Shown here in pieces: positions 1-64,000 of a stretch of DNA of 64,000 nt. Source of the stretch: Streptomyces uncialis. GTDB taxonomy: Bacteria > Actinomycetota > Actinomycetes > Streptomycetales > Streptomycetaceae. Every line of letters begins with the position of its first letter. Position 1 is the stretch's first letter. A program made the translations under genes and the position numbers. Location: the NCBI RefSeq assembly GCF_036250755.1, contig NZ_CP109583.1:6115501-6179500 (forward strand), written 5' to 3'. The notes below the pieces were generated by a model. The model was not told the origin of the DNA, made no database searches, and saw only the letters and a program-made list of their open reading frames with translations.

Positions 1-671
1 GCGTCCTGCTGGTCTCCGTCCACGCGGACGACCCGCTGCCGGATCTGCTGACCCAGCTCGCGATCCCCACGGTGATCAGCGGCCGCCGCAGCGGCGACGA
101 GCAGGTCCCGGCGGTCGACTCCGACAACTTCGGCGGTGGCCGGGCGGCGGTGGAGCATCTGATTTCCCGGGGCCGCCGCACGATCGCGACGATCACCGGT
201 CTGCTGGACGTGTACGGGGCGCGGCGCCGGGTCGACGGCTACCGGGCGGCCCTGGAGGACGCGGGCCTGACGGTGGACGAGGAACTGATCGCCCCCGGTG
301 ACTTCACCGAGGAGGGCGGACGGCGCGCGATGGCCGAACTGCTGGACCGCCGCCCCGATGTGGACGCGGTCTTCGCCGGGTCCGACGTGATGGCGGCGGG
401 CGCCCGCAGGACACTGCGGGACCGGGGCCGCCGGGTGCCCGACGACGTGGCGCTGGTCGGTTTCGACGACTCCGCGATGGCCCGCCACATGGACCCGCCC
501 CTGACGAGCGTCCGGCAGCCCGTCGAGGACATGGGCCGGGCGATGATCGGTGTCCTCCTGGCGGAGATCGCCCGGACCCCAGGAGGCCCCCGCCCCGCCC
601 GCGGCCAACACCGCCCACCGGCCCGCCCGGTGGTACTCCCGACAGAACTGGTCCCCCGCGCGTCGACCTGA
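1..671 (+). CDS. LacI/GalR-family transcriptional regulator, C-terminal part
   Basis: The reading frame is already open at base 3, so the N-terminal helix-turn-helix lies outside the window. What remains is the periplasmic-binding-protein-like effector domain of LacI/GalR regulators. Visible signatures are 'DNFGGGRAAVEHLI', 'RRVDGYRAALEDAG', 'DAVFAGSDVMAAGARRTLRD', 'VPDDVALVGFDDS' and the terminal 'PPLTSVRQPVEDMGR'. These are the sugar-binding lobes and dimerisation surface of the family. The protein would repress or activate a carbohydrate operon, most likely just left of the window. The effector sugar cannot be told from this part. The Pro/Arg-rich last 30 residues lie beyond the usual end of the fold and are probably a disordered tail. 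Confidence 0.9.
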   Translation, partial: VLLVSVHADDPLPDLLTQLAIPTVISGRRSGDEQVPAVDSDNFGGGRAAVEHLISRGRRTIATITGLLDVYGARRRVDGYRAALEDAGLTVDEELIAPGDFTEEGGRRAMAELLDRRPDVDAVFAGSDVMAAGARRTLRDRGRRVPDDVALVGFDDSAMARHMDPPLTSVRQPVEDMGRAMIGVLLAEIARTPGGPRPARGQHRPPARPVVLPTELVPRAST

Positions 672-869
672 CCGGCCACCGGTACCGGAACATCAGCCGT
701 CCCCGCCTGCGCACGCACGGCACGACGCTCCACAACTCGCTCCACCGGGCTGACGATCAGACGCTCGTCAACGCGTATACCTGGGGGGGCGACGCCTACG
801 GAGCCCCGCTGTGGCATCTCCTAGGGCCCGCCCGGCATATCCGCGGCCCTGCGGTGGCACGCCCGCGGG

Positions 870-1154
870 TCACCGGGAGCGGAACCTCTCCAGCGGTGTG
901 CGGGCGCCGGCGCGGAAGTCGGTCAGGGCCGTTCCGATGTCGTGGGCCGAGCCGGAGAAGAGGACAGAGCGGTCGGCCGCGACGAGGATCGTGCCGCCGC
1001 CCCGGACGCGGTGCACGACGGCCACCGCGTCGTCCTCGGGCAGCAGGACGTGACCGAGGTCGGCGTCCGGGGTGATGCCGCGGTACAGGGACTCGCCGAA
1101 GTCGATGAGGCGCCGCTGTTCCGGGGTGGGGAGCGCCGGTTCCTTCCCGCTCAT
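870..1154 (-). CDS. Small hypothetical protein, second gene of a coupled pair
   Basis: A 94-residue soluble protein with no membrane segment or signal peptide. I do not recognise the family. It reads as a compact alpha/beta domain, with 'EQRRLIDFGESLYRG' as a likely helix and 'DAVAVVHRVRGGGTILVAADRSVLFSG' as alternating strands. Its start overlaps the stop of the upstream 130-residue gene by 4 nt (ATGA), so the two are translationally coupled and probably act together. Pairs of this size and composition in Streptomyces often lie near polymorphic-toxin or immunity loci, but nothing in the window shows that here. Function unknown. Confidence 0.7.
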   Translation of the reverse strand: MSGKEPALPTPEQRRLIDFGESLYRGITPDADLGHVLLPEDDAVAVVHRVRGGGTILVAADRSVLFSGSAHDIGTALTDFRAGARTPLERFRSR

Positions 1155-1543
1155 CCCGGCGTCCCGTCCGCCGCGAGTTCAGCACTCAGGTCCGCGTCGC
1201 GCATCCCCGGCAACGCGTAGCCCTCCGTCTCGTCCCAGGGGACGTCGAGGTCGTCCATGTGTACGCGCCACTCGGCGTCCGGGACGGTCCTGCGCAACTC
1301 CGTCACGGAGTCCAGCACATGGACGATCACCGGCATCAGACGGGCGGGGTCGAACGGCATCTTGGTGGAGCCGTCGACGATCTCCCGCAGGTCCGCCGGG
1401 TCCTGGTCGTACAGGTACAGGCCCTCCTCGTCCTCGTAGGGGAACGACGCGGTGCGCGCGGCGACCACGCGGGCCATCGCGGCCGACTCGGGCCCGGTCA
1501 GCGGTGTGGCGCGGTGCGCGCTGTAGTAGAGGGAGACGCTCAT
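1151..1543 (-). CDS. Hypothetical protein, first gene of a coupled pair
   Basis: A 130-residue acidic cytoplasmic protein starting MSVSLYYSAHRATPL. It resembles, from memory, conserved Streptomyces proteins of unknown function with the blocks 'FPYEDEEGLYLYDQD', 'STKMPFDPARLMPVIVHVLDSV' and 'WRVHMDDLDVPWDE'. The high Asp/Glu content and lack of obvious catalytic residues are compatible with an immunity-like or structural role, but that is a guess. It overlaps the following 94-residue gene by ATGA. The next feature upstream on this strand is tRNA-His, so the pair has its own promoter in the 1545-1760 stretch, where I see no clear -10/-35. Confidence 0.75.
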   Translation of the reverse strand: MSVSLYYSAHRATPLTGPESAAMARVVAARTASFPYEDEEGLYLYDQDPADLREIVDGSTKMPFDPARLMPVIVHVLDSVTELRRTVPDAEWRVHMDDLDVPWDETEGYALPGMRDADLSAELAADGTPG

Positions 1544-1760
1544 GGCGGAAGCGTACGAGGGGGGTGCGACAGCGCGGGGCGGACGGGCGCGGGAGAGAGC
1601 CGGGTGCCGGGTGCCGGCGGGCTGTTGCCGCCTTGGCGGCTGTTGTCGCCGTTGTGGGGTGCCGCCTGTGGTGTGCGCGGCGGGAGGCGACGGGGAGGGC
1701 GGCGGGAAGCCGGCGGTCCCGGGACGGGCGCCCGCCCCTCGCGTTCCCGGGGGCGGGAAC

Positions 1761-1802
1761 GATCAAGGGGCTGACCTGTTCTACCAGGTCAGCCCCTTGA
1801 TC
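1761..1802 (-). terminator. Perfect hairpin just downstream of tRNA-His
   Basis: An 18-bp perfect inverted repeat with a 6-nt loop. The left arm is 1761-1778, starting GATCAAGGGGCTGACCTG, the loop is TTCTAC, and the right arm is 1785-1802. It ends 7 nt from the 3' end of the tRNA. No U-tract follows on the minus strand, so it would be a streptomycete stem-only terminator or 3' processing signal. Confidence 0.75.
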
Positions 1803-1808
1803 TATCAG

Positions 1809-1881
1809 GGTGAGTGACGGGACTTGAACCCGCGGCATCCTGGACCACAACCAGGTGCTCTACCAGCTGAGCTACACCCAC
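1809..1881 (-). tRNA. tRNA-His (GTG anticodon)
   Basis: The minus strand folds as a complete tRNA. The acceptor is GTGGGTG paired with CACTCAC, the D-arm has AGCTCAGCTGGTAGAGC, and the anticodon arm reads CCTGGTTGTGGTCCAGG with anticodon GTG. The T-arm contains GTTCAAGTC. The genome encodes G at position -1 (base 1882) opposite discriminator C73 (base 1809), the extra base pair that identifies histidine tRNAs. CCA is not encoded. Confidence 0.97.
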
Positions 1882-1964
1882 CACGATCGGAAGGTTCCCC
1901 GTGAGGTTCACCGACCGGCCGAGAAAAAGTGTACAGGGTCCGGGAGGGTGCTCGCGCACACGTT

Positions 1965-2591
1965 TCACGGAGCTGTGGGCGCCGTGGGGTCGGAGGCGGG
2001 CAGGACGTGCTTGGCGGCGATCTTGCGGGCGGTGTCGGAGTCCGGTCCGGGCTGCGGGACGAAGATCGCCTCGCGGTAGTAGCGCAGCTCGGCGATGGAC
2101 TCGCGGATGTCCGCCAGCGCTCGGTGGTTGCCGTTCTTGTCGGGGCTGTTGAAGTAGGCCCGGGGGTACCAGCGGCGGGCCAGTTCCTTGACGGAGGACA
2201 CGTCCACGATCCGGTAGTGGAGGTAGGACTCCAGGTCCGGCATGTCCCGGGAGAGGAAACCGCGGTCGGTGCCGACGGAGTTCCCGCACAGGGGAGCCTT
2301 GCCCGGTTCCTTGACGTGTTCGCGGAGGTACGCGAGGACGCGTTCCTCCGCGTCGGCCAGGGTGGTGCCGCCCGCCAGCTCGGCGAGGAGACCCGAGGTG
2401 GTGTGCATCTGCCGCACCACCTCGGGCATGGTCTCCAGCGCCTCGTCCGGCGGGCGGATCACGATGTCCACCCCGTCACCGAGGATGTTCAGCTCGGAGT
2501 CGGTGACCAGTGCGGCCACCTCGATGAGTGCGTCGTTCGCCAGCGAGAGTCCGGTCATCTCGCAGTCGATCCACACCATGCGATCGTTCAT
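1965..2591 (-). CDS. orn: Oligoribonuclease
   Basis: A 208-residue DEDDh-family 3'-5' exoribonuclease that degrades 2-5-nt RNAs and linear dinucleotides such as pGpG, the last step of mRNA and c-di-GMP turnover. The first motif '[10 protein letters not shown]' supplies D9 and E11. The block '[18 protein letters not shown]' carries the second conserved region, and '[19 protein letters not shown]' carries the catalytic His and last Asp. Length is normal apart from a roughly 20-residue C-terminal extension ending 'DPTAPTAP'. It lies 10 bp downstream of adpA on the same strand, the arrangement known for adpA-ornA in Streptomyces, where orn affects development. Confidence 0.96.
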
Positions 2592-2601
2592 GCGCCTTAC
2601 C

Positions 2602-3825
2602 CTACGGCGCGCTCCGCTGCCCCGGCAGGCTCGGGCGCCCCATTAGCCCTGACGCGTACACGTCCGAGCCATGTCCGTGCCGCCCCGGGTCGGGGGACAG
2701 GGACGGGTGCGGACCGTGCGAGCCGGCCACAGGAGTGCGCCTGGTCTGCGCCGGGACCGGGGAGTCCGGCCCCGTGAGCGGCCCGGCGTCGACCAGTTTC
2801 TCCCCCTGCGGACGGCGGGCCCGGTAGGCGGCCCGGTACGCGGCGGGAGAGGAGCCGAGCTGGCGCCGGAAGTGGCCGCGCAGCGCGACAGGGGAGCGGA
2901 AGCCGCAACGGCCCGCCACCTCGTCGACCGAGTAGTCGGAGGTCTCCAGGAGACGCTGCGCCTGGAGGACCCGCTGGGTGATCAGCCACTGGAGCGGCGC
3001 GCTGCCCGTGAGCGAACGGAACCTGCGGTCGAAGGTCCGGCGGCTCATATAGGCACGGGCCGCGAGCGTCTCCACGTCGAACTGCTCGTGCAGATGCTCC
3101 AGCGCCCAGGCGACGACCTCCGCGAGGGGGTCGGCGCCGATCTCCTCCGGTAAAGACCTGTCGAGGTAGCGCTCCTGGCCGCCGCTGCGCCGGGGTGGCA
3201 CCACGAGCCTGCGGGCGAGCGCGCCCGCCGCCTCGTTGCCATGGTCGGTGCGCACGATGTGCAGGCACAGATCGATGCCCGCGGCCGTGCCCGCGCTGGT
3301 GAGTACGTCCCCGTCGTCGACGAAGAGTTCCCTGGGGTCCACATGGACCGACGGGTACCGCTTCGCCAGGGTCGGCGCGTACATCCAGTGGGTGGTGGCC
3401 GGCCGGCCGTCGAGCAGTCCGGCGGCGGCGAGCACGAAGGCTCCCGTGCACAGCCCGACGATCCGCGCGCCCTCCTCATGGGCGCGGCGCAGCGCGTCGA
3501 GCGCGTCCTCCGGCGGCGGCGCGGTGATCGAGCGCCAGGCCGGGACGACGACGGTGCCCGCGCGGGCGATCGCCTCCAGGCCGTGCGGCGCGGTGAGTTC
3601 GAGTCCGCCGGTCGTCCTGAGCGGTCCGTCCTCGCCGGCGCTCACCAGCAAGCGGTAGCGCGGCACTCCGGCGTCCTGGCGGTCGATACCGAACACCGAG
3701 AGCGGGATCGAACTCTCGAAGATGGGGCCGCCGCTGAACAGCAGCACCGCGACTATTTCCCGTCGGCGTCGCCCGGATAGCTTCCGGGCGACCGCCTCGG
3801 GTGCGGCAGTGGAGTCGTGGCTCAT
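2602..3825 (-). CDS. adpA: AdpA, central developmental activator (AraC/XylS-type)
   Basis: A 407-residue protein with an N-terminal DJ-1/PfpI (GATase-1-like) dimerisation domain at about residues 25-200 ('[19 protein letters not shown]', '[19 protein letters not shown]'). A C-terminal AraC double helix-turn-helix covers about 235-335 ('[20 protein letters not shown]', '[20 protein letters not shown]'). The C-terminal 70 residues are low-complexity. In Streptomyces AdpA switches on aerial growth and antibiotic genes. Codon 225 is TTA, in the linker just before the DNA-binding domain, the conserved position for bldA control. The start ATG at 3825 has a GAGGGGGG ribosome site. The order adpA-orn supports the name. 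Confidence 0.96.
3151..3153 (-). promoter_or_regulatory. TTA leucine codon 225 of adpA (bldA checkpoint)
   Basis: On the minus strand the codons read TCT TTA CCG (Ser-Leu-Pro). TTA is read only by the rare bldA tRNA in Streptomyces, which makes AdpA translation depend on developmental state. I did not search every other gene exhaustively for TTA. Confidence 0.9.
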
Positions 3826-4213
3826 GGCGCTAAGCCCCCCTCGGTGGTCGCGGCGCCCCTAACGTCTCGGGCTTGTCGCTCCAGCACATTTCCCCTCGGT
3901 CCTGCACGAGTCCCCCGCCGTAAGACAGTCATGATCGAATCTACTGTGTTCCGTGGTGCCCGCGTGACCACTTTTGCACCCCAGCACATTGTCGACATGG
4001 CAACTTGGCGTAAAGCATTCGATCACGAAGCGTGGCACTCCGGGAGCGCTTCGGGAAGTACGCATTCGGTGCGTGGCCGGTCCGCGTAGGGTGCGAATCC
4101 GGCCGTCGACCCTTTCTTCCCTGGTGGGAACGGGGATGGACGGGGTCTGGACCAAAGGAAGCCGCCCTTGGCCAAGTTGGCTGAAATCTTACGGGGGCGT
4201 GCGACGAAACCGG
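3826..4213. other. Long upstream region of adpA
   Basis: About 390 bp without a credible gene and noticeably lower in G+C than its surroundings, for example around 3930-4050. Long leaders and promoter regions with multiple regulator sites are usual upstream of adpA. I see the AT-richer patch but cannot assign individual -10/-35 or AdpA sites with confidence. Confidence 0.5.
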
Positions 4214-4483
4214 TCAGCTCTCCGGCGTGCGCCTGTAAGAGGCGCGTATAGGGGACGGACGGCGGGCGGGGCCGGCTCCCGCCGGGCGGCGGGTGGTCCG
4301 CCGCAGGAGTATCCGGCACCCGGCCGCCACCGCCATCAGACCGAGCGCCGCACCGGTTGCTCCTGCGAGTGCGGCCGTGCCCGTGAGGAGCGCGATCGGG
4401 ACGGCGAGGGTGGTGAAGACGGCCCAGCGCATGCCCGCTGCGGCGGGACCGGGGGCGGGTACGGGGGGAGGGGGTCCTGGCAT
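4214..4483 (-). CDS. Small putative membrane protein
   Basis: An 89-residue protein that starts at an internal ATG (4483) preceded by GGAAG. It has a Pro-rich N-terminus ('MPGPPPPVPAPGPAA'), then about 40 hydrophobic residues ('WAVFTTLAVPIALLTGTAAL' followed by 'AGATGAALGLMAVAAGCRIL') that could form two transmembrane helices, and a basic Arg-rich tail. This is a common layout of small Streptomyces membrane proteins. I do not recognise a family. A longer frame extends upstream but lacks a ribosome site, so the short start is preferred. Confidence 0.45.
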   Translation of the reverse strand: MPGPPPPVPAPGPAAAGMRWAVFTTLAVPIALLTGTAALAGATGAALGLMAVAAGCRILLRRTTRRPAGAGPARRPSPIRASYRRTPES

Positions 4484-5092
4484 GTTTGCACTTCCATGGG
4501 AGAGGGTTCGCAATGCCCAACGCGCCGGTGCTCCCACGGTCACCTCGCGGCTCGCCCGCCGGGCCCCGCCGACGGCTCCCCGCTCCACGGCGCACGCCGG
4601 TCCGCACCGCCCCCGCGGGCTCCCGCACACCCGTCTCCAGAGGTCGCCGCCGGACGGCCGACGGACTCCCTTACGGCGTATACCACCCGTAAAGGACCCG
4701 GCCAGGTCGTCTCAGATTGAACGAACTGTTGTCCGAGAGATGTGGTCATCCGGCCCCCGAAGCGGCTGTAAGTGGCAGCCACCATTGCCAGCGGGCCCGG
4801 CGCTCATGCATGCTCCCGGGGTACGCCCCCGGGGTGTGCCGCGCCCCGGCGCGGCACTGAGCGGTACGCGCCGGGACAGTGGGCATGAGGGGAGTGTCGC
4901 CGTACCCTTGGGGGTAGGGGGTTGGGAAGATGATTCCCGGACACAGCTCCGGGGTACCGACCCAGCAGCCCCGACGCAGCTCCCGACCCGGACCTCCTTG
5001 ACAGCCGCATCCTCCGACAGCTCCGCAGCCCGCAGCCCCGCTCGGGCCCTCCAGCCGCCCCTCCTCAGAGGATCTTCTTCGCCGAGACACCC
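4484..5092. other. Non-coding stretch with GC-rich hairpins
   Basis: No convincing gene in about 600 bp. Two adjacent inverted repeats stand out. One is at 4815-4833 (CCCGGGG/CCCCGGG around TACG) and the other at 4836-4857 (GTGCCGCGC pairing with GCGCGGCAC). They may be transcription terminators or RNA structure in the leader of the universal stress gene, which starts at 5093. Confidence 0.4.
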
Positions 5093-5617
5093 ATGGCCGG
5101 TCACGAATCCTTCGAACCCGCGGACCGCAAGCGTCAGGTCGCCGATCCGACGGCCGACCCGCTGGCGGCCGAAGAAGCACGCCACCCCTGCGATCCCGCC
5201 TTCAAGCACGGAGTCGTCGTCGGTTTCGACGGGTCCATGTCCAGCGAGCGGGCCCTCGCCTACGCCATCGGCATGGCCCACCGCTCCAGCGCCGGTCTGA
5301 TCATCGTGCATGTCGCCAACCGGCTGCCCACGACCGTCTGGGCGGGCTGCGAACCCCCCGTCTTCGTCGACGTCCCCGACCACCGCACCGAGGTCCTCGG
5401 GCTCGAACTCGCCTGCGCGGAATACCTCGCCGAGGTCCCCTGGGTCCTGGTCGAACGCGGCGGCGACATCTGCCATGAGCTGGAGGAGGTCGGCCGGGAG
5501 TACGAGGCCGACGCCATCGTCGTGGGCTCGACGCACGGGATCGTCGGCCGCATCTTCGGCTCCGTCGCCGGACGGCTCGCCCGCCGCGCCCAGCGCCCCG
5601 TCGTCGTCATCCCCTGA
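5093..5617 (+). CDS. Universal stress protein (UspA family)
   Basis: A 174-residue single-domain Usp protein. The fold starts at about residue 40 with 'GVVVGFDGSMSSERALAYAIGMA', giving the first strand, the nucleotide-contacting Asp and the first helix. It ends with 'DAIVVGSTHGIVGRIFGSVA' followed by a short basic stretch and 'RPVVVIP', close to the G-x2-G-x9-G-(S/T) ATP-binding pattern. The 40-residue hydrophilic N-terminal extension is unusual for the family, whose members are typically 140-150 residues. Likely an ATP-binding stress or dormancy protein in the cytoplasm. No partner gene is evident. Confidence 0.85.
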   Translation: MAGHESFEPADRKRQVADPTADPLAAEEARHPCDPAFKHGVVVGFDGSMSSERALAYAIGMAHRSSAGLIIVHVANRLPTTVWAGCEPPVFVDVPDHRTEVLGLELACAEYLAEVPWVLVERGGDICHELEEVGREYEADAIVVGSTHGIVGRIFGSVAGRLARRAQRPVVVIP

Positions 5618-5700
5618 CGACCCGCCCCGGGCCGCCCTGTCCCACCGGCTGACGTCCGCCCCCCCCGGCCCGGTCCTGCCCCTTGGTGAGGCCCCGTCCC

Positions 5701-5768
5701 CCGGCCCGGCGCCCGCCCCGTCGGCCGGTATCCGACCTCCGGCCCGGCGCCCACCCGTCGGCCGGTAC
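5701..5768. repeat. Direct repeat of about 30 bp downstream of the Usp gene
   Basis: Two near-identical copies at 5701-5730 and 5739-5768, beginning CCGGCCCGGCGCCC and ending GTCGGCCGGTA. They lie in a roughly 400-bp gene-free stretch (5618-6021) that otherwise shows only GC-rich sequence with runs of C. Confidence 0.7.
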
Positions 5769-6021
5769 CTCTGAGCCCGGCCCGACCCGACCCCGCCCCC
5801 GCTCCGCGCCCCGCGCGCGCCCCACCACCCCACCCCGCACGACCGTGCGGGCAACAGCCCCCGGGCCGGGGCCCGATGGGCGGGCCGACGGCGTCAACGG
5901 GTCGACAAATCTACTCATGCGTAGGGGTGAATCCGGCCCGCGCGCCGGGTACATAGCGGTCGCGGGCCGCAATCCAGCGGCCGACACCACGCGGCACGAC
6001 CGCATTTGAAGGGAGCCCGCC

Positions 6022-6591
6022 GTGGACAGCGAAGTCTCTGCGGGAAGCAGCACCTCCACCCTCGGCCATCTCGCCCTCGGCCTCACCCTGCTGGCCTTCG
6101 GTATCGGCCATACCCAGGTCATCGACGGGGTGACGGCGGCCGACGCCGTCTCCGTGGCCACCTATCTCGGCGGGATAGCGCTGTTCCTCGCCGGGCTGCT
6201 GGCACTGCGCGACCATGACGCCCTCAACGGCACGGCGTTCGCCGGACTGGGAGCCCTCTGGTTCATCTGGGGCGCCGGCGCCGGCAGTCAGGTCTCGGCC
6301 AACGCGGCAGGGCTGTTCCTGCTGCTGTTCGCGCTGCTCGCGCTCAGTCTGACCCTGGCCTCCGCGGGAACGGTGCCGCTCGTCCGGGTCTCCTACGGTC
6401 TGCTGTCCCTCTCCCTGCTGCTGCTCGCCCTGGGGCAGTTCGGGGAATCGGGCGGGCTCGCCAAGGCCGGTGGCTGGTTCGCCGCCGCCGGAGGTCTCGC
6501 CGCGTGGTACGCGGCCACCGCGGCCCTCGCCCACTGGCCGACCGCCCTCCCCAAGCGCGCTGCCGGCCGTGGAGTGACGGCCACCGGCTGA
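6022..6591 (+). CDS. GPR1/FUN34/YaaH-family transporter (acetate/succinate type)
   Basis: A 189-residue integral membrane protein with about six transmembrane helices, alternating blocks such as 'LALGLTLLAFGIGHTQV', 'VATYLGGIALFLAGLLALRD' and 'LFLLLFALLALSLTLASAG'. The 'GALWFIWGAGAG' segment and overall size match the YaaH/SatP family, which moves acetate or succinate with protons. The N-terminal 'TLGHLALGL' takes the place of the usual NPxPLGL motif, so it is a divergent actinobacterial member and the substrate is not assured. The start is GTG 6022 behind GAAGGGAGC. The gene is convergent with glmS. Confidence 0.85.
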   Translation: MDSEVSAGSSTSTLGHLALGLTLLAFGIGHTQVIDGVTAADAVSVATYLGGIALFLAGLLALRDHDALNGTAFAGLGALWFIWGAGAGSQVSANAAGLFLLLFALLALSLTLASAGTVPLVRVSYGLLSLSLLLLALGQFGESGGLAKAGGWFAAAGGLAAWYAATAALAHWPTALPKRAAGRGVTATG

Positions 6592-6633
6592 GGCAGCCCG
6601 CGCCGGGGCTCGGGCGGCCCCGGCGCACCCAAG

Positions 6634-6676
6634 GAGTGATCCCTGTGCGCCGTCGTGGCTCGCACAGGGATCACTC
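6634..6676. terminator. Bidirectional terminator between the YaaH gene and glmS
   Basis: A perfect 16-bp stem (GAGTGATCCCTGTGCG at 6634-6649 with its complement at 6661-6676) and an 11-nt loop, between two convergent genes. This is a strong candidate for a stem-type terminator serving both. Confidence 0.85.
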
Positions 6677-6735
6677 GTGTCCGGGGTCGGGCGGGACCGG
6701 GGTGAGGCGGGTCCGTCCGAGGCCCGGCCGGGTGA

Positions 6736-8553
6736 CTACTCCACGGTCACGGACTTCGCGAGGTTGCGGGGCTTGTCGATGTCCCGGCCCAGCGCCAACG
6801 CCGTGTGGTAGGCGAGCAGTTGCAGCGGGATGCCCATGAGGATCGGGTCCAGCTCGTCCTCGTTCTTCGGGACGACGATCGTCCGGTCGGCCTTCTCCTG
6901 CTCCTGGTGGGCCACCGCGAGGATGCGTCCGCTGCGGGCCTTGATCTCCTCCAGCGCCGCCCGGTTCTTCTCCAGCAGATCGTCGTCGGGCACGATCGCG
7001 ACCGTCGGCAGCGCGGGCTCGATCAGCGCGAGCGGACCGTGCTTCAGCTCCGAGGCGGGATACGCCTCGGCGTGGATGTACGAGACCTCCTTGAGCTTCA
7101 GCGACGCCTCACGGGCCACCGGGTAGCCGCGCACCCGGCCGATGAACATCATCGAGCGGGCGTCCGCGTACTCACGGGCCAGCGCCTTGATGTCGTCCTC
7201 CTGCTTGAGGATCTCGTCGATCTGGCCGGGCAGCTTGCGCAGGCCCTCGATCATCCGCTTGCCGTCGGCCACCGACAGATCGCGGGTGCGGCCCAGGTGC
7301 AGGGCGAGCAGCGCGAAGGCGACGGTGGTGTTGGTGAAGCACTTGGTGGAGACGACGCACACCTCGGGACCGGCGTGCACGTACACCCCGCCGTCGGCCT
7401 CCCGGGCGATCGCCGAGCCGACGACGTTGACCACACCGAGCACCCGGGCGCCCTTGCGCTTCAGCTCCTGCACGGCGGCCAGCACGTCGTACGTCTCACC
7501 GGACTGCGAGACCGCGATGTAGAGGGTGTCCGGGTCCACCACCGGGTTGCGGTAGCGGAACTCGGAAGCGGGCTCGGCGTCGGCGGGGACCCGGGCCAGC
7601 TCCTCGATCATCTGGGCGCCGATCATGCCCGCGTGGTACGAGGTGCCGCAGCCGAGGATCTTCACCCGGCGTACCGCGCGCGCCTCCCGGGCGTCGAGGT
7701 TCAGCCCGCCGAGGCGGACCGTGGAGAACCGGTCGTCGATCCGGCCGCGCAGCACCCGGTCCACGGCCTCGGCCTGCTCGTGGATCTCCTTGTGCATGTA
7801 CGTGTCGTGGCCGCCCATGTCGTACGACTCGGCCGCCCACTCCACGGTGGTCGGGGAGGCCGTCGTACGGGTGCCCTCGGTGGTGTAGGTGCGGAAGTCG
7901 TCGGCCTTCAGGGTCGCCATCTCGCCGTCGTCGAGGGTGACGACCTGACGGGTGTGGGTGACCAGCGCGGCGACGTCGGAGGCGACGAACATCTCCTTCT
8001 CACCGATGCCGAGGACGACGGGGGAGCCGTTGCGGGCGACGACGATCCGGTCCGCGAAGTCGGCGTGCAGCACGGCGATGCCGTAGGTGCCCTCGACCAT
8101 CCGCAGGACCGCGCGGACCTTCTCCTCCAGGGTCGGGGCGTCCGAGCGGGCGATGAGGTGGGTCAGTACCTCGGTGTCCGTCTCGGAGCGGAACTCGATG
8201 CCCTCGGCGGTGAGCTTGGTCCGCAGGTCGGAGGCGTTGTCGATGATGCCGTTGTGGACGACGGCGACCCGGCCGGAGCCGTCCAGGTGCGGGTGGGCGT
8301 TCTCGTCGGAGGGGGCGCCGTGGGTGGCCCAGCGGGTGTGGGCGATCCCGGTGGTGCCGGTGAAGCGGGCGGGGACCTTGGCCTCCAGGTCACGGACCCG
8401 GCCCTTGGCCTTGACCATCTTCAGTCCGGTGGCCTTGGGGCCCGTGATCACCACACCGGCCGAGTCGTAGCCGCGGTACTCCAGCCGCTGGAGCCCTTCC
8501 AGGAGCAGCGGGGCCACATCGCGCCTGCCGATGTATCCGACGATTCCGCACAT
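6736..8553 (-). CDS. glmS: Glutamine--fructose-6-phosphate aminotransferase (isomerising)
   Basis: A 605-residue enzyme making glucosamine-6-phosphate from fructose-6-phosphate and glutamine, the entry to peptidoglycan amino sugars. It starts MCGIVGYIG, so Cys2 becomes the N-terminal nucleophile of the class II glutaminase domain (about 1-230; 'HTRWATHGAPSDENAHPH'). Two SIS sugar-isomerase domains follow ('GCGTSYHAGMIGAQMIEELA', 'VSQSGETYDVLAAVQELKRK'), and the enzyme ends 'DIDKPRNLAKSVTVE'. All core motifs and the length are normal. A glmS copy at this place matches the glmS2 position in S. coelicolor as I recall it. Nothing resembling a glmS ribozyme is seen upstream, nor is one expected in actinomycetes. 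Confidence 0.97.
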   Translation of the reverse strand: MCGIVGYIGRRDVAPLLLEGLQRLEYRGYDSAGVVITGPKATGLKMVKAKGRVRDLEAKVPARFTGTTGIAHTRWATHGAPSDENAHPHLDGSGRVAVVHNGIIDNASDLRTKLTAEGIEFRSETDTEVLTHLIARSDAPTLEEKVRAVLRMVEGTYGIAVLHADFADRIVVARNGSPVVLGIGEKEMFVASDVAALVTHTRQVVTLDDGEMATLKADDFRTYTTEGTRTTASPTTVEWAAESYDMGGHDTYMHKEIHEQAEAVDRVLRGRIDDRFSTVRLGGLNLDAREARAVRRVKILGCGTSYHAGMIGAQMIEELARVPADAEPASEFRYRNPVVDPDTLYIAVSQSGETYDVLAAVQELKRKGARVLGVVNVVGSAIAREADGGVYVHAGPEVCVVSTKCFTNTTVAFALLALHLGRTRDLSVADGKRMIEGLRKLPGQIDEILKQEDDIKALAREYADARSMMFIGRVRGYPVAREASLKLKEVSYIHAEAYPASELKHGPLALIEPALPTVAIVPDDDLLEKNRAALEEIKARSGRILAVAHQEQEKADRTIVVPKNEDELDPILMGIPLQLLAYHTALALGRDIDKPRNLAKSVTVE

Positions 8554-8642
8554 GGAACGTGTCCTCTGTTTCTGTGTTCTCGGACGGCCGTGACGGCTCC
8601 CCGGGTCGCCCCCGGGGCCCGGGGGTCTCCCGGATGCCGTCG

Positions 8643-8918
8643 CTAGCCGTAGACGATGCGGCGCAGCTGCCTCAGTGAGAGGGTCGGCGGCGCGACCGCG
8701 CGGTAGCTCAGTTCCGCCTCGATCCGTTCGAAGATCTCCGCGTTCACCAGGCCCTGACCCTGGAGTTCGCGGTGGCGGCGACGGACGAAGTCCTCCGTCG
8801 TCTCGTCGAAGTACGCGAGGACGTCCTGGACCACCCGCAGGGCCTCGCCGCGGCTCAGCGGCGTACTGCGCGTCAGATGATCGACAAGGTCGTCGTGCAC
8901 CCGTTGATCCTGGGACAA
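8643..8918 (-). CDS. Conserved small protein of unknown function
   Basis: A 91-residue, charged, probably all-helical cytoplasmic protein ('DDLVDHLTRSTPLSRGEALR', 'VVQDVLAYFDETTEDFVRRR', 'FERIEAELSYRAVAPPTLSL'). It lacks Cys, transmembrane segments and known motifs. I recall close relatives next to glmS in other streptomycetes. It is upstream of glmS on the same strand with a gap of about 90 bp, so it could be co-transcribed with it. Function unknown. Confidence 0.75.
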   Translation of the reverse strand: MSQDQRVHDDLVDHLTRSTPLSRGEALRVVQDVLAYFDETTEDFVRRRHRELQGQGLVNAEIFERIEAELSYRAVAPPTLSLRQLRRIVYG

Positions 8919-8959
8919 CCGAGGCGCTTACGCAAGAATCCTGCCCGATTTCGGGCAGA

Positions 8960-8988
8960 GCGGCCCCCGATTGCGGGTCGGGGGCCGC
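8960..8988 (-). terminator. GC-rich hairpin downstream of the DUF4429 gene
   Basis: An 11-bp perfect stem (GCGGCCCCCGA with TCGGGGGCCGC) and a 7-nt loop. A smaller CTGCCCGA/CGGGCAG hairpin lies beside it at 8941-8957. Both sit between two minus-strand genes and fit a stem-type terminator. Confidence 0.6.
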
Positions 8989-9099
8989 CCAGGGCGAAGT
9001 GAGGGACGTTCAGAAAAGCCGTGTGAGATTACATAAGGCGCGAATAGTGTGCCAATGGTGTGCGAAGGGGAAGAATGCGCCCAAACCGCACCTCCCGGG

Positions 9100-9999
9100 T
9101 CACATCCGGCTGAGGACCGCCTGCTTGGCCGCGGTGAACTCCTCCTGGGTGAGCACCCCCGCCTCCCGCAGCTCGCCCAGCTCCCGCAGCCTCCGCAGCA
9201 GCGCGTCGTGATCGTCCGCGAGAGGCGCGGGCGCGGGGGCCGGGGGCGCGGCGGGGGCCGCGGTGAGCGCCTTCGGCGGGGTGTCCCGGGTGAGCGCGGC
9301 CGGGTGCGGCAGCCGGGCCTGCACGGCCGCGGCGATCAACGCCATCAGCGGGTCCTTGCGGAACCCCCACAGGACCACCGCGTGCGGATCGTACTTCGGC
9401 GGTGCCTTCGTCGGCGGGACATTGCGCACGGTGAAACGGATGAAGCCGTTCTCCAGCCCCGCCGACGGCTGCCACTCGACGCCCTGGAGGGAGTCGACGG
9501 CCAGCGACCGGGTCCCGGCGGCGGCCTTCGCCTCCTCCGTCTTCCAGTTCCACTCCAGCCGTACATGCTCCCCGTCGAAGCTCGCCGTCCCGTCGCCCGC
9601 CTGCACCGACAGCGGCACCGAGGGGCCCGCCATCAGATAGCGGTCGGCCGGGCCGGACGGCACCTCGTCCAGCAGCAGGGCGTTGCGGACCTCGTCCACG
9701 AAGTACTCCGCGACCCCGCCCCGGTCCGGCTCCACCGACAGCTGGTACGGGTCCGTGCCGTCCGTCAGATGCCCGCCCGCGGCCTGGAGCAGCGGATCGG
9801 CCCCCTCCCGCAGCCGCAGCCGCAGCCGCCCGGCCTTGCGGCCCTGCTCGAAGGAGACACCCGCGACCGCCGTGAGCGGCACGGTCAGTTCACCCAGGGT
9901 CCTGCGGAGCAGACTCACCGCCTTGTCCCGGCCCGGTACGAGCCGCAGGGTCCCACCGTCGAAGGTCCAGGTTCCGTCGCGCTGGATGATTTCCGCCAT
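9100..9999 (-). CDS. DUF4429 protein with C-terminal SHOCT domain
   Basis: 299 residues. I recognise two DUF4429 repeats, one at about 1-120 ('GTWTFDGGTLRLVPGRDKAV', 'LTAVAGVSFEQGRKAGRLRL') and one at about 125-230 ('LSVQAGDGTASFDGEHVRLE', 'IRFTVRNVPPTKAPPKYDPH'). A Pro/Ala linker follows, then a SHOCT helical hairpin ('LRRLRELGELREAGVLTQEE'). SHOCT modules are thought to mediate oligomerisation or nucleic-acid contact, and DUF4429 proteins look like PH-domain-type strand barrels. No enzymatic residues stand out. The start chosen is ATG 9999 (MAEIIQRDGTW), because longer frames read into the non-coding side of the hexosaminidase promoter. Role unknown. Confidence 0.85.
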   Translation of the reverse strand: MAEIIQRDGTWTFDGGTLRLVPGRDKAVSLLRRTLGELTVPLTAVAGVSFEQGRKAGRLRLRLREGADPLLQAAGGHLTDGTDPYQLSVEPDRGGVAEYFVDEVRNALLLDEVPSGPADRYLMAGPSVPLSVQAGDGTASFDGEHVRLEWNWKTEEAKAAAGTRSLAVDSLQGVEWQPSAGLENGFIRFTVRNVPPTKAPPKYDPHAVVLWGFRKDPLMALIAAAVQARLPHPAALTRDTPPKALTAAPAAPPAPAPAPLADDHDALLRRLRELGELREAGVLTQEEFTAAKQAVLSRM

Positions 10000-10177
10000 A
10001 CGGGGATTCTCCCATCCCCGGCCAGGGTGGATGCTGGGTCCATGGACCGCGGGGGCGCGTACGAGGCACGCCCGCGGACCGCCGGCGCCAGGGGTCCCCG
10101 GCTCCCGTCCGCCGCCCACGACGAACCCCCTGCTGGATCCTGTGCTGGACCCCCAACGAACCCCGGAAGGAACGCCG

Positions 10178-11791
10178 GTGAACCCGCGTCACAGAACACC
10201 CCGGCTGGTCGGCTCGCTGCTGCTCCTCGCCACCACCGCCATCTCCTGCGCGGGCACCGCCGAGGACGGGGGCAAGAGCGGCTCACCGGCCGCCGCCGTG
10301 CCCGCGCTCGGCCGGGTGATCCCCGCGCCCGCCTCCGTCGAGCCCGGCGGGTCCGCGTTCCGGCTCACGGCCGCGACCCCGCTGCGGGTCGACGGCTCCC
10401 GCGCGGCCCAGGACGTCGCCGGATACCTCGCCGGGGTGCTGCGGCCCTCGACCGGCTACCGGCTGCCCGTCACCGGGGACGCCGGGGACGACGGCATCCG
10501 GCTGCTGCTCAGCGACGGGGAGCGGGAGCTCGGCGCCGAGGGATACCGGCTGGAGAGCACGGAACGGGCGGTGACGATCACCGCCCGGAAGGCCGCCGGA
10601 CTCTTCCACGGGGTGCAGACGCTGCGCCAGCTGCTGCCCGCCGCCGTCGAGCGCGACAGCGAGCAGCGCGGGCCCTGGACGGTGCCGGGCGGCACGGTCG
10701 AGGACACCCCCCGGTACGCCTACCGGGGCGCGATGCTGGACGTGGCGCGGCACTTCTTCACCGTCGAGGAGGTGAAGCGGTACATCGACCAGCTGGCCCT
10801 GTACAAGCTGAACAAGCTGCATCTGCATCTCACCGACGACCAGGGCTGGCGGCTCGCCGTCGACTCCTGGCCGAGGCTCACCGGCGTCGGCGGCGCCATC
10901 GAGGTCGGCGGCGGCGAAGGCGGCTTCTGGACCAAGGCGCAGTACCGGGAGCTGGTGGAGTACGCGGCCTCGCGGCATCTGGAGGTGGTGCCCGAGATCG
11001 ACATGCCGGGCCACACCGGTGCCGCCCTCAGCGCATACGCGAAGCTGAACTGCGACGGCAAGGCGCTCGACCCGTACACCGGCATCGAGGTCGGGCTGAC
11101 CTCGCTGTGCGTGCCGAAGGAGGTCACGTACGACTTCGTGGACGATGTGATCCGGGAGCTGGCGGAGCTGACGCCCGGCCCGGTCATCCACATCGGCGGC
11201 GACGAGGCGCATGTGACGCCGCACGACGAGTACGCCGCCTTCATGGACCGGGCGCAGGCCGTCGTCGGCAAGTACGGCAAGCGGGTCATGGCCTGGCACC
11301 AGCTCGCCGGGGCCCGTCCGGTGGACGGCGCGATCATCCAGTACTGGGGGTACGACAAGACGAAGGACGCCGAACGCGAGGGCGTGGCCGACGCGGCCCG
11401 CGCGGGCGCGAAGGTGGTGCTGTCCCCGGCCGACCGGTCGTACCTGGACATGAAGTACACCGAGGAGACCGAGCTGGGTCTCAAGTGGGCGGGCCTGGTG
11501 GAGGTACGGCGCTCCTACGACTGGGACCCGGCCGCGTATCTGGAGGGGCTGCCCGAGGACGCGGTGCTCGGGGTCGAGGCGCCGCTGTGGACGGAGACGC
11601 TCGGGACGACGGAGGAACTGGACGTCATGGCGTTCCCCCGGCTGCCCGGGATCGCGGAGCTGGGCTGGTCGCCGCGGGCCACCCATGACTGGGACACCTA
11701 CAAGCACCGGCTGGTGGCACAGGCGCCCCGCTGGGACGCGCTGGGCATCCGCTACCACCGCTCCCCGCAGGTGCCCTGGCCGAAGGACTGA
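10178..11791 (+). CDS. Lipoprotein beta-N-acetylhexosaminidase (GH20)
   Basis: A 537-residue secreted glycosidase that removes terminal GlcNAc from chitin oligomers. The N-terminus has a signal peptide ending in a lipobox ('LLLLATTAISCAG'), so it is a membrane-anchored lipoprotein. After a GH20b domain, the (beta/alpha)8 domain begins near 'RYAYRGAMLDVARHFFTVEE'. The catalytic pair is D342-E343 in 'VIHIGGDEAHVT'. 'HLTDDQGWRLAVDSWPRLT' and 'VVPEIDMPGHTGAAL' are substrate-cleft motifs. The GTG start at 10178 follows GGAAGGAA. In the related S. coelicolor locus the hexosaminidase gene lies next to the end of desABCD. Here it is convergent with desA alone, 95 bp away. Confidence 0.93.
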   Translation: MNPRHRTPRLVGSLLLLATTAISCAGTAEDGGKSGSPAAAVPALGRVIPAPASVEPGGSAFRLTAATPLRVDGSRAAQDVAGYLAGVLRPSTGYRLPVTGDAGDDGIRLLLSDGERELGAEGYRLESTERAVTITARKAAGLFHGVQTLRQLLPAAVERDSEQRGPWTVPGGTVEDTPRYAYRGAMLDVARHFFTVEEVKRYIDQLALYKLNKLHLHLTDDQGWRLAVDSWPRLTGVGGAIEVGGGEGGFWTKAQYRELVEYAASRHLEVVPEIDMPGHTGAALSAYAKLNCDGKALDPYTGIEVGLTSLCVPKEVTYDFVDDVIRELAELTPGPVIHIGGDEAHVTPHDEYAAFMDRAQAVVGKYGKRVMAWHQLAGARPVDGAIIQYWGYDKTKDAEREGVADAARAGAKVVLSPADRSYLDMKYTEETELGLKWAGLVEVRRSYDWDPAAYLEGLPEDAVLGVEAPLWTETLGTTEELDVMAFPRLPGIAELGWSPRATHDWDTYKHRLVAQAPRWDALGIRYHRSPQVPWPKD

Positions 11792-11886
11792 CCCGGCGGG
11801 CCGGAGCCGGGGAAGCGGACGGCCCCGGCCCGCCCCGTCCCCGGGGCCGGCCGGACAGCGGTCGACCGCCCCCCTGTGACGGGTGG

Positions 11887-13278
11887 TCAGCCGATGGGGC
11901 CGAGGCGCTCCGCGAGATACCGCTCGGCGTGCCGGGAGATCAGGTCCAGCACGGCGCCGAGGTCGGCGGGTGTCGTCGCGGGGTCGAGCAGGGTCAGCTT
12001 GAGGTAGCGGCGGGCGCCCACCTTGGTGTCCGCGAGCACGGCGTCGCCCGAGTCGAACAGGGCTTTCCTGGCGTGGAGGTTGGCGCGGTCGATGTCCGCG
12101 GGGCCGGTCACGACCGGCGGCAGGTAGCGGAACACCAGGGTGGACAGCGCCGGTTCCATCAGGACCTCGAAGCGGGGGTCGGCGTCGAGGAGCCGCCAGC
12201 CCTCGGTGGCCAGGTCGCACACCTCGTCGAAGAGGTCCCCGACCGCGTCGGCGCCCATCACCCGCAGGGTCATCCACAGGGTGAGCGCGTCGAAACGGCG
12301 GGCCGTCCGCGCCTCCCGTCCCGCGCCGCGCGGTGCGGGGCGCAGGACCGAGCCGTCCCGGACCAGGACCGCCCTCGAACCCACCGGCTGGAAGAAGGAC
12401 TTGTGGTAGTCGACGGTGACGGAGTCGGCGTGCTCGATGCCCGCGAGGCGGTGGCGGTTGCGGCGGGAGGCGAGCAGTCCGCAGCTGTACGAGGCGTCGA
12501 CGTGCAGCCACACGCCGTACCGCGCGCACAGTGCGGCGATCTCCGGCAGCGGGTCGATGGAGCCGAAGTCGGTACTTCCGGCGGTGGCGACGACCGCCAT
12601 GGGGAGCAGTCCGGCGCGCTCGCAGCGGGCGAGTTCACGGGCGAGGGCGAGCACCCGCATCCGCCCGTCCGGGTCGCCGGGCACGGTGATGACGGCGTCC
12701 GGTCCGAGTCCTAGCTGTCCGGCGGCCGTCCGGACGCCGAAGTGACCGGCTTCCGAGGTGAGGACGCGCAGCCGCGCCGGGTCGCTGTCCCCGGTCCTGG
12801 CCAGCGCGAGCGTCAGCGCCTGGACGGTGGAGCGGGTGCCGCCGCCGGTGAAGACACCGTCGGCGGCGGGGCCGAGGCCGAGGCGGCCGGCGGTCCAGTC
12901 GATGAGCCGGCGCTCGATCAGGGCGCCGCCGGCCGACGGATCACGCGTGGCGAGCGGGGAGTCGACGGCGGCGAGCACGGCTTCGCCGACGGCCGCGGGG
13001 ATGACGACGGGGCAGTGCAGATGCGCGAGGTAGCGGGGGCGGCGGAAGGAGAGGGTGTCGCGCAGGTAGATCCCGTCCAGCTCGTCGAGGGCGAGACCCG
13101 TGTCGCCCAACGGGCGGTCGAGGTCGATCGCGGCGAGGCGCGGGGCGGGGGGTTCGGGGGTCCGGGCGGGGGACTGCCGTCCGGTGGTGGCGGCTCTTGT
13201 CGCCACCCGCTCGATTCCCTCGGTCACGGAGCGGCGGTACCGCTCCGTGGTCGTGTCATGGAGCAGGTGCGAACGCAT
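11887..13278 (-). CDS. desA: DesA-like lysine decarboxylase (desferrioxamine pathway)
   Basis: A 463-residue PLP-dependent group II decarboxylase, which in desferrioxamine synthesis converts lysine to cadaverine. The N-terminus 'MRSHLLHDTTTERYRRSVTE' and 'SAGGALIERRLIDWTAGRLG' match DesA as I know it. The Schiff-base lysine is K293 in 'VDYHKSFFQP', preceded by the PLP-binding 'LHVDASYSCGLLA'. Ribosome site GGGAGGA, with an iron box 50 bp upstream of the start. desB, desC and desD, normally directly downstream, are absent: the hexosaminidase gene is 95 bp away. A Pro-rich stretch (about residues 30-48) and several non-consensus residues ('FTGGGTRSTVQA' where I expect SGGTQSN) suggest drift. 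It could be active or decaying. Confidence 0.85.
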   Translation of the reverse strand: MRSHLLHDTTTERYRRSVTEGIERVATRAATTGRQSPARTPEPPAPRLAAIDLDRPLGDTGLALDELDGIYLRDTLSFRRPRYLAHLHCPVVIPAAVGEAVLAAVDSPLATRDPSAGGALIERRLIDWTAGRLGLGPAADGVFTGGGTRSTVQALTLALARTGDSDPARLRVLTSEAGHFGVRTAAGQLGLGPDAVITVPGDPDGRMRVLALARELARCERAGLLPMAVVATAGSTDFGSIDPLPEIAALCARYGVWLHVDASYSCGLLASRRNRHRLAGIEHADSVTVDYHKSFFQPVGSRAVLVRDGSVLRPAPRGAGREARTARRFDALTLWMTLRVMGADAVGDLFDEVCDLATEGWRLLDADPRFEVLMEPALSTLVFRYLPPVVTGPADIDRANLHARKALFDSGDAVLADTKVGARRYLKLTLLDPATTPADLGAVLDLISRHAERYLAERLGPIG

Positions 13279-13326
13279 GGGTCCTCCCGGACGGGGCGGT
13301 GGCGTGGGGGATGCCGGCGTTGAATT

Positions 13327-13345
13327 TAGGTAAGCCTAACCTAAT
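13327..13345 (-). promoter_or_regulatory. Iron box (DmdR1/IdeR-type operator) of desA
   Basis: The sequence TTAGGTAAGCCTAACCTAA is a 19-bp palindrome with 8 of 9 pairs matched, essentially the consensus bound by the iron repressors DmdR1/IdeR. It lies about 50 bp upstream of the desA start and should repress desA when iron is sufficient. Confidence 0.92.
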
Positions 13346-13369
13346 GTCTCCGTCGGTGTCCGGGCGGGC

Positions 13370-14235
13370 CGCCTCCGCGGGTCGCCTTCGCTTGCGCTTC
13401 CCAGGTCTGTCCGGCGGGACGTATTTGTCCCTGCGCGGGTCGCCTTCGCTTGCGCCTCCAGGGTTCCCCACCTGGCCGTACTTGTCCCTGCGCGGGCCGT
13501 CCGTGGGTGCGCAGTTCCCCGCGCCCCTTCGGTCGCGCCCCTGCGGTTCCCGTTCGGGTGCGGATGGCTCTTGGTTGCTCGCGCAGTTCCCCGCGCCCCC
13601 GGATGCTGCCCCTTCGGGCTGTTCGTCGGGTGCGGGTCGGCCCTCGTTTTTGCGCAGTTCCCCGCGCCCCTTTGGGGGCGCCCCATCATGTTGTCCGTCG
13701 TCTGCGGAACCACCCTCCTCGCGGACTCGCACGTCTACGGGAGGGGGTGGGCGGGAATCTCTGCTCGCAGACTCCGATGCTCTTCAGTCGGGTCAGGGGC
13801 GTCGTACCGAGCGTGTCGGATCGAGGACGGAGAATCCCGACCGGCACCGACCCGAAGAACAAGCCGGACGCGCCCCAAAGGGGCGCGGGGAACTGCGCAA
13901 AAGACGAGAACCGCCCCGCACCCGAAGAGCGACGAACAGGGGCAGCACCCAGGGGCGCGGGGAACTGCGCGAAACCACCGAGCGACGGCACAGGAACGAA
14001 GTGCGTCCCGCCGGACAGACCTCACAAGCGCAAGCGAAGGCGACCCGCGGGGAACTGCGCACCCACCGAGCGACGGCACAGGAACGAAGTGCGTCCCGCC
14101 GGACAGACCTGGGAAGCGCAAGCGAAGGCGACCCGCGGGGAACTGCGCACCCACCGAGCGACGGCACAGGAACGGAGTACGTCCCGCCGGACAGACCTCA
14201 CAAGCGCAAGCGAAGGCGACCCGCAGGGGAAACCC
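13370..14235. repeat. Intergenic repeat island 1 (GGGGCGCGGGGAACTGCGC modules around a core)
   Basis: A non-coding, highly repetitive stretch between desA and acdH. The left arm (about 13370-13680) carries modules in reverse orientation, such as GCGCAGTTCCCCGCGCCCC. A unique core of roughly 175 bp occupies about 13690-13862. The right arm carries forward modules, including three tandem 88-bp units starting at 13980, 14068 and 14156 that each contain GAGCGACGGCACAGGAACG. The core recurs inverted at 40045-40220. Reading frames through the island are by-products of the repeats. In the relative I recall, desE/desF siderophore-uptake genes occupy this position. Confidence 0.9.
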
Positions 14236-14237
14236 CG

Positions 14238-15404
14238 TTACCCCGTAAGGCCAAGCTCGCGAGCGATCAGCATGCGCTGGACCTCGCTCGTCCCCTCCCC
14301 GATCTCCAGGATCTTGGAGTCCCGCCACATCCGCGCCACGGGGTACTCGTTCATGAACCCGTACCCCCCATGCACCTGCGTGGCCTCCCGCGCGTTGTCC
14401 ACCGCGATCGTCGAGGAGTACAGCTTCGCCAGCGCGGCCTCCTTCTTGAAGGGCTCACCGGCGACCAGCCGGCTCGCCGCGTCCCGCCACGCCAACCGCG
14501 AGGTGTACGCCTTCATCTCCATGTCCGCGATCTTGAACTGGATCGCCTGGTACGACCCGATGTTCCGCCCGAACGCGTGCCGTTCCTTCGCGTACTTCAC
14601 CGACTCGTCGACACACCCCTGCGCGAGCCCCGTGGCCAGCGCCGCGATGGCGATCCGGCCCTCGTCCAGGATGCGCAGGAACTGCGCGTACCCGCGTCCC
14701 AGCTCCCCGAGCAGGTTCGCCGCCGGGACCCGTACGTCCACGAAGGACAGCTCCCGGGTGTCGGAGGCGTTCCAGCCGACCTTGGAGTAGGGGGCGGCGA
14801 CGGTGAACCCGGGCGTGCCCGACGGGACGATGATCGAGGAGATCAGCGGACCGCCGTCCGGCTTGCGGCCCGTGACCGCGGTGACGGTGACCAGCCCGGT
14901 GATGTCCGTACCGGAGTTGGTGATGAAGCACTTCGTGCCGTTGATGACCCACTCGCCGGTCGCCTCGTCCAGCCGGGCGGTCGTCCGGGTGGCACCCGCG
15001 TCGGAACCGCCGTCCGGCTCGGTCAGCCCGAACGCGCCGAGGGTCTCGCCCGCGCACAGCGCGGGCAGCCACGTCCGCTTCTGCTCCTCCGTGCCGAACA
15101 GATGCAGCGGCATCGCGCCCAGCGACACCCCCGCCTCCAGGGTGATCGCCACCGACGAGTCGACCCGCGCCAGTTCCTCCAGCGCGATCCCGAGCGCGAG
15201 GTAGTCGCCGCCCATCCCGCCGTACTCCTCCGGGAACGGCAGCCCGAACAGGCCCATCCGGCCCATCTCCCGGACGATCTCGTACGGGAACTCATGACGC
15301 TCGTAGAGCTCGCCGATCTTCGGCGCGACCACGTCGTGGGCGAACGCCTCGACGGTGCGCCGCAGTTCTTCGTGCTCGGGGGAGAGGCGGTGGTCGAGCG
15401 TCAT
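14238..15404 (-). CDS. acdH: Acyl-CoA dehydrogenase, probably isovaleryl-CoA dehydrogenase
   Basis: A 388-residue FAD-dependent acyl-CoA dehydrogenase that would oxidise isovaleryl-CoA to 3-methylcrotonyl-CoA. Motifs in order: N-terminal helical domain 'LPFPEEYGGMGGDYLALGIA', flavin-binding 'GAFGLTEPDGGSDAGATRTT' and 'GTKCFITNSGTDI', then 'YAKERHAFGRNIGSYQAIQF' and the C-terminal 'QVHGGYGFMNEYPVARMWRD'. The start is ATG 15404, overlapping the hmgL stop (ATGA), so it is the last gene of a coupled operon of carboxylase, HMG-CoA lyase and dehydrogenase. This neighbourhood, rather than the protein alone, points to leucine catabolism. Confidence 0.93.
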   Translation of the reverse strand: MTLDHRLSPEHEELRRTVEAFAHDVVAPKIGELYERHEFPYEIVREMGRMGLFGLPFPEEYGGMGGDYLALGIALEELARVDSSVAITLEAGVSLGAMPLHLFGTEEQKRTWLPALCAGETLGAFGLTEPDGGSDAGATRTTARLDEATGEWVINGTKCFITNSGTDITGLVTVTAVTGRKPDGGPLISSIIVPSGTPGFTVAAPYSKVGWNASDTRELSFVDVRVPAANLLGELGRGYAQFLRILDEGRIAIAALATGLAQGCVDESVKYAKERHAFGRNIGSYQAIQFKIADMEMKAYTSRLAWRDAASRLVAGEPFKKEAALAKLYSSTIAVDNAREATQVHGGYGFMNEYPVARMWRDSKILEIGEGTSEVQRMLIARELGLTG

Positions 15405-16387
15405 GACTGCTGCTCCTCGGGGGACTGGTCCGCGGTGGCCCCGGTCAGGGCGCGGACGGTACGGGACGGGCTGGGGCGGCCCAGCCGGCCGGCCATCCAC
15501 CCGCTCGTGGCGGTGAGACGGCCGAGGTCGACACCGGTCTCGACACCGAGACCGGTCAGCATCCAGACGAGGTCCTCGGTGGCGAGGTTGCCGGTGGCGG
15601 ACTTCGCGAACGGGCAGCCGCCCAGTCCGCCCGCGGACGCGTCGACCGTGGTGACACCGTGCTGGAGGGCCGCGAGGGTGTTCGCGAGCGCCTGCCCGTA
15701 GGTGTCGTGGAAGTGCACCCCGATCCGGTCGGTGGGGACACCCTCCGCGTTCAGCGCGGTGAGCAGCGCGAGGACATGGCCGGGGGTGGCGACGCCGATG
15801 GTGTCGCCGAGGCTCAGTTCGTCGCAGCCCATGTCCAGCAGGGCCCGGGCGACCCGGACGACCTGGGCGAGGGGCACGGGCCCCTCCCACGGGTCGCCGA
15901 AGCACATCGACAGATAGCCGCGGACCCGGACCCCGCCGTGCTCACCGCCCTTGGCGCGGGTGACGACCGGCTCGAACATCGCGAGGGACTCGTCGACCGT
16001 GCGGTTCAGATTGGCCTTGGCGAACGACTCCGTGGCGCTGGCGAAGACGGCGACGCTCCGGGCGCCCAGCGCGAGGGCGCGGTCCAGACCGCGGGCGTTG
16101 GGCACCAGTACGGGCAGGGCCACGCCCCGCTCGCCCAGCTCGCGCACCAGCGGGTACAGCCGCTCCGCGTCGGCGAGCTGCGGCACCCACTTGGGGTGGA
16201 CGAAGCTGGTGGCCTCGACGGTGGTGAGGCCCGCGTCGGCCAGCCGGTGGACGAACTCGGCCTTCACCTCGGTGGGGACGACCGCCTTCTCGTTCTGGAG
16301 TCCGTCGCGGGCGCCCACCTCGTGGATACGGACCCGGGGCGGGAGTCCGGGCACGGGCACGGGCATCGGCAGTCCGGCGGCGGTCAT
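15401..16387 (-). CDS. hmgL: Hydroxymethylglutaryl-CoA lyase
   Basis: A 328-residue TIM-barrel lyase of the HMGL/DRE family that splits 3-hydroxy-3-methylglutaryl-CoA into acetoacetate and acetyl-CoA, the last step of leucine breakdown. '[20 protein letters not shown]' holds the metal and catalytic residues at the barrel start, '[14 protein letters not shown]' and '[15 protein letters not shown]' supply His ligands, and '[20 protein letters not shown]' is the signature loop with the catalytic Cys. It overlaps the genes on both sides by 4 nt (ATGA at 16384-16387 and 15401-15404), which argues for tight translational coupling. The 15-residue Pro-rich N-terminus is a minor variation. Confidence 0.95.
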
Positions 16388-18513
16388 GAGACACCCTCCG
16401 CGCCGGTGCCGTCCCCGCTGCCGTCCTTGTCGCCGCCGCCGTTCCCGCCGCCGGTGTCCGGGGCGGTCGCGGGTTCGACGACCGCGAGGACCTGGTCCAT
16501 CGCGACGGTGGTCCCGGGGCGTACGTCCAGCTCGGTGACCGTACCGGCGTGCGGGGCGGACACCATGTGCTCCATCTTCATCGCCTCGACCACCAGCAGG
16601 CTCTGCCCGGCGGTGACCTGGTCACCGACGGCGACCTTGACGACCGTGACCGTCCCGGGCATCGGGGCGGTGAGGGACCCGGCACCCGCGCCCGCGCCGC
16701 CGGTGAGGGACGCGGCCACCGGGTCGTGGTCCCGGACCTGCCAGGAGTCGCCGTCCCGCCCGAGCCAGTCGGCGGCCCGGTCGAAGGTGTGCCGGACGCC
16801 GTCGAGGGTGACGGTGACCCGGTCGGCGGTGACCGCCGCCGTGCCGCGCGGGACATGGGTGACGGGGTCCAGTCCCGGGACGCGCAGCGGGAACGCGACG
16901 GGGGCCGGGGTCCCGCCGAGGCGCCAGCCGGTCGGCGCGTCGAACGGGTCGCTCCAGCCGTCCGCCCGGGGGGCGGGGTGGAGCGCCGCGAGCCGGACCG
17001 CGGCGGCGGCCTCGTACACCTCCTCCGGCACCTCGCGGGGGACCAGTCCGTCGGCCTCCCGCTCGACCAGCCCGGTGTCCAGCCCGCCCGCGACCACCGC
17101 CGGGTGGGCGAGGAGGCGGCGCAGGAAGCCCGCGTTGGTGGGGACGCCGAGGGTGACCGTGTCCGCGAGCGCGGCCCGCAGCCGGCGCAGGGCGGTCGGC
17201 CGGTCGGGCCCGTACGCGATGACCTTGGACAGCATCGGGTCGTAGAGGCTGCCGACCTCCGTCCCGGCGCTGAGCCCCGAGTCGGTGCGGACCCCGTCAC
17301 CGTCCGGTTCGCGCAGCAGGAGGACCGTGCCGCCGGAGGGCAGAAAGCCCCGGGCGCCCTCCTTGACGGAGACGGTCTCGGCGCAGATCCGGGCCTCCAC
17401 GGCGTGCCCGGTCAGCGCGATGTCGTCCTGGCCGAACGGCAGCGGTTCACCGGCGGCGATCCGCAGCTGCCATTCGACGAGGTCGATCCCGGGGCGTCCG
17501 GCGACGGACACGGCCAGTTCGGTGACGGGGTGCTCGACCTGGAGGCGGGTGTTCATCTCCATGAACGAGAACCGGGACGGGTCCGCGCCGGGGACGATGA
17601 ACTCGACGGTGCCCGCGCCCCGGTAGCCGCAGGAGCGGGCCGCCTGCACGGCCGCCTCGCCCATCGCGGCCCGGGTAGCCGGGTCCAGCAGGACGCTCGG
17701 CGCCTCCTCGATGACCTTCTGGTGGCGGCGCTGGAGCGAGCACTCGCGCTCCCCGAGATGGACGACCCCGCCATGGGCGTCCGCGAGGACCTGGATCTCG
17801 ATATGGCGGGGCCGCTCGATCCAGCGCTCCACCAGAAGGGTGTCGTCACCGAAGGAGGCACGGGCCTCGCGCCGGGCGGCGGCGATCTCGTCACCGAGCG
17901 TGTCCGCGTCCCGGACCAGCCGCATGCCCTTGCCGCCGCCGCCCGCCGAGGGCTTCAGCAGTACGGGCATACCGATCGCGTGGGCGGCGGCGGTGAGCGC
18001 GGAGTCGTCCAGGGCCGATCCCGACGAGCCGGGGACCACCGGGACCCCGGCCGCGCGGACCGTCTCCTTGGCGCGGATCTTGTCGCCCATGAGGGCGATG
18101 GCCTCGGCGGACGGGCCGATGAAGGCGAGTCCGGCGTCGGCGCAGGCACGGGCGAATCCGGCGTTCTCCGCGAGGAAGCCGTACCCGGGGTGGACCGCCT
18201 GGGCGCCCGAACGGCGGGCCGCGTCCAGGATGCGGTCCACGGCGAGATAGCTCTCGGCGGACGGCGCCGGGCCGAGACGTACGGCGGTGTCCGCCTCCCG
18301 TACATGGCGGGCGTCGGCGTCCGCGTCGCTGAACACGGCGACCGAGCGGACGCCGAGGGCGCGCAGGGTACGGATCACCCGGACGGCGATCTCGCCGCGG
18401 TTGGCGACGAGGACGGTGTCGAACATCCGGGGGGCGGCGGCCGGGACGGCCCCGGCCGGGCCGGTGCCGATCGTGCCGGTGCCGGCGTCGGCGTGGGTCG
18501 TGGTGTCTGTCAT
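16384..18513 (-). CDS. mccA: Methylcrotonoyl-CoA carboxylase-type biotin-containing alpha subunit
   Basis: 709 residues with the full alpha-chain layout: a biotin carboxylase at about 30-480 ('[20 protein letters not shown]', ATP-grasp '[14 protein letters not shown]', '[20 protein letters not shown]', '[15 protein letters not shown]'), a linker, and a C-terminal biotinyl domain with the modified lysine in '[19 protein letters not shown]'. It carboxylates its own biotin with bicarbonate and ATP and hands it to the beta subunit encoded just upstream. Start chosen at 18513 ([11 protein letters not shown]) behind GAGGGCC, 10 bp after the beta-subunit stop. Family members for acetyl-, propionyl- and methylcrotonyl-CoA look alike, so specificity rests on the hmgL/acdH neighbours. 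Confidence 0.92.
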
Positions 18514-18523
18514 GGCGTGGCCC

Positions 18524-20146
18524 TCACATCCGGAAGACGCCGAAGCCGTCGCCCCGGGGCGGCAGCGGGGCGTTGGCACAGGCGGTCAGGGCGAGGCCGA
18601 GGACCTGGCGGGTCTCCAGCGGGTCGATGACCCCGTCGTCCCAGAGCCGGGCGGTGGCGTAGTACGCGCTGCCCTGGGTGTCGTACTGGGCGCGGATCGG
18701 GTCCTTGAACGCCTCCTCGTCCCCGGCGGGCCACTCCTCGCCGCGCGCCGCGAGCTGGTCGCGCTTGACGGTGGCGAGCACGGACGCGGCCTGCTCGCCG
18801 CCCATCACGGAGATCTTCGCGCCGGGCCACATCCACAGGAAACGCGGCGAGTAGGCCCGGCCGCACATCGAGTAGTTGCCCGCGCCGTACGACCCGCCGA
18901 TCACGACGGTCAGCTTCGGGACCCGGGCGCAGGCGACGGCCGTCACCATCTTCGCGCCGTGCTTGGCGATACCGCCCGCCTCGTACGCGCGGCCGACCAT
19001 GAAACCGGAGATGTTCTGGAGGAACAGCAGCGGGATGCCGCGCTGGTCGCACAGCTCGATGAAGTGGGCGCCCTTCTGCGCCGACTCCGAGAAGAGGATG
19101 CCGTTGTTCGCGACGATGCCCACCGGGTGGCCGTGGACCCGGGCGAAGCCCGTCACCAGGGTCTGCCCGAACTCCGCCTTGAACTCCGCGAACCGGGAGC
19201 CGTCCACCACCCGCGCGATGACCTCACGCACGTCGTACGGGGTGCGGGAGTCGACCGGGACCGCGCCGTACAGCCCGTACGGGTCGGCCTTCGGCTCCTC
19301 GACCGGGGTCACCGTCCAGGGCGGGGCGCCGCGCGCGGGGAGCGTCGAGACGATGGTGCGGACGATCCGCAGGGCGTGCGCGTCGTCCTCCGCGAGATGG
19401 TCGGTGACGCCCGAGGTCCGGGAGTGGACCTCGCCGCCGCCCAGCTCCTCGGCGGTGACGACCTCGCCCGTCGCCGCCTTCACCAGCGGCGGGCCGCCCA
19501 GGAAGATCGTGCCCTGGCCCCGGACGATCACCGCTTCGTCGCTCATCGCCGGGACGTACGCGCCGCCCGCCGTGCAGGAACCGAGCACCGCCGCGATCTG
19601 CGGGATGCCCGCGCCGGACATCCGGGCCTGGTTGAAGAAGATCCGCCCGAAGTGGTCCCGGTCGGGGAAGACCTCGTCCTGCATCGGCAGGAACGCGCCG
19701 CCCGAGTCCACCAGGTACAGACACGGCAGCCGGTTCTCCAGGGCCACCTCCTGCGCCCGGAGGTGCTTCTTCACCGTCATCGGGTAGTAGGTGCCGCCCT
19801 TGACCGTGGCGTCGTTGGCGACGATCACGCACTCACGGCCCGAGACCCGGCCCACCCCCGCGATCACCCCGGCCGCCGGGGCGTCCCCGCCGTACAGGCC
19901 CTCGGCCGCGAGCGGGGCCAGCTCCAGGAACGGGGAGCCCGGGTCCAGCAGGGTGTCCACCCGGTCCCGGGGCAGCAGCTTGCCGCGCGCGGTGTGCCGG
20001 GCACGGGCGCGTTCGCCGCCGCCGAGGCGGACCCGGGCGAGCCGGGTACGCAGCTCCTCGCCGAGGGCCTGGTGCGCCGCCTCGTTGGTCCGGAACGCGG
20101 TGGAGGCGGGATCGGCCGCGCTCTCCAGCACCGGTGCCTCTTGCAT
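18524..20146 (-). CDS. mccB: Methylcrotonoyl-CoA carboxylase-type carboxyltransferase beta subunit
   Basis: A 540-residue carboxyltransferase with two crotonase-fold halves. The N half contains '[20 protein letters not shown]', '[20 protein letters not shown]' and '[20 protein letters not shown]'. The C half contains '[20 protein letters not shown]', '[20 protein letters not shown]' and '[20 protein letters not shown]'. It transfers carboxyl from biotin to the acyl-CoA. '[11 protein letters not shown]' is characteristic of the methylcrotonyl-CoA type. First gene of the mccB-mccA-hmgL-acdH operon. It is divergent from a TetR gene, with two operator-like sites between them. Confidence 0.93.
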
Positions 20147-20196
20147 CGTGTCGAGCCCCCTCGGCCGTACGGCGCCCTGTCCGGCCGTCCAGCGTT

Positions 20197-20241
20197 GTTA
20201 GTGAGCGTTAACGTCCGCTCTTCAGGTTAACGACCGCTAAC
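20197..20241. promoter_or_regulatory. Two operator-like sites between mccB and the TetR gene
   Basis: GTTAGTGAGCGTTAAC (20197-20212) and GTTAACGACCGCTAAC (20226-20241) share the pattern GTTANNGANCGNTAAC and lie 29 bp apart, which places both on nearly the same DNA face. The second overlaps the -35 area of the TetR promoter. The -10 TAGAAT (20251-20256) is 7 nt before the ATG, implying a leaderless transcript. The sites fit autoregulation plus control of the divergent operon. Confidence 0.8.
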
Positions 20242-20263
20242 GCCCCTGTCTAGAATTGACGGC

Positions 20264-20860
20264 ATGGTCACCAGAACCGATGCCCTGACCCGCCGCGAGC
20301 AGATCCTCAAGGAAGCCGCGCGGCTCTTCGCCGAGCGCGGGTTCCACGGGGTGGGGGTGGACGAGATAGGGGCCGCCGTCGGCATCAGCGGCCCCGGGCT
20401 CTACCGCCACTTCGCGGGCAAGGACGCGATGCTGGCCGAGCTGCTCGTCGGGATCAGCGGACAGCTGCTCACCGGCGGCAGGCGGCGCGTCGAGGAGTCC
20501 GCCGCCGCCGACGACCCGGCCGCCCTCCTCGACTCCCTCATCGAGGGCCATATCGACTTCGCCCTCGACGACCGGCCGCTGATCACCCTCCACGACCGGG
20601 AACTGGACCGGCTCCGGGAGAGCGACCGCAAGCTGGTACGCCAGCTCCAGCGGCAGTACGTCGAACTGTGGGTCGACGCCGTACGCGCGCAGTACACGGC
20701 GCTGACCGAGACGGAGGCACGGGCCACCGTCCACGCCGTGTTCGGGCTGCTCAACTCCACCCCGCGGCTGAGCCGGCCCGGGGCGTTGCCCTCGCGGGCG
20801 GCCACGGCGGATCTGCTGCACCGGCTCGCGCGGGGGGCGTTCGCCGCGGCCTCGGGGTGA
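20264..20860 (+). CDS. TetR-family regulator of the leucine-catabolic operon
   Basis: A 198-residue regulator with a canonical TetR N-terminal helix-turn-helix ('RREQILKEAARLFAERGFHG', 'VDEIGAAVGISGPGLYRHFA') and an all-helical ligand domain containing 'DFALDDRPLITLHDRELDRL'. Divergent from mccB-mccA-hmgL-acdH and flanked by paired palindromic sites, it most likely represses that operon and itself, responding to an acyl-CoA intermediate. No Shine-Dalgarno is present and the -10 lies just upstream of ATG, so translation is probably leaderless. Forty bases after the stop, a 24-bp unit (CCCGCTGCGCGGCCGT...) is repeated about 2.5 times from 20901. Confidence 0.92.
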   Translation: MVTRTDALTRREQILKEAARLFAERGFHGVGVDEIGAAVGISGPGLYRHFAGKDAMLAELLVGISGQLLTGGRRRVEESAAADDPAALLDSLIEGHIDFALDDRPLITLHDRELDRLRESDRKLVRQLQRQYVELWVDAVRAQYTALTETEARATVHAVFGLLNSTPRLSRPGALPSRAATADLLHRLARGAFAAASG

Positions 20861-20900
20861 CGGGACGCGGTGCGGTGCGGTGGTCCGGGGTGCGGGTCCG

Positions 20901-20962
20901 CCCGCTGCGCGGCCGTCCGGTGGGCCCGCTGCGCGGCCGTTCGGTGGGCTCGCTGCGCGGTC
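20901..20962. repeat. 24-bp tandem repeat after the TetR gene
   Basis: Copies start at 20901 and 20925 (CCCGCTGCGCGGCCGT, one base different further in), with a partial third copy at 20949. It lies in the short gap before the histidine-phosphatase gene. Confidence 0.8.
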
Positions 20963-21136
20963 CCCTCCCGTGACCGTCAAGTCAAAGTCACCGTCACCAC
21001 CGCCGCGGTCCCCGTACCCTCGTGCGTCAGGATGCCGGACACCACGGTGTCCACGGCGAGAGGAGGCGCTGGTGGCCGGACCGGTGGCCGGAAGGGGCAC
21101 CCGGTCGCTCGCGGGCGCCGGGATCGGAGCCCCGGC

Positions 21137-21718
21137 ATGACCGTGGAGATCATCTACGAGGCGCACTCCACCACGACGGACAACGAGGCCGGCATCTCCA
21201 CCGGCGGGCTCCCGGGCCTTCTCTCGGCGCAGGGCCGCCGCGAGGCCCGTGAACTCGGCGAACGGCGCCGCGGTCAGGACATCGCGGCCGTGTTCAGCTC
21301 CGATCTGCGCCGCTCCGTCGACACCGCCCGGATCGCCTTCCCCGACGGCCGGCCCCCGATCCACGAGGACGCCCGGCTGCGGGAGTGCGACTACGGCGAG
21401 TTCAACGGCCGCCCGTCCCGGCTCGTCGCCGCCCGGCGCACCCGGCACCTCGACATCCCCTTCCCCGGGGGCCGGAGCTACCGCCAGGTCCTGGCCGCCA
21501 CCGACTCCCTCCTCCAGGACCTGGCCCGGGACTGGGACGGCCGGCGCGTCCTCCTGATCGCCCATACGGCCAACCAGTGGGCGCTGGACTGTCTGCTCAC
21601 CGGGGCTTCGCCCGAGGACGCGCTCGAAGTCCCGTTCACCTGGCAGCCGGGCTGGACCTACACACTGCCCTCAGGCTGGAACGGCCACCCCGGCGGGACC
21701 TCCCGCCCGCCGCACTGA
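21137..21718 (+). CDS. Histidine phosphatase-family protein
   Basis: A 193-residue protein of the phosphoglycerate-mutase/histidine-phosphatase superfamily. The family RHG tripeptide is replaced by 'YEAHSTTTDN', which retains the phospho-accepting His. The other landmarks are present: 'VFSSDLRRSVDTARIAF' (Arg contact), 'LRECDYGEFNG' (acid) and 'VLLIAHTANQWALDCLL' (second His). Substrate unknown, with a small-molecule phosphatase most likely. The start is ATG 21137, because longer upstream frames are repetitive and Arg-rich. The stop codon is followed in the same frame by a coding-like stretch (next feature). Confidence 0.85.
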   Translation: MTVEIIYEAHSTTTDNEAGISTGGLPGLLSAQGRREARELGERRRGQDIAAVFSSDLRRSVDTARIAFPDGRPPIHEDARLRECDYGEFNGRPSRLVAARRTRHLDIPFPGGRSYRQVLAATDSLLQDLARDWDGRRVLLIAHTANQWALDCLLTGASPEDALEVPFTWQPGWTYTLPSGWNGHPGGTSRPPH

Positions 21719-21838
21719 TGGACCGCGATCGACCGCGGCAAGCCCGTCCCGCTCACCCTGCGGACCCTGGACCCCGCCGACGCGGAACGGCTCGCGGAGA
21801 TGACCGAAGCACTGCTGGACGCGACGCGGCACGGCTGA
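21719..21838 (+). pseudogene. Orphan C-terminal fragment of an unidentified gene
   Basis: Directly after the phosphatase stop, the same frame stays open for 39 codons and ends in TGA. It has nearly all G/C third positions and a protein-like sequence ('WTAIDRGKPVPLTLRTLDPA', then 'LAEMTEALLDATRHG'). There is no start codon or ribosome site. It looks like the tail of a lost gene, possibly a MarR/ArsR-like regulator, left after a deletion. I cannot name the family. Confidence 0.4.
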
Positions 21839-22124
21839 ACATCGCACGGGGCGCGCCCGCCTGCCGCACGGCCCGATGCCGGAGTGCCCACAGGGAAACG
21901 GGGGAACGGTGCCGGTGGCGAGGGGGCCGATCCTGTTTGAGTCACACCGGTCCACACCGGCCATTGTCCGTCCGCCGCGCATACCGGGGGAGACAATCGG
22001 ATAACTTTCCCTCCTGTTCCACGGAAATTGCCACGACAGCTGTCCGTCGTGGCCGTCAGTCATGTTCGGGGAAGTGCCGGATGGCGGTTCTCCGAAAGGC
22101 AATGGGATGCGGGAGGGATTTTCC

Positions 22125-22952
22125 ATGCGCGCGCAGATTTCCATGGACCTGGAGAACGATCTTCTGGAGAAATTCCGTACCGACGGATACGTCGTACTCC
22201 CGGGCTTCCTTCCCCCGGATCTCCTCGCCCGGCTCCGGCCGGAGGTCGACCACTGGGTGGACAGCGGACTCCGCCGCCGCTCCATCGACGCCTGCCGGTA
22301 CCCCGTTCCGGTCCCTGGCGGCCTCCCGCCCTTCGTGGAGATAGAGCTCCCCGCCCACGGCGAACTGGCCGCCCACCCCCCGCTGCTGCGGGTCCTGTGC
22401 CATCTGATCGGCCCGGACTTCGTCTTCCACCATCTGCACAGCGACCGCAGGGGCGCCGCCGCGCCCGGCAAGGCCTGGCACCACGACTACGAGCAGCATC
22501 CGCAGCGGGACCGGCGCCTGCCCATGGCCCACGCCCTGCACTACATCGGCGGACTCGACCCCTCGATGGACCCCCTCGCCGTACTGCCCGGCTCCCACCG
22601 GGAGGTCGTCGGCAAGACCGCCCGCGCGCATCTGGGCACCGGTGAGCTGCCCGGCGAGGTGGTGATCGACGACCTGCCGCCCGGTTCGACCGTCCTGCTG
22701 CACTCCGCGCTCTTCCACGCCCGGCGCGCCGCCCGCGAACCGGCCGGTGGGTTCCGCTACATGATCGACGGTTCCTACTGCCGGACCGGCGCGAAGTGGC
22801 CGCCGGTCAAACCGTACTGGCGGCATGTGCTGGCCACCGCGCGGCGGCTGGGCCTGGACCGGGGCGAGTGGCCGGAGCTGTTCAACGAAGCCCACTTCAC
22901 CGAGTACGAGTCCACCGGGTACGGGTCCACCGAGTACGGGTCCACCGGGTAG
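22125..22952 (+). CDS. Phytanoyl-CoA dioxygenase (PhyH)-family protein
   Basis: A 275-residue Fe(II)/2-oxoglutarate-dependent oxygenase of the PhyH type. 'LLEKFRTDGYVVLPGFLPPD' is the typical opening. The metal triad is H119-x-D121 in 'AWHHDYEQ' plus the distal His in 'LLHSALFHARRAAR', and a downstream Arg in that stretch can bind 2-oxoglutarate. 'DPSMDPLAVLPGSHRE' matches the family's substrate loop. It would hydroxylate or otherwise oxidise a small metabolite. ATG 22125 is chosen for its GGGAGGG ribosome site. The C-terminus ends in three 'YGST'-like repeats encoded by 15-18-bp tandem DNA repeats running to the stop codon. It heads a possible small biosynthetic group. Confidence 0.87.
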   Translation: MRAQISMDLENDLLEKFRTDGYVVLPGFLPPDLLARLRPEVDHWVDSGLRRRSIDACRYPVPVPGGLPPFVEIELPAHGELAAHPPLLRVLCHLIGPDFVFHHLHSDRRGAAAPGKAWHHDYEQHPQRDRRLPMAHALHYIGGLDPSMDPLAVLPGSHREVVGKTARAHLGTGELPGEVVIDDLPPGSTVLLHSALFHARRAAREPAGGFRYMIDGSYCRTGAKWPPVKPYWRHVLATARRLGLDRGEWPELFNEAHFTEYESTGYGSTEYGSTG

Positions 22953-23073
22953 GGGGGGACAGCCGCGCTGAGCCGTCCGGCGCGCGCGTCGTCACCTCCC
23001 GCCCCCGCCCCCGCCCCCGCTCCCGTTCGCCCCGAGCCCGTCCCGAGCCCGTCCCCGAAAGGCAGCACCCCGT

Positions 23074-23766
23074 ATGAGAGTGATCGCCTCCGTCCCGTTC
23101 GGCCGTGTGCTGCGCGACCTCGCGGACGAGCACCCCTACGCGCCCGGTGACGAGGCCAACTCGAACGACGAGGCGGAGGAGCATCTGCACAGCGCCGACG
23201 CCGCGCTGGGCCACTGGCACCGTGTCCTGCTCGACCGCCGCGACATCCTCGGCATCGTGCTGCCCTGGCATCTCGGCGAGGGCGGCGCGGTCGAACTCGT
23301 CCCGCCCACCGGTATGACGGTCGCCGCGGCGGCCGTCCGGCTGCGCGCCCTGGGCGCGGAGTACGCCTCGGGCAATCCGCTGTGCGCGCACAAGCTCGAC
23401 CGGCAGAGCGCCGCGCCGCCGCGCCCGCTCTACCTCAGCTCCCGCCCGGTCCCCGGCGCCGACTACGAACGTATGACGGCGGGGGAGGGACTGATCCATC
23501 TGGACGGGCTGCACCGCGTCCTGTCCTGGGAGCGGGCGGGCCGCCTCCCCGAGGTCCCGCTGATCGAGGCGTTCGTCGCGGCCGACGCCGCCTGGGCGCC
23601 GGCCCAGGACGCCGGTGCCCGGCCGCCCTCAGCCGCGCCCGACGTACGGCATGGAGCTGGGCATCACCGTCACGGACTGGATGTTGACCCCGACCGGAAG
23701 ATCAGCCATGGCGCACACCATGTCGACGACATGCCGGATGTCCATGGTGGGCTCCACGCGCAGTGA
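23074..23766 (+). CDS. Unknown protein, similar to a Streptomyces family near biosynthetic genes
   Basis: 230 residues, cytoplasmic. I associate the blocks 'MRVIASVPFGRVLRDLADEH', 'LDRRDILGIVLPWHLGEGGA', 'RPLYLSSRPVPGADYERMTA' and 'GLIHLDGLHRVLSWERAGRL' with an uncharacterised Streptomyces family (DUF6309-like, from memory and unchecked). 'LIHLDGLHRVLSWE' looks like a possible metal or substrate site. The last 46 codons overlap the 3' end of the convergent short-chain reductase gene, and the His/Asp-rich tail there does not look like a conserved domain, so the ancestral stop may have been lost. Ribosome site GAAAGG. Confidence 0.7.
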   Translation: MRVIASVPFGRVLRDLADEHPYAPGDEANSNDEAEEHLHSADAALGHWHRVLLDRRDILGIVLPWHLGEGGAVELVPPTGMTVAAAAVRLRALGAEYASGNPLCAHKLDRQSAAPPRPLYLSSRPVPGADYERMTAGEGLIHLDGLHRVLSWERAGRLPEVPLIEAFVAADAAWAPAQDAGARPPSAAPDVRHGAGHHRHGLDVDPDRKISHGAHHVDDMPDVHGGLHAQ

Positions 23767-24378
23767 GCCGTCGGCCTGGCGCACGGCGGGCTGCCCGCGG
23801 TCCTCGGGCGTCACATTGCCGATGTCGATCTGGCCGGCGGAGATGTCGTGGCGGCGGCCGTCCAGCGACAGCGAGCGCGTCAGCCCGGCGACCGCGTGCT
23901 TCGCTGCGGTGAACGCGATCGAGTCCGGCCGGGGCACCTGGGCGGAGGGAGCCCCGTTGTTGATGATCCGCCCGCCGCGCGGCGACTGCCGCTTCATCAG
24001 CCGGAACGCGGCACGCGAACAGAGGAACGTACCGGTGGCGACGGAGTCCATGACCCGGTGCCAGTCGGCGGCGGACACGTCCTCCGTCGGGGTGTACGGC
24101 ATGACGTCGGCCGCGTTGTTGAAGAGGAGGTCGAGCCGCCCGAACCGGGCGTCGATCTCGGCGAACAGGTCGTCGACCGCGTCCGGGTCGGTCACGTCCG
24201 AGGTCACCGGCACGGCCCGGTCCCCGGCCGCCCCGGCCAGCCGTGCGGTCTCCTTCAGCGGCGCCTCGCGGCGGCCGGTCAGCACCACCGTCCAGCCGGC
24301 GGCCAGCAGACCGAGCGCGCAGGCCCGCCCGATGCCGCTGCCCGCACCCGTGACCACGGAAATTCTCCCGGCTGTCAT
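23629..24378 (-). CDS. Short-chain dehydrogenase/reductase with Phe in place of catalytic Tyr
   Basis: A 249-residue classical SDR Rossmann protein: nucleotide motif 'VVTGAGSGIGRACALGLLAA', 'NNAADV' after strand 4, then 'RIINNGAPSAQVPRPDSIAF' leading into TAAKHAV. The general-base motif should be Y-x3-K but reads F156-x3-K160 (codon TTC), with the Ser still upstream. Loss of the Tyr hydroxyl normally abolishes SDR redox chemistry, so this protein may be inactive, use different chemistry, or serve a binding role. The start ATG 24378 follows AAAGGAATT. It is divergent from the aminomutase-like gene and convergently overlaps its other neighbour by 138 bp. Confidence 0.88.
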   Translation of the reverse strand: MTAGRISVVTGAGSGIGRACALGLLAAGWTVVLTGRREAPLKETARLAGAAGDRAVPVTSDVTDPDAVDDLFAEIDARFGRLDLLFNNAADVMPYTPTEDVSAADWHRVMDSVATGTFLCSRAAFRLMKRQSPRGGRIINNGAPSAQVPRPDSIAFTAAKHAVAGLTRSLSLDGRRHDISAGQIDIGNVTPEDRGQPAVRQADGSLRVEPTMDIRHVVDMVCAMADLPVGVNIQSVTVMPSSMPYVGRG

Positions 24379-24550
24379 ACAGGAATTCCTTTCGTCATAT
24401 GCCATCGGCCCGCCCGGCCTGAATTCTCCGGAAATCAGCTCCGGTGATCCCCCCCCGGCGGAGCCGCACCGAGTTTTGGGCAATACCTCCGGACCCGTCA
24501 AGGCCGCGTATTCCGGCCATCAGGACAGCGGTAAGCGACAGGAGAGACAG

Positions 24551-25927
24551 ATGGGCATCGGAAACTCCGCGGACCACACCGCCGGGGCAGCGGCTTCTTC
24601 CCTCGGATCGACGGAACTCAGCGCTTCCTGGTTCGAACGGGCCAAGAGGTCCCTCGCGGGCGGGATCAGCTCCTCCTCCCGGCTCACCTCGACCGGGCCC
24701 GACCCCTATCCGCTGTACATGCGGAGCGGTTCGGGCGCGCGTATCCGGGATGTCGACGGCAACGAGTACCTGGACTATCTGCTGTCGTACGGCAGCGCCG
24801 TGCTCGGCCACGCGCCCCCCGAACTGACCGGGGAGCTCACGAAGGTGCTGGCCACCGGGACCATGTTCGGTACGTGCAACGTCCCCGAGGTCGAACTGGC
24901 CGAGCGGATACAGGAGATGGTGCCGTGCGCGGAGCTGGTCCGGTTCGCGAACTCCGGCTCCGAGGCCGTCCAGGGCGCGATCCGGACGGCCCGGGGCATC
25001 ACCGGCCGGTCCCGTGTCCTGAAGTTCGAGGGGCACTACCACGGCTGGACCGACACCCTCGCGATCTCCAACCGCCCCGCGCCGGAGGAGACCGGACCGC
25101 ACGACGCGCCGCACTCCGTGCCGCACTCGCCCGGTATCCCGGCCGGGGTGGTGGCCGATGTGGTGGTCTGCCCGTGGAACGACCCCGAGTCCCTGCGGGC
25201 GGTCTTCGCCGCCCACCCCGCCGAGTTCGCCGCCGCGATCTGCGAGCCGATCGTCGCCAACAACGCCTGTACGATGCCCGATCCCGGCTTCCTGGACCTG
25301 CTGCGCGACCTGTGCACGGCCCACGGGACCGCGCTGGTCTTCGACGAGGTCTGCACCGGCTTCCGTACGGGGCCCGGCGGGGCGCAGACGCTGTTCGGGG
25401 TGCGGCCGGATCTCGCCGTCTTCTCCAAGGCGCTGGGCGGCGGCCTGCCGATCGCGGCGTTCGCGGGCGTACGGGAGCTGATGGAACCGCTGGCGACCGG
25501 GTACGTCAAGCACGGCGGTACGTACAACTCCTCACCCCTGTGCGCCACCGCCGCGTCCCTCACCCTGGCCCGGCTCGCGGACCCGGCGGTCACGGGACGT
25601 ATCGAAGCGACCGGGCAGCGGATCATGGAGGCGATCCGCCGGGCCGCGAAGGACCACGGGGTGCCGTGCGCGGTCCAGGGCGTCGGCGCGATGTTCCAGG
25701 TGGTCTTCACCCCGGACGGCACCCCGACCCGCGCGTACCGCGACACGTTCCGCCTCGACCGCCACCGCTACGACGCGTTCCGCCACCATCTGCTGCTCCA
25801 GGGCGTACACACCAACGCGTACGGCCTGGCCTGCTGGTTCGTCTCCTCGGCGGTCACCCCCGACGAGCTGGACCGCACCTGCGAGGCGATCGACGTGGCG
25901 TTCGCGGGGCTGGCGGGGGATTCGTGA
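24551..25927 (+). CDS. Glutamate-1-semialdehyde aminomutase-like PLP enzyme (class III)
   Basis: A 458-residue class III aminotransferase-fold protein. Motifs: 'GARIRDVDGNEYLDYLLSYG', 'FANSGSEAVQGAIRTARGIT', 'VLKFEGHYHGWTD', 'LVFDEVCTGFRTG' (PLP Asp) and the Schiff-base lysine K293 in 'VFSKALGGGLPIAAFAG', then 'KHGGTYNSSPLC'. The nearest family is GSA-AM, but the haem-pathway hemL is normally in a hem operon. Here the neighbours are a PhyH oxygenase, an SDR and an unknown protein, so an amino-group shift or transamination in a specialised pathway is more likely. Ribosome site AGGAGAG before ATG 24551. Confidence 0.9.
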   Translation: MGIGNSADHTAGAAASSLGSTELSASWFERAKRSLAGGISSSSRLTSTGPDPYPLYMRSGSGARIRDVDGNEYLDYLLSYGSAVLGHAPPELTGELTKVLATGTMFGTCNVPEVELAERIQEMVPCAELVRFANSGSEAVQGAIRTARGITGRSRVLKFEGHYHGWTDTLAISNRPAPEETGPHDAPHSVPHSPGIPAGVVADVVVCPWNDPESLRAVFAAHPAEFAAAICEPIVANNACTMPDPGFLDLLRDLCTAHGTALVFDEVCTGFRTGPGGAQTLFGVRPDLAVFSKALGGGLPIAAFAGVRELMEPLATGYVKHGGTYNSSPLCATAASLTLARLADPAVTGRIEATGQRIMEAIRRAAKDHGVPCAVQGVGAMFQVVFTPDGTPTRAYRDTFRLDRHRYDAFRHHLLLQGVHTNAYGLACWFVSSAVTPDELDRTCEAIDVAFAGLAGDS

Positions 25928-25987
25928 CGGGCCGGCCGGCGAGGTGACGCCGGGGCCCCGGGACACGGCCCCGGGTCCCGGCTCCGA

Positions 25988-26362
25988 TCAGTGGACCGTG
26001 CCCCGCGGATGGCCCCGCTTCCTGTGCAGGTCCATCATCTCCACGACGACCATGAGGGCGCCCGTGTCGCTCCGGTCGAGCGTGGACCGCATGGCGTTGC
26101 GGAGCGACGCGCACTGCGGGCAGGTGTCCGGGTTCACCGGACCGTCCCGGGGGACGATCAGCTCCTGGTACGAGAGCATCGCGGGGGCCTTGTCCTCGGC
26201 GTGCCGTCGGTGGGGGTCGCCCGGTCCAGGGGCGGGAAGGGTGCGCAGGGTGTGACGGTCACGGGGGCCGCCTGACGCGTTCTTCTTCAGGACGCAGCCC
26301 GGGTCGGGGCACCGGCACGGTCCGAAGTCGAGGGGATTGTCGAGGAGCGGGCCATCGTTCAC
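25988..26362 (-). CDS. Hypothetical Cys-containing protein beside an HTH regulator
   Basis: A 124-residue protein from a GTG start at 26362 ('VNDGPLLDNPLDFGPCRCPD'). Cysteines are arranged as 'CRCPDPGC' near the N-terminus and 'DTCPQCASLRNAMRS' in the middle, which suggests a zinc site. The C-terminal half ('TGALMVVVEMMDLHRKRGHP') is helical and basic. I recall similar small proteins encoded beside XRE/TPR regulators in Streptomyces, and here such a regulator lies divergently at 26789. Function unknown. The longer frame upstream (to 26461) has no good ribosome site. Confidence 0.65.
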   Translation of the reverse strand: MNDGPLLDNPLDFGPCRCPDPGCVLKKNASGGPRDRHTLRTLPAPGPGDPHRRHAEDKAPAMLSYQELIVPRDGPVNPDTCPQCASLRNAMRSTLDRSDTGALMVVVEMMDLHRKRGHPRGTVH

Positions 26363-26788
26363 CGCGCGTCCTTCCAGGCCAAGTGTGTCCAGGTTGCAGA
26401 ATCGATGCTGGGGTACTTGTGCTGGCCCGTTGCATGAGATAGATCCCCGTGCGGTGCCCACATGAGGCGAGGGCCCTGTGCAGTCGGTGCTGGCTCCGCA
26501 ACGTCGGATCGGGGTTTGTTTGGTTGCATGGGGCTCCCTTGATTCAACAATCGCATGCGTGTCCGCACGGGCACTCTGAGCGATGACCGGACGAGCCTTG
26601 CAACCGCAGCGTTACGGTTCTACCCCCATTCCCTACTCGGTCTTCGGTTGGGAGAACGCGCGGGTGGCTCGGACCTCCCTCGGTGATCCCTCGTTTGGCT
26701 CAAGGGCCGTCCAAACCAGCCGAATTGGCGTGGAGCGAGGGCTACCTTCGCTATGGCATGCCGGGGAGTCAGCCGGAAGGGGATCACG
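26363..26788. other. Divergent intergenic region, lower G+C
   Basis: About 425 bp with no convincing gene. G+C is visibly lower than the chromosome average (for example 26480-26700), as in the following regulator gene. It should hold the promoters of both flanking genes, but I cannot single out -10/-35 elements. Confidence 0.4.
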
Positions 26789-28120
26789 ATGCGGACATTG
26801 TTCCGGTGTCTGCTGGACGAGCGCGAATGGCGCACACATAAGGCGTTCCTGGACCAGTTCAGTCCGGTAGCCGCGAGGCTCGGCGTAAGTGACATCGAAC
26901 CCGCCTTGACCACGTTTGAAGCGTGGTACTACGGAAAGCGCCGCCCGCAGCGAGACGCCCGCCGGGTCCTTGTCGCGATGCTCGGCTACAGCATCGACCA
27001 ACTGTGGAGCGAGGTGCCCGACGGGGCCGAGCCTGTACCAGCTCCCCCTCGTAAGCCGGTTGTGTTGCATACCGACCACACCGACCTCGGCATGGATCTG
27101 ACCGATATGAAAAGGGTAGGTGCCATGGCAGCACGACGTGCACGTGATTTCGTCCTCGGGGCTGAGCGAGACCGAGTGGGAGACGAAGCTATAGGGTTCC
27201 TTGACGACGAAGTGGGCCGTCTTGTGGCCGCCTTCCCTCGGGTGCCGTTGTCTGACATCTGGGAAGACCTCGCATCAGCCCAGGATGATTCCTTCAGGCT
27301 GTTGGAGAGCGGGCGACTGCGACCCACGCAGCTCCGGGACCTGAACTTCAAGGCAACAGTGTTGTCCTTCCTGATGGCCAAGGGCAGCAACGATATGGGT
27401 GATCCGAAGACGGCGATGGTTCAGGCCCGAGTGGCGCTTGCCTGCGCCAACGATGCTGAGCATCCTGGTTTGATCGCCTTGGTGAACGGCCTCAAGTCCC
27501 TCATCGCCTACTGGGCTGACCAACCCGAGGACGCACTCCACTTCGCCCGTCAAGGGCAAGCCCACGCATCGGCCCTCCACGGCACGGTCGGCCTGTGGGC
27601 GTTGGGGCTGGAGGCCCGCGCGGCGGCACTTCTGGGTGACTCCGAATCCGTACTTGCCGCCAATCGCGCGGCTGAAGAGCGGCGAGCACAGGTCGTCCCT
27701 GACGATCTCGACACTCTTGGTGGACTTCTCACGTACCCGCTTTCCAAACAGCTCTACTACACGGTGGAGTCGCAGGTACTTCTGGGAAATGGTGGAGAGC
27801 GCCTCAGCGCACAAGCTGCCCACGCGGTAAGAGGATTCAGCGACCCCGATGCTCCTGACTGGGCTTTCGGTGATCTGGCCGGAGCACAGTGCAATCACGC
27901 CCTGACCTATCTGTACGCAGGTGACCTGGATGGCGCTGCCGCAGTCATCCGCCCCGTACTCGACCTGCCCTCTCCACTTCGCAACAACGGCATTGTCCTC
28001 TCGGCGGCGCGCGTACGTCAGGCCTTGTCCATCGGCCCGGCGCGTGACGCGATCCTGGCCAGAGAGCTGCGTGAGGAGATCGCACTGTACGAGCCGCGAC
28101 GCCCCGCCCTCCCGCGCTGA
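26789..28120 (+). CDS. HTH/TPR-type regulator
   Basis: 443 residues. The N-terminal 70 residues ('FLDQFSPVAARLGVSDIEPA', 'TFEAWYYGKRRPQRDARRVL') look like an XRE-type helix-turn-helix. The rest is an all-helical repeat region of TPR type ('ALACANDAEHPGLIALVNGL', 'ALHFARQGQAHASALHGTVG'). Streptomyces encodes many such proteins, often with small partner genes, acting as peptide- or signal-responsive regulators. ATG 26789 follows GGAAGGGG. Base composition and codon use are less GC-rich than the neighbours ('GGTGGACTTCTCACG...'), suggesting acquisition or relaxed selection. A GNAT gene follows 23 bp later and may be co-transcribed. Confidence 0.85.
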   Translation: MRTLFRCLLDEREWRTHKAFLDQFSPVAARLGVSDIEPALTTFEAWYYGKRRPQRDARRVLVAMLGYSIDQLWSEVPDGAEPVPAPPRKPVVLHTDHTDLGMDLTDMKRVGAMAARRARDFVLGAERDRVGDEAIGFLDDEVGRLVAAFPRVPLSDIWEDLASAQDDSFRLLESGRLRPTQLRDLNFKATVLSFLMAKGSNDMGDPKTAMVQARVALACANDAEHPGLIALVNGLKSLIAYWADQPEDALHFARQGQAHASALHGTVGLWALGLEARAAALLGDSESVLAANRAAEERRAQVVPDDLDTLGGLLTYPLSKQLYYTVESQVLLGNGGERLSAQAAHAVRGFSDPDAPDWAFGDLAGAQCNHALTYLYAGDLDGAAAVIRPVLDLPSPLRNNGIVLSAARVRQALSIGPARDAILARELREEIALYEPRRPALPR

Positions 28121-28143
28121 GGGCACGGGTAAGGTCCCCCAGC

Positions 28144-28698
28144 ATGCACCCGATCAGTCGTGATGCTCAGCGCTTGAAACTGCGAGAACTCACCGCCGAC
28201 GACACGGCGGCGGTGTTCGCGATCTACGGCAGCCCCCAGGCCACGGAGCATCTGTCGTTCGAGCCTCGGAGCCCTGCGGACGTACAGCACATCGTCGCGA
28301 GGTCGATCGCGTCAGCGGTCGATACGCCACGTACCGAGTACGCGCTGGCCGTCGTCGAGCGCGGCAGCGGCGAGTTGATCGGGTTCGGACGCCTCGCCGC
28401 GGACCCGCACCAACCGAAGGCCGTCACCATGGGATTCGCGTTGCGTCCGGCGGCGTGGGGCGTGGGCTACGGAGTCGAGACCGTACGGCTTCTGCTCGGT
28501 CTCGCCTTCGACGGGCTCGATCTGCACCGGGTCTGGGGCGCGCGCTCTCCGCTCAACGAGGCATCCGCGCGCACCATGGCCAGGGCAGGCATGGTGGAGG
28601 AGGGCGTCATCCGCGAGCACATCCATAAGGGCGGCCGGTGGCGGGACTCCGTCGTCCACTCGATCCTCGACCGTGAATGGGCCGCTGTCCGTCCCTGA
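28144..28698 (+). CDS. GNAT N-acetyltransferase (RimJ/RimL-like)
   Basis: A 184-residue single GNAT domain. 'RLKLRELTADDTAAVFAIYG' is strand 1/helix 1 of the RimJ/RimL subgroup, 'VTMGFALRPAAWGVGYGVET' carries the acetyl-CoA pyrophosphate loop (usually QxxGxG, here WGVGYG), and 'LHRVWGARSPLNEASARTMA' then 'RAGMVEEGVIREHIHKGGRW' match the family's C-terminal strands. It would acetylate a protein N-terminus or a small amine. Acceptor unknown. Start ATG 28144. Confidence 0.9.
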   Translation: MHPISRDAQRLKLRELTADDTAAVFAIYGSPQATEHLSFEPRSPADVQHIVARSIASAVDTPRTEYALAVVERGSGELIGFGRLAADPHQPKAVTMGFALRPAAWGVGYGVETVRLLLGLAFDGLDLHRVWGARSPLNEASARTMARAGMVEEGVIREHIHKGGRWRDSVVHSILDREWAAVRP

Positions 28699-28768
28699 CG
28701 AAGCACGCGAGAACGACCCCGTCTCACACGATCACAGCCCGTTCGAGATCCGCATTTGGAGGCGTTCC

Positions 28769-29029
28769 ATGCATGAGCCTGCCGGGCTCAGGCCCTTGGC
28801 GACGTTCTTCCGGGGGAATCAGGTGGAGTTGCCCAGCACCGTGGAGGACATCCGTGCGGCGCTCCCCGCCGGAAGGCGGGAGGAGTTCGAGGGCGAGCTG
28901 GCCCGCTTCATCGGGCACTGGGCGCTGGAGTGCCGTCCTGATATCCGGGACGCGGACCGGGCGACGTTCGAGCGGCTTGAGCAGGGCGACTCCTCGGGGT
29001 TCACGGTGGCCGAGGACCTGGATTCGTGA
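28769..29029 (+). CDS. Small hypothetical protein
   Basis: An 86-residue protein starting MHEPAGLRPLATFFRG with a clear TGGAGG ribosome site 6 nt upstream, which decides against the longer 118-codon frame. The mid-part 'STVEDIRAALPAGRREEFEG' and 'ELARFIGHWALECRPDIRDA' is helical and charged, in the style of antitoxin-like or ribbon-helix proteins, but no family is recognised. It is bracketed by two GNAT genes on the same strand, and a GNAT-toxin/antitoxin relation is conceivable but unsupported. Confidence 0.65.
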   Translation: MHEPAGLRPLATFFRGNQVELPSTVEDIRAALPAGRREEFEGELARFIGHWALECRPDIRDADRATFERLEQGDSSGFTVAEDLDS

Positions 29030-29134
29030 GCGGACGCCGTGGCCGAGACCCGGGCCCAGGGCGTGTCCTGGCGGTCCGGTCGGCTGAGGAAAACCAGGTG
29101 CGGCCGGGCGCCGGGCTGGTGTGAGATCCGGGAC

Positions 29135-30009
29135 ATGACGATCGTTCTGAACGAGCCCGGCGTCGACGGGCTGACCGGGGCCGTGGACGCCCTCCGCGCA
29201 TGGCAGGACGACCGCACGCCGCTGCAACTCCATCCGGGAGACCTCGGCTGGGCGCTGGGCGCTGGGCGCTGGGTGCGGAGAGGCTGGCCGCGGCCGTCCG
29301 CACCTGGAGCGTGGGCGGACGGATCATCGCCGTCGGATACCTGGACGCCCCTGATCTGCTGCGCCTGACGACCGCGCCGGACCTGCGACAGGACGGTGAT
29401 CTGGCGCGCCGACTGCTGGCGGACCTCGGTGATCCGGAGCGCGGGGTCCTGCCGCCCGGGAAGGCCGCACTCGAAATCCCCGACGGCGCCCTGCTCCGCG
29501 AGGTCCTCCTGGAGGCGGGCTGGCATCCGGACGAGCCGTGGACGCCGCTGCGTCACGACCTCACCGGGCCGGTGAAGGACTCCGGCCTGCGGATCGAGGT
29601 GGCCGGTCCGGACACGGCAGGGGTGCGGACCGCGGTGCACCGCTCTGCGTTCGGCAGCCCGGCGTTCACCGAGGAGGTCTGGCACGTCCTCGCGGCCGGG
29701 CCGGTCTACGCCGACGCGCGCTGCCTGATCGGCTACGACGACCAGGACAACGCGGTGGCCGCGGCGACGGTCTGGTCGGCCGGGCACGGCAAGCCCGGCC
29801 TGCTGGAGCCGGTGGGCGTGCACGCCGACCATCGCGGTCGCGGCTACGGGACGGCGATGAGCGTCGCCGCCGCGGCGGCGCTGCGTGAACTGGGTGCGTC
29901 AAGCGCACTCGTCGCCGCCCCGAGCTCGAACGCCGCCGCCGTCGCCACCTACAGGGCGGCTGGATTCGAGCCGTCGCCCGAACGGCTGGACGTCGGCCGA
30001 TCCGCCTGA
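29135..30009 (+). pseudogene. GNAT acetyltransferase gene frameshifted at a 7-bp repeat
   Basis: The first 38 codons ('MTIVLNEPGVDGLTGAVDAL', 'RAWQDDRTPLQLHPGDLGW') are in one frame. The rest ('ERLAAAVRTWSVGGRIIAVG' to a GNAT domain with 'GVHADHRGRGYGTAMSVAAA') is in another. The shift happens at three perfect TGGGCGC heptamers. With one copy the frames join perfectly as L-G-W-A-L-G-A-E-R-L, and the two extra copies add 14 bp. The C-terminal GNAT domain (about residues 150-285) looks intact. It is either a recent pseudogene or a slippage-switchable gene. Confidence 0.85.
29249..29276. repeat. Heptanucleotide tandem repeat TGGGCGC x3 plus a variant copy
   Basis: Perfect units at 29249, 29256 and 29263, then TGGGTGC at 29270, inside a GNAT coding sequence. 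Unit length 7 means every gain or loss changes the frame. One or four perfect copies restore it. Confidence 0.95.
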
Positions 30010-30357
30010 GAACGATCAGGCGGCGGTACCGGACAGCCCGCGCCGCTGCCCCTGGCCGGGGCCGAACGCCTGCGGCGGCCCCCCTTCCTCCTCCGCCGCC
30101 GGACTATGGCGCGCCCCGGTTCTCGTCCTCGTCGCCTTGGTCCCACCGTCCAGGCTAGGTGGACGACCTCCGTCACGGATGAGGGCGCCAAGGTCGCACG
30201 GCGGCGCGTCGGCGCCCGCGCGTCCGATCCCGCGCTCCCCGCGCCTCGCATCGGACCCCGTCCGGGGAAGAATCCCCGGGACGTGAATCCTTTGGTGGCC
30301 GGGGTGCCTCTCATACCTGTGCGGGCGAACGGCGTCGGCACGGGAACGGAGGAAACC
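30010..30357. other. Gene-free stretch upstream of the sigma-factor operon
   Basis: About 350 bp with no credible gene. It should contain the promoter of the micro-ORF/sigma operon. I see nothing further that I can name. Confidence 0.4.
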
Positions 30358-30450
30358 ATGGACATGGTCATCGGTGGGGTCGTGGCGGCAGTGGCCGTCT
30401 GCGCGTGTGTGGTCTACGTGCTGCGCCGGTGGGGGCGTTCGCGTGGCTGA
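30358..30450 (+). CDS. 30-residue membrane micro-protein leading the sigma-factor operon
   Basis: Encodes MDMVIGGVVAAVAVCACVVY followed by VLRRWGRSRG: one hydrophobic helix with a positively charged tail, hence a type I single-span membrane peptide. The ribosome site GGAGGAAA is among the best in the window. Its stop codon overlaps the GTG start of the sigma-factor gene by 8 nt, so it is positioned to couple translation or to act as a membrane-bound partner of the sigma factor. It is short enough to be missed by automated annotation. Confidence 0.7.
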   Translation: MDMVIGGVVAAVAVCACVVYVLRRWGRSRG

Positions 30451-31006
30451 CGTCAAGTGGCCCGGGGAGCGGCTGATCGCCGCCGCGCGGGAAGGGGACG
30501 CCGAGGCCACCGCAGCCCTGGTGTCGGGCTCGCATCCGCATGTCCAGCGCTTCGCGTACTCGCTGTGCGCCTCGCCCCAGGACGCCGAGGACGCCGCGCA
30601 GGAAGCGCTGATCATCCTGTACCGCAAGATCGGGATGCTGCGGGCCTCCGGGGCCCTGGCCTCGTGGATGTTCCGGATCGTCCGCAACGAGTGCCTGCGA
30701 CGCTCGAAGTCGCTGCTGCGCGGACACGGCCCGCTCCCCGACACCGTCGTCCCGTCGTTCGAGGACGACGTGCTGCGGCGGCTGGAGGCGGACCGGGTGG
30801 CGGAGGCGATCGCCGCGTTGCCCGCCGACCAGCGGCGGGTGCTGATCATGCGGGACATCCAGGGGTACAGCGGGCGGACGACCGCCGACACCCTCGGCCT
30901 CAGCACCGCCGCGATGAAGTCCCGGCTGCACCGCGCCCGCGCCACGGTCCGCGAGACGTTGCGGCGCACGTCCCTCGACCCGGCGTGGGGAGGCGGCCAT
31001 GACTGA
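30443..31006 (+). CDS. ECF-type RNA polymerase sigma factor
   Basis: A 187-residue sigma-70-family protein with only regions 2 and 4. Region 2 is 'VQRFAYSLCASPQDAEDAAQ' then EALIILYRKIG and 'SWMFRIVRNECLRRSKSLL'. Region 4 is 'AIAALPADQRRVLIMRDIQG' and 'ADTLGLSTAAMKSRLHRARA' with its helix-turn-helix. ECF sigmas answer membrane signals. The neighbouring micro-protein and downstream membrane protein, both overlapping it, are candidate regulators, since no classical anti-sigma gene is present. GTG 30443 is preferred because it overlaps the micro-ORF stop; longer frames lack a ribosome site. Confidence 0.88.
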   Translation: MADVKWPGERLIAAAREGDAEATAALVSGSHPHVQRFAYSLCASPQDAEDAAQEALIILYRKIGMLRASGALASWMFRIVRNECLRRSKSLLRGHGPLPDTVVPSFEDDVLRRLEADRVAEAIAALPADQRRVLIMRDIQGYSGRTTADTLGLSTAAMKSRLHRARATVRETLRRTSLDPAWGGGHD

Positions 31007-31463
31007 CCGGAAGGGCGGTACGTCCACGGCGGATCACGTACACCGGCAGGCCGTGACGACGGCATCGACGGCCCCGGGGAACTTCGCCAGTGCCTCGCTG
31101 CCCCGGCATCTGCTGCGGGGCGGGGCCGGGTTCGGCGCGCTGGCCGGGTCCGTGCTGCTGATCCCGGCCGTGGGACCGTTCAGTCTGGTGCTGGCCCCGC
31201 TGGGACTGCTCGCGCTGCGGGGGTGCCCGATGTGCTGGATGATCGGGCTGGTGCAGACCGTGTCGAGGGGCAGGCTGCGGCGTTCGTGCGCCGACGGCCG
31301 CTGCGAGCTGACCCGCCGGGAGCCGTCCGACGTACGCGGCGCCCACGAGGTACCCGGTGCACCCGATGCACGACCCCATGTACGCGGTGCGCCCGGCGTA
31401 CGCAGCGCACATCACGTACCCGGCGTACCCGGCGTACCCGGGGTCGGCGTCAAGTCCGGCTGA
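30999..31463 (+). CDS. Small membrane protein with Cys motifs, coupled to the sigma factor
   Basis: A 154-residue protein whose ATG overlaps the sigma-factor stop (ATGACTGA). One hydrophobic hairpin ('FGALAGSVLLIPAVGPFSLV', 'LAPLGLLALRGCPMCWMIGL') is followed by a basic, Cys-containing stretch ('VSRGRLRRSCADGRCELTRR'). The C-P-M-C motif at the membrane face plus C-x4-C could bind a metal or form a redox disulfide. That would suit a sensor regulating the adjacent sigma factor, which is inference only. The last 45 residues are low-complexity Val/Pro/Gly/His repeats made by short tandem DNA repeats. Confidence 0.75.
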   Translation: MTDRKGGTSTADHVHRQAVTTASTAPGNFASASLPRHLLRGGAGFGALAGSVLLIPAVGPFSLVLAPLGLLALRGCPMCWMIGLVQTVSRGRLRRSCADGRCELTRREPSDVRGAHEVPGAPDARPHVRGAPGVRSAHHVPGVPGVPGVGVKSG

Positions 31464-31551
31464 CCTGCCGTCACGGAGCCGCGCCCCCGCCCGGTAAGCC
31501 CCTCGGCGTCCGCCCCGGAGCCGGTCGCGGGGCGGTGTCGGGCGGGGCCCG

Positions 31552-31959
31552 TCAGGAGGCCAGGTCGGCCGGGGACCCCGTACGGTCGGCCGGGGACCCC
31601 GTACGGTCGGCCGGGGAATCCGTACGCGCCGCGGGGACCCGGGGCGCGGGGCGTACCGGGGTGACGCGCCGTCCGGCCAGTGCGCATCCGAGGCAGTCCG
31701 GGTGCCCCGCGCGGGCCGCGCGGTCGCGGACCCGTAAACCCCGCTCCGCGACGGGCCGCAGGCCGGGGGGTTTGCCCCAGCCCGTGAGATGCATGGCCCA
31801 GGTGGTCAGGACGGCCGCCGCCGTGACCGCGAGGCCGAGCCAGATCCCCGGCCGCCAGGAGATGACGCCCAGTCCGGTGACCGTGCCTCCGACCGTGGCG
31901 ACGGCGACGCCCACCCAGCCCGCGAGGGTGTGGCCATGGTCGTAGGTATGTCCGCTCAT
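31552..31959 (-). CDS. Small membrane protein of the HGxxPAAW type
   Basis: A 135-residue protein starting 'MSGHTYDHGHTLAGWVGVAV', close to the His-Gly...Ala-Trp signature of actinobacterial HGxxPAAW proteins. Two transmembrane segments follow ('GVAVATVGGTVTGLGVISW', 'WLGLAVTAAAVLTTWAMHLT'). A C-terminal extension contains 'HPDCLGCALAGRR' (possible Cys metal site) and ends in three near-identical 7-residue repeats (TDSPADR, TGSPADR, TGSPADL) encoded by 21-bp DNA repeats. The start at 31959 has GGAAGG upstream. Function unknown. Confidence 0.7.
   Translation of the reverse strand: MSGHTYDHGHTLAGWVGVAVATVGGTVTGLGVISWRPGIWLGLAVTAAAVLTTWAMHLTGWGKPPGLRPVAERGLRVRDRAARAGHPDCLGCALAGRRVTPVRPAPRVPAARTDSPADRTGSPADRTGSPADLAS
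31563..31625. repeat. 21-bp tandem repeat x3 at the 3' end of the HGxxPAAW-type gene
   Basis: Units at 31563, 31584 and 31605, each beginning GGTCGGCCGGGGA and ending CCGTAC. They encode the C-terminal peptide repeats of the minus-strand gene and stop a few codons before its end. Confidence 0.9.
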
Positions 31960-32043
31960 GTGTCCGCCTTCCGGGCGCGCCGGACCGCGCCCACGGCATG
32001 CCGCGGCCACGCCACCTGCGCCGATCTATGATGGCTTAGCAAG

Positions 32044-32059
32044 TGAGAAATTTATCTTA
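32044..32059. promoter_or_regulatory. AT-rich operator-like palindrome upstream of the MarR gene
   Basis: TGAGAAATTTATCTTA is an imperfect palindrome (TGAGA/TCTTA arms) in one of the most AT-rich spots of the window, 18 bp before the MarR start and downstream of a TATGAT (-10-like, 32027-32032). It fits a MarR autoregulatory site. Confidence 0.55.
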
Positions 32060-32077
32060 CGTACTAAGGAAAGTTCA

Positions 32078-32545
32078 ATGGAGGGCAAGCCCCGCCCCGC
32101 AGCCTCCGCCTCGGACGTGCTCGCCGCGCTGGACGGCCTCGTCGCGACGAACATCGTGGGCAATCAGGAGTTCGCCCGGAACCTGGGCCTGAGCATCACG
32201 GACCTGACCTGCTTCGCGTATGTCCTGGAGGCGGGGGACACCCCGGTCACCGCCGGCGACCTGGCCGGCCGGGCGAACGTCACCACGGGGGCGGTGACCG
32301 GCATCCTCAACCGCCTGGAGCGCGGCGGATTCGTGACCCGGAGTCCGGACCCCGACGACCGGCGCCGGGTGCGCGTCGAGGCCGTCCCGGCCGCCGCCGA
32401 GCGTGTGCGGGCGGTCTACGACCCCTATCAGGCGCGCCTCGCGTCGCTGTTCGCCGACTACACCCCGGACGAGATCGCCGTACTCGCCGACTGGCTCACC
32501 CGCGCGTCCACGCTCGCCCGCGAGTACCTGGACGACTCCTGCTAG
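32078..32545 (+). CDS. MarR-family transcriptional regulator
   Basis: A 155-residue winged-helix protein: 'LGLSITDLTCFAYVLEAGDT' and 'PVTAGDLAGRANVTTGAVTG' form the helix-turn-helix, 'ILNRLERGGFVTRSPDPDDR' with 'RRVRVEA' is the wing, and long flanking helices provide dimerisation. MarR proteins usually repress neighbouring genes in response to small aromatic or oxidative signals. Target candidates are itself, the divergent HGxxPAAW-type gene and the downstream hydrolase. ATG 32078 has AAGGAAAG upstream. Confidence 0.9.
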   Translation: MEGKPRPAASASDVLAALDGLVATNIVGNQEFARNLGLSITDLTCFAYVLEAGDTPVTAGDLAGRANVTTGAVTGILNRLERGGFVTRSPDPDDRRRVRVEAVPAAAERVRAVYDPYQARLASLFADYTPDEIAVLADWLTRASTLAREYLDDSC

Positions 32546-32807
32546 GCGCGCCGACCGCGAGCACGGCAGAACCCCCCTGCGTGTCTCGATCCGACCTGAC
32601 CCGCCCCTGACCCGCCTTCGCCCCGCGCCCCGCTCTTCGGTCCCCGCCCCGCGCCCCCGGGTAGACCCTGAGCCGTCCCTGACCGGACCCGGAGATGCTC
32701 CCGACACGGGCGCCGCAGGGGCGGCGGCGCGCCTAACGTGACGACGTGCCCCGGCCGGGCCCGCACGTCTGACCACACCACCGCTCTCCTCAGGAGGAGG
32801 ATCAGCC

Positions 32808-34289
32808 ATGCCGTTAAGCGGCAGATCATCACCGCGGCGTATCGCCGCGCGGGGCACGGCCGTGGCCGGGGGAGTCGCCATGGTCCTCGTCGCCGGGCTC
32901 GCCACCGTCCCCGCTGTCCACGCGTCTCCGCCCGCCGCCGGGGCCCTGCGATGGGTGCCGTGCGGCGATCCGGCGAAGCCGGGAGCCGAGTGCGCCACTC
33001 TCCCGGTGCCGGTCGACTGGGCCCGCCCGGACGGGCCGCGGCTCGATCTGGCCGTGGCCCGCCGCCAGGCCACCGACCCCGGCGCACGCGTCGGCTCGAT
33101 GGTGTTCGGGCCCGGCGGGCCGGGCGACTCGGGTGTGGAGATGGTGGCCGGCCGTATCGGCCGGTTCAGCCCCGAGGTCCGGCGCAGGTTCGACATCGTC
33201 AGCTTCGACCCGCGCGGTGTGGGCGCCAGCGGTGCGGTGACCTGCTCCGGCGACCTGCTCGCCGCGCGGCCGTCACCGGAGCTGACGAGCCAGGCGGACT
33301 TCGAGGCCACCGTGGCGTACAACGAACGGCTCCGTGCCGACTGCCGGGCCCGTACCGGTCCGGTGTTCGGGCATCTCGGCACCGCGCAGACGGTCCGGGA
33401 CCTGGACGCTCTGCGGGCCGCCCTCGGTGAGCGGAAACTGACCTTCCACGGCAGCTCCTACGGCACGCTGCTCGGGGCGCGGTACGCCGAGACCTATCCG
33501 CGCCGGGTGCGCGCGACGGTGCTGGAGAGCGTCATGGACCACAGCGTCCCGACCGCCCGCGAGTTCCTGCGGGCCCAGGCGGTCGCGGCGGAGGATTCGT
33601 TCCGGGAGTTCGTGAAGTGGTGCGGCGGCAACGCGGACTGCGCGCTGCACGGCCGCGATGTCCGCGCCGTCTGGCGGGACCTGCTGGCCCGGGCCGGGCG
33701 CGGTGAGCTGGAGGACCCGTCGCGGCCGGGCAGCCCGGTGTCGCCCTCGGACCTGGTCAACAGGACCGCGTTCCGCAAGTTCTACGGGGCCGACCACGCC
33801 AGCCTGGCCACGGCGGTCGCGAAGATGGACGCGAGCGAGCCGCTGCCCGCCTCACCCACCTCGGTGGCGCCGCTGCATCCGGCGACCCCCGTCTTCTGCT
33901 CGGACTGGCACCTGCCCGTGCGCGACCACCGGGAGTACGCCTCGCTCGTCGCCATGATGAACAGGACCGCGCCCGACCTGCCCCATCTGCTGCCGATCCA
34001 TATGGTGGCGGCGTGCCTGGGCGCGCCGACCGCCGACCCGCAGCGCCGCCTCGACGTGCGCGGCGCTCCGCCGATCCTGCTGTCCCACGCGCGGCACGAC
34101 CCGGCCACCGGCTACCCGTGGGCGGTCTCCGTGGCCCGGCAGCTCGGCCGCGGCGGTGTGCTCCTCACCTACGAGGGCCACGGGCACGGCAGCGTCACCC
34201 GTGGCCCGTGCATGCGGGACGCCGTGGACCGCTATCTGACCGATCTGGTGGTGCCGCCCCGGGGCACCCGCTGCCCCGCCGTGCCGTAG
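32808..34289 (+). CDS. Secreted alpha/beta hydrolase (tripeptidyl aminopeptidase-like, S33)
   Basis: A 493-residue exported protein. The N-terminus is basic, then hydrophobic ('AARGTAVAGGVAMVLVAGLA'), ending in a typical signal cleavage 'VHASPP'. The alpha/beta-hydrolase core has 'MVFGPGGPGDSGVEMVAGRI' (oxyanion loop), 'FDIVSFDPRGVGASG', and the nucleophile S217 in 'FHGSSYGTLLGARYAETYP'. The C-terminal TAP-like domain follows, with 'PILLSHARHDPATGY' (acid) and 'VLLTYEGHGHGSVTRG' (His). It resembles Streptomyces SlpD/SlpE and tripeptidyl aminopeptidases that trim N-terminal peptides outside the cell. Paired Cys residues suggest disulfides. Confidence 0.9.
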   Translation: MPLSGRSSPRRIAARGTAVAGGVAMVLVAGLATVPAVHASPPAAGALRWVPCGDPAKPGAECATLPVPVDWARPDGPRLDLAVARRQATDPGARVGSMVFGPGGPGDSGVEMVAGRIGRFSPEVRRRFDIVSFDPRGVGASGAVTCSGDLLAARPSPELTSQADFEATVAYNERLRADCRARTGPVFGHLGTAQTVRDLDALRAALGERKLTFHGSSYGTLLGARYAETYPRRVRATVLESVMDHSVPTAREFLRAQAVAAEDSFREFVKWCGGNADCALHGRDVRAVWRDLLARAGRGELEDPSRPGSPVSPSDLVNRTAFRKFYGADHASLATAVAKMDASEPLPASPTSVAPLHPATPVFCSDWHLPVRDHREYASLVAMMNRTAPDLPHLLPIHMVAACLGAPTADPQRRLDVRGAPPILLSHARHDPATGYPWAVSVARQLGRGGVLLTYEGHGHGSVTRGPCMRDAVDRYLTDLVVPPRGTRCPAVP

Positions 34290-34344
34290 GCCATCCCGGT
34301 GACCGGGGTGACCCCGGTCGCCGCGGCCACCCCGGTCACCGTCG

Positions 34345-35724
34345 TCACGCGGGGCCGAGGTCGGCTTCGAGGGTGGTGACGGTGATCAGGGGGCGGTTCC
34401 AGAGGGCGAGGAGTTCGTTGGCGAGGGTCACGACCGGGAACGGGTGCTCGCTGTTGCGTACCTCGATCGCGGCGGCGGACAGACCACGGGGAACGGCGCC
34501 GGCGTCGAGGAGGGCCCGCCAGTCGTCCGGTCCCAGCTCCAGGAACTCCAGTCCGGTCAGCCCGGCGATCTCCAGCGGGTCGGCGAGCGTACCGGGGTAG
34601 GCGGTGAGGGTCCGCAGCCGGGGGAGGCCGACGACCGGGGCGAGGCTGAGGGGTTCGCCCTCCCATACGCCGATGGACAGCACCTCCAGGCCGGGGTGGG
34701 CCGCGGCCTCGACGCTCTTCAGTGCCCCGGTGTTGACCCGGGCCACGACCGGCGGCCCGTCCTCCCGGAGACCGCGGTGGCCCTCGCCGTACCCCTTCAG
34801 CACCAGGTCGGTGAGGGAGTCGGCGAGCAGTCCGGCGCCCATGTCCTCCTCATGGCTGATCATGATGATCTGCCCGGTGTGTCCCTGGGGGCCGGGTGTC
34901 AGGTCGACGGCGATCCGGTCGCCCCCGCCGTTGTCGCCGAACACGATCCAGCCGGGTGAGCCGGCCAGCCCCTGCACCGCGGCGTCGGGCGGGGTGACGG
35001 CCGCCTCCATGGCCCCGGTCGGCCAGTCGAAGTGACGGGACGCCGCGTCGGCGACGTACGCCTCCGTCAGCGGGAGCAGTTCGCAGCCGACCGCCTCGGA
35101 CTCCCGCTCCGCCGCCTCGTGGTCGTCGCCGTAGTCCTCCCAGCGGGCCCGCGTCACCCGGTAGAGCGCGCGGAGCTCGTCGGGCAGCGTGACGCCGAGC
35201 CGCGCCTCCGCCGCGGCGAGCTCCGCCTCGGACGCGCCGGTGGCCCCGGGAATCCGCTCGCGCAGCGTCCGCTCCAGCAGCGCGGGGTCCGCCGTCGGGG
35301 CCACGGTCGCCCCGGGCGCCGGGTCCGGGAGGCGGCGCCAGGGCTCGGGGACGGAACCGTCGACCAGGAGGAGCGCACCCGGGTGCGCCCCGCCGAAGCC
35401 GGGCTCCGCGGCCGGAGCGGGCCCGAAGAGACGCAGCAGCGTCCGCCCGGACGGCGCGATCTCCGCCACGAACGCGATGTCGTCGAATCCGGCGTCCCTG
35501 AGCGCGCCCTGCACCCGCTCCACCGCGTCCGTCTCGTCCCGCATGTCCTCGATCTGGTACGCCCTCCCGGGCGGCGGCTGCCGCCGGTTCAGGGGCAGGC
35601 TCCAGCTCCCCCGGCTGACGCGTCCGGCGATATGGCCGCCCGGGGCGGCGAAGCCCCTGGTGTCGCCGGCCCGCAGGAGCCGTACCACGGGTTCCCAGGT
35701 GGCGAAGTCGTGAATCGCGGACAA
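34345..35724 (-). CDS. SMI1/KNR4 (SUKH)-domain protein
   Basis: 459 residues. The central part (about 160-320) is a SUKH domain: 'GASEAELAAAEARLGVTLPD', 'ELRALYRVTRARWEDYGDDH', 'PGWIVFGDNGGGDRIAVDLT'. The C-terminal third ('HPGLEVLSIGVWEGEPLSLA', 'LPRLRTLTAYPGTLADPLEI', 'LTGLEFLELGPDDW') looks like irregular leucine-rich-type repeats. SUKH proteins are often immunity proteins against contact-dependent or polymorphic toxins, and larger solitary ones like this have unknown partners. No toxin gene is adjacent. The start ATG 35724 reads MSAIHDFATWEPVVRL. Confidence 0.85.
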   Translation of the reverse strand: MSAIHDFATWEPVVRLLRAGDTRGFAAPGGHIAGRVSRGSWSLPLNRRQPPPGRAYQIEDMRDETDAVERVQGALRDAGFDDIAFVAEIAPSGRTLLRLFGPAPAAEPGFGGAHPGALLLVDGSVPEPWRRLPDPAPGATVAPTADPALLERTLRERIPGATGASEAELAAAEARLGVTLPDELRALYRVTRARWEDYGDDHEAAERESEAVGCELLPLTEAYVADAASRHFDWPTGAMEAAVTPPDAAVQGLAGSPGWIVFGDNGGGDRIAVDLTPGPQGHTGQIIMISHEEDMGAGLLADSLTDLVLKGYGEGHRGLREDGPPVVARVNTGALKSVEAAAHPGLEVLSIGVWEGEPLSLAPVVGLPRLRTLTAYPGTLADPLEIAGLTGLEFLELGPDDWRALLDAGAVPRGLSAAAIEVRNSEHPFPVVTLANELLALWNRPLITVTTLEADLGPA

Positions 35725-36183
35725 CGGGGGCCTCCGGTGGTTCTGTTGGACGTGGTGGGACCGAGTATCGCGGAGGGCCGCCGTCCCGGACGCGCCCCGG
35801 ACCGCCCTGCCCCGACTCCTCCGCCCCGGGACGCATCCTCCGGGGCCGTGTCCGCGTCCTGGGGGATGAGGCTGCCCCGGGATGAGACTGCCCTGGGATG
35901 AAGGCGTCCTGTCGGTCGGGCGGTCCTGTCGGTCGGGGCGGTCCTGTGGAACGGGGTCGTCCTGCCGGTCGAGGTGGGTTCTGCCGTTGAGGCGGGTCCT
36001 GTGGAACGGGGCCTCCCGTCGGCCGGGGCGGCCCTGTGGGATGGGTCGCAGCGCCGCCGCCGCTCTGGACGGTCCAGGTGACCGGCGGGTAATGTAGACC
36101 TGAGCAAGCGCTTAGTCCATTGTCGTGCCCGCAGCCGGTGTCGTACCCGCGGCCGGGCCGTTCGCCGCAGACGAAGGAGACCC
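35725..36183. other. Intergenic region with degenerate repeats and an AAGCGCTT palindrome
   Basis: About 460 bp without a gene. From about 35900 to 36050 it holds degenerate 20-30-bp repeats built on GGTCCTGTSGAACGGGG-like words. At 36103-36116, AGCAAGCGCTTAGT contains the perfect palindrome AAGCGCTT, a plausible TetR/FadR-type operator for the acyl-CoA dehydrogenase gene that starts at 36184. Confidence 0.5.
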
Positions 36184-37341
36184 GTGCGCCGCACCATCTA
36201 CAACGAGGACCACGAGGCGTTCCGGGACACCGTCCGGGCCTTCATCGAGGCCGAGGTCGTCCCCGTCTACGACGAGTGGTACGCCGCCGGCCAGCCCCCG
36301 CGCGAGTTCTACGACAAGCTCGGTGAGCTGGGCGTCTTCGGGATCGAGGTGCCGGAGGAGTACGGCGGCGCCGGGCTGTCGACGTTCAAGTTCGAGGCCG
36401 TCATGGCCGAGGAGACCGCCCGCGCGGGGGTCTCGTTCGGCGGCAGCGGTGTCCATGTCCTGCTGTGTCTGCCGTACCTCAAGGCGTACGGCACCGAGGA
36501 CCAGAAGAAGCGCTGGCTGCCGGACTTCGCCACCGGCCGGACCATGTACGCGATCGCCATGACCGAGCCGGGCACCGGCTCCGACCTCGCGGGGATGCAG
36601 ACCACCGCGAAGCTCTCCGAGGACGGCACGCACTACGTCCTCAACGGCGCCAAGACCTTCATCACCGGCGGTGTGCACGCCGACCGGGTCATCGTCTGCG
36701 CCCGTACCGCGTCGTCCACCCCCGAGGACCGCCGCCACGGCATATCCCTCTTCGTGGTCGACACGAAGTCCGAGGGGTACGCGGTCGGCCGCAAGCTCGA
36801 CAAGCTGGGCCTGAAGGTCTCCGACACCGCGGAACTGTCCTTCTCGGACGTCAAGGTGCCCGTGGAGGACCTGCTCGGCGAGGAGAACAAGGGCTTCTCG
36901 TACCTCGGGCAGAACCTCCCCCAGGAGCGGCTCGGTATCGCGGTCGGCGCGTACGCGCAGTCCAAGGCCGCCATCCGCTTCGCCCAGAACTACGTCGAGG
37001 AGCGCACGGTCTTCGGCAAGACGGTCGCGTCCTTCCAGAACACCAAGTTCGAACTGGCCGCGTGCAAGGCCGAGGTCGACGCGGCCGAGGCCGTCGTGGA
37101 CCGGGCGATCGAGGCGCTCGACGCGGGTGAGCTGACCGCCGCGGAGGCCGCGTCCGCGAAGCTGTTCTGCACCGAGGTGGCGCACCGGGTGATCGACCGC
37201 TGTCTCCAGCTGCACGGCGGCTACGGCTTCATGAACGAGTACCCGATCGCCCGCCTGTACGCGGACAACCGCGTCAACCGCATCTACGGCGGCACGAGCG
37301 AGGTCATGAAGATGATCATCGCGAAGGACATGGGGCTGTAA
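36184..37341 (+). CDS. Acyl-CoA dehydrogenase
   Basis: A 385-residue FAD-dependent acyl-CoA dehydrogenase. 'FGIEVPEEYGGAGLSTFKFE', 'YAIAMTEPGTGSDLAGMQTT' (flavin and substrate contact), 'GAKTFITGGVHADRVIVCAR', 'YVEERTVFGKTVASFQNTKF' and 'QLHGGYGFMNEYPIARLYAD' are all present. Chain-length specificity cannot be read reliably. The gene for an acyl-CoA thioesterase follows about 300 bp later, and an upstream AAGCGCTT palindrome suggests acyl-CoA-responsive control. GTG start 36184 with GAAGGAG upstream. The last codons and stop are part of an 18-bp tandem repeat. Confidence 0.93.
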   Translation: MRRTIYNEDHEAFRDTVRAFIEAEVVPVYDEWYAAGQPPREFYDKLGELGVFGIEVPEEYGGAGLSTFKFEAVMAEETARAGVSFGGSGVHVLLCLPYLKAYGTEDQKKRWLPDFATGRTMYAIAMTEPGTGSDLAGMQTTAKLSEDGTHYVLNGAKTFITGGVHADRVIVCARTASSTPEDRRHGISLFVVDTKSEGYAVGRKLDKLGLKVSDTAELSFSDVKVPVEDLLGEENKGFSYLGQNLPQERLGIAVGAYAQSKAAIRFAQNYVEERTVFGKTVASFQNTKFELAACKAEVDAAEAVVDRAIEALDAGELTAAEAASAKLFCTEVAHRVIDRCLQLHGGYGFMNEYPIARLYADNRVNRIYGGTSEVMKMIIAKDMGL

Positions 37342-37383
37342 CCCCCTATGGGGCTGTAACCCCCTATGGGGCTGTAACCCCCT
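37330..37383. repeat. 18-bp tandem repeat x3 carrying the stop codon
   Basis: Units at 37330, 37348 and 37366, each ATGGGGCTGTAACCCCCT apart from small changes at the end. The unit contains the last three codons and stop of the acyl-CoA dehydrogenase gene (Met-Gly-Leu-stop), so the repeat multiplies the gene end. Each unit can also form a small GGGG/CCCC hairpin. Confidence 0.95.
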
Positions 37384-37560
37384 CCGGTACGGTCCGCCGT
37401 CCGCCGCTGTCCGTCCGGGCGGTCGGTGATCCCGGACGGACGGCGGCGGACGGGCCCTTGCTCCCCAGGTGAGTTCCGGACACCTGGGGAATGCCCGGGA
37501 AATGAACCGCCGGAGGTTCTCTTTCCTTGTGCCGCCCCGTCCTCTCCCGTCGGGAGAATT

Positions 37561-37642
37561 GCGGGAATGCGGGGAATGCGACCGCTGTCGCCGGGGCCAG
37601 GAAAACCGGTGCGTGACGGTATTTCTCTGCCAAACTCACTGT
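37561..37642 (+). other. Possible alcohol-dehydrogenase zinc-lobe remnant fused in frame ahead of tesB
   Basis: Without an intervening stop, the frame directly upstream of the tesB ATG encodes 'CGECDRCRRGQENRC', a C-x2-C-x2-C-x7-C pattern identical in spacing to the structural zinc site of medium-chain alcohol dehydrogenases. No other part of such an enzyme is visible. It may be a relic, a small metal-binding leader, or chance. Confidence 0.35.
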
Positions 37643-38512
37643 ATGGATCAACCACTTACCTCCCTTCTCGATCTGCTGGACCTGGAGAAGATCGAGGAGA
37701 ACATCTTCCGCGGGCATTCCCATTCCTCCGTGGTGCCGCGGGTGTTCGGCGGGCAGGTCGCGGCCCAGTCGCTGGTCGCCGCGGGACGCACCGTGCCCGC
37801 CGACCGGACCGCGCACTCGCTGCACTCCTACTTCCTGCGGCCCGGGGACCCGGGCGCGCCGATCGTGTACACCGTCGACCGCATCCGGGACGGCCGTTCC
37901 TTCACCACCCGGCGGGTCGTCGCCGTGCAGCACGGGCAGCCGATCTTCCATCTCTCGGCGTCGTTCCAGGTCCACGAGGAGGGCCTGGAACACCAGACGG
38001 TGATGCCGCCGGCACCCGATCCGGAGACCCTGCCGACGGCGGAGGAGACCCTCGCCCGGCACGCCGGCGTACTGCTGCCCGGGGTCCCGGACCGGATGTC
38101 GGAGGCGCGCCGGGCCGTCGACCTCCGCTATGCCGACGCGCCGCCGTTCGCGACGCTCGGTGAGCCCCGCGAGCCGCGCTCCCAGGTCTGGTTCCGCACC
38201 AACGGCAAGCTCGCCGACGACCCCCTGCTGCATGTCTGCCTCGCCACCTACGTCTCCGACATGACGCTCCTCGACTCGGTGCTCCTCGCGCACGGCCGGG
38301 GCGGGTGGGCCGTCGGTGATGTCGTGGGTGCCTCGCTGGACCACGCGATGTGGTTCCACCGTCCGTTCCGGGCGGACGAATGGCTCCTCTACGACCAGGA
38401 GTCCCCGTCGTCGGCGGGCGGCCGTGGCCTGGGCCAGGCCCGGATCTGGACCCAGGACGGCCGGCTGGCGATCACCGTCATCCAGGAGGGCGTGGTACGG
38501 GTGCCCCGCTGA
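37643..38512 (+). CDS. tesB: Acyl-CoA thioesterase II
   Basis: A 289-residue double hot-dog thioesterase that releases free fatty acids from acyl-CoA. 'LDLEKIEENIFRGHSHSSVV' followed by 'PRVFGGQVAAQSLVAAGRTV' is the N-terminal hot-dog, and 'SLHSYFLRPGDPGAPIVYTV' and 'FTTRRVVAVQHGQPIFHLSA' complete it. 'LHVCLATYVSDMTLLDSVLL' with the conserved Asp and 'SLDHAMWFHRPFRADEWLLY' belong to the second. ATG 37643 starts MDQPLTSLLDLLDLE, the family's usual N-terminus. The frame is open upstream and contains a cysteine motif (see the feature there). The stop is embedded in a 16-bp tandem repeat. Confidence 0.94.
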   Translation: MDQPLTSLLDLLDLEKIEENIFRGHSHSSVVPRVFGGQVAAQSLVAAGRTVPADRTAHSLHSYFLRPGDPGAPIVYTVDRIRDGRSFTTRRVVAVQHGQPIFHLSASFQVHEEGLEHQTVMPPAPDPETLPTAEETLARHAGVLLPGVPDRMSEARRAVDLRYADAPPFATLGEPREPRSQVWFRTNGKLADDPLLHVCLATYVSDMTLLDSVLLAHGRGGWAVGDVVGASLDHAMWFHRPFRADEWLLYDQESPSSAGGRGLGQARIWTQDGRLAITVIQEGVVRVPR

Positions 38513-38564
38513 TCCGGTGCCCCGCTGATCCGGTACCCCGCTGATCCGGTGCCCCGCTGATCCG
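38501..38564. repeat. 16-bp tandem repeat x4 across the tesB stop codon
   Basis: Units of GTGCCCCGCTGATCCG at 38501, 38517, 38533 (one base different) and 38549. The first unit contains the last codons and TGA of tesB, so the remaining units are untranslated copies of the gene end. Confidence 0.95.
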
Positions 38565-38579
38565 GCGCCCGTTCGGCTC

Positions 38580-38780
38580 TCAGGGGGCGGGCGGTGTCTC
38601 CGTGATCGTCCAGCGTCCGACCTGCTGGTACGCCGAGTCGTACACGGTCTCGCCGACGCCCGGCGCCAGGGTGTAGTGGTGCAGGTTGCCGCCCCAGTAG
38701 CGCAATACGCGGGACAGTTCACGGACGGTGGTCTCGGACGGTCCTGAGCTGGGGATGTCCACTTCCAGGACGAACTTCAT
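38580..38780 (-). CDS. Small conserved Streptomyces protein
   Basis: A 66-residue protein starting MKFVLEVDIPSSGPSE, with 'RELSRVLRYWGGNLHHYTLA' and 'VYDSAYQQVGRWTIT'. I recall many Streptomyces relatives sharing the RYWGGN..HY...DSAY...VG.W core, all uncharacterised. It probably folds as one small alpha/beta unit. The longer frame to 38852 lacks a ribosome site, while the chosen start has AAGGGG upstream. It is divergent from the following phosphatase-like gene. Confidence 0.7.
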   Translation of the reverse strand: MKFVLEVDIPSSGPSETTVRELSRVLRYWGGNLHHYTLAPGVGETVYDSAYQQVGRWTITETPPAP

Positions 38781-39032
38781 GTGCTGCACCCCTTCTACGG
38801 TCGGCCACGAGCAAAGGTGGTCCCCTTGCGTCCCTTCAATCGTTTCATGCAACTCCTTTTGGGGACTTCGCGCGGGGACAGGCCCGGAATCACACGGTCC
38901 CTGCCCTCGGAAGTCTCAAGTCGCACTTCGTGCCCGGGTGCGGCTCGGGGCGTCCGGCGGGGGGCCGGGGTGATCGTGACGGGCGTCCCACCGGGCGGTA
39001 CTCCGCCCGCGGGGGCGGGAGGCGACGGCAGA

Positions 39033-39836
39033 ATGGAGGGCATGCCGATATCCGGGACACCCAGTCGCGCCGAGCTCGTCGACCATCTGATCCGCACCCA
39101 CATCGCGGGTGACGTGGCGACCCCCCGCGAGAACAATCTCGACCACTACCGCAAGCTCGCCAACGGCGACCGGCACTACTGGCTGGGCCTGGAGCTGGGG
39201 GACCGGTGGACCGACGAGCAGGACGTGCTCGCGGTGATGGCCGAGCGGTGCGGGGTGAACGACGACCCGGAGCACCGGTTCGGGCAGGACACCATCGACC
39301 CGGAGCTGACCGTCGCCGGGCTGGAGCGGATGGCGGCGCGGCTGCGGAAGGCCGCGGCCGGCAAGGAGCGGGTGCTGTTCGCGACCGGGCATCCCGGGGG
39401 GCTGCTCGATGTGCACCGGGCCACCGCGGGGGCGTTGCGGGACGCGGGGTGCGACATCGTCGTCGTCCCGGACGCGCTGTACGCCGACGAGGGTGTCGTC
39501 TTCCAGTTCGCGGACGTGGCGATGCTGGAACGGGGCGCGACACTGTGGCACACGCATTCGCCCGAGCCGATGAACGCGGTGCTGGACGGGCTGGAGCGGG
39601 CGGGGCTGGCGGCGCCCGATCTCGTGGTCGCGGACCATGGGTGGGCGGGCCGTGCGGGGCAGCGGGGGGTCGACTCCGTCGGGTTCGCCGACTGCAACGA
39701 CCCGGCGTTGTTCCTTGCGGAGGCGGAGGGGACGGTGCAGGTCACGGTGCCGTTGGACGACCATGTCCGTAGCCCCCGGTTCTACGACCCGCTGACGGCA
39801 TACCTCCTCGACGCGGCGGGCCTCACCCCGAGTTGA
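39033..39836 (+). CDS. Phosphatase-like conserved actinobacterial protein
   Basis: 267 residues, cytoplasmic. From memory this family is annotated simply as 'phosphatase' in Streptomyces. Blocks are 'ELVDHLIRTHIAGDVATPRE', 'RHYWLGLELGDRWTDEQDVL', 'VLFATGHPGGLLDVHRATAG', 'DVAMLERGATLWHTHSPEPM' and 'DLVVADHGWAGRAGQRGVDS'. The repeated His/Asp/Asn residues in the last three blocks could form a metal site. ATG 39033 is supported by GGGAGG upstream; an ATG three codons later is the alternative. No operon partner. Confidence 0.75.
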   Translation: MEGMPISGTPSRAELVDHLIRTHIAGDVATPRENNLDHYRKLANGDRHYWLGLELGDRWTDEQDVLAVMAERCGVNDDPEHRFGQDTIDPELTVAGLERMAARLRKAAAGKERVLFATGHPGGLLDVHRATAGALRDAGCDIVVVPDALYADEGVVFQFADVAMLERGATLWHTHSPEPMNAVLDGLERAGLAAPDLVVADHGWAGRAGQRGVDSVGFADCNDPALFLAEAEGTVQVTVPLDDHVRSPRFYDPLTAYLLDAAGLTPS

Positions 39837-39884
39837 CCCTCCCGGCGCCCCGAGCTCCCCGTCCCCCGGGGTTTCCTGTGCTGG

Positions 39885-41100
39885 GCGTACTTTTTCCTGT
39901 GCAGGTCGTTCGGTGGGTGCGCAGTTCCCCGCAGGTCGCCTTCGCTTGCGCTTCCGAGGTTCCTTGTGCTGGGCGTACTTGTTCCTGTGCCGTCGCTCGT
40001 CGGGTTTTGCGCAGTTCCCCGCGCCCCTTTGGGGCGCGTTCTGTTTGTTCTTCGGGTCGGTGCCGGTCGGGATTCTCCGTCCTCGATCCGACACGCTCGG
40101 TAAGTCGTGCAGTTGCTCCACTGAAGAGCATCGGAGTCTGCGGGCAGAGATTCCCGCCCACCCCCTCCCGCAGCCCCGCGACTGCGACAGGAGAGGGGTT
40201 CCGCAGACGACGGACGACATCAAGGGGCGCCCCTTCAGGGGCGCGGGGAACTGCGCGAAAACGACGAGCGACGGCACAGGAACGAGTGGGCCACGCACCG
40301 AGTACCCAGGGGCGCGGGGAACTGCGCACCCACGAACGACCCGCACGGGAAAGGTGCGCCCAGCCGGACGGACCTGGGAAGCGCAAGCGAAGGCGACCCG
40401 CGGGGAACTGCGCGAAACCCACGAGCGACGGCACAGGAACGAGTGGGCCACGTACCGAGTACCCAGGGGCGCGGGGAACTGCGCACCCACGAACGACCCG
40501 CACGGGAAAGGTGCGCCCAGCCGGACGGACCTGGGAAGCGCAAGCGAAGGCGACCCGCGGGGAACTGCGCGAAACCCACGAGCGACGGCACAGGAACAAG
40601 TGGGCCACGTACCGAGTACCCAGGGGCGCGGGGAACTGCGCACCCACGAACGACCCGCACGGGAAAGGTGCGCCCAGCCGGACGGACCTGGGAAGCGCAA
40701 GCGAAGGCGACCCGCGGGGAACTGCGCGAAACCCACGAGCGACGGCACAGGAACGAGTGGGCCACGCACCGAGTACCCAGGGGCGCGGGGAACTGCGCAC
40801 CCACGAACGACCCGCACAGGAAAAGTGCGCCCAGCCGGACGGACCTGGGAAGCGCAAGCGAAGGCGACCCGCGGGGAACTGCGCACCCCACGAGCGACGG
40901 CACAGGAACAAGTGGGCCACGTACCGAGTACCCAGGGGCGCGGGGAACTGCGCACCCACGAACGACCCGCACAGGAAAAGTGCGCCCAGCCGGACGGACC
41001 TGGGAAGCGCAAGCGAAGGCGACCCGCGGGGAACTGCGCACCCACGAGCGACGGCACAGGAACGAGTGCGCTCACCCGGACGAACCCCGGGGTAACGGGG
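39885..41100. repeat. Intergenic repeat island 2 with a 157-bp tandem array
   Basis: The left arm (about 39905-40030) has reverse modules (GCGCAGTTCCCCGCGCC). The core at 40045-40220 is the inverted, near-identical copy of the island 1 core. The right arm is a tandem array whose units begin ACGAGCGACGGCACAGGAAC at 40264, 40421, 40578, 40735, 40890 and 41044 (periods 157, 157, 157, 155, 154). Every unit contains two GGGGAACTGCGC words and a GGGAAGCGCAAGCGAAGGCG stretch. No genuine gene is present, although all frames stay open because of the repeat composition. Confidence 0.93.
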
Positions 41101-41116
41101 ACCCGCCCCCGTTACG

Positions 41117-42352
41117 TCACCCCACGTGAACCGGCAACTCCGCAAGGCCGCGAGTCAACGCGGACGCGCGCCACCGCAGCGTCCCGGGGCCCGCCGCAAG
41201 GCGAACCGCCGGGCGGCGAGCCGCGAGCACCGTGAGCGCGACCCCCGCCTCCATCCGGGCCAGCGGCGCCCCCAGACAGTGATGCACCCCGTGCCCGAAC
41301 GCGAGATGCCCCCGCCCGGGCCCTCCGGGATCGAACCGCCCGGGATCGAACCGCCCGGGTTCCGCGAACCGCCCCGGATCGCGCCCCACCGCCGCGAGCG
41401 ACACGAGCACGGAGTCCCCCGCCCCCACCACCGTCCCCCCGATCCGCGTGGCCTCCGCCGCGAACCGGAACGCCGTGGTGGTGACCGGCGCGTGCAGCCG
41501 CAGCGTCTCCTCGACGACCCGGCCCACCGAGGACGGCTCCGCCCGCAGCGCCGCGAGTTCCCCGGGCCGGCACAGCAGCGCGTACAGCGCCCCGGAGATC
41601 AGATGCACGGTCGTCTCATGACCGGCCACCAGCAGCAGGAAGCACATCCCGAGCAGTTCGTCGGCCGTCAACGCGTCCCCACCCCCGGACGCGTCCCCCG
41701 CGCCGGGTGCGGCGAGCGCGCTGAGCAGATCGTCCCCGGGCCGCTCCCGCTTTCGCGCCAGCAGCTCCGCGAAGTACGTACCCATCGCGCCCATGGCCGC
41801 CCCGGCGGCCTCCGCCGAGTCGGGGGTGAGCAACTGGTACGACCAGTCCCGCAGCGCCGCGCGGTCCTCCCCGGGCACCCCGAGGAGTTCACCGATGACG
41901 GCCACCGGCAGCGGCAGCGCGTAGTCGGCCACCAGGTCGGCGGTCCCGCGCCGGGGCAGCGCCGCGGCGAGCTCCTCGGCGATCTCCCGGACGCGGGGTT
42001 CCAGTGCCGCGATCCGGGCCGGGGTGAAGTGCCGGGACACCAGCGAGCGCAGCCGGGTGTGGTCGGGCGGATCGGTCTGGAGCATGTTGCGGCCCAGCGC
42101 GTTGCCCCCGTCGTGGGACCAGGTCGCGGAGTGCCGGATGTCGTTGCGGAGCGCGGGGTCGGTGAGCGCGGCACGCGCCTCGTCACGGCCGACGACGAGC
42201 CAGGCGTCACCGGATTCTGGGACATGGACGCGGTGGACCGGGCCGAGACGGCGCAGATGCGCGAGGACGGCGTCGGGGTCGCGGACGGGATCGACCCCGG
42301 CGGGGGCGAGTTCCCCGAGGGTGGGCGCGGTACGGGGGACGGCTGCGGACAT
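41117..42352 (-). CDS. Cytochrome P450
   Basis: A 411-residue bacterial P450. I-helix oxygen-binding 'FLLLVAGHETTVHLISGALY', K-helix ExxR in 'RVVEETLRLHAPVTTTAFRF', and the haem-thiolate loop 'LAFGHGVHHCLGAPLARMEA' with the proximal Cys. 'NMLQTDPPDHTRLRSLVSRH' is the usual N-terminal signature. The start ATG 42352 follows GGAGGGAA. It is next to a TetR gene on the same strand, with no ferredoxin or biosynthetic partner here, so the substrate is unknown. A short internal duplication encodes 'PGRFDPGRFDPG' before the haem loop. Confidence 0.94.
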   Translation of the reverse strand: MSAAVPRTAPTLGELAPAGVDPVRDPDAVLAHLRRLGPVHRVHVPESGDAWLVVGRDEARAALTDPALRNDIRHSATWSHDGGNALGRNMLQTDPPDHTRLRSLVSRHFTPARIAALEPRVREIAEELAAALPRRGTADLVADYALPLPVAVIGELLGVPGEDRAALRDWSYQLLTPDSAEAAGAAMGAMGTYFAELLARKRERPGDDLLSALAAPGAGDASGGGDALTADELLGMCFLLLVAGHETTVHLISGALYALLCRPGELAALRAEPSSVGRVVEETLRLHAPVTTTAFRFAAEATRIGGTVVGAGDSVLVSLAAVGRDPGRFAEPGRFDPGRFDPGGPGRGHLAFGHGVHHCLGAPLARMEAGVALTVLAARRPAVRLAAGPGTLRWRASALTRGLAELPVHVG

Positions 42353-42480
42353 GCGGTTCCCTCCAGACGGCAGAACGACAGAGCGGCAGAGCGGCAGGGC
42401 AGCGGAGCGAGGTGAAGTGGGGACTGCTCCCCACTTTGTCATCCTGATCGTAGCGGCCCACCGGGCGCACCGTCCCGCCC

Positions 42481-42528
42481 GGGGAGGGACCCCGGGGAGG
42501 GACCCCGGGGAGGGACCCCGGGGAGGGA
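42481..42528. repeat. 13-bp tandem repeat between the TetR and P450 genes
   Basis: GGGGAGGGACCCC at 42481, 42494 and 42507, with a partial copy at 42520. It lies just past the 3' end of the minus-strand TetR gene. Confidence 0.9.
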
Positions 42529-42578
42529 AGGGTGAACGGACAGCGGGGTGAAGGGCGGGACGGGGCAGGGCGGACGGG

Positions 42579-43235
42579 TCAGCGGGCGCGGTGCGGGCCG
42601 AGCGCGTGCAGCACGTCGACCAGCTCCCGCTCGGTGAGCGCCCGACCGGGCAGCGCCCCCGCGCCCGGCGCCCGCAACGCGTCCAGGAACAGCGTCAGTT
42701 GCCGCCGCCACGCGCCCGGCACCGGGGCCAGCGCGGGCACCGTACGCCCCAGCGCGGCGAGCGACAGCAGCAGATCCTCGACCGTTACATCCGTCCGCAT
42801 CGCGCCCTGTTCCTGCGCCCGCGCCATCAGCGAGGCGACCGTCCGGCGGTGCTCCACGTGCAGCGCGTCCAGCGCCTCGATCCCCGGGATCGCGGTGGTC
42901 ATCAGGTCGTTGGTGCCACGGTCGGCGGCCAGTTCCGCGTAGACGGAGGTCAGATACCCGAGCAGGGCGCCCCAGGCGTCCTCCTCGCGCCGCGCCCGCC
43001 GCGCCGCCTTCGCCGTCGCGTCGAGCAGTCCCGCGAACGCGGCCCCGATCAGTGCCGCGCGGTTCGGGAAGTGCCGGTACAGCGTGGCGTTGCCGAGCCC
43101 CGCCCGGCGGGCGATCTCGTCGAACGGTACGTCGAGCCCCTGCTCGGCGAAGAGCGAACGGGCCGCGCCGAGCAGCGTGTCCCGGTTGCGTACCGCGTCC
43201 CGCCGGGGAACCGCCTTCGCCTTGCCGCCCGTCAT
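42579..43235 (-). CDS. TetR-family regulator, probably of the adjacent P450
   Basis: A 218-residue TetR protein: 'RDTLLGAARSLFAEQGLDVP' and 'FDEIARRAGLGNATLYRHFP' form the helix-turn-helix, and the helical ligand domain includes 'AYAEL'-type segments such as 'LLGYLTSVYAELAADRGTND' and a C-terminal SBP-like helix pair. It is transcribed toward the P450 gene, which starts about 230 bp downstream on the same strand, the usual regulator/target layout. ATG 43235 is preferred, because the longer upstream frame is Gly/Arg-rich repeat sequence. Confidence 0.9.
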   Translation of the reverse strand: MTGGKAKAVPRRDAVRNRDTLLGAARSLFAEQGLDVPFDEIARRAGLGNATLYRHFPNRAALIGAAFAGLLDATAKAARRARREEDAWGALLGYLTSVYAELAADRGTNDLMTTAIPGIEALDALHVEHRRTVASLMARAQEQGAMRTDVTVEDLLLSLAALGRTVPALAPVPGAWRRQLTLFLDALRAPGAGALPGRALTERELVDVLHALGPHRAR

Positions 43236-43604
43236 CCGCGCCTCTCCGATCCTCCCGCGCGGCCGGTCACCCACCGCCCGCCCAGTATGGCCGCACACCC
43301 CCCGCCCCCATGCCCGGAGCCCGGCTGTGCCCGGCGCCCACCCCCGAGCTCCGCGCCCACCCCCGAGCTCCGCGCCCACCCCCACGCGCCGCGCCCGCCC
43401 CTACGCGCTGCACCCGCCCCCGAGCTCCGCGCCCGCCTTCGTGCTCCGCACCCACCCCCGCCCGGCACCCGAGGCCTCCGGCCCCCCGCCCGGCATCCGA
43501 TGCCTTCGGCCCCGTCCAGCACCCGATCCCCCGCCCCCCGCCCCCCGCTGCCCCCACCCCACCCCACCCCACCCCGACACTCCCCCCGCCCTCCCCCCCC
43601 GAAC
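43236..43604. repeat. Strand-asymmetric C-rich repeat region
   Basis: About 370 bp that is extremely C-rich on the plus strand. It contains degenerate tandem copies of CACCCCCGAGCTCCGCGCC (about 43340-43450) and long C-runs up to the stop of the PucR gene. No gene. It could form G-quadruplexes on the minus-strand transcript. Confidence 0.7.
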
Positions 43605-45200
43605 TCACCCCCCGCCCGACCGCCCCCCACGGCTCAGCGCGAACCAGAGCTCCATCCGTACGTCCGGGTCGTCGAGGTCCGTGCCCAGGAGGTCCGCGCA
43701 GCGGGCCACGCGCTGGCGGACGGTGTTGCGGTGCACGTCGAGGGCCACCGCCGTACGGTCCCAGCCGCCGTGCAGGGAGAGCCAGGTGCGCAGGGTCTCC
43801 GTCAGCGCGGGTCCGTTGGGCGCCGTAAGGAGTGGGGCGAGCAGGGCCCGTGCGTGGCGGTCGGCGTCGGCGGCCGGGACCAGGGACGCCAGCCCGCCCC
43901 CGTCACCCCGGTGCCGGACCAGCGGCGCGCGGACCGCCAGCGCGCGGGACAGCGCACGCGCCGCCTGCGCGTCGGCCGCGCCGAGGTCGCCGCCCGGCGC
44001 GCTCAGCCCGAGCGTCCACCCCGGCTGCGGCGGCACCTCCGGGGCGTCGGGGAGCAGGACCCGTACGGTGTCCCGTCCCGGATCGACCAGCGCCGAACCG
44101 AGGGCCGCCCCGAACGCCGCCGCGGCGACCGGATCGGCCGGTCCGGACGCGGGCCGCGCGTGGACCAAGGTCCACCGCTCACCCCCGAGCAGTCCCAGCG
44201 CCTCCTCCGGCGCCGCGCCCAGCAGCAGCCGTACGAGCGCCGCCGACCGAGCGGCCTGCGCGGTGCCCTGGTGCTCCCCGGTCAGCAGCGACAGCAGGAC
44301 CACCGCGACCCCGGTGACCGTATGGTCGCCGGGCTCCCGCCGTTCCCCGGCCACCCCGAGCGCGAACCCCTGGCCGCCGCCCAGCGCGTACGCGGCGAGC
44401 GGCACCCCGCCGACGGTGTCCGTCGCCGACGCGGGCTCCGCCGGACCGCCGCCGACCCGGCCCGCCAGCTCCAGCACCCCGTCCCGGACCGCCGCCCGGG
44501 TCGCCGCCCCCGCGCCCGGTACCGGACCGGCCTCCCGGACGACCGCGCCGTCCGGGCCCACGAGCGCGGCCCAGCCGCCGCCGAGCCGCCGGGCGAGCTG
44601 CCCGAGGACCGCCGGTACGGGGTCGGGGCGGGCCGCCGCGGAGGCGAGGGCCTGCTGGTCACGCGTCACCCGGCGCAGCTCCGCGTGCCGGATGCGCGTC
44701 ATGATCGCGAACACCGCGCGGGCCACCCCGGAGAACGTGGTGCGCGGCGGCACCTCGATCAGCGGCAGCCCGTACCGGTCGCACGCCGCGATCAGCGCGT
44801 ACGGGACGGTGTCGTGGACCGGGGCGAGCCCGAAGCCGACCGCCGCGCCGCCCGCCGCGACGACCCGGGACACATAGGCGTCCCAGTACGGCCCGCTCCG
44901 CGCCCCGTCCGTCGCCTCCGCCGTGTGCGCCCCGGCCGTGAGCAGCAGCTCGCCGCCCAGCAGATACGGGTACGGGTCGGACATCTCGGAGGTGTGCGCC
45001 CACAGGATCACGGTCGCCGCGTCCCGGGGCCCGGCGAGCTGCCGCAGCCCCAGATCGTCCCGCGCCAGCAGTGCGGTGAGCGGGACGGGCGGGGTGGGCG
45101 GGACGGCGGCGGGCACGGGGTCCGACGGGAGCGGGGGAGTGGGCGGAGTGGACTGGGTCGGCGGGGCTGGAGGGCGTGATGTCGGCTCGTCGGGCGGCAC
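43605..45200 (-). CDS. PucR-family (CdaR-like) transcriptional regulator
   Basis: 531 residues. The N-terminal PucR domain runs to about residue 160 ('LTALLARDDLGLRQLAGPRD', 'YPYLLGGELLLTAGAHTAEA'), followed by 'FSGVARAVFAIMTRIRHAEL', a degenerate GGDEF-like middle domain, and the C-terminal HTH_30 'TWLSLHGGWDRTAVALDVHR' then 'NTVRQRVARCADLLGTDLDD'. PucR proteins control purine, amine or amino-acid catabolism. This one is divergent from a sodium/solute symporter followed by agmatinase and a ThDP enzyme, which it probably activates. GTG 45200 (VPPDEPTSRPP) follows GGAGGG. Confidence 0.88.
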   Translation of the reverse strand: MPPDEPTSRPPAPPTQSTPPTPPLPSDPVPAAVPPTPPVPLTALLARDDLGLRQLAGPRDAATVILWAHTSEMSDPYPYLLGGELLLTAGAHTAEATDGARSGPYWDAYVSRVVAAGGAAVGFGLAPVHDTVPYALIAACDRYGLPLIEVPPRTTFSGVARAVFAIMTRIRHAELRRVTRDQQALASAAARPDPVPAVLGQLARRLGGGWAALVGPDGAVVREAGPVPGAGAATRAAVRDGVLELAGRVGGGPAEPASATDTVGGVPLAAYALGGGQGFALGVAGERREPGDHTVTGVAVVLLSLLTGEHQGTAQAARSAALVRLLLGAAPEEALGLLGGERWTLVHARPASGPADPVAAAAFGAALGSALVDPGRDTVRVLLPDAPEVPPQPGWTLGLSAPGGDLGAADAQAARALSRALAVRAPLVRHRGDGGGLASLVPAADADRHARALLAPLLTAPNGPALTETLRTWLSLHGGWDRTAVALDVHRNTVRQRVARCADLLGTDLDDPDVRMELWFALSRGGRSGGG

Positions 45201-45540
45201 GGGGTGGACGTTCCCTCCATCGAAGTCGTGAGAAGTGGATGAAACGTACACTTCAGCGTTGCTTTCCGGCCACCTATCGTCGTCCCTGCCGGTGACCGCG
45301 TCACGGCGGACAGCGTTCGGACGGCCCTGGCCGGGTCGGACGCTGTCCCTCGCGACGCGGCCACCGGCGGCCCGCCCGCGCACCCCCCGACCCGCCCCGC
45401 GACGCGCGAGCCCGACCCGACCGGACCCGACCCGCACCCCGCTCACCGCCGCACCCCGCCGCACCCCGCACCCGCTCACCGCCGCACCCCGCTCACCGTC
45501 CCCCCGCAGCACCGCCGCCGAGGCGCGAAGGAGGCCCCGT
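45201..45540. other. Divergent promoter region with C-rich tandem words
   Basis: About 340 bp between the PucR and symporter genes. From 45400 to 45510 it consists of repeated CACCCCGC and GCTCACCGCCGCACCCC words. It must contain both promoters and the PucR target site. The half-site ATCGAAGT...near 45220 is AT-richer, but no certain operator is visible. Confidence 0.45.
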
Positions 45541-47109
45541 ATGGCCGTCGACTACGCAGTGATCGCCGTCTATCTGGCAGGCATGCTGGCCATGGGCTGG
45601 TGGGGCATGCGCCGCGCCAAGTCCAAGAGCGATTTCCTGGTCGCGGGCCGCCGCCTCGGCCCCGTCATGTACTCCGGCACCATCGCCGCGATCGTCCTCG
45701 GCGGCGCCTCCACCATCGGCGGCGTGGGCCTCGGCTACCAGTACGGGCTCTCCGGCGCCTGGATGGTCCTCACCATCGGCCTCGGACTACTGGCCCTGTC
45801 GGTGTTCTTCTCGGCGCGGATCGCCCGGCTGAAGGTGTACACCGTCTCCGAGATGCTGGACCTGCGCTACGGCGGCCGGGCCGGGGTGATCTCCGGGGTC
45901 GTCATGTGGGCGTACACCCTGATGCTCGCGGTGACCTCGACCATCGCCTACGCCACCATCTTCGACGTCATGTTCGACCTGAACCGCACCCTCTCGATCA
46001 TCCTCGGCGGTTCCATCGTCGTCGCGTACTCCACGCTCGGCGGGATGTGGTCGATCACGCTCACCGACATGGTCCAGTTCGTGGTGAAGACCGTCGGCAT
46101 CCTGCTGCTGCTCCTGCCGATCGCGGTGATCAAGGCGGGCGGCTTCAGCGAGATGAAGGCCCAGCTGCCGACCGAGTACTTCGACCCGCTCGGCATCGGC
46201 GGCGAGACGATCTTCACCTATGTGCTGATCTACACCTTCGGCATGCTCATCGGGCAGGACATCTGGCAGCGCGTCTTCACCGCCCGCAGCGACACCACGG
46301 CCCGCTGGGGCGGGATGGCCGCCGGTACGTACTGCCTCGTCTACGCCGTCGCCGGAGCCGTCATCGGCACCGCCGCCAAGGTGCTGTACCCGAAGCTCGC
46401 CGCCGACGACGCCTTCGCCACCATCGTCAAGGAGGAGCTGCCGATGGGCGTGCGCGGGCTCGTGCTGGCCGCCGCGCTCGCCGCTGTGATGTCCACGTCG
46501 TCCGGTGCGCTGATCGCCTGCGCGACCGTCGCCAACAACGACATATGGTCGCGGCTGCGCGGAGCGGTCGGCCGCCCCGCGCCCGGCCCGGACGGGTCCG
46601 CCCAAGGGGACGACGAGATCGACGAGGTCAAGGGGAACCGGCTGTTCATCCTCGTCATGGGCGTCGGCGTGATCGCGATAGCCATCGCGCTGAACGACGT
46701 CGTGCAGGCGCTGACCGTCGCCTACAACCTCCTCGTCGGCGGGCTGCTCGTACCCATCCTCGGCGGACTCCTGTGGAAGCGCGGCACCGCCGCCGGAGCC
46801 CTCGCCGCCGTCGCCGTCGGCGGGACCGCCGTCATCGGCCTGATGTGGCACTACGGCATCCTCGCCAACGAACCCGTCATGTACGGACTGCTCGCCTCCC
46901 TCGCCGTCTACGTCACCGTCTCGCTGGCGACCCCGCCCACCGACCCGGAAACGCTGGCCGCCTGGCGGGAACGCGTCGCGGGCCGCGCCCCCGAGCCGGG
47001 CGCCGCACCCGAGCCGGGCGCCGCAGCGGTTCCCGGGCCCGCAGCGGTTCCCGGGCCCGCGGAGGGGCAGCGGTCCGCGGTGGGCCACACTGGAAGCACG
47101 AGCGGGTAG
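45541..47109 (+). CDS. Sodium/solute symporter (SSS family)
   Basis: 522 residues, about 13 transmembrane helices. Typical SSS features: 'SKSDFLVAGRRLGPVMYSGT', 'GGASTIGGVGLGYQYGLSGA' (sodium-site helix), 'GQDIWQRVFTARSDTTARWG' (family signature) and 'AAVMSTSSGALIACATVANN'. Together with the downstream agmatinase and ThDP enzyme and the divergent PucR regulator, it probably imports an amine or guanidino compound; the exact solute is unknown. ATG 45541 with GAAGGAGG. The C-terminal cytoplasmic tail is made of two doubled 18-bp repeats (46987-47058) encoding APEPGA and AAVPGP. Confidence 0.92.
   Translation: MAVDYAVIAVYLAGMLAMGWWGMRRAKSKSDFLVAGRRLGPVMYSGTIAAIVLGGASTIGGVGLGYQYGLSGAWMVLTIGLGLLALSVFFSARIARLKVYTVSEMLDLRYGGRAGVISGVVMWAYTLMLAVTSTIAYATIFDVMFDLNRTLSIILGGSIVVAYSTLGGMWSITLTDMVQFVVKTVGILLLLLPIAVIKAGGFSEMKAQLPTEYFDPLGIGGETIFTYVLIYTFGMLIGQDIWQRVFTARSDTTARWGGMAAGTYCLVYAVAGAVIGTAAKVLYPKLAADDAFATIVKEELPMGVRGLVLAAALAAVMSTSSGALIACATVANNDIWSRLRGAVGRPAPGPDGSAQGDDEIDEVKGNRLFILVMGVGVIAIAIALNDVVQALTVAYNLLVGGLLVPILGGLLWKRGTAAGALAAVAVGGTAVIGLMWHYGILANEPVMYGLLASLAVYVTVSLATPPTDPETLAAWRERVAGRAPEPGAAPEPGAAAVPGPAAVPGPAEGQRSAVGHTGSTSG
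46987..47058. repeat. Paired 18-bp tandem repeats in the symporter tail
   Basis: Two near-identical units at 46987 and 47005 (GCMCCCGAGCCGGGCGCC) followed by two identical units at 47023 and 47041 (GCAGCGGTTCCCGGGCCC). They are in frame and encode the last Pro/Ala-rich segment. Confidence 0.9.
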
Positions 47110-47348
47110 CACGAGCGACCGGCACCATCCGAGCGCCCGTCCCCGCAGGCCGGCGCACCGCACACCCCGGCAGCCAGGGGGCGGACCGGTACCCCGCCCG
47201 GGTACACCCGGCACGGCACCCGGTCCGCCCGCCGCCGCCCGGCGACAACTGAAGCCACAAGCACCCGGCGGGTGCCCGTACGCGAGGAAACCCGGACGTA
47301 CCCCGGCAGCCGCCGGCCCGCCAGAACCGCACCAGGAGGAGTCCGACG

Positions 47349-48371
47349 ATGAGCACCACCGAGAACCCGGCCGAGGGCACCCCCGCCGCCGCAGGCACCC
47401 AGGGCACCCCGGCCGGCCCCGTCGGCCCCGTGGACTCCTCCCGCGTCCCCCGGTACGCGGGCCCCGCCACCTTCGCGCGGCTGCCCCGCCTCGACCAGGT
47501 GGGCACCACCGACGTGGCCGTCGTCGGCGTCCCCTTCGACACCGGGGTGTCCTACCGTCCCGGCGCCCGCTTCGGCGGCAACGCGATCCGTGAGGCGTCC
47601 CGGCTGCTGCGCCCGTACAACCCGGCGCAGGACGCGTCGCCCTTCGCCCTCGCGCAGGTCGCGGACGCCGGTGACATCGCGGCCAACCCGTTCAACATCC
47701 ACGAGGCCGTCGAGACCATCGAGGCCGCCGCGGACGACCTGCTCGGCAGCGGCGCCCGGATGATGACCCTCGGCGGCGACCACACCATCGCGCTGCCGCT
47801 GCTGCGCTCCGTCGCCAAGAAGCACGGCCCGGTAGCGCTGCTGCACTTCGACGCGCACCTCGACACCTGGGACACCTACTTCGGCGCCGAGTACACGCAC
47901 GGCACCCCGTTCCGGCGGGCCGTCGAGGAGGGCATCCTGGACACCTCCGCCCTCTCCCACGTCGGCATCCGCGGCCCGCTGTACGGCAAGCAGGACCTCA
48001 CCGACGACGAGAAGATGGGCTTCGGCATCGTCACCTCGGCGGACGTCTACCGCCGGGGCGCCGACGAGGTCGCGGACCAGCTGCGCCAGCGCATCGGGGA
48101 CCGCCCGCTGTACATCTCCATCGACATCGACTGCCTCGACCCGGCCCACGCCCCCGGCACCGGCACCCCCGAGGCGGGCGGCATGACCTCCCGCGAGCTC
48201 CTGGAGATCCTGCGCGGCCTGGCCTCCTGCAACCTCGTCTCGGCCGACGTGGTCGAGGTCGCCCCCGCGTACGACCACGCCGAGATCACGGCGGTCGCCG
48301 CGTCCCACACGGCGTACGAGCTGACGACGATCATGGCGCGGCAGATCGCGGCGAGCCGCACGACGGGCTGA
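47349..48371 (+). CDS. speB: Agmatinase/guanidinobutyrase-type ureohydrolase
   Basis: A 340-residue arginase-superfamily enzyme releasing urea from a guanidino substrate. All Mn-binding motifs are present: '[20 protein letters not shown]', '[17 protein letters not shown]' and '[20 protein letters not shown]' followed by [10 protein letters not shown], plus '[19 protein letters not shown]'. Agmatine and guanidinobutyrate enzymes are hard to separate by eye. The neighbouring symporter and ThDP enzyme suggest use of an imported guanidino compound as nitrogen source. ATG 47349 has AGGAGGAG upstream. Downstream of the stop, CCCGTCGCACACCGG-like units are repeated. Confidence 0.93.
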
Positions 48372-48523
48372 CCCGTCGCACACCGGCCCGTCGCACACCG
48401 GCCAGTCCGCACCGGCCTGTCGCACACCGGCCCGGCGTACCCGACACCGGGCCCGCACCAGGCGGCCCCTCCGCGAGGGGCCGCACCTCCACCCCCCCAC
48501 CCCACGACCAGGGAGCGGCTGAA
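48372..48523. repeat. Degenerate tandem repeats after speB
   Basis: CCGTCGCACACCGGCC-like words occur four times from 48374 to 48440, directly after the stop codon. The remainder leads to the ribosome site of the next gene. Confidence 0.75.
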
Positions 48524-50209
48524 GTGACGCACGACCACCACGGGCCCGAACTGCTGCCGACGGCCGCGCAGACCGAGGCGGCGCTGAACCCGCCGCCCGG
48601 ACGCAACGGCGGCGACCTCGTCGTGGAGACGCTCCAGAGCCTCGGCGCGACCACCGTCTTCGGGCTGCCGGGCCAGCACGCGCTCGGCATGTTCGACGCG
48701 CTGCGCCGCAGCGACCTGCGGTACGTGGGCCTGCGCGTGGAGAACAACGCGGGCTTCGCGGCGGACGCCTACGGCCGGGTCACCGGCGAGGCGGCCCCGC
48801 TGCTGCTGTCGACGGGGCCGGGCGCGCTCACCTCGCTCGCCGCGCTCCAGGAGGCGGCGGCGGCGTCGGCGCCCGTGCTGGCGATCTCCAGCCAGATCCC
48901 GGTGGCGGGCCTCGGCGGCGGCCGGCACGGCTATCTGCACGAGCTGCGCGACCAGAAGGCCGCGTTCCGGGACGTGGTGAAGTCCGTCCACACGGTGCGC
49001 ACCGCGTCGCAGATCCCGTCCGCGATCGCGCGGGCGTGGCAGTCGGCGCTGACCGCGCCGCACGGTCCGGTGTGGGTGGAGATCCCGCAGGACGTCCTGC
49101 TGGCCGAGACGCCGATCCCCGTGGTGACGGGCCTCGACGCGACGCCGGACGAGGTGTTCCCGCGCCCCGAGCTGACCGCGGTGGCGGCCGATCTGCTGTC
49201 GCGCGCCGAACGCCCGGTGATCATCGCGGGCGGCGGGGTGGTCCGCTCGGACGCGTCCGGCAAGCTGCGGGCGCTGGCGGAGAAGCTGGACGCGCCGGTC
49301 GTGACGACGTTCGGCGGCAAGGGCGCGTTCCCCTGGAACCATGAACTGTCGCTCCAGTCCTGGCTGGAGGACCGTCACACCACGGACTTCCTGGAGGACG
49401 CGGACGTCCTGCTGGTCGTCGGCTCCGGCCTCGGTGAACTGTCGTCCAACTACCACACGTTCCGCCCCCGGGGCCGGGTCGTCCAGATCGAGGCCGACCT
49501 CGGCAAACTGGAGTCCAACCACCCCGCGCTGGGCATCCACGCGGACGCCCGCCTGGCGCTGGGCGCGCTGCTGGAGACGGTACGGGAGCGGGGCGACACC
49601 GGCGCGGCCGAGCGGGTACGGGGTGTCCTCGACGCGGTACGGGAGCGGATCGCCGGACAGGGACTCGACCTGGAGCAGTCGCTGCTGACGACGATCCGCG
49701 CGGCGCTGCCCGACTCGTCACCGTCCTTCTGGGACATGACGATCCTGGCGTACTGGGCGTGGTCCGCGTTCGACGCGCGGCGGCCCAACACGATGCACTC
49801 CGCGCAGGGTGCCGGGGGCCTCGGTTACGGTTTCCCCGCCGCGCTGGGCGCGGCGGCGGCGGACCCGTCCCGCCCGGCCCTCGCGGTGTCCGGCGACGGC
49901 GGCGCGATGTACTCGATCGCCGAGCTGGCGACGGCCCGCCAGTACGACCTGAACGTCACGTGGCTGATCGTGGACGACGGCGGCTACGGCATCCTCCGCG
50001 AGTACATGACCGACACGTTCGGCGAGGCCACGGGCACGGAACTGTCCCGCCCGGACTTCGTCGCCCTCGCGGAGTCCTTCGGAGTCCCCGCGACCCTGGC
50101 GACCCCGGACACCCTGGGCGCCACCTTGACGAAGTCGTTCGCGGAGAGCGGCCCTTCGGTGGTGGTCCTCCCGGCGGTACTGAGGATGTTCGCGCCTACG
50201 CATTTGTAG
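48524..50209 (+). CDS. ThDP-dependent enzyme, acetolactate synthase-like
   Basis: A 561-residue three-domain ThDP enzyme. The N-terminal PYR domain has the catalytic Glu in 'LRVENNAGFAADAYGRVTGE', the central domain starts near 'RPVIIAGGGVVRSDASGKLR', and the C-terminal PP domain has the ThDP/Mg motif 'ALAVSGDGGAMYSIAELATA' and 'DLNVTWLIVDDGGYGILREY'. Its gene order after speB is conserved in Streptomyces as I recall, but the reaction is unproven; a 2-oxo acid derived from the guanidino substrate would fit. GTG start 48524. The 3' end is 147 bp from CRISPR array 1. Confidence 0.9.
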   Translation: MTHDHHGPELLPTAAQTEAALNPPPGRNGGDLVVETLQSLGATTVFGLPGQHALGMFDALRRSDLRYVGLRVENNAGFAADAYGRVTGEAAPLLLSTGPGALTSLAALQEAAAASAPVLAISSQIPVAGLGGGRHGYLHELRDQKAAFRDVVKSVHTVRTASQIPSAIARAWQSALTAPHGPVWVEIPQDVLLAETPIPVVTGLDATPDEVFPRPELTAVAADLLSRAERPVIIAGGGVVRSDASGKLRALAEKLDAPVVTTFGGKGAFPWNHELSLQSWLEDRHTTDFLEDADVLLVVGSGLGELSSNYHTFRPRGRVVQIEADLGKLESNHPALGIHADARLALGALLETVRERGDTGAAERVRGVLDAVRERIAGQGLDLEQSLLTTIRAALPDSSPSFWDMTILAYWAWSAFDARRPNTMHSAQGAGGLGYGFPAALGAAAADPSRPALAVSGDGGAMYSIAELATARQYDLNVTWLIVDDGGYGILREYMTDTFGEATGTELSRPDFVALAESFGVPATLATPDTLGATLTKSFAESGPSVVVLPAVLRMFAPTHL

Positions 50210-50356
50210 GGGGCGGGGGTTGGGGGTGGGGGTGGGGAGTGTTGTGGGTGCGGCTCCCTACCCCACTGTGAACGTTCGCGGGGCGGTGTGCCTGGGGCTG
50301 TCCTTGGGGGTGCGGGGACCACGGTTTGCGGAGGTTGTTGAGCCACTGGCGGACTG

Positions 50357-50994
50357 GGACATCCCCGCGCGTGTGGGGACCACAAACTCCTCGAAACGTC
50401 GATCACCGCCGACGGCGGACCACTCCCGCGCATGCGGGGACCACTCCAGCAGGTCGTTGTTCACGTAGGCGGGGACCGGACCACCCGCGCGCGTGCGAGG
50501 ACTACGCCCCCCGACCAACACTTTCGTGCTGAGCCGGTCGGACCACCCCCGCGCGTGCGGGGACTACGCCTTGTACTCGACGTCTTCGCCCTCGTCCACG
50601 GGACCACCCCCGCGCGTACGGGGACTACCGTCCTGAGTGGGGAAGCGGACCGCCCGGTAAGGGACCACCCCCGCGCGTGCGGGGACTACCTGGTGCTCCT
50701 CCTGGCGGAGGCGTACTACGGAGGACCACCCCCGCGCGTGCGGGGACTACACGACGATGCCGTCCTTCCACGGCTGCGCGCCCGGACCACCCCCGCGCGT
50801 GCGGGGACTACCCCGAGAACCCCACGCCCCGCCCGGAGTACCCGGGACCACCCCCGCGCGTGCGGGGACTACCCGACCCTGGACCGCGAGCGGATCGAAG
50901 CGTACGGACCACCCCCGCGCGTGCGGGGACTACATCGACAACGGAGAGCGTAAGGACACGGACGCGGGACCACCCCCGCGCGTGCGGGGACTAC
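50357..50994 (-). CRISPR. CRISPR array 1 (type I-E-like repeats, 11 repeats)
   Basis: Eleven 28-bp repeats start at 50357, 50417, 50478, 50540, 50601, 50662, 50723, 50784, 50845, 50906 and 50967, separated by 32-34-bp spacers. The plus-strand consensus begins GGACCACCCCCGCGCG and ends TGCGGGGACTAC. The repeat hairpin (CCCCGC/GCGGGG) is that of I-E families. Repeats at the left end are degenerate (50357, 50417, 50478), and a further decayed one may exist at about 50300-50322. The right end is therefore the leader side and the array is transcribed from the minus strand. No cas genes are nearby. Peptide-like frames (e.g. DHPRACGDY) are translations of the repeat. Confidence 0.97.
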
Positions 50995-51180
50995 ACTTCC
51001 TGACCTGCGGGTTTCTCAGCGGATCGGCCCGTTTTCCTTTAGTCGCATCGCACCCGGGCGTTCGCCCTTGGCGCCCCCTCCGCACAAGGCACGTACCCGA
51101 ACAGCCGATCCGTCCCGGGTGAAGGGTACAACCGGCCCCCGACCGGGTCCCGTCCGTTGCGAGTCGTAGTGGGCGCAACG
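50995..51180 (-). promoter_or_regulatory. Leader of CRISPR array 1
   Basis: Directly right of the last repeat is a stretch shared with the other two arrays: ACTTCCTGACCTG, then CCGTTTTCCTTTAGTCGCAT, and further out GGTACAACCGG and GGGCGCAACGAGT. Array 2 shares about 190 bp of it. It should contain the array promoter and integration-host signals, read on the minus strand. Confidence 0.85.
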
Positions 51181-51187
51181 AGTTAGG

Positions 51188-51216
51188 CCCCGCCCCAGGG
51201 AGTGAACGGGGCGGGG
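51188..51216 (-). terminator. Hairpin terminator of the FG-GAP gene
   Basis: A perfect 9-bp GC stem CCCCGCCCC/GGGGCGGGG with an 11-nt loop, 35 bp after the stop codon of the minus-strand gene. Confidence 0.75.
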
Positions 51217-51250
51217 TGGCGCCACAGGTACGGGTCGTTGTGGGGCCGGG

Positions 51251-52606
51251 TCAGTGGAGGATGCCGGTGACCTCGTACGTGGCGATCCCCCTGATGCCGG
51301 AGGTCGTGACGCCCGTGCGGCTGCCGGGCAGGCGCAAGGAGCCCTGGTTGCCGGTGACATGCAGATCGGCGCGGCTGTCGCCGTTGACGTCCCGGAGCCG
51401 TACCACTTTGCCGAACTCCTCGTTCTGGGTGACCGAGCCGGGCACTCCGGCCGTCGCGCGGTCGAAGTACTGGGAGTTCTCGCCGGACAGCCCCAGCTTG
51501 CTCCCGCGCAGGACGTGGACCGCGCCCGCGTCGGCGCGGCCGTTCAGCTTCTCGCCGCCGGCACCGATCGCGAGGTCCGGGTTCCCGTCCCCGTTCACGT
51601 CGCCCACCGCGACGGACGAGCCGAAGCGGTCACCCGCCTCGGGGGACCCGGCGACACCGGACGTGGCCTGCGTGATCCGCTTGTAGGAGCCCGCGCCCTT
51701 GCCCGTTCCGCTCCACAGGGTGACGTAGCCCTTCGCACCGTTCGTGTCGGGCGTGCCGATGGCGATGTCGCCGTAGCCGTCCTTGTCGAAGTCCGTGACG
51801 ACCCCCTCGCCCATGTCGTCCTGGACCACGTCGATCGGGATGGTCCGGCCCTGGACGAGTCCCGTGGCGCCGCCCCGGTAGAAGCGGGCGTGTCCGGTCA
51901 GGCGGCTGTTCGCGGGTATGGAGCCGAGGATCACCAGGTCGGTGGCGCGGTCCTTGGTGACCTTGCCCGCGATCAGGTTGGCCGCGTAGTAGCGGCCGGT
52001 GTCGACGTGGACGGGCCGTACGGCGATGGCGGCGCGGGAGTACGTGCCCTGGAGGACGAACGCGTCGGAGGACTCGACGGCGGCGAGTTCGGTGTCGCCG
52101 TCCCCGTCGAAGTCACCGGTGGCGAGGTCGCTGCCGAACAGGTTCCACGCCTGGTACCCGGCGGACGGTACGGAGGTGCCGCCGGAGAGGCCGGAGGGGG
52201 AGCCCCACAGGATGGTGACGGCACCGCGCTGGTCGCGGCCGCCGATGTCCTCGCCGGTGGCGGAGACGGCGAGGTCGCCGTACCCGTCACGGTCGAAGTC
52301 GGCGGCGGTGCGGACCTCGCCGAACAGGTCGCCCGCCTCGTCGGCGCCGGGGACACCGGGGCTGTCCTGGTGGATGAGCTGGGACGCGCCCCCGATTCCT
52401 CGTGACGTACCGAAGACGACGCGGACCGTGCCGCCGGGGCTGCTGGTGGAGGCGGAGGCGTAGTCGCGGAACCCGTCACCGTTGAAGTCGTCGGGGAACG
52501 TGGCCTGCGGAGCCGCTCCAGCGGCACCCGCCGGAATGGCCAGCAGCCCGCCGCTGAGCGCGACGACCGCGGCCGTCGCGAGGCTGAGACGAAGGGACTT
52601 GCGCAT
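51251..52606 (-). CDS. Secreted FG-GAP (integrin-like beta-propeller) repeat protein
   Basis: 451 residues. The signal peptide 'MRKSLRLSLATAAVVALSGG' is followed by a cleavable Ala-rich end. About seven FG-GAP repeats follow, each with a calcium-loop pattern such as 'DDFNGDGFRDYASAS', 'ADFDRDGYGDLAVSA', 'GDFDGDGDTELAAVE', 'TDFDKDGYGDIAIGT' and 'GDVNGDGNPDLAIGAGGEKL', giving a seven-bladed propeller. Such streptomycete proteins are extracellular and of unknown ligand. ATG 52606 is chosen at the signal peptide; a longer frame adds an unlikely N-terminus. It is placed between a CRISPR leader and the CYTH/HTH operon. Confidence 0.93.
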   Translation of the reverse strand: MRKSLRLSLATAAVVALSGGLLAIPAGAAGAAPQATFPDDFNGDGFRDYASASTSSPGGTVRVVFGTSRGIGGASQLIHQDSPGVPGADEAGDLFGEVRTAADFDRDGYGDLAVSATGEDIGGRDQRGAVTILWGSPSGLSGGTSVPSAGYQAWNLFGSDLATGDFDGDGDTELAAVESSDAFVLQGTYSRAAIAVRPVHVDTGRYYAANLIAGKVTKDRATDLVILGSIPANSRLTGHARFYRGGATGLVQGRTIPIDVVQDDMGEGVVTDFDKDGYGDIAIGTPDTNGAKGYVTLWSGTGKGAGSYKRITQATSGVAGSPEAGDRFGSSVAVGDVNGDGNPDLAIGAGGEKLNGRADAGAVHVLRGSKLGLSGENSQYFDRATAGVPGSVTQNEEFGKVVRLRDVNGDSRADLHVTGNQGSLRLPGSRTGVTTSGIRGIATYEVTGILH

Positions 52607-52878
52607 GGGGTGTGGACTCCCAGGTACGTAAGGCGCCGTCCGGTGCACACGGCGGTGGACGAGGAGGGGGGTGCACTGGGAGGACTGCCCAGGGTGCGTG
52701 AGGGTTGTACGCCTTGTACTGCCTTTGCTCGTAGGCCAGTTGGGGAGTGGCGGGCGGTGGCTCCCGCTATCCGGTGGGGCGGTCGAGGTGAAGGAGGAGC
52801 AGGTCGAACCGGGGGCCGCCGGGTGCGTTGCGGGTACGGGCCCGCAGACGGAGCCGAGCCGCTGTGACGTTGAAGACG
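52607..52878. other. Gene-free region between the FG-GAP and CYTH genes
   Basis: About 270 bp. The only structure I notice is GACGT-TGAAG-ACGTC at 52867-52881, next to the CYTH stop, possibly part of its terminator. Confidence 0.4.
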
Positions 52879-53436
52879 TCAGGTCGCACGCTGAGCACTG
52901 ACGGCGTCCGTGTAGGTGTCCCGGGTCAGATCCTCTGGACCGATGTCCAGATCGCCGAGAACAGAGCGGATGTCGTCCAGGGCCGCCGATACGTCATGTT
53001 CCTCCACCAGCGTCTCGATCTCCAGGAACGTGCCGTCGACCTCGGGCACACGGACGAGAGTGGCGAGCATGTGACGTCCGCACGCCTCGAAGGCGTAGTT
53101 GCGGCACCGCTTTTCGAAGGCGATGACCAGTACATGGCCGAGTCCGCGCACGATGGCGTGGGCCGCCGCAGCGTCTTCGACCCGGGTCTCGTACTCGGGT
53201 TTTGAACCCGATGTCTCGTCAACGGAAGCGCCCTTGAAGGTTAGGAAGGTGTGGGCGCCGTGCGCGCCGTGCACGGTGCGCACCCGCAGTTCCTTGCCTG
53301 CACGGCTGAGTTCCCCATCGGGCTGGTCGTAGTAGCTGTCCTTGTACACCTCGACACGTGCGTCGGCTCGATCGTCGAGAGCTTGCGTCACCGCCTCGGG
53401 CGTGTGCACCCGCGCTTTGAGTTCGGCCTCGATCAC
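52879..53436 (-). CDS. CYTH-domain protein (class IV adenylyl cyclase/triphosphatase type)
   Basis: A 185-residue CYTH (CyaB-thiamine triphosphatase) tunnel-fold protein. The defining ExExK is E3-A-E5-L-K7 at the very N-terminus. Further conserved charged strands are 'KDSYYDQPDGELSRAGKELR' then VRTV, 'TFLTFKGASV', 'YETRVEDAAAAHAIVRGLG', 'FEKRCRNYAFE' and 'TFLEIETLVEEHDVSAALDD'. Members hydrolyse or cyclise triphosphates with Mg/Mn. Which activity applies here cannot be told. GTG 53436 has AAGGAG 5 nt upstream. The HTH gene ends 14 bp before it on the same strand, so the two form an operon. Confidence 0.9.
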   Translation of the reverse strand: MIEAELKARVHTPEAVTQALDDRADARVEVYKDSYYDQPDGELSRAGKELRVRTVHGAHGAHTFLTFKGASVDETSGSKPEYETRVEDAAAAHAIVRGLGHVLVIAFEKRCRNYAFEACGRHMLATLVRVPEVDGTFLEIETLVEEHDVSAALDDIRSVLGDLDIGPEDLTRDTYTDAVSAQRAT

Positions 53437-53450
53437 TCTTTCTCCTTCTC

Positions 53451-54302
53451 TCAAACGGTGCGTTCAGCACCCTCGATGATGACTTCGAACGTGCGTCGGA
53501 AACCCCGGAACAAGGGGCCGTGCGGAGTCTCCACCACCTTGTACATCGCGGATTCGTGGCCTTCCCAGCCGCTATCGAAAACGCTGACGAACATCGTTGA
53601 ATCGACGCGGATGACCCGCCAGGTGGGGAGCGTCTTGTACCGGTACACCTTGATGTCGCACACGCTCGCCAACTCCCGGAGCCGGGATTCTGCCAGCTTC
53701 ACACCACCTGCCAGCGACTCGGTGGACTCACCGATCTCCGCAGCCCGTTGGACCAACGCGGTCGAGTCCGGGTCCAGAAGCAGAACGCGTACGCGCTTGC
53801 CCTCACTGCCGGGCTGCCGAGGCAGGCACGAGCGTAGGAGCGAGTCGTTCAGCCCGATCAGTCCGAGACCCCGAACCGCGAGGACATCCAATTCTGCCGC
53901 CTCGCGTGCCATCTGCTGGATCTCTTCGGCAGCGGAACGCTGTGCCGCGTAGACCCGAACCACTTCGGGGAACGCGGCCAGGTCGAAGGCCGGTCCACCT
54001 ACGTGCTGCGCACGGCTGGCGGCAAGCCCCAGTAGATGTCGAGCGTCGCCGGGCATGCTCAGCCCATCAGCGATCCGCTCGTAGACGTCCAGTCTGCTGA
54101 CTTCCCGGCGGCCATTGATGATCTCGTTGACACGCCCCTGAGCCATGCCGACAGCGGTGGCGATGCGGCCTTGGCTGGCTCCGGAGTACCGCTGTACGTA
54201 CCGGAAGACGGCTCCGATGTCTCGTTCCCTCAGCGCCTGACGCACGTCAGCTCGCTCCCACGCCCAGGTGGGCAGGCCCACTGGTCCAACGTCGATGGAC
54301 AC
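53451..54302 (-). CDS. HTH regulator with C-terminal sensor-like domain, operon partner of the CYTH gene
   Basis: 283 residues. The N-terminal XRE helix-turn-helix at about 30-85 reads 'VFRYVQRYSGASQGRIATAV' then 'MAQGRVNEIINGRREVSRLD'. The C-terminal half ('LDVLAVRGLGLIGLNDSLLR', 'VRVLLLDPDSTALVQRAAEI', 'CDIKVYRYKTLPTWRVIRVD', 'STMFVSVFDSGWEGHESAMY') resembles the DUF5919/phospholipase-D-like domain that many actinobacterial HTH proteins carry, often beside nucleotide-processing enzymes. GTG 54302 with AAGGAG. A perfect palindrome upstream is a likely self-operator that would also face the divergent cassette a-b-c-d. Confidence 0.85.
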   Translation of the reverse strand: MSIDVGPVGLPTWAWERADVRQALRERDIGAVFRYVQRYSGASQGRIATAVGMAQGRVNEIINGRREVSRLDVYERIADGLSMPGDARHLLGLAASRAQHVGGPAFDLAAFPEVVRVYAAQRSAAEEIQQMAREAAELDVLAVRGLGLIGLNDSLLRSCLPRQPGSEGKRVRVLLLDPDSTALVQRAAEIGESTESLAGGVKLAESRLRELASVCDIKVYRYKTLPTWRVIRVDSTMFVSVFDSGWEGHESAMYKVVETPHGPLFRGFRRTFEVIIEGAERTV

Positions 54303-54334
54303 AGCGAGTCTCCTTCCCGATTGAGATTACTTTG

Positions 54335-54351
54335 GATCTCACGGTGAGATC
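54335..54351. promoter_or_regulatory. Perfect palindrome between the HTH gene and cassette gene a1
   Basis: GATCTCACGGTGAGATC has 8-bp arms around a central G, in the 97-bp divergent region. A related half-site TTGAGAT lies at 54321-54327. It is a probable operator of the HTH protein controlling both directions. Confidence 0.75.
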
Positions 54352-54399
54352 ACCGTTGAGGGATCGTACAACCACTGAGCGTGACACCAGTCTTGCCCC

Positions 54400-54810
54400 A
54401 TGGACGAGACCGCCAGCTTGAGTCTGGCCTGTGCTGAAGAGCCATCCCTGCTGAGTGACCGCCTGACCGAGTGGGTCCGTGGCCGTGACATCGGTGAACG
54501 GGCGGCGGTAGCCGCGTTGATCGAGGAGGGTGACGTTCTCGCGCGTGGGGACGTCCGGGATCTGCTGGTCGTGGAGAACGAGGCCGTCGTGTTCTGCGAC
54601 TGGCCGCGGTTCGAGGCCCAGTACCGGTGCGTGCTGGTGCTGGACGAGGGTGAGGACGCGTTTCTGACGCTGGTCCTCGCGACGGCGTTCCCGAGGCTGG
54701 TGCCGCTCTGGAAGGTCGAGGTGCTGGGGGACCGGCGGCTGGTGATCGTGCTGCGGGCGCTGGCCCGGTTGGCGGGGTCGGATTCGGTCGCGGTGGGGTG
54801 CCGGTCGTGA
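54400..54810 (+). CDS. Cassette gene a, copy 1 (unknown)
   Basis: A 136-residue soluble protein, no membrane segment. From residue 18 it is nearly identical to the copy at 58540 (about 97% at DNA level over the portion I compared). Helical start 'RGRDIGERAAVAALIEEGDV', then 'DVRDLLVVENEAVVFCDWPR', 'FEAQYRCVLVLDEGEDAFLT', 'VPLWKVEVLGDRRLVIVLRA'. The alternating hydrophobic strands suggest an alpha/beta domain. No family recognised. Its stop overlaps the GTG of gene b by 4 nt (GTGA). The first 17 residues differ between copies, marking the edge of the duplication. Confidence 0.8.
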   Translation: MDETASLSLACAEEPSLLSDRLTEWVRGRDIGERAAVAALIEEGDVLARGDVRDLLVVENEAVVFCDWPRFEAQYRCVLVLDEGEDAFLTLVLATAFPRLVPLWKVEVLGDRRLVIVLRALARLAGSDSVAVGCRS

Positions 54811-55160
54811 CGGTGATGATCTGCTGCCGTTGTGATCAGCCCATCAGGTCCGGTGAGTTGCACGAGCGGCTGTTCCGTGACTCGATGTCGGGGCCGGGGA
54901 TCACGATGCACCGCCACGAGCGGTGTGCCGACGAGCCGGGGGCGGTCCCCGTACGAGGTCAGGCGGGCGGTCCGCAGTGGTACGGCGCCGACGACTGGAG
55001 CCGTCTCGCGCCGATGTCCCCGGCCCATGCGCTGGCGTGGGGCAGGTTCCTCACCCACGTCGGTGCCTGCGGGCAGTGCAACGGCGACGACCCGTGGTCC
55101 TGCGAGGCCGGCCGCGTGCTGCGGAGGGTGTGGCGGACGGCGGCACGGGAGTCGTGGTGA
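54807..55160 (+). CDS. Cassette gene b, copy 1 (Cys/His-rich, probable zinc protein)
   Basis: 117 residues starting MTVMICCRCDQPIRSGELHE. Possible zinc ligands are C6-x2-C9, then 'TMHRHERCADEP', and a second group 'GACGQCNGDDPWSCEAGRVL'. 'GGPQWYGADDWSRL' and 'PMSPAHALAWGRFLTHVG' lie between. The layout is that of a small two-zinc module, possibly nucleic-acid or protein binding. The GTG start at 54807 overlaps the stop of gene a and the stop overlaps gene c, so three products are coupled. The second copy (58947) differs by a few residues only. Confidence 0.8.
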   Translation: MTVMICCRCDQPIRSGELHERLFRDSMSGPGITMHRHERCADEPGAVPVRGQAGGPQWYGADDWSRLAPMSPAHALAWGRFLTHVGACGQCNGDDPWSCEAGRVLRRVWRTAARESW

Positions 55161-55387
55161 GGCGGCCCGCGGTGCCGTGCGCGGCGTGCGTACGGGCCCG
55201 GGTGGTGGGCGTGCCCGGGAGTCGGCATGGCTGTCATGGGGTGACACGGTTGAAGCTGGGTCGTCGTCGGCAGCTGCGGTTGCGATGGTTCGCGCGTCGC
55301 TGTCCGTGTACGTGCGGGGGCGCTGGTCTCGGTCCGGGGCCCGGGTCGGCGCTGGGTGCGGGGACGGGGCGGTCGGGCCGAGGGTGA
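55157..55387 (+). CDS. Cassette gene c, copy 1 (small Cys-rich basic protein)
   Basis: 76 residues from GTG 55157, overlapping the stop of b. The conserved part against copy 2 is 'RRPAVPCAACVRAR', 'HGCHGVTRLKLGRR' and 'LRLRWFARRCPC-x-CG'. After that the copies diverge completely, with a Gly-rich tail here, suggesting the functional domain ends there. Four to six conserved Cys and one or two His would suit zinc binding, and the strong positive charge suggests contact with nucleic acid. It is conserved in both cassettes and therefore more likely real than chance. Confidence 0.6.
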   Translation: MRRPAVPCAACVRARVVGVPGSRHGCHGVTRLKLGRRRQLRLRWFARRCPCTCGGAGLGPGPGSALGAGTGRSGRG

Positions 55388-55567
55388 TCGGGCGAGGGGC
55401 CCGGGTTCCTTGCGTTCCGTGCGGTCACGGTCTGCCTGGTGCGAGGGTGCGGTGGCCCCGGTTCGCAGGTACGGGGTGCTGGGTCCGTCCTGGCCGCCGC
55501 TCACGATCGGTGTCCGGCCGGTGGTCCTCCCGGTGCGGTGGGTGCTGCTCCGGCCGACACGGGAAAC

Positions 55568-55742
55568 ATGAGTGTCCCCGTCGTCGTTCATCCGCCCAGC
55601 CCCACGGGCGCGCGACGGGTACGCGCGGGCGATCAGATCCTCGGCCTCGCCTACAGCCATGGCGATCTAGCGGAGTTCTTGCGCCGAGCGGGGTTGGACC
55701 TCGACCCTGCGGGGGTCGGCACGAGCACGATGATCCAGCAGA
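55568..55742 (+). pseudogene. Cassette gene d, copy 1, 3' end displaced by CRISPR array 2
   Basis: ATG 55568 with a GGGAAA site. The first 58 codons ('MSVPVVVHPPSPTGARRVRA', 'GDQILGLAYSHGDLAEFLRR', 'AGLDLDPAGVGTSTMI') match the intact copy at 59696. The intact protein continues WRGGGPDVWSP, but here the terminal CRISPR repeat begins two codons after 'TMI'. The following 33 bp (spacer 1) still contain GATGTCTGG, the Asp-Val-Trp codons of the intact gene, out of frame. The frame then runs through the whole array. It looks as if the repeat became embedded in the gene end. Confidence 0.6.
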
Positions 55743-56258
55743 GGGCCACCCCCGCGCGTGCGGGGACCACTCCGATGTCTGGCGCTCCCCCGGCGGTGAG
55801 CACGGACCACCCCCGCGCGTGCGGGCACTACAGCGCCTCACGTACCCCCTCCGCGACCTCCCAGGGACCACCCCCGCGCGTGCGGGGACCACGATGCGTT
55901 GAGCGTCGTGGTAGGTGGTGCCGTGGGACCACCCCCGCGCGTGCGGGGACCACACCCCCACCACCGCCCGGCCCGGCCCGTCCCCCGGACCACCCCCGCG
56001 CGTGCGGGGACCACGGCCTTCTTCTCCGCGTCGTCGGCCGCCTTCTGGGACCACCCCCGCGCGTGCGGGGACCACCGACCGCGCCGGCCGCCGATGGCAG
56101 CTCACCTCGGACCACCCCCGCGCGTGCGGGGACCACGCCTGATGTCCGGCGACACCGTGATCACCATCGGGACCACCCCCGCGCGTGCGGGGACCACGTC
56201 CTTGCGGTGCGCCGTGGTCATCATGGTTGCGGACCACCCCCGCGCGTGCGGGGACCAC
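55743..56258 (-). CRISPR. CRISPR array 2 (9 repeats)
   Basis: Nine 28-bp repeats at 55743, 55804, 55865, 55926, 55987, 56048, 56109, 56170 and 56231, strict 61-bp period, eight spacers of 33 bp. The plus-strand repeat begins GGACCACCCCCGCGCG and ends TGCGGGGACCAC, differing from array 1 in the last three to four bases. The two leftmost repeats carry changes (GGGC at the start of the first; GGGCACTAC at the end of the second), and the leader is on the right, so transcription is on the minus strand. It starts inside cassette gene d. No cas genes. Confidence 0.97.
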
Positions 56259-56458
56259 ACTTCCTGACCTGCGGGTTTCTCAGCGGATCGGGCCGTTTTC
56301 CTTTAGTCGCATCGCACCCCTGCGTTCGCCTTTGGCGGTCCTCCGTGCAAGGCACCTGTACCCGTACACCTGATCCGTCCCGGGAAGGGTACAACCGGTG
56401 CAACCGGCACCCGGCCTGGTCCCGTCCGCTGCACGGCGCAGTGGGCGCAACGAGTCCG
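56259..56458 (-). promoter_or_regulatory. Leader of CRISPR array 2
   Basis: Begins ACTTCCTGACCTGCGGG and contains CCGTTTTCCTTTAGTCGCAT, GGTACAACCGG and GGGCGCAACGAGT, all shared with array 1 in the same order over about 190 bp. Confidence 0.85.
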
Positions 56459-56573
56459 GGCCTTACTCCGGAGAGCGTGGGGAGCAGGGCGGTGGACGTG
56501 ATCAGTTCGGCGTGCGGCAGGGAGCCGATGCCCCGGCCTGGCCAGTCCGGCTGGGCCGCGAGATCGCACAGCC
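56459..56573 (-). other. Coding-like remnant between leader 2 and the GNAT pseudogene
   Basis: On the minus strand a short frame reading 'RTEQLIGLCDLAAQPDWPGR' and 'GIGSLPHAELITSTALLP' looks protein-like but has no start of its own and runs into the array leader. Probably debris of a disrupted gene. Confidence 0.3.
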
Positions 56574-57058
56574 CTATGAGCTGTTCGGTACGGGCACCTT
56601 CGGGGACCCGGTCCACCAGTTCCGGTCCGAACCAGTAGTCGGCCGAGCGGAACAAGCCCACCCTGCGATCACGTCGAGAAGGGGCGGGAACGGCGTACGA
56701 GCAGTTGGGCCCGGTCTTCGCTTCGATGACTCATCAGCTCGTCGTGCATCACCTGGGAGATGCCACGCCCTCGGTGGCCTTAGCGGAGGTTCTCGCAGAG
56801 GGTGAAGGTCGTGCCGTCGCGTGCAGTGAAACCGTAGGTGAATCCTGCCCGTTCGCCGCTCATCCGCGCGATGACGCACTCTCAGCCAGCAGCGGACGTA
56901 TGGCCCTCAAGCCGTTCTTCGAAGCGCTCCAGCGCGAAGAACGGGTCGGTGGCGATGTCCTGCGCGTACACCTCGGAGTACACGTCGAGGATGACGCTCC
57001 GGATCTCCGGCAGGCGGTCGACCGTGTGGTACTCGGTGGTCATCGGGTCTACCGACAT
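56574..57058 (-). pseudogene. GNAT acetyltransferase pseudogene
   Basis: The N-terminal part 'MTTEYHTVDRLPEIRSVILD', 'VYSEVYAQDIATDPFFALER' is followed in the same frame by a TGA (56884-56882) where homologues have Trp, then 'ECVIARMSGERAGFTYGFTA', a TAA at 56782, and 'RGRGISQVMHDELMSHRSED' with the acetyl-CoA loop. Two in-frame stops within an otherwise continuous GNAT sequence mark it as inactivated. The C-terminus does not match the family and merges with debris near the array 2 leader. Confidence 0.7.
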
Positions 57059-57206
57059 ACAGGCATCGCCTCGTATCACTCGGAGAGTCCCACAAGTCTC
57101 GTACAGCCCTCGACGGCAAGGTAGTTCGTGAAGGTGGCTCGTGGGCCGTGGAGCGGCGCACGCCCTTACGCTGGCAGCGACGAACTGTACAGAGAGGGGT
57201 CATACC

Positions 57207-58460
57207 GTGTCCTTCGACGTTCCCCGCCCGGACCCGTACGCGGACCCGGTCGCGTTCGGGCAGAGACTCCGCATCCTGCGTACCAGGCGTGGACTGACCC
57301 GCGAACATCTCGGTGGTCTCGTCGGGTATTCGGCGCAGTGGGTCAAGGATCTGGAGACCGGCCGTCGTCAGGTGCCGCGTCTTTCGGTGATGCTGCGGCT
57401 CGCCGAGGTGCTGCGGGTGGCGAACCTCGCGGATCTCATGGGGGAGCGGTGCGCGGGCGTGGATCTCTTCACCGGACCTGGTCATGCGCGGCTCGGTGAG
57501 GTCAAGGCGGCGGTGGACGCCTTTCCGCTGGTGACCCGGCGCGAGGCACCGCCGGTCGCGCACCTCGCCGAACGGGTGGCCCGCGCGTGGGCCGCGAGGC
57601 ACTCATCGCCCCATCACCGCGACGTGATCGGCGCGTTGCTACCGGAGCTCTTGCGTGACGCGCAGCTCTCCGTACGGCAGTCCGACCGGGCGGCGGAACG
57701 GCGCGCGGCCCAGGCCGTGCTCGCCGAGGTCTACTCGCTCGCGCAGTTCTTCATCGCGTACCAGCCGGACACGGCACTGTTGTGGCGGGTGGTCGAGCGC
57801 GGGCTGATCGCCGCGCAGGAGTCCGAGGACCCGCACGTCATCGGTGTCGCCGCGTGGCTGGCCGCGCAGGCCCACCGCGACCTGGGACCTGCCCACTTCG
57901 ACGCCGCCGACGCCGTGAACCTGGAGACGCTCGCCTACCTCGAACCGTTCCTGCCCGACGCCCCGCCCGACGTGCTCGCCATCGCGGGCGCGCTCACCTT
58001 CGAGGCCGGGTACACCGCTGCCCGGCGCGGCGAGACGGGCACCGCCTGGCGCTACTGGGACCAGGCACGGCCCATGGCCGAACGGCTGCCGGCCGACTAC
58101 TACCACCCGGTGACGAGCTTCTCCCGTACGGTCATGGGCGCCCACGCGGTCACGATCGCGGTCGAACTTCGTTCGGGCGGCGAGTCGGTGCGCCAGGCCG
58201 CCGCGGCGGACGTTCTGGAGATCCCGTCAAGGCCGCGCCGTGCCCGCCACCGTATCGAGGAAGCGCGCGGCTATCAGCTGGACGGCCAGCCCGACGTGGC
58301 GTTGGCGACGCTGGAGAAGGCCCACCGGAGTGCGCCCGAGACGATCAAGTACAACGGCTATGCCAAGCGGATCGTGCTGGAGGAGACCGCGTCGAAGGTC
58401 CCGGCGCGCCGCCGTCGCGCGTCGGCGTTGGCGGTGACCCTCGGCATGCTGGCCGCCTAG
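57207..58460 (+). CDS. HTH (XRE) regulator with TPR-like domain, upstream of cassette 2
   Basis: 417 residues. The helix-turn-helix at about 12-70 is clear: 'FGQRLRILRTRRGLTREHLG' then 'GLVGYSAQWVKDLETGRRQV'. The remainder is helical repeats ('AVLAEVYSLAQFFIAYQPDT', 'RVVERGLIAAQESEDPHVIG', 'FEAGYTAARRGETGTAWRYW'), the architecture of streptomycete signal-responsive regulators that work with small partner proteins. GTG 57207 follows GAGAGGGG. Cassette gene a2 starts 79 bp downstream on the same strand, so they may share a transcript. Confidence 0.9.
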   Translation: MSFDVPRPDPYADPVAFGQRLRILRTRRGLTREHLGGLVGYSAQWVKDLETGRRQVPRLSVMLRLAEVLRVANLADLMGERCAGVDLFTGPGHARLGEVKAAVDAFPLVTRREAPPVAHLAERVARAWAARHSSPHHRDVIGALLPELLRDAQLSVRQSDRAAERRAAQAVLAEVYSLAQFFIAYQPDTALLWRVVERGLIAAQESEDPHVIGVAAWLAAQAHRDLGPAHFDAADAVNLETLAYLEPFLPDAPPDVLAIAGALTFEAGYTAARRGETGTAWRYWDQARPMAERLPADYYHPVTSFSRTVMGAHAVTIAVELRSGGESVRQAAAADVLEIPSRPRRARHRIEEARGYQLDGQPDVALATLEKAHRSAPETIKYNGYAKRIVLEETASKVPARRRRASALAVTLGMLAA

Positions 58461-58539
58461 ACAAAGGGGTGCACTTCGCACCCCTGATGCCTCGCGGCCA
58501 CTTCTACGGTGCCTTCACCGACCGTGGAGAGGGACTGCG

Positions 58540-58950
58540 ATGAACGCGCGCGAAACACAGACATGGGATCTCGACGGGGGGCCACCCCTCTTGTCCGACC
58601 GGCTCATCGAGTGGGTCCGTGACCGCGATATCGGGGAGCGGGCCGCTGTCGCCGCGTTGATCGAGGAGGGCGACGTTCTCGCGCGTGGGGACGTCCGGGA
58701 TCTGCTGGTCGTGGAGAACGAGGCCGTCGTGTTCTGCGACTGGCCGCGGTTCGAGGCCCAGTACCGGTGCGTGCTGGTGCTGGACGAGGGTGAGGACGCG
58801 TTCCTGACGCTCGTCCTCGCGACTGCGTTCCCGAGGTTGGTGCCGCTCTGGAAGGTGGAGGTGCTGGGGGATCGGCGGCTGGTGATCGTGCTGCGGGCGC
58901 TGGCCCGGTTGGCGGGGGCGGATTCGGTCGCGGTGGGCTGCCGGTCGTGA
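58540..58950 (+). CDS. Cassette gene a, copy 2 (unknown)
   Basis: 136 residues, with an N-terminus (MNARETQTWDLDGGPP) unlike copy 1 but from 'LLSDRLIEWVRDRDIGERAA' onward almost the same protein. Conservation of the frame with mostly silent differences argues that it is a functional coding sequence. It lies 79 bp after the HTH/TPR gene and overlaps gene b by GTGA. No known domain. Candidates for function include a partner of the adjacent regulator or a toxin-like component, neither supported by motifs. Confidence 0.8.
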   Translation: MNARETQTWDLDGGPPLLSDRLIEWVRDRDIGERAAVAALIEEGDVLARGDVRDLLVVENEAVVFCDWPRFEAQYRCVLVLDEGEDAFLTLVLATAFPRLVPLWKVEVLGDRRLVIVLRALARLAGADSVAVGCRS

Positions 58951-59300
58951 CGGTGATGATCTGCTGCCGGTGTGATCAGCCCATCGAGTCCGGCGAGCTG
59001 CACCAGCGGCTGTTCCGTGACTCGATGTCGGGGCCGGGGATCACGATGCACCGCCACGAGCGGTGTGCCGACGAGCCACGGACGGTCCCCGTACGAGGTC
59101 AGGCGGGCGGTCCGCAGTGGTACGGCGCCGAGGACCGGAGCGGCCTGCCGCCGATGTCCCCGGCCCACGCGTTGGCGTGGGGCAGGTTCCTCACCCACGT
59201 CGGTGCCTGCGAGCAGTGCAACGGCCCCGATCCCTGGTCCTGCGAGGCCGGCCGCGTGCTGCGGAGGGTGTGGCGGAAGGCGGCACGGGAGTCGTGGTGA
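58947..59300 (+). CDS. Cassette gene b, copy 2 (Cys/His-rich, probable zinc protein)
   Basis: 117 residues, differing from copy 1 at about 15 positions, none of them the Cys/His pattern ('CCRCDQPIESGELHQRLF', 'MHRHERCADEPRTVPV', 'GACEQCNGPDPWSCEAGR'). Retention of every putative zinc ligand across both copies is the main support for a metal-binding role. Start GTG 58947 inside the stop of gene a2 and stop inside the start of gene c2. Confidence 0.8.
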   Translation: MTVMICCRCDQPIESGELHQRLFRDSMSGPGITMHRHERCADEPRTVPVRGQAGGPQWYGAEDRSGLPPMSPAHALAWGRFLTHVGACEQCNGPDPWSCEAGRVLRRVWRKAARESW

Positions 59301-59518
59301 GGCGGCCCGCGGTGCCGTGCGCGGCGTGCGTACGGGCCCGGATCGTGGGCTTGGCGGGCGATGACCACGGCTGCCATGGGGTGACACGACTGAAGCTGGG
59401 CCGCCGAGGACTGCGGTTGCGGTGGTTCGCGCGTCGGTGTCCCTGTGCGTGCGGGGTTGGGGGTGGTGGGGTCCGGCGTGCGTCGCGTTCTGGGGCGGGG
59501 GGCACGGTTCCCGTGTGA
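59297..59518 (+). CDS. Cassette gene c, copy 2 (small Cys-rich basic protein)
   Basis: 73 residues from GTG 59297. It shares 'RRPAVPCAACVRAR', 'HGCHGVTRLKLGRR', 'LRLRWFARRCPC-x-CG' with copy 1 and then diverges in a Gly/Arg tail. Its existence as a gene rests on the overlapping start, the conserved Cys pattern and conserved length in the two cassettes. Confidence 0.6.
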   Translation: MRRPAVPCAACVRARIVGLAGDDHGCHGVTRLKLGRRGLRLRWFARRCPCACGVGGGGVRRASRSGAGGTVPV

Positions 59519-59695
59519 GCTGCCGCAGGGTGGGGCGCCGTTACGCGCTGTGGCCGTCCGTGTGAATCGGGTGGTGCTGCGTATCGGGGCGCGGTGCGGG
59601 GACCTGGTGTCGTGCCTGTCCCGGCCGGTGACGTTCGGTGTCCGGTCGGTGGTCCCCGGGGTGCGGTGGACGTGGGCGCGACGGAGGCTGGAGAC

Positions 59696-59920
59696 ATGGC
59701 CGTCCCCGTCGTCGTCCACCCGCCGAGCCCCACCGGCGGGCGACGAGTACGCGCGGGCGACCAGATTCTCGGCCTCGCGTACAACCTCCGCGACCTCTCG
59801 GAGTTCCTGCGGCGCGCGGGGTTGGACCTGGACCCGGCGGAGGTAGCGACGAGCACGATGATCGAGTGGCGGGGCGGGGGGCCTGATGTCTGGAGCCCCC
59901 ACGAGCTGGGTTCTGCTTGA
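59696..59920 (+). CDS. Cassette gene d, copy 2 (intact)
   Basis: A 74-residue protein: 'MAVPVVVHPPSPTGGRRVRA', 'GDQILGLAYNLRDLSEFLRR', 'AGLDLDPAEVATSTMIEWRG', 'GGPDVWSPHELGSA'. A strand-rich N-terminus followed by a helix and an acidic end, ending in the WRGGGPDVW motif I associate with small conserved Streptomyces proteins of unknown function. ATG 59696 with GGAGG-like ACGGAGGCTGGAG upstream. A gap of about 177 bp to gene c2 contains a word block (CGGTGTCCGG-CGGTGGTCC) also present at the same place in cassette 1. The decayed first repeat of array 3 begins 26 bp after the stop. Confidence 0.75.
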   Translation: MAVPVVVHPPSPTGGRRVRAGDQILGLAYNLRDLSEFLRRAGLDLDPAEVATSTMIEWRGGGPDVWSPHELGSA

Positions 59921-59946
59921 GTTCCGAACGATTTCGGCTGGGGTTG

Positions 59947-61072
59947 GGGAGTCCTCGCGCGTGCGGGGACGACACATGCAGTCAGACGCCTGCCCACGCA
60001 GCGAAGGGACCACCCCCGCGCCTGCGGGGACGACGACTCCGATCAAGTCGCAGACGCGATCGGTCAGGGACCACCCCCGCGCGTGCGGGGCCGACTAGAA
60101 AAGGGTCGGGCCCGTGGCCTCACCGGAGGGACCACCCCCGCGTGTGCGGGGCCGACTGAACGCGCAGCGGCCCGAGCTGATCGACCACCGGACCACCCCC
60201 GCGTGTGCGGGGCCGACGCGACGACGACCTACGGGTCCGGGGCGCTGTCGGGACCACCCCCGCGTGTGCGGGGCCGACCCCAGGTCTGGGTGACCTCGCC
60301 CCATCTGGAGAGGACCACCCCCGCGTGTGCGGGGCCGACTTCCGCTCGCCGGGGCTGGGGAGGGTCATGGTGGGACCACCCCCGCGTGTGCGGGGCCGAC
60401 CACGAGTAGGCCGCGGCGCCGGTCTCCAGCGGGGGACCACCCCCGCGTGTGCGGGGCCGACATGTCGGCGACGCTGTGCCGCCAGTACCCGACCGGACCA
60501 CCCCCGCGTGTGCGGGGCCGACTCATCGAACGACGCGCCCGCACCCGGCCCTTCAGGACCACCCCCGCGTGTGCGGGGCCGACCATGTGTCCCCCTCAGG
60601 CGGCGAGCATGTCGAGGGACCACCCCCGCGTGTGCGGGGCCGACGGCTCCGAGGTCCGCGCGGGCCGCCTCCGCCCTGGGACCACCCCCGCGTGTGCGGG
60701 GCCGACATGTTCCACCCGCACGGTTCACGCCACGCTGCGGGACCACCCCCGCGTGTGCGGGGCCGACGACTTGCCCATGTTGGTGACGCCCGCGATCAGC
60801 GGACCACCCCCGCGTGTGCGGGGCCGACGGTCCTGGTCGCCGAGATCGCGCACGTCCTCAGGGACCACCCCCGCGTGTGCGGGGCCGACGCGACCACCCC
60901 GGACAACCTCCGGAGCGCCGCCGGACCACCCCCGCGTGTGCGGGGCCGACTTGGTGACATCGCGTGCCCGCGCGAGGATGCCCGGACCACCCCCGCGTGT
61001 GCGGGGCCGACGGGCTCAACTTCGGGATCTTGCCAGCCTCGATGGGACCACCCCCGCGTGTGCGGGGCCGAC
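59947..61072 (-). CRISPR. CRISPR array 3 (18 repeats plus a degenerate terminal one)
   Basis: Repeats of 28 bp at 60007, 60068, 60129, 60190, 60251, 60312, 60373, 60434, 60495, 60556, 60617, 60679, 60740, 60801, 60862, 60923, 60984 and 61045, with a decayed copy at 59947-59973. The consensus begins GGACCACCCCCGCGTG and ends TGCGGGGCCGAC. The first one or two full repeats instead keep CGCGCCTG/GCGCGTG and GGGGACGAC, an intermediate form that records how the array's repeat changed. Leader on the right, so minus-strand transcription. No spacer repeats another by eye. No cas genes. Confidence 0.97.
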
Positions 61073-61215
61073 ACTTCCTGACCTGGGGGTCTTTCAGCGG
61101 ATCGGGCCGTTTTCCTTTAGTCGCATCGCGTCCTCCACCGTCTCCTCCCGTACCCCCGTACGGGAGCCCCGTACCGCTGCGTCCGGTCGGCTTCCGCGAA
61201 GGGTACAGCCCAGGG
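61073..61215 (-). promoter_or_regulatory. Leader of CRISPR array 3
   Basis: ACTTCCTGACCTG, a short variant stretch, then CCGTTTTCCTTTAGTCGCAT as in arrays 1 and 2. Beyond about 70 bp the similarity is weaker, with GAAGGGTACA still recognisable at 61198. Confidence 0.8.
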
Positions 61216-61357
61216 CCGGGCTCCAACCGGGCTGGCGAAGGGCATCAGTTGGCACCGGCTGCTCCAGTGCGGCGGGCCGGACCGGGCAGCCTGGCACCGA
61301 GGCCCGAGGCCCGAGGCCCGAGGCCCGCGCGCCCCACCCCGTACCCCTCGGTTGGCG

Positions 61358-61654
61358 TCAGAGCAGCCTCGTGCGGGTCGATCGAGGTGCCGGGGTCGAT
61401 CTCTGGCCTCGGGTGGGGCGGTAGGAGCGGGAGATCCGTCTCGGGCCGTCCAGGCCCGCTGCCCGTCGGGCCCAGCGGGCGAGTACCTCCGCCGGTACCC
61501 CCGCGGCGTCCACGGCCGTCGACGCCTCCTCCCGGCAGTCCGGTTCGGAGCAGTCCACCGGGCTGGCCGGAGTCCCCGTGCAGTCCGGTCGGGTCGATCC
61601 TTCCGGGGGCAGGTACAGGGCCGCACACCCCAGACACACGAACCACGTACGCAC
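61358..61654 (-). CDS. Small Cys-containing hypothetical protein
   Basis: 98 residues from GTG 61654, preceded by a very strong AGGAGG site. 'RTWFVCLGCAALYLPPEGST' and 'PDCTGTPASPVDCSEPDCRE' contain C-x2-C and further Cys, a probable zinc ribbon. A helix 'VPAEVLARWARRAAG' and a basic Arg/Ser/Thr tail follow. It lies 8 bp downstream of another small Cys-rich gene, so the pair is one operon. No known function. Confidence 0.65.
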   Translation of the reverse strand: MRTWFVCLGCAALYLPPEGSTRPDCTGTPASPVDCSEPDCREEASTAVDAAGVPAEVLARWARRAAGLDGPRRISRSYRPTRGQRSTPAPRSTRTRLL

Positions 61655-61662
61655 GACGCCTC

Positions 61663-61815
61663 CTACGGCTGGCCGGACCCGCCACACCGGCCGCATGGGC
61701 CGGTCCATCTGCGGACGACGGGCCGTTGGGCGCCGCTCTCGTCCGTCTCGACTGTGTGCTGTTCATGCTCGGTCACGCGATCCCCGCCACAGCCCGCGCA
61801 TGACTCATCACTCAT
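61663..61815 (-). CDS. 50-residue zinc-knuckle-like protein
   Basis: Reads 'MSDESCAGCGGDRVTEHEQH' then 'TVETDESGAQRPVVRRWTGP' and CGRCGGSGQP. Two C-x2-C-G-G knuckles flank a short strand region, the half-DnaJ zinc-finger pattern found in many tiny Streptomyces proteins. The ribosome site is weak. Upstream partner of the 98-residue gene. Confidence 0.6.
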   Translation of the reverse strand: MSDESCAGCGGDRVTEHEQHTVETDESGAQRPVVRRWTGPCGRCGGSGQP

Positions 61816-62047
61816 AGGTACAGGATGGCGGAAGCGGGACAGATGCGTCGGGCTACGGCGAATCATCACCCTGCCTCGGCGGCATCCGCCCGGACCGACC
61901 CCGCGCATGGGGGACGGTCCAGGAGGCCTGCCCGGAGCGTGGTCCGGTTTCCGTCAGCCCGGGCTCACGTCCCCCGCCGAGCCGTGACCCGCGACCCGTG
62001 GCCGTTCGGTCGGTGAGGGGCGCGTCGGGTATGCGCCGGGGCGGGGC

Positions 62048-63319
62048 TCAGGGGGTGCAGGTGACTCCCGTGCACTGGGCGGCTTCGCTGTTGCCGCCCG
62101 CGCGGTTGCCTCCGCCGTCCACGTTGCCCGTGTCGGTGATGATGCCCCAACCGCCGTTGTCGCGTGCGGTGTTGTCCTGGAGGGTGTGGACGGTCTTCGG
62201 GACGGCGATGCCGTCGCCGTTGTTGGCGTTGGCGGTGTTGCCGGTCAGCCGGTTGCCCTGCCCGGTCGGCGCCTCTCCGTCGACGTGGATGCCCCGGGAG
62301 CCGTTGCGGTTGGCCTCGTTGAGGTCCAGTCGGTTGCCGGACGACTGGGTCAGGCTGATGCCGTCGCCCGTGGTGTCGTTCGCGGTGTTGGAGCGGACCA
62401 GGTTGTTGTCGGACCCGCTCAACTCGATGCCGCCGGTGTTCCGGCTGACATCGTTGCCGGTGACCGTGGTGCCGTGGGACGACTGGAGGACGATGCCGCT
62501 GTCGCCGCCGCCCTGGAGGGTGTTGGACAGGAGACGGTTGCCGGTGGAGTCGGAGACGATCAGCGCGGCGTCCGAGTTCTGGGTGGTCGAGTTGCCCTGG
62601 ACGAGGTTGTCGTTCGAGCCGAGCCGCAGGGTGATCGCGGCGTCGCTGCTGTTGCCGACGGTGTTGGTCAGCAGGGTGTTGCCGCCGGCGCCCTCCAGGA
62701 TCAGACCCGCGTCCCCGCTGCCGGTGATTCGATTGCCTTCCAGACGGTTGTCGGCCGAGTTCTGGACGAAGACACCCTCGCCCTGATTGTCGCTGATCGT
62801 GTTGTCGGTGATCGTATTGCCGCTCGATCCGCCGGTGATCGTGATTCCTCTTTTGCTCTGCCGGTCGATGAGATTGCCGCGTACGCGGTTGTTGTTGTCG
62901 GCGTTGTCGAGTTCGACTCCGGTGAATTCGTTGTTCTGGAGGGTCAGGGATTCGACGGTGTTTCCTGAGGTGCCAGGGGCGAGTCTTATGCCGTGGTCGA
63001 ATTCCTGCACACGGGCGGGGGTGCCGGTGTTGGTGAGGGTGACGTTGTCGTACCCGTTGTTACGGATACCGGCGCCCAGGCCGACGCCGTCCAGGGTGTG
63101 TCCGGCGAGGTCGATGGTGATGCCGCCGCTGCCGACGACCAGGCCGTCTCCGGGGCAGTTGAGCAGGTCGGCGTCCAGGACGAAGCTGGTCGTGACCGAC
63201 TGACCGCAGGAGAGCGACGCGGCGTGCGCCACCGACGCGGGCATCAGCACGCCGATGAGCACGATGGCCCCTATCGCCGCGAACCAGTCTGAGGACGGAT
63301 TCCTGGGAAGACGGATCAT
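62048..63319 (-). CDS. Secreted right-handed beta-helix repeat protein
   Basis: 423 residues. A signal peptide ('FAAIGAIVLIGVLMPASVAH' with an AxA-type end) is followed by at least a dozen coils of 20-25 residues of the pattern GNxxxxNxxxxNxGxGIxL ('SGNTITDNTISDNQGEGVFV', 'SADNRLEGNRITGSGDAGLI', 'SDNNLVRSNTANDTTGDGIS'), typical of parallel beta-helix (NosD/pectate-lyase-like) proteins. Such folds bind or cleave polysaccharides. No catalytic set is evident, so it may be structural or adhesive. Two Cys near each end could form disulfides. Confidence 0.9.
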   Translation of the reverse strand: MIRLPRNPSSDWFAAIGAIVLIGVLMPASVAHAASLSCGQSVTTSFVLDADLLNCPGDGLVVGSGGITIDLAGHTLDGVGLGAGIRNNGYDNVTLTNTGTPARVQEFDHGIRLAPGTSGNTVESLTLQNNEFTGVELDNADNNNRVRGNLIDRQSKRGITITGGSSGNTITDNTISDNQGEGVFVQNSADNRLEGNRITGSGDAGLILEGAGGNTLLTNTVGNSSDAAITLRLGSNDNLVQGNSTTQNSDAALIVSDSTGNRLLSNTLQGGGDSGIVLQSSHGTTVTGNDVSRNTGGIELSGSDNNLVRSNTANDTTGDGISLTQSSGNRLDLNEANRNGSRGIHVDGEAPTGQGNRLTGNTANANNGDGIAVPKTVHTLQDNTARDNGGWGIITDTGNVDGGGNRAGGNSEAAQCTGVTCTP

Positions 63320-63914
63320 TCCGGTACTCCTTCTGCCGTGGCGTTTCGGGTCGGCCTCACGGGCCGCGCCCAGGGCGCGCCTGGGCCTCGCGCGGACCGT
63401 TCAGGCCGTGAACAGGACGGACCGGGTCCGCCTTTCTTTCAGCGTCAGGCGAAAGTGTGCCGATGGCAATGAAGCGGCAAAGAATGTCCTGCGGCGGGCG
63501 CTCGTTGACCGGAACGACAATTAGTCATAACGGATGTATTTCCGCGCCCGTTTCGGCGAACGGCTCCCGTCGAGATCGCAGGGGTGGAATGCGTTGGGGG
63601 GACGGGATTTATTGCTGGGGTGGGATGTCCATCGCGGTACCGGTGGGCTTGAAGGGCCTCCGCGCACCCCCTCCGCGCCCGCGCCCCGCACGGCCCGTGC
63701 ACCCCGCGCGCTCGCCCCGCACCTCGCCCGACCCCGCACCCGCGCGGGAACCGGAGACGGCAACAACAACCCCACCCGACCCCGTAGAAAACATTTCCAT
63801 GAGGTGCACAACCATCCCGTCGGGTCCCGGGTCCAACCCCGCACAAGTCCTCGTACCAGCACGGGAGATGCGTGGTTTCGGGGAACAGCGGGGAATCTGT
63901 GGGGGGAATTTCAT
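63320..63914. other. Divergent intergenic region
   Basis: About 595 bp between the beta-helix gene and the start of the next secreted protein. An AT-richer patch at 63500-63545 (ACAATTAGTCATAAC) is the likeliest promoter area. The stretch 63655-63760 is C-rich. No gene supported. Confidence 0.45.
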
Positions 63915-64000
63915 ATGTGGGGTAGCGGAGTTCGGCGTGCCGTCGTGGGTGTCGCCGTCGGGGCGCTGGTGCCGGTCGTGGGGCTGAGCGGCGCGGGGAC
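63915..64000 (+). CDS. Start of a secreted protein, cut by the window end
   Basis: ATG 63915 with GGGGGGA 6 nt upstream begins MWGSGVRRAVVGVAVGALVP followed by VVGLSGAG: two basic residues and then a hydrophobic core, a classical Sec or Tat-like signal peptide. The mature part is outside the window. Confidence 0.55.
   Translation, partial: MWGSGVRRAVVGVAVGALVPVVGLSGAG

Follow-up and report, generated by a model that had tools for sequence, protein, structure and literature searches.

What kind of unit is formed by four small genes that occur twice in one genome, each time beside a CRISPR array? In a window of 64,000 nucleotides from Streptomyces uncialis (the whole stretch of DNA analysed here), two homologous cassettes, a-b-c-d, each adjoin a type I-E-like array. 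The first consists of a1 (54400-54810, + strand, 136 aa), b1 (54807-55160, +, 117 aa), c1 (55157-55387, +, 76 aa) and d1 (55568-55742, +), the second of a2 (58540-58950, +, 136 aa), b2 (58947-59300, +, 117 aa), c2 (59297-59518, +, 73 aa) and d2 (59696-59920, +, 74 aa). The a/b and b/c junctions overlap at GTGA in both copies, so that translational coupling of a, b and c looks likely. The first-pass annotation had described the duplication, the overlaps and the position of each copy left of an array, all of which we find again, with a correction to the fourth gene: d1 has been entered by its array. It has no stop of its own ahead of the array, whose first repeat (55743) lies inside d1, and, here as in strain DCA2648, the first 'spacer' of that array consists of DNA that matches the end of d2 (GATGTCTGG...). 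The d2 gene is intact and ends 25 nt before its own array.

Gene a, its partners and the adjacent regulators

The first-pass annotation could assign the genes to no family it knew, and a, b, c and d2 have no Pfam or NCBIfam match at E up to 1; the a family is absent from both collections as scanned here. Protein a is acidic (pI 4.5, 14.9 kDa), and its predicted model is all-helical and confident, with no convincing PDB match. This genome holds at least 11 matches to a (counts per genome are lower bounds, a first look having taken the best 10 candidates in each), and the gene is sparse among other Streptomyces.

Both copies have regulators as neighbours. Divergent from a1 runs an operon of a CYTH-domain gene (52879-53454, -; Pfam CYTH, E 3.4e-18) and an XRE-type HTH gene, regulator 1 (53451-54302, -; HTH_31, E 1.9e-7); upstream of a2 lies the 423-aa XRE-type HTH regulator 2 (57189-58460, +; HTH_31, E 2.7e-15). 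HTH models are the sole Pfam matches of the two regulators. The CYTH-HTH arrangement recurs, divergent from a and in the same order, in another Streptomyces genome (L090). Counted over all loci, other species included, 34 of the 41 a hits, versus 18 of 185 control points, have an XRE-type HTH no more than 3 kb away. The hits comprise paralogues as well as orthologues, some of the same loci went into building the HTH profile, and the control points are drawn from a small, partly overlapping set of regions; the other 7 hits have no HTH within this distance. The regulators beside a belong to different subtypes. Outside the window, a is often the last gene of a DUF6879-XRE-C4-a operon, and at the 20 a loci of other Streptomyces a C4 gene stands alongside in 11 and a C3-cluster gene (BldB-like small protein/DUF6879) in 14. 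DUF6879 and DUF5753-HTH at a loci were confirmed by Pfam on examples and are annotated on an S. cynarae plasmid. The pattern that recurs across species is a beside a DNA-binding regulator, not the four-gene set, and gene a is the core of the cassette.

The partners of a are distributed in different ways. Near full length, b was found only in S. uncialis-type genomes, beside a, and 7 of 7 matches in the present genome adjoin a. Of its putative zinc ligands, which form two sites, C6, C9 and H37 are present in 9 of 9 aligned sequences and C40 in 7 of 9, and H84, C88, C91 and C99 are present in 8 of 9. The motif H-x3-C-x2-C is the zinc anti-sigma (ZAS) signature; b keeps H84-x3-C88-x2-C91 in 8 of the 9 sequences, and searching it against Pfam at E up to 10 gave no match to zf-HC2. 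The Cys/His-rich c1 is basic (pI 12.0), and relatives of c are fused to b at two paralogous loci (L033 and L034) and also in DCA2648 (L050, L051). The adjacency of b, these fusions and the locus in L090 lend further support to the regulator-linked small-protein system that the first-pass annotation had proposed and that the XRE counts bear out. Gene d, of which d2 belongs to the phrog_17005 family, is common in Streptomyces (51 of 61 genomes, about 151 matches). Two of the 20 loci from other species (L085, L097) have d near a, as does L049 of S. uncialis, and in L143, which was chosen because of its array, a d-like stretch lies about 180 nt from a remnant of a; d is thus weakly and loosely linked to a, and its full independence from a is softened. 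The repeats flagged in L049 look like a plain tandem repeat.

The divergent promoter region of copy 1 contains a perfect palindrome with 8-bp arms, GATCTCACGGTGAGATC (54335-54351), which is equalled in 4 of 500 mononucleotide shuffles, is present in DCA2648 too and has no counterpart at those paralogous a loci that were scanned; judged by sequence, it is a candidate operator. The hairpin AGGGGTGCACTTCGCACCCCT (58465-58485, +), which follows the regulator 2 gene, may be a terminator or an operator.

The best explanation is that a-b, perhaps with c, serves an XRE-type regulator as its effector or partner, and that several paralogous modules of this sort are scattered through the S. uncialis-type genome; we put its probability at roughly 0.5. 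The adjacent regulator would control the a-b-c promoter, in copy 1 the divergent promoter with its palindrome. The acidic helical a and the putative zinc-binding b and c would act as one unit, which might be the output of the regulator or might bind it, comparable to WhiJ controlling iosA beside BldB, and the arrays and d would be neighbours of the module rather than working parts. Streptomyces is rich in XRE regulators that have small partner genes, and development and antibiotics are under the control of some of them. The a family is a candidate output of such modules, and its recurrent link to regulators makes it testable. More speculatively, a could be the founder of a class of XRE-regulator effectors not described before, with a fold of its own; an acidic-helical and zinc a-b-c complex would respond to metal or redox state and act back on a sigma factor or the XRE regulator. 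It would be regulator cargo moving among phages, plasmids and chromosomes, with gene conversion between paralogues keeping the set coherent.

Some of the same evidence would also suit cargo of mobile elements, that is, phage 'moron' or integrative-element genes whose products act on the host or counter rival phages or elements, and which have since been domesticated and multiplied in S. uncialis. Regulator 2 matches phrog_5823 (E 2.5e-101) and from end to end shares 69.7% identity with Streptomyces phage regulators; of the two regulators it is the one that was searched against phages, and 21 phage records match it. Phages OnionKnight and Eklok carry this regulator between lysis genes and integrase, followed by small genes. 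Relatives of d occur in 5 phage records, a relative of a lies on the S. cynarae plasmid, and Replic_Relax and FtsK-type genes are found near a in L095 and L093. However, a itself has no match among 50,697 phage records at E 1e-5, and the a, b, c and d of the window match no PADLOC family. We regard mobile cargo as a possibility to be taken seriously, though not one that we would favour.

Similarity and decay of the two copies

At the protein level the copies are 96.7% identical for a (over 122 aa), 90.6% for b (117 aa), 86% for c (50 aa) and 83% for d (58 aa). At the DNA level, scored in 75-column windows, identity is 89-99% from about 54526 to 55200, compared with 47-81% at the start of a and 57-85% across c-d; the near-identity first reported for a and b therefore holds for the former interval but not for the start of a. 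Such a mosaic of near-identity and divergence fits gene conversion upon an older duplication, and in the windows at 54526 and 54901 copy 2, not the DCA2648 orthologue, is the closer match to copy 1. Conversion of the whole of gene a was considered and rejected: the a-gene tree pairs a1 with its DCA2648 orthologue (support 87/86), a grouping that makes conversion patchy.

The dN/dS of a between the copies, a comparison already suggested when the locus was first described, is 0.10, and against DCA2648 it is 0.03, so gene a is under purifying selection. For b2 and c against DCA2648 the values are near 1 (0.98, 0.89, 1.02), and these genes are thus weakly constrained there. Single copies are dispensable, since the a2 of DCA2648 has lost an internal segment and its reading frame is broken, and another record lists a b of 77 aa that lacks the second zinc motif. 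Together with the cutting of d1 by its array, these observations could also describe duplicated cassettes that are mostly non-functional and are kept alike via gene conversion. The low dN/dS of a and the recurrence of its XRE linkage across species make such a relic unlikely.

The genes are small and coupled, accompany an XRE protein and occur in several copies with a patchy distribution, and so might alternatively form a type II toxin-antitoxin-like pair, in which a or b would be toxic and its effect countered by the partner or the XRE protein; an earlier proposal took XRE-DUF397 pairs for such systems (PMC2701414). But a, b, c and d2 fall in no toxin or antitoxin family of Pfam or NCBIfam, and fourteen XRE-DUF397 pairs and Scr1/Scr2 are reported not to act as toxin-antitoxin systems (PMC10364602, PMC6262351). 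We consider a toxin-antitoxin pair quite improbable.

The CRISPR arrays

The array at copy 1 (55743-56258, by its repeat polarity probably on the - strand) has 9 repeats and that at copy 2 (59946-61072, -) has 19, both with a period of about 61; a third array (50356-50994, -) has 11 repeats and no cassette. Leader-like DNA common to the arrays lies at 56259-56315 (-), with its counterpart for the 59946 array at 61073-61129. Given the repeat polarity and this right-hand leader-like DNA, the 55743 and 59946 arrays appear to run leftwards, towards the cassettes. Duplication of cassette and array as a single unit is not favoured, because the leader sides disagree: the 55743 array is 98% identical to the cassette-less 50356 array over 60 nt and 74% over the next 140, versus 92% and 57% for the 59946 array, a comparison that later recombination between arrays could make misleading.

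Among the loci examined, arrays directly adjoin a only in this window and in the orthologous region of S. uncialis DCA2648, the same two places where a, b, c and d stand all together. Arrays were found at none of the 6 other a loci of this genome (L030-L035) and at none of the 20 in other Streptomyces (L081-L100); one a remnant, in G095, lies 6.2 kb from repeats. Thus neither the proposed spread of the genes together with arrays, nor co-occurrence of all four beyond close relatives, nor a recurrence of type I-E arrays beside a is supported. The first-pass annotation had also set the alternative of a local accident, in which the four genes occur without recurrent links to each other, to regulators or to arrays; this describes the four-gene set, which is local, but not the link between a and regulators, which is recurrent. 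A genus-wide link between arrays and XRE genes is not convincing as a rule either. A script detected arrays in 12 of the 14 array regions fetched from other Streptomyces, and in 2 of these 12 (L147, L149) an XRE-type HTH gene is no more than 3 kb from the array, versus 33 of 500 control windows; within the present genome such a gene lies near 3 of 4 scored array regions (the window, L036 and L038, not L037), L039 having been left out for too few repeats.

The arrays beside the cassettes look like local history, and a local CRISPR link is the best reading. The case illustrates how a 'cassette plus CRISPR' arrangement, however striking, may come from local history: it is absent at the other a loci examined. 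A role of the cassette in the working of the arrays, perhaps with a as Cas11-like small subunit, is very improbable: although two cassettes adjoin arrays in an arrangement kept in DCA2648, and one a relative matches Cas11e (E 0.015), that match concerns 1 of 98 family members and not the a of the window, the other a loci examined lack arrays, and this genome has no Cas6e or Cas7e family match and a sole Cas1, of type I-B. Type I-E cas genes are retained in DCA2648. The Foldseek matches listed for a include no Cse2 entry, an absence from the list that does not exclude a Cse2 fold.

Comparison with known systems

The 28-nt repeats of the window resemble those of Streptomyces type I-E arrays and carry the CCCCGC-GCGGGG palindrome reported for actinomycetes (PMC4762764); the difference is that searches of this genome gave neither cas6e nor cas7e of type I-E. 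The HTH regulator modules of phages OnionKnight (gp26-28) and Eklok (gp25-29) combine a regulator 70% identical to regulator 2 with a hairpin and small Cys-rich genes downstream, two of which overlap, and gp27 resembles b2 in a short stretch of 34 aa (35%; E 0.001, from one comparison). They differ from the cassettes in that no a homologue was found in phages.

Scr1/Scr2, reported as a regulator pair and not a toxin-antitoxin system (PMC6262351), and other XRE-DUF397 pairs likewise consist of an XRE gene and a small partner gene, but the partner here is a-b-c and not DUF397. Because the window has no DUF397 profile hit and a, b, c and d2 have no Pfam match, we do not class the cassettes as an XRE-DUF397 pair.

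The WhiJ-BldB-AbaA/IosA systems differ as well in their DUF397 component, which was not seen at the window cassettes, and the regulators of the window match only HTH models in Pfam, with DUF5753-HTH present at some a loci. By analogy, the two may be likened as scattered paralogous loci where a small effector gene neighbours an XRE regulator. WhiJ9 is reported to activate the adjacent iosA, and IosA, of about 15 kDa and pI 10.3, has a predicted fold unlike solved structures (PMC10294661). The a protein differs from it in pI (4.5), and can be likened to IosA by its size of 14.9 kDa and by a predicted fold with no convincing PDB match.

Divergence of the two cassette copies

The cassette of four small genes a-b-c-d is indeed present twice in the window, at 54400-55742 (copy 1) and 58540-59920 (copy 2), and a CRISPR array follows each copy (55743-56258 and 59946-61072), just as the first-pass annotation had described. 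The near-identity that it reported holds only in part: from about 54526 to 55200 the two copies share 89-99% of their DNA, but identity falls to 47-81% at the start of a and to 57-85% over c and d, so that the copies are mosaics. A second S. uncialis strain, DCA2648, carries gene a at 99% identity. In two segments, those at window positions 54526 and 54901, copy 1 is nearer to copy 2 (98.7% and 96.0%) than to the DCA2648 orthologue (90.7% and 88.0%), which suggests patchy gene conversion between the cassette copies; in the a-gene tree, a1 still groups with the DCA2648 orthologue.

Compared copy against copy, dN/dS is 0.10 for a, 0.40 for b and 0.25 for c; against DCA2648 it is 0.03 for a, 0.27 and 0.98 for b, and 0.89 and 1.02 for c, while d gives 0.17 and 0.36. 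These values point to a as the constrained gene of the cassette, and b2 and c look to have been under weak constraint after the strains split. Elsewhere in the genome, two a genes approximately 23 kb apart (L033:6590-6973 and L034:6642-7025) are nearly identical in DNA, with tree branches of 0 and 0.0027, and this pair may be another instance of gene conversion.

Arrays and their link to the cassette

The array at 55743 begins within d1 (stretch 55743-55836), its oldest 'spacer' matches the tail of d2, and the d1-array junction is common to both strains. There are 36 spacers in the three window arrays and 35 in the three of DCA2648, yet only the d2-tail 'spacer' is shared, so array contents have turned over since the strains parted. 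Leader-like DNA lies on the right side of every window array, and transcription should thus run towards the cassettes.

No match to the Cas6e or Cas7e families, and no type I-E cas1e, was found in the own genome, where the sole Cas1 (C1, 2.02 Mb) is of type I-B, with Cas7, Cas5, Cas3 and Cas4 as neighbours; the strain's type I-E arrays therefore appear to be orphans. DCA2648 has Cas1e and Cas2e, and its Cas5e match falls just below the cut-off (68.1 versus 68.95 bits). Further repeat clusters lie at 4.30, 6.28 and 6.43 Mb of C1 and on C2. Beside the arrays at 4.30 and 6.43 Mb there are DUF397 genes within 0.7-2.2 kb, an assignment that relies on resemblance and on a home-made profile, and an XRE-type HTH gene within 1.6 kb.

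The proposal that the cassette spread together with arrays finds no echo at other loci: an array accompanies a at none of the six other own-genome loci and at none of 20 loci in other species. As far as examined, the CRISPR association is local to the window locus and its DCA2648 orthologue. One possible hint comes from genome G095 (L143:8527-15780), where an a remnant lies 6.2 kb from type I-E-like repeats and a d-like stretch approximately 180 nt from the remnant.

Distribution and neighbourhood of the genes

In the own genome (9.26 Mb, three contigs, the window being C1:6115501-6179500) a protein search gives 11 a matches: both window copies, a complete gene together with a fragment at L030, single genes at L031, L032 and L035, and tandem pairs at L033 and L034. 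Gene b occurs at seven places, always immediately 3' of an a, and the C-terminal part of b is a c relative at L033, L034 and two DCA2648 loci (L050, L051). The own-genome search places d at five positions, the two window copies and three others, none of the three being beside any listed a or array place. Among 150 relatives searched, b matches in 10 genomes, outside the own genome only partially and mostly over the N-terminal Cys/His domain; a protein search found four b relatives, three from S. uncialis and one metagenome protein, and DCA2648 also carries b. Profile searches, scoring 10 candidates per genome so that counts are lower bounds, place a in at least 21 of 392 Streptomyces genomes; at the level of the class, at least 5 of 394 genomes have it, including one that is not a Streptomyces. 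That outlying relative (L161:1453-1893) has a WhiB gene close by and no HTH in its 3.4 kb.

Over all loci, an XRE-type HTH gene lies within 3 kb of 34 of 41 a hits as against 18 of 185 control points, a count in which the a hits are non-independent, the HTH profile was partly built from the same loci and the controls come from few regions. The link between a and regulators is one of adjacency. Across 20 a loci in other Streptomyces (L081-L100), a BldB-like small protein/DUF6879 cluster (C3) accompanies a at 14 and a gene of cluster C4 (phrog_38395 in one example scanned) at 11; Pfam identifies DUF6879 at L086, and HTH with DUF5753 at L085 and L048. An S. cynarae plasmid has the order DUF6879, HTH, C4, a, and the CYTH-HTH operon divergent from a, as at copy 1, recurs at L090.

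Regulators, products and related systems

Regulator 2 (57189-58460), labelled HTH/TPR at first pass, has only HTH models in Pfam, and the TPR part of the label is not confirmed. It is 69.7% identical over its full length to a Streptomyces phage regulator (e.g., in Eklok; also in OnionKnight), and matches occur in 21 phage records, 15 of them at 60-80% identity. In OnionKnight two overlapping small genes follow the relative, and the first has an H-x3-C-x2-C stretch similar to the end of b. A perfect palindrome (54335-54351) separates regulator 1 (53451-54302, minus strand) from a1, and a hairpin (58465-58485) separates regulator 2 from a2; for each of the two, 4 of 500 shuffles did equally well. 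Neither element is an operator common to these loci: scans of further a loci did not find the palindrome, and the phage hairpins at the equivalent position differ.

The predicted model of a is helical with a small hairpin (pLDDT 87.9, pTM 0.80), and neither its sequence nor its fold is convincingly matched in the PDB; up to E = 1 the window a has no match among the families of Pfam and NCBIfam, and 98 family members give scattered weak Pfam hits, the best at E = 0.023. For b, a low-confidence model (68.8) predicts beta structure in the N-terminal part and a pair of helices towards the C-terminus.

The idea of a regulator-controlled small-protein system is borne out as far as XRE adjacency to a is concerned, whereas control itself is inferred. 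The adjacent XRE regulator would control the cassette, whose products may form a complex, and the output of the module would be an effector role. In the open-licence literature, searches on DUF6879, on CRISPR in S. uncialis, and on Streptomyces CRISPR arrays together with helix-turn-helix and small proteins turned up nothing about the cassette. The closest published system is WhiJ-BldB-AbaA/IosA, where the XRE protein WhiJ9 binds beside iosA and is required for its activation, and IosA is a small protein without a relative of solved fold (PMC10294661). XRE-DUF397 pairs are described as having pleiotropic regulatory roles and not as working like toxin-antitoxin systems (PMC10364602, PMC6262351). 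By analogy with these precedents we give roughly even odds (about 50%) that the cassette is an XRE-controlled effector module; it would belong to an already known type of regulator-small-protein module.
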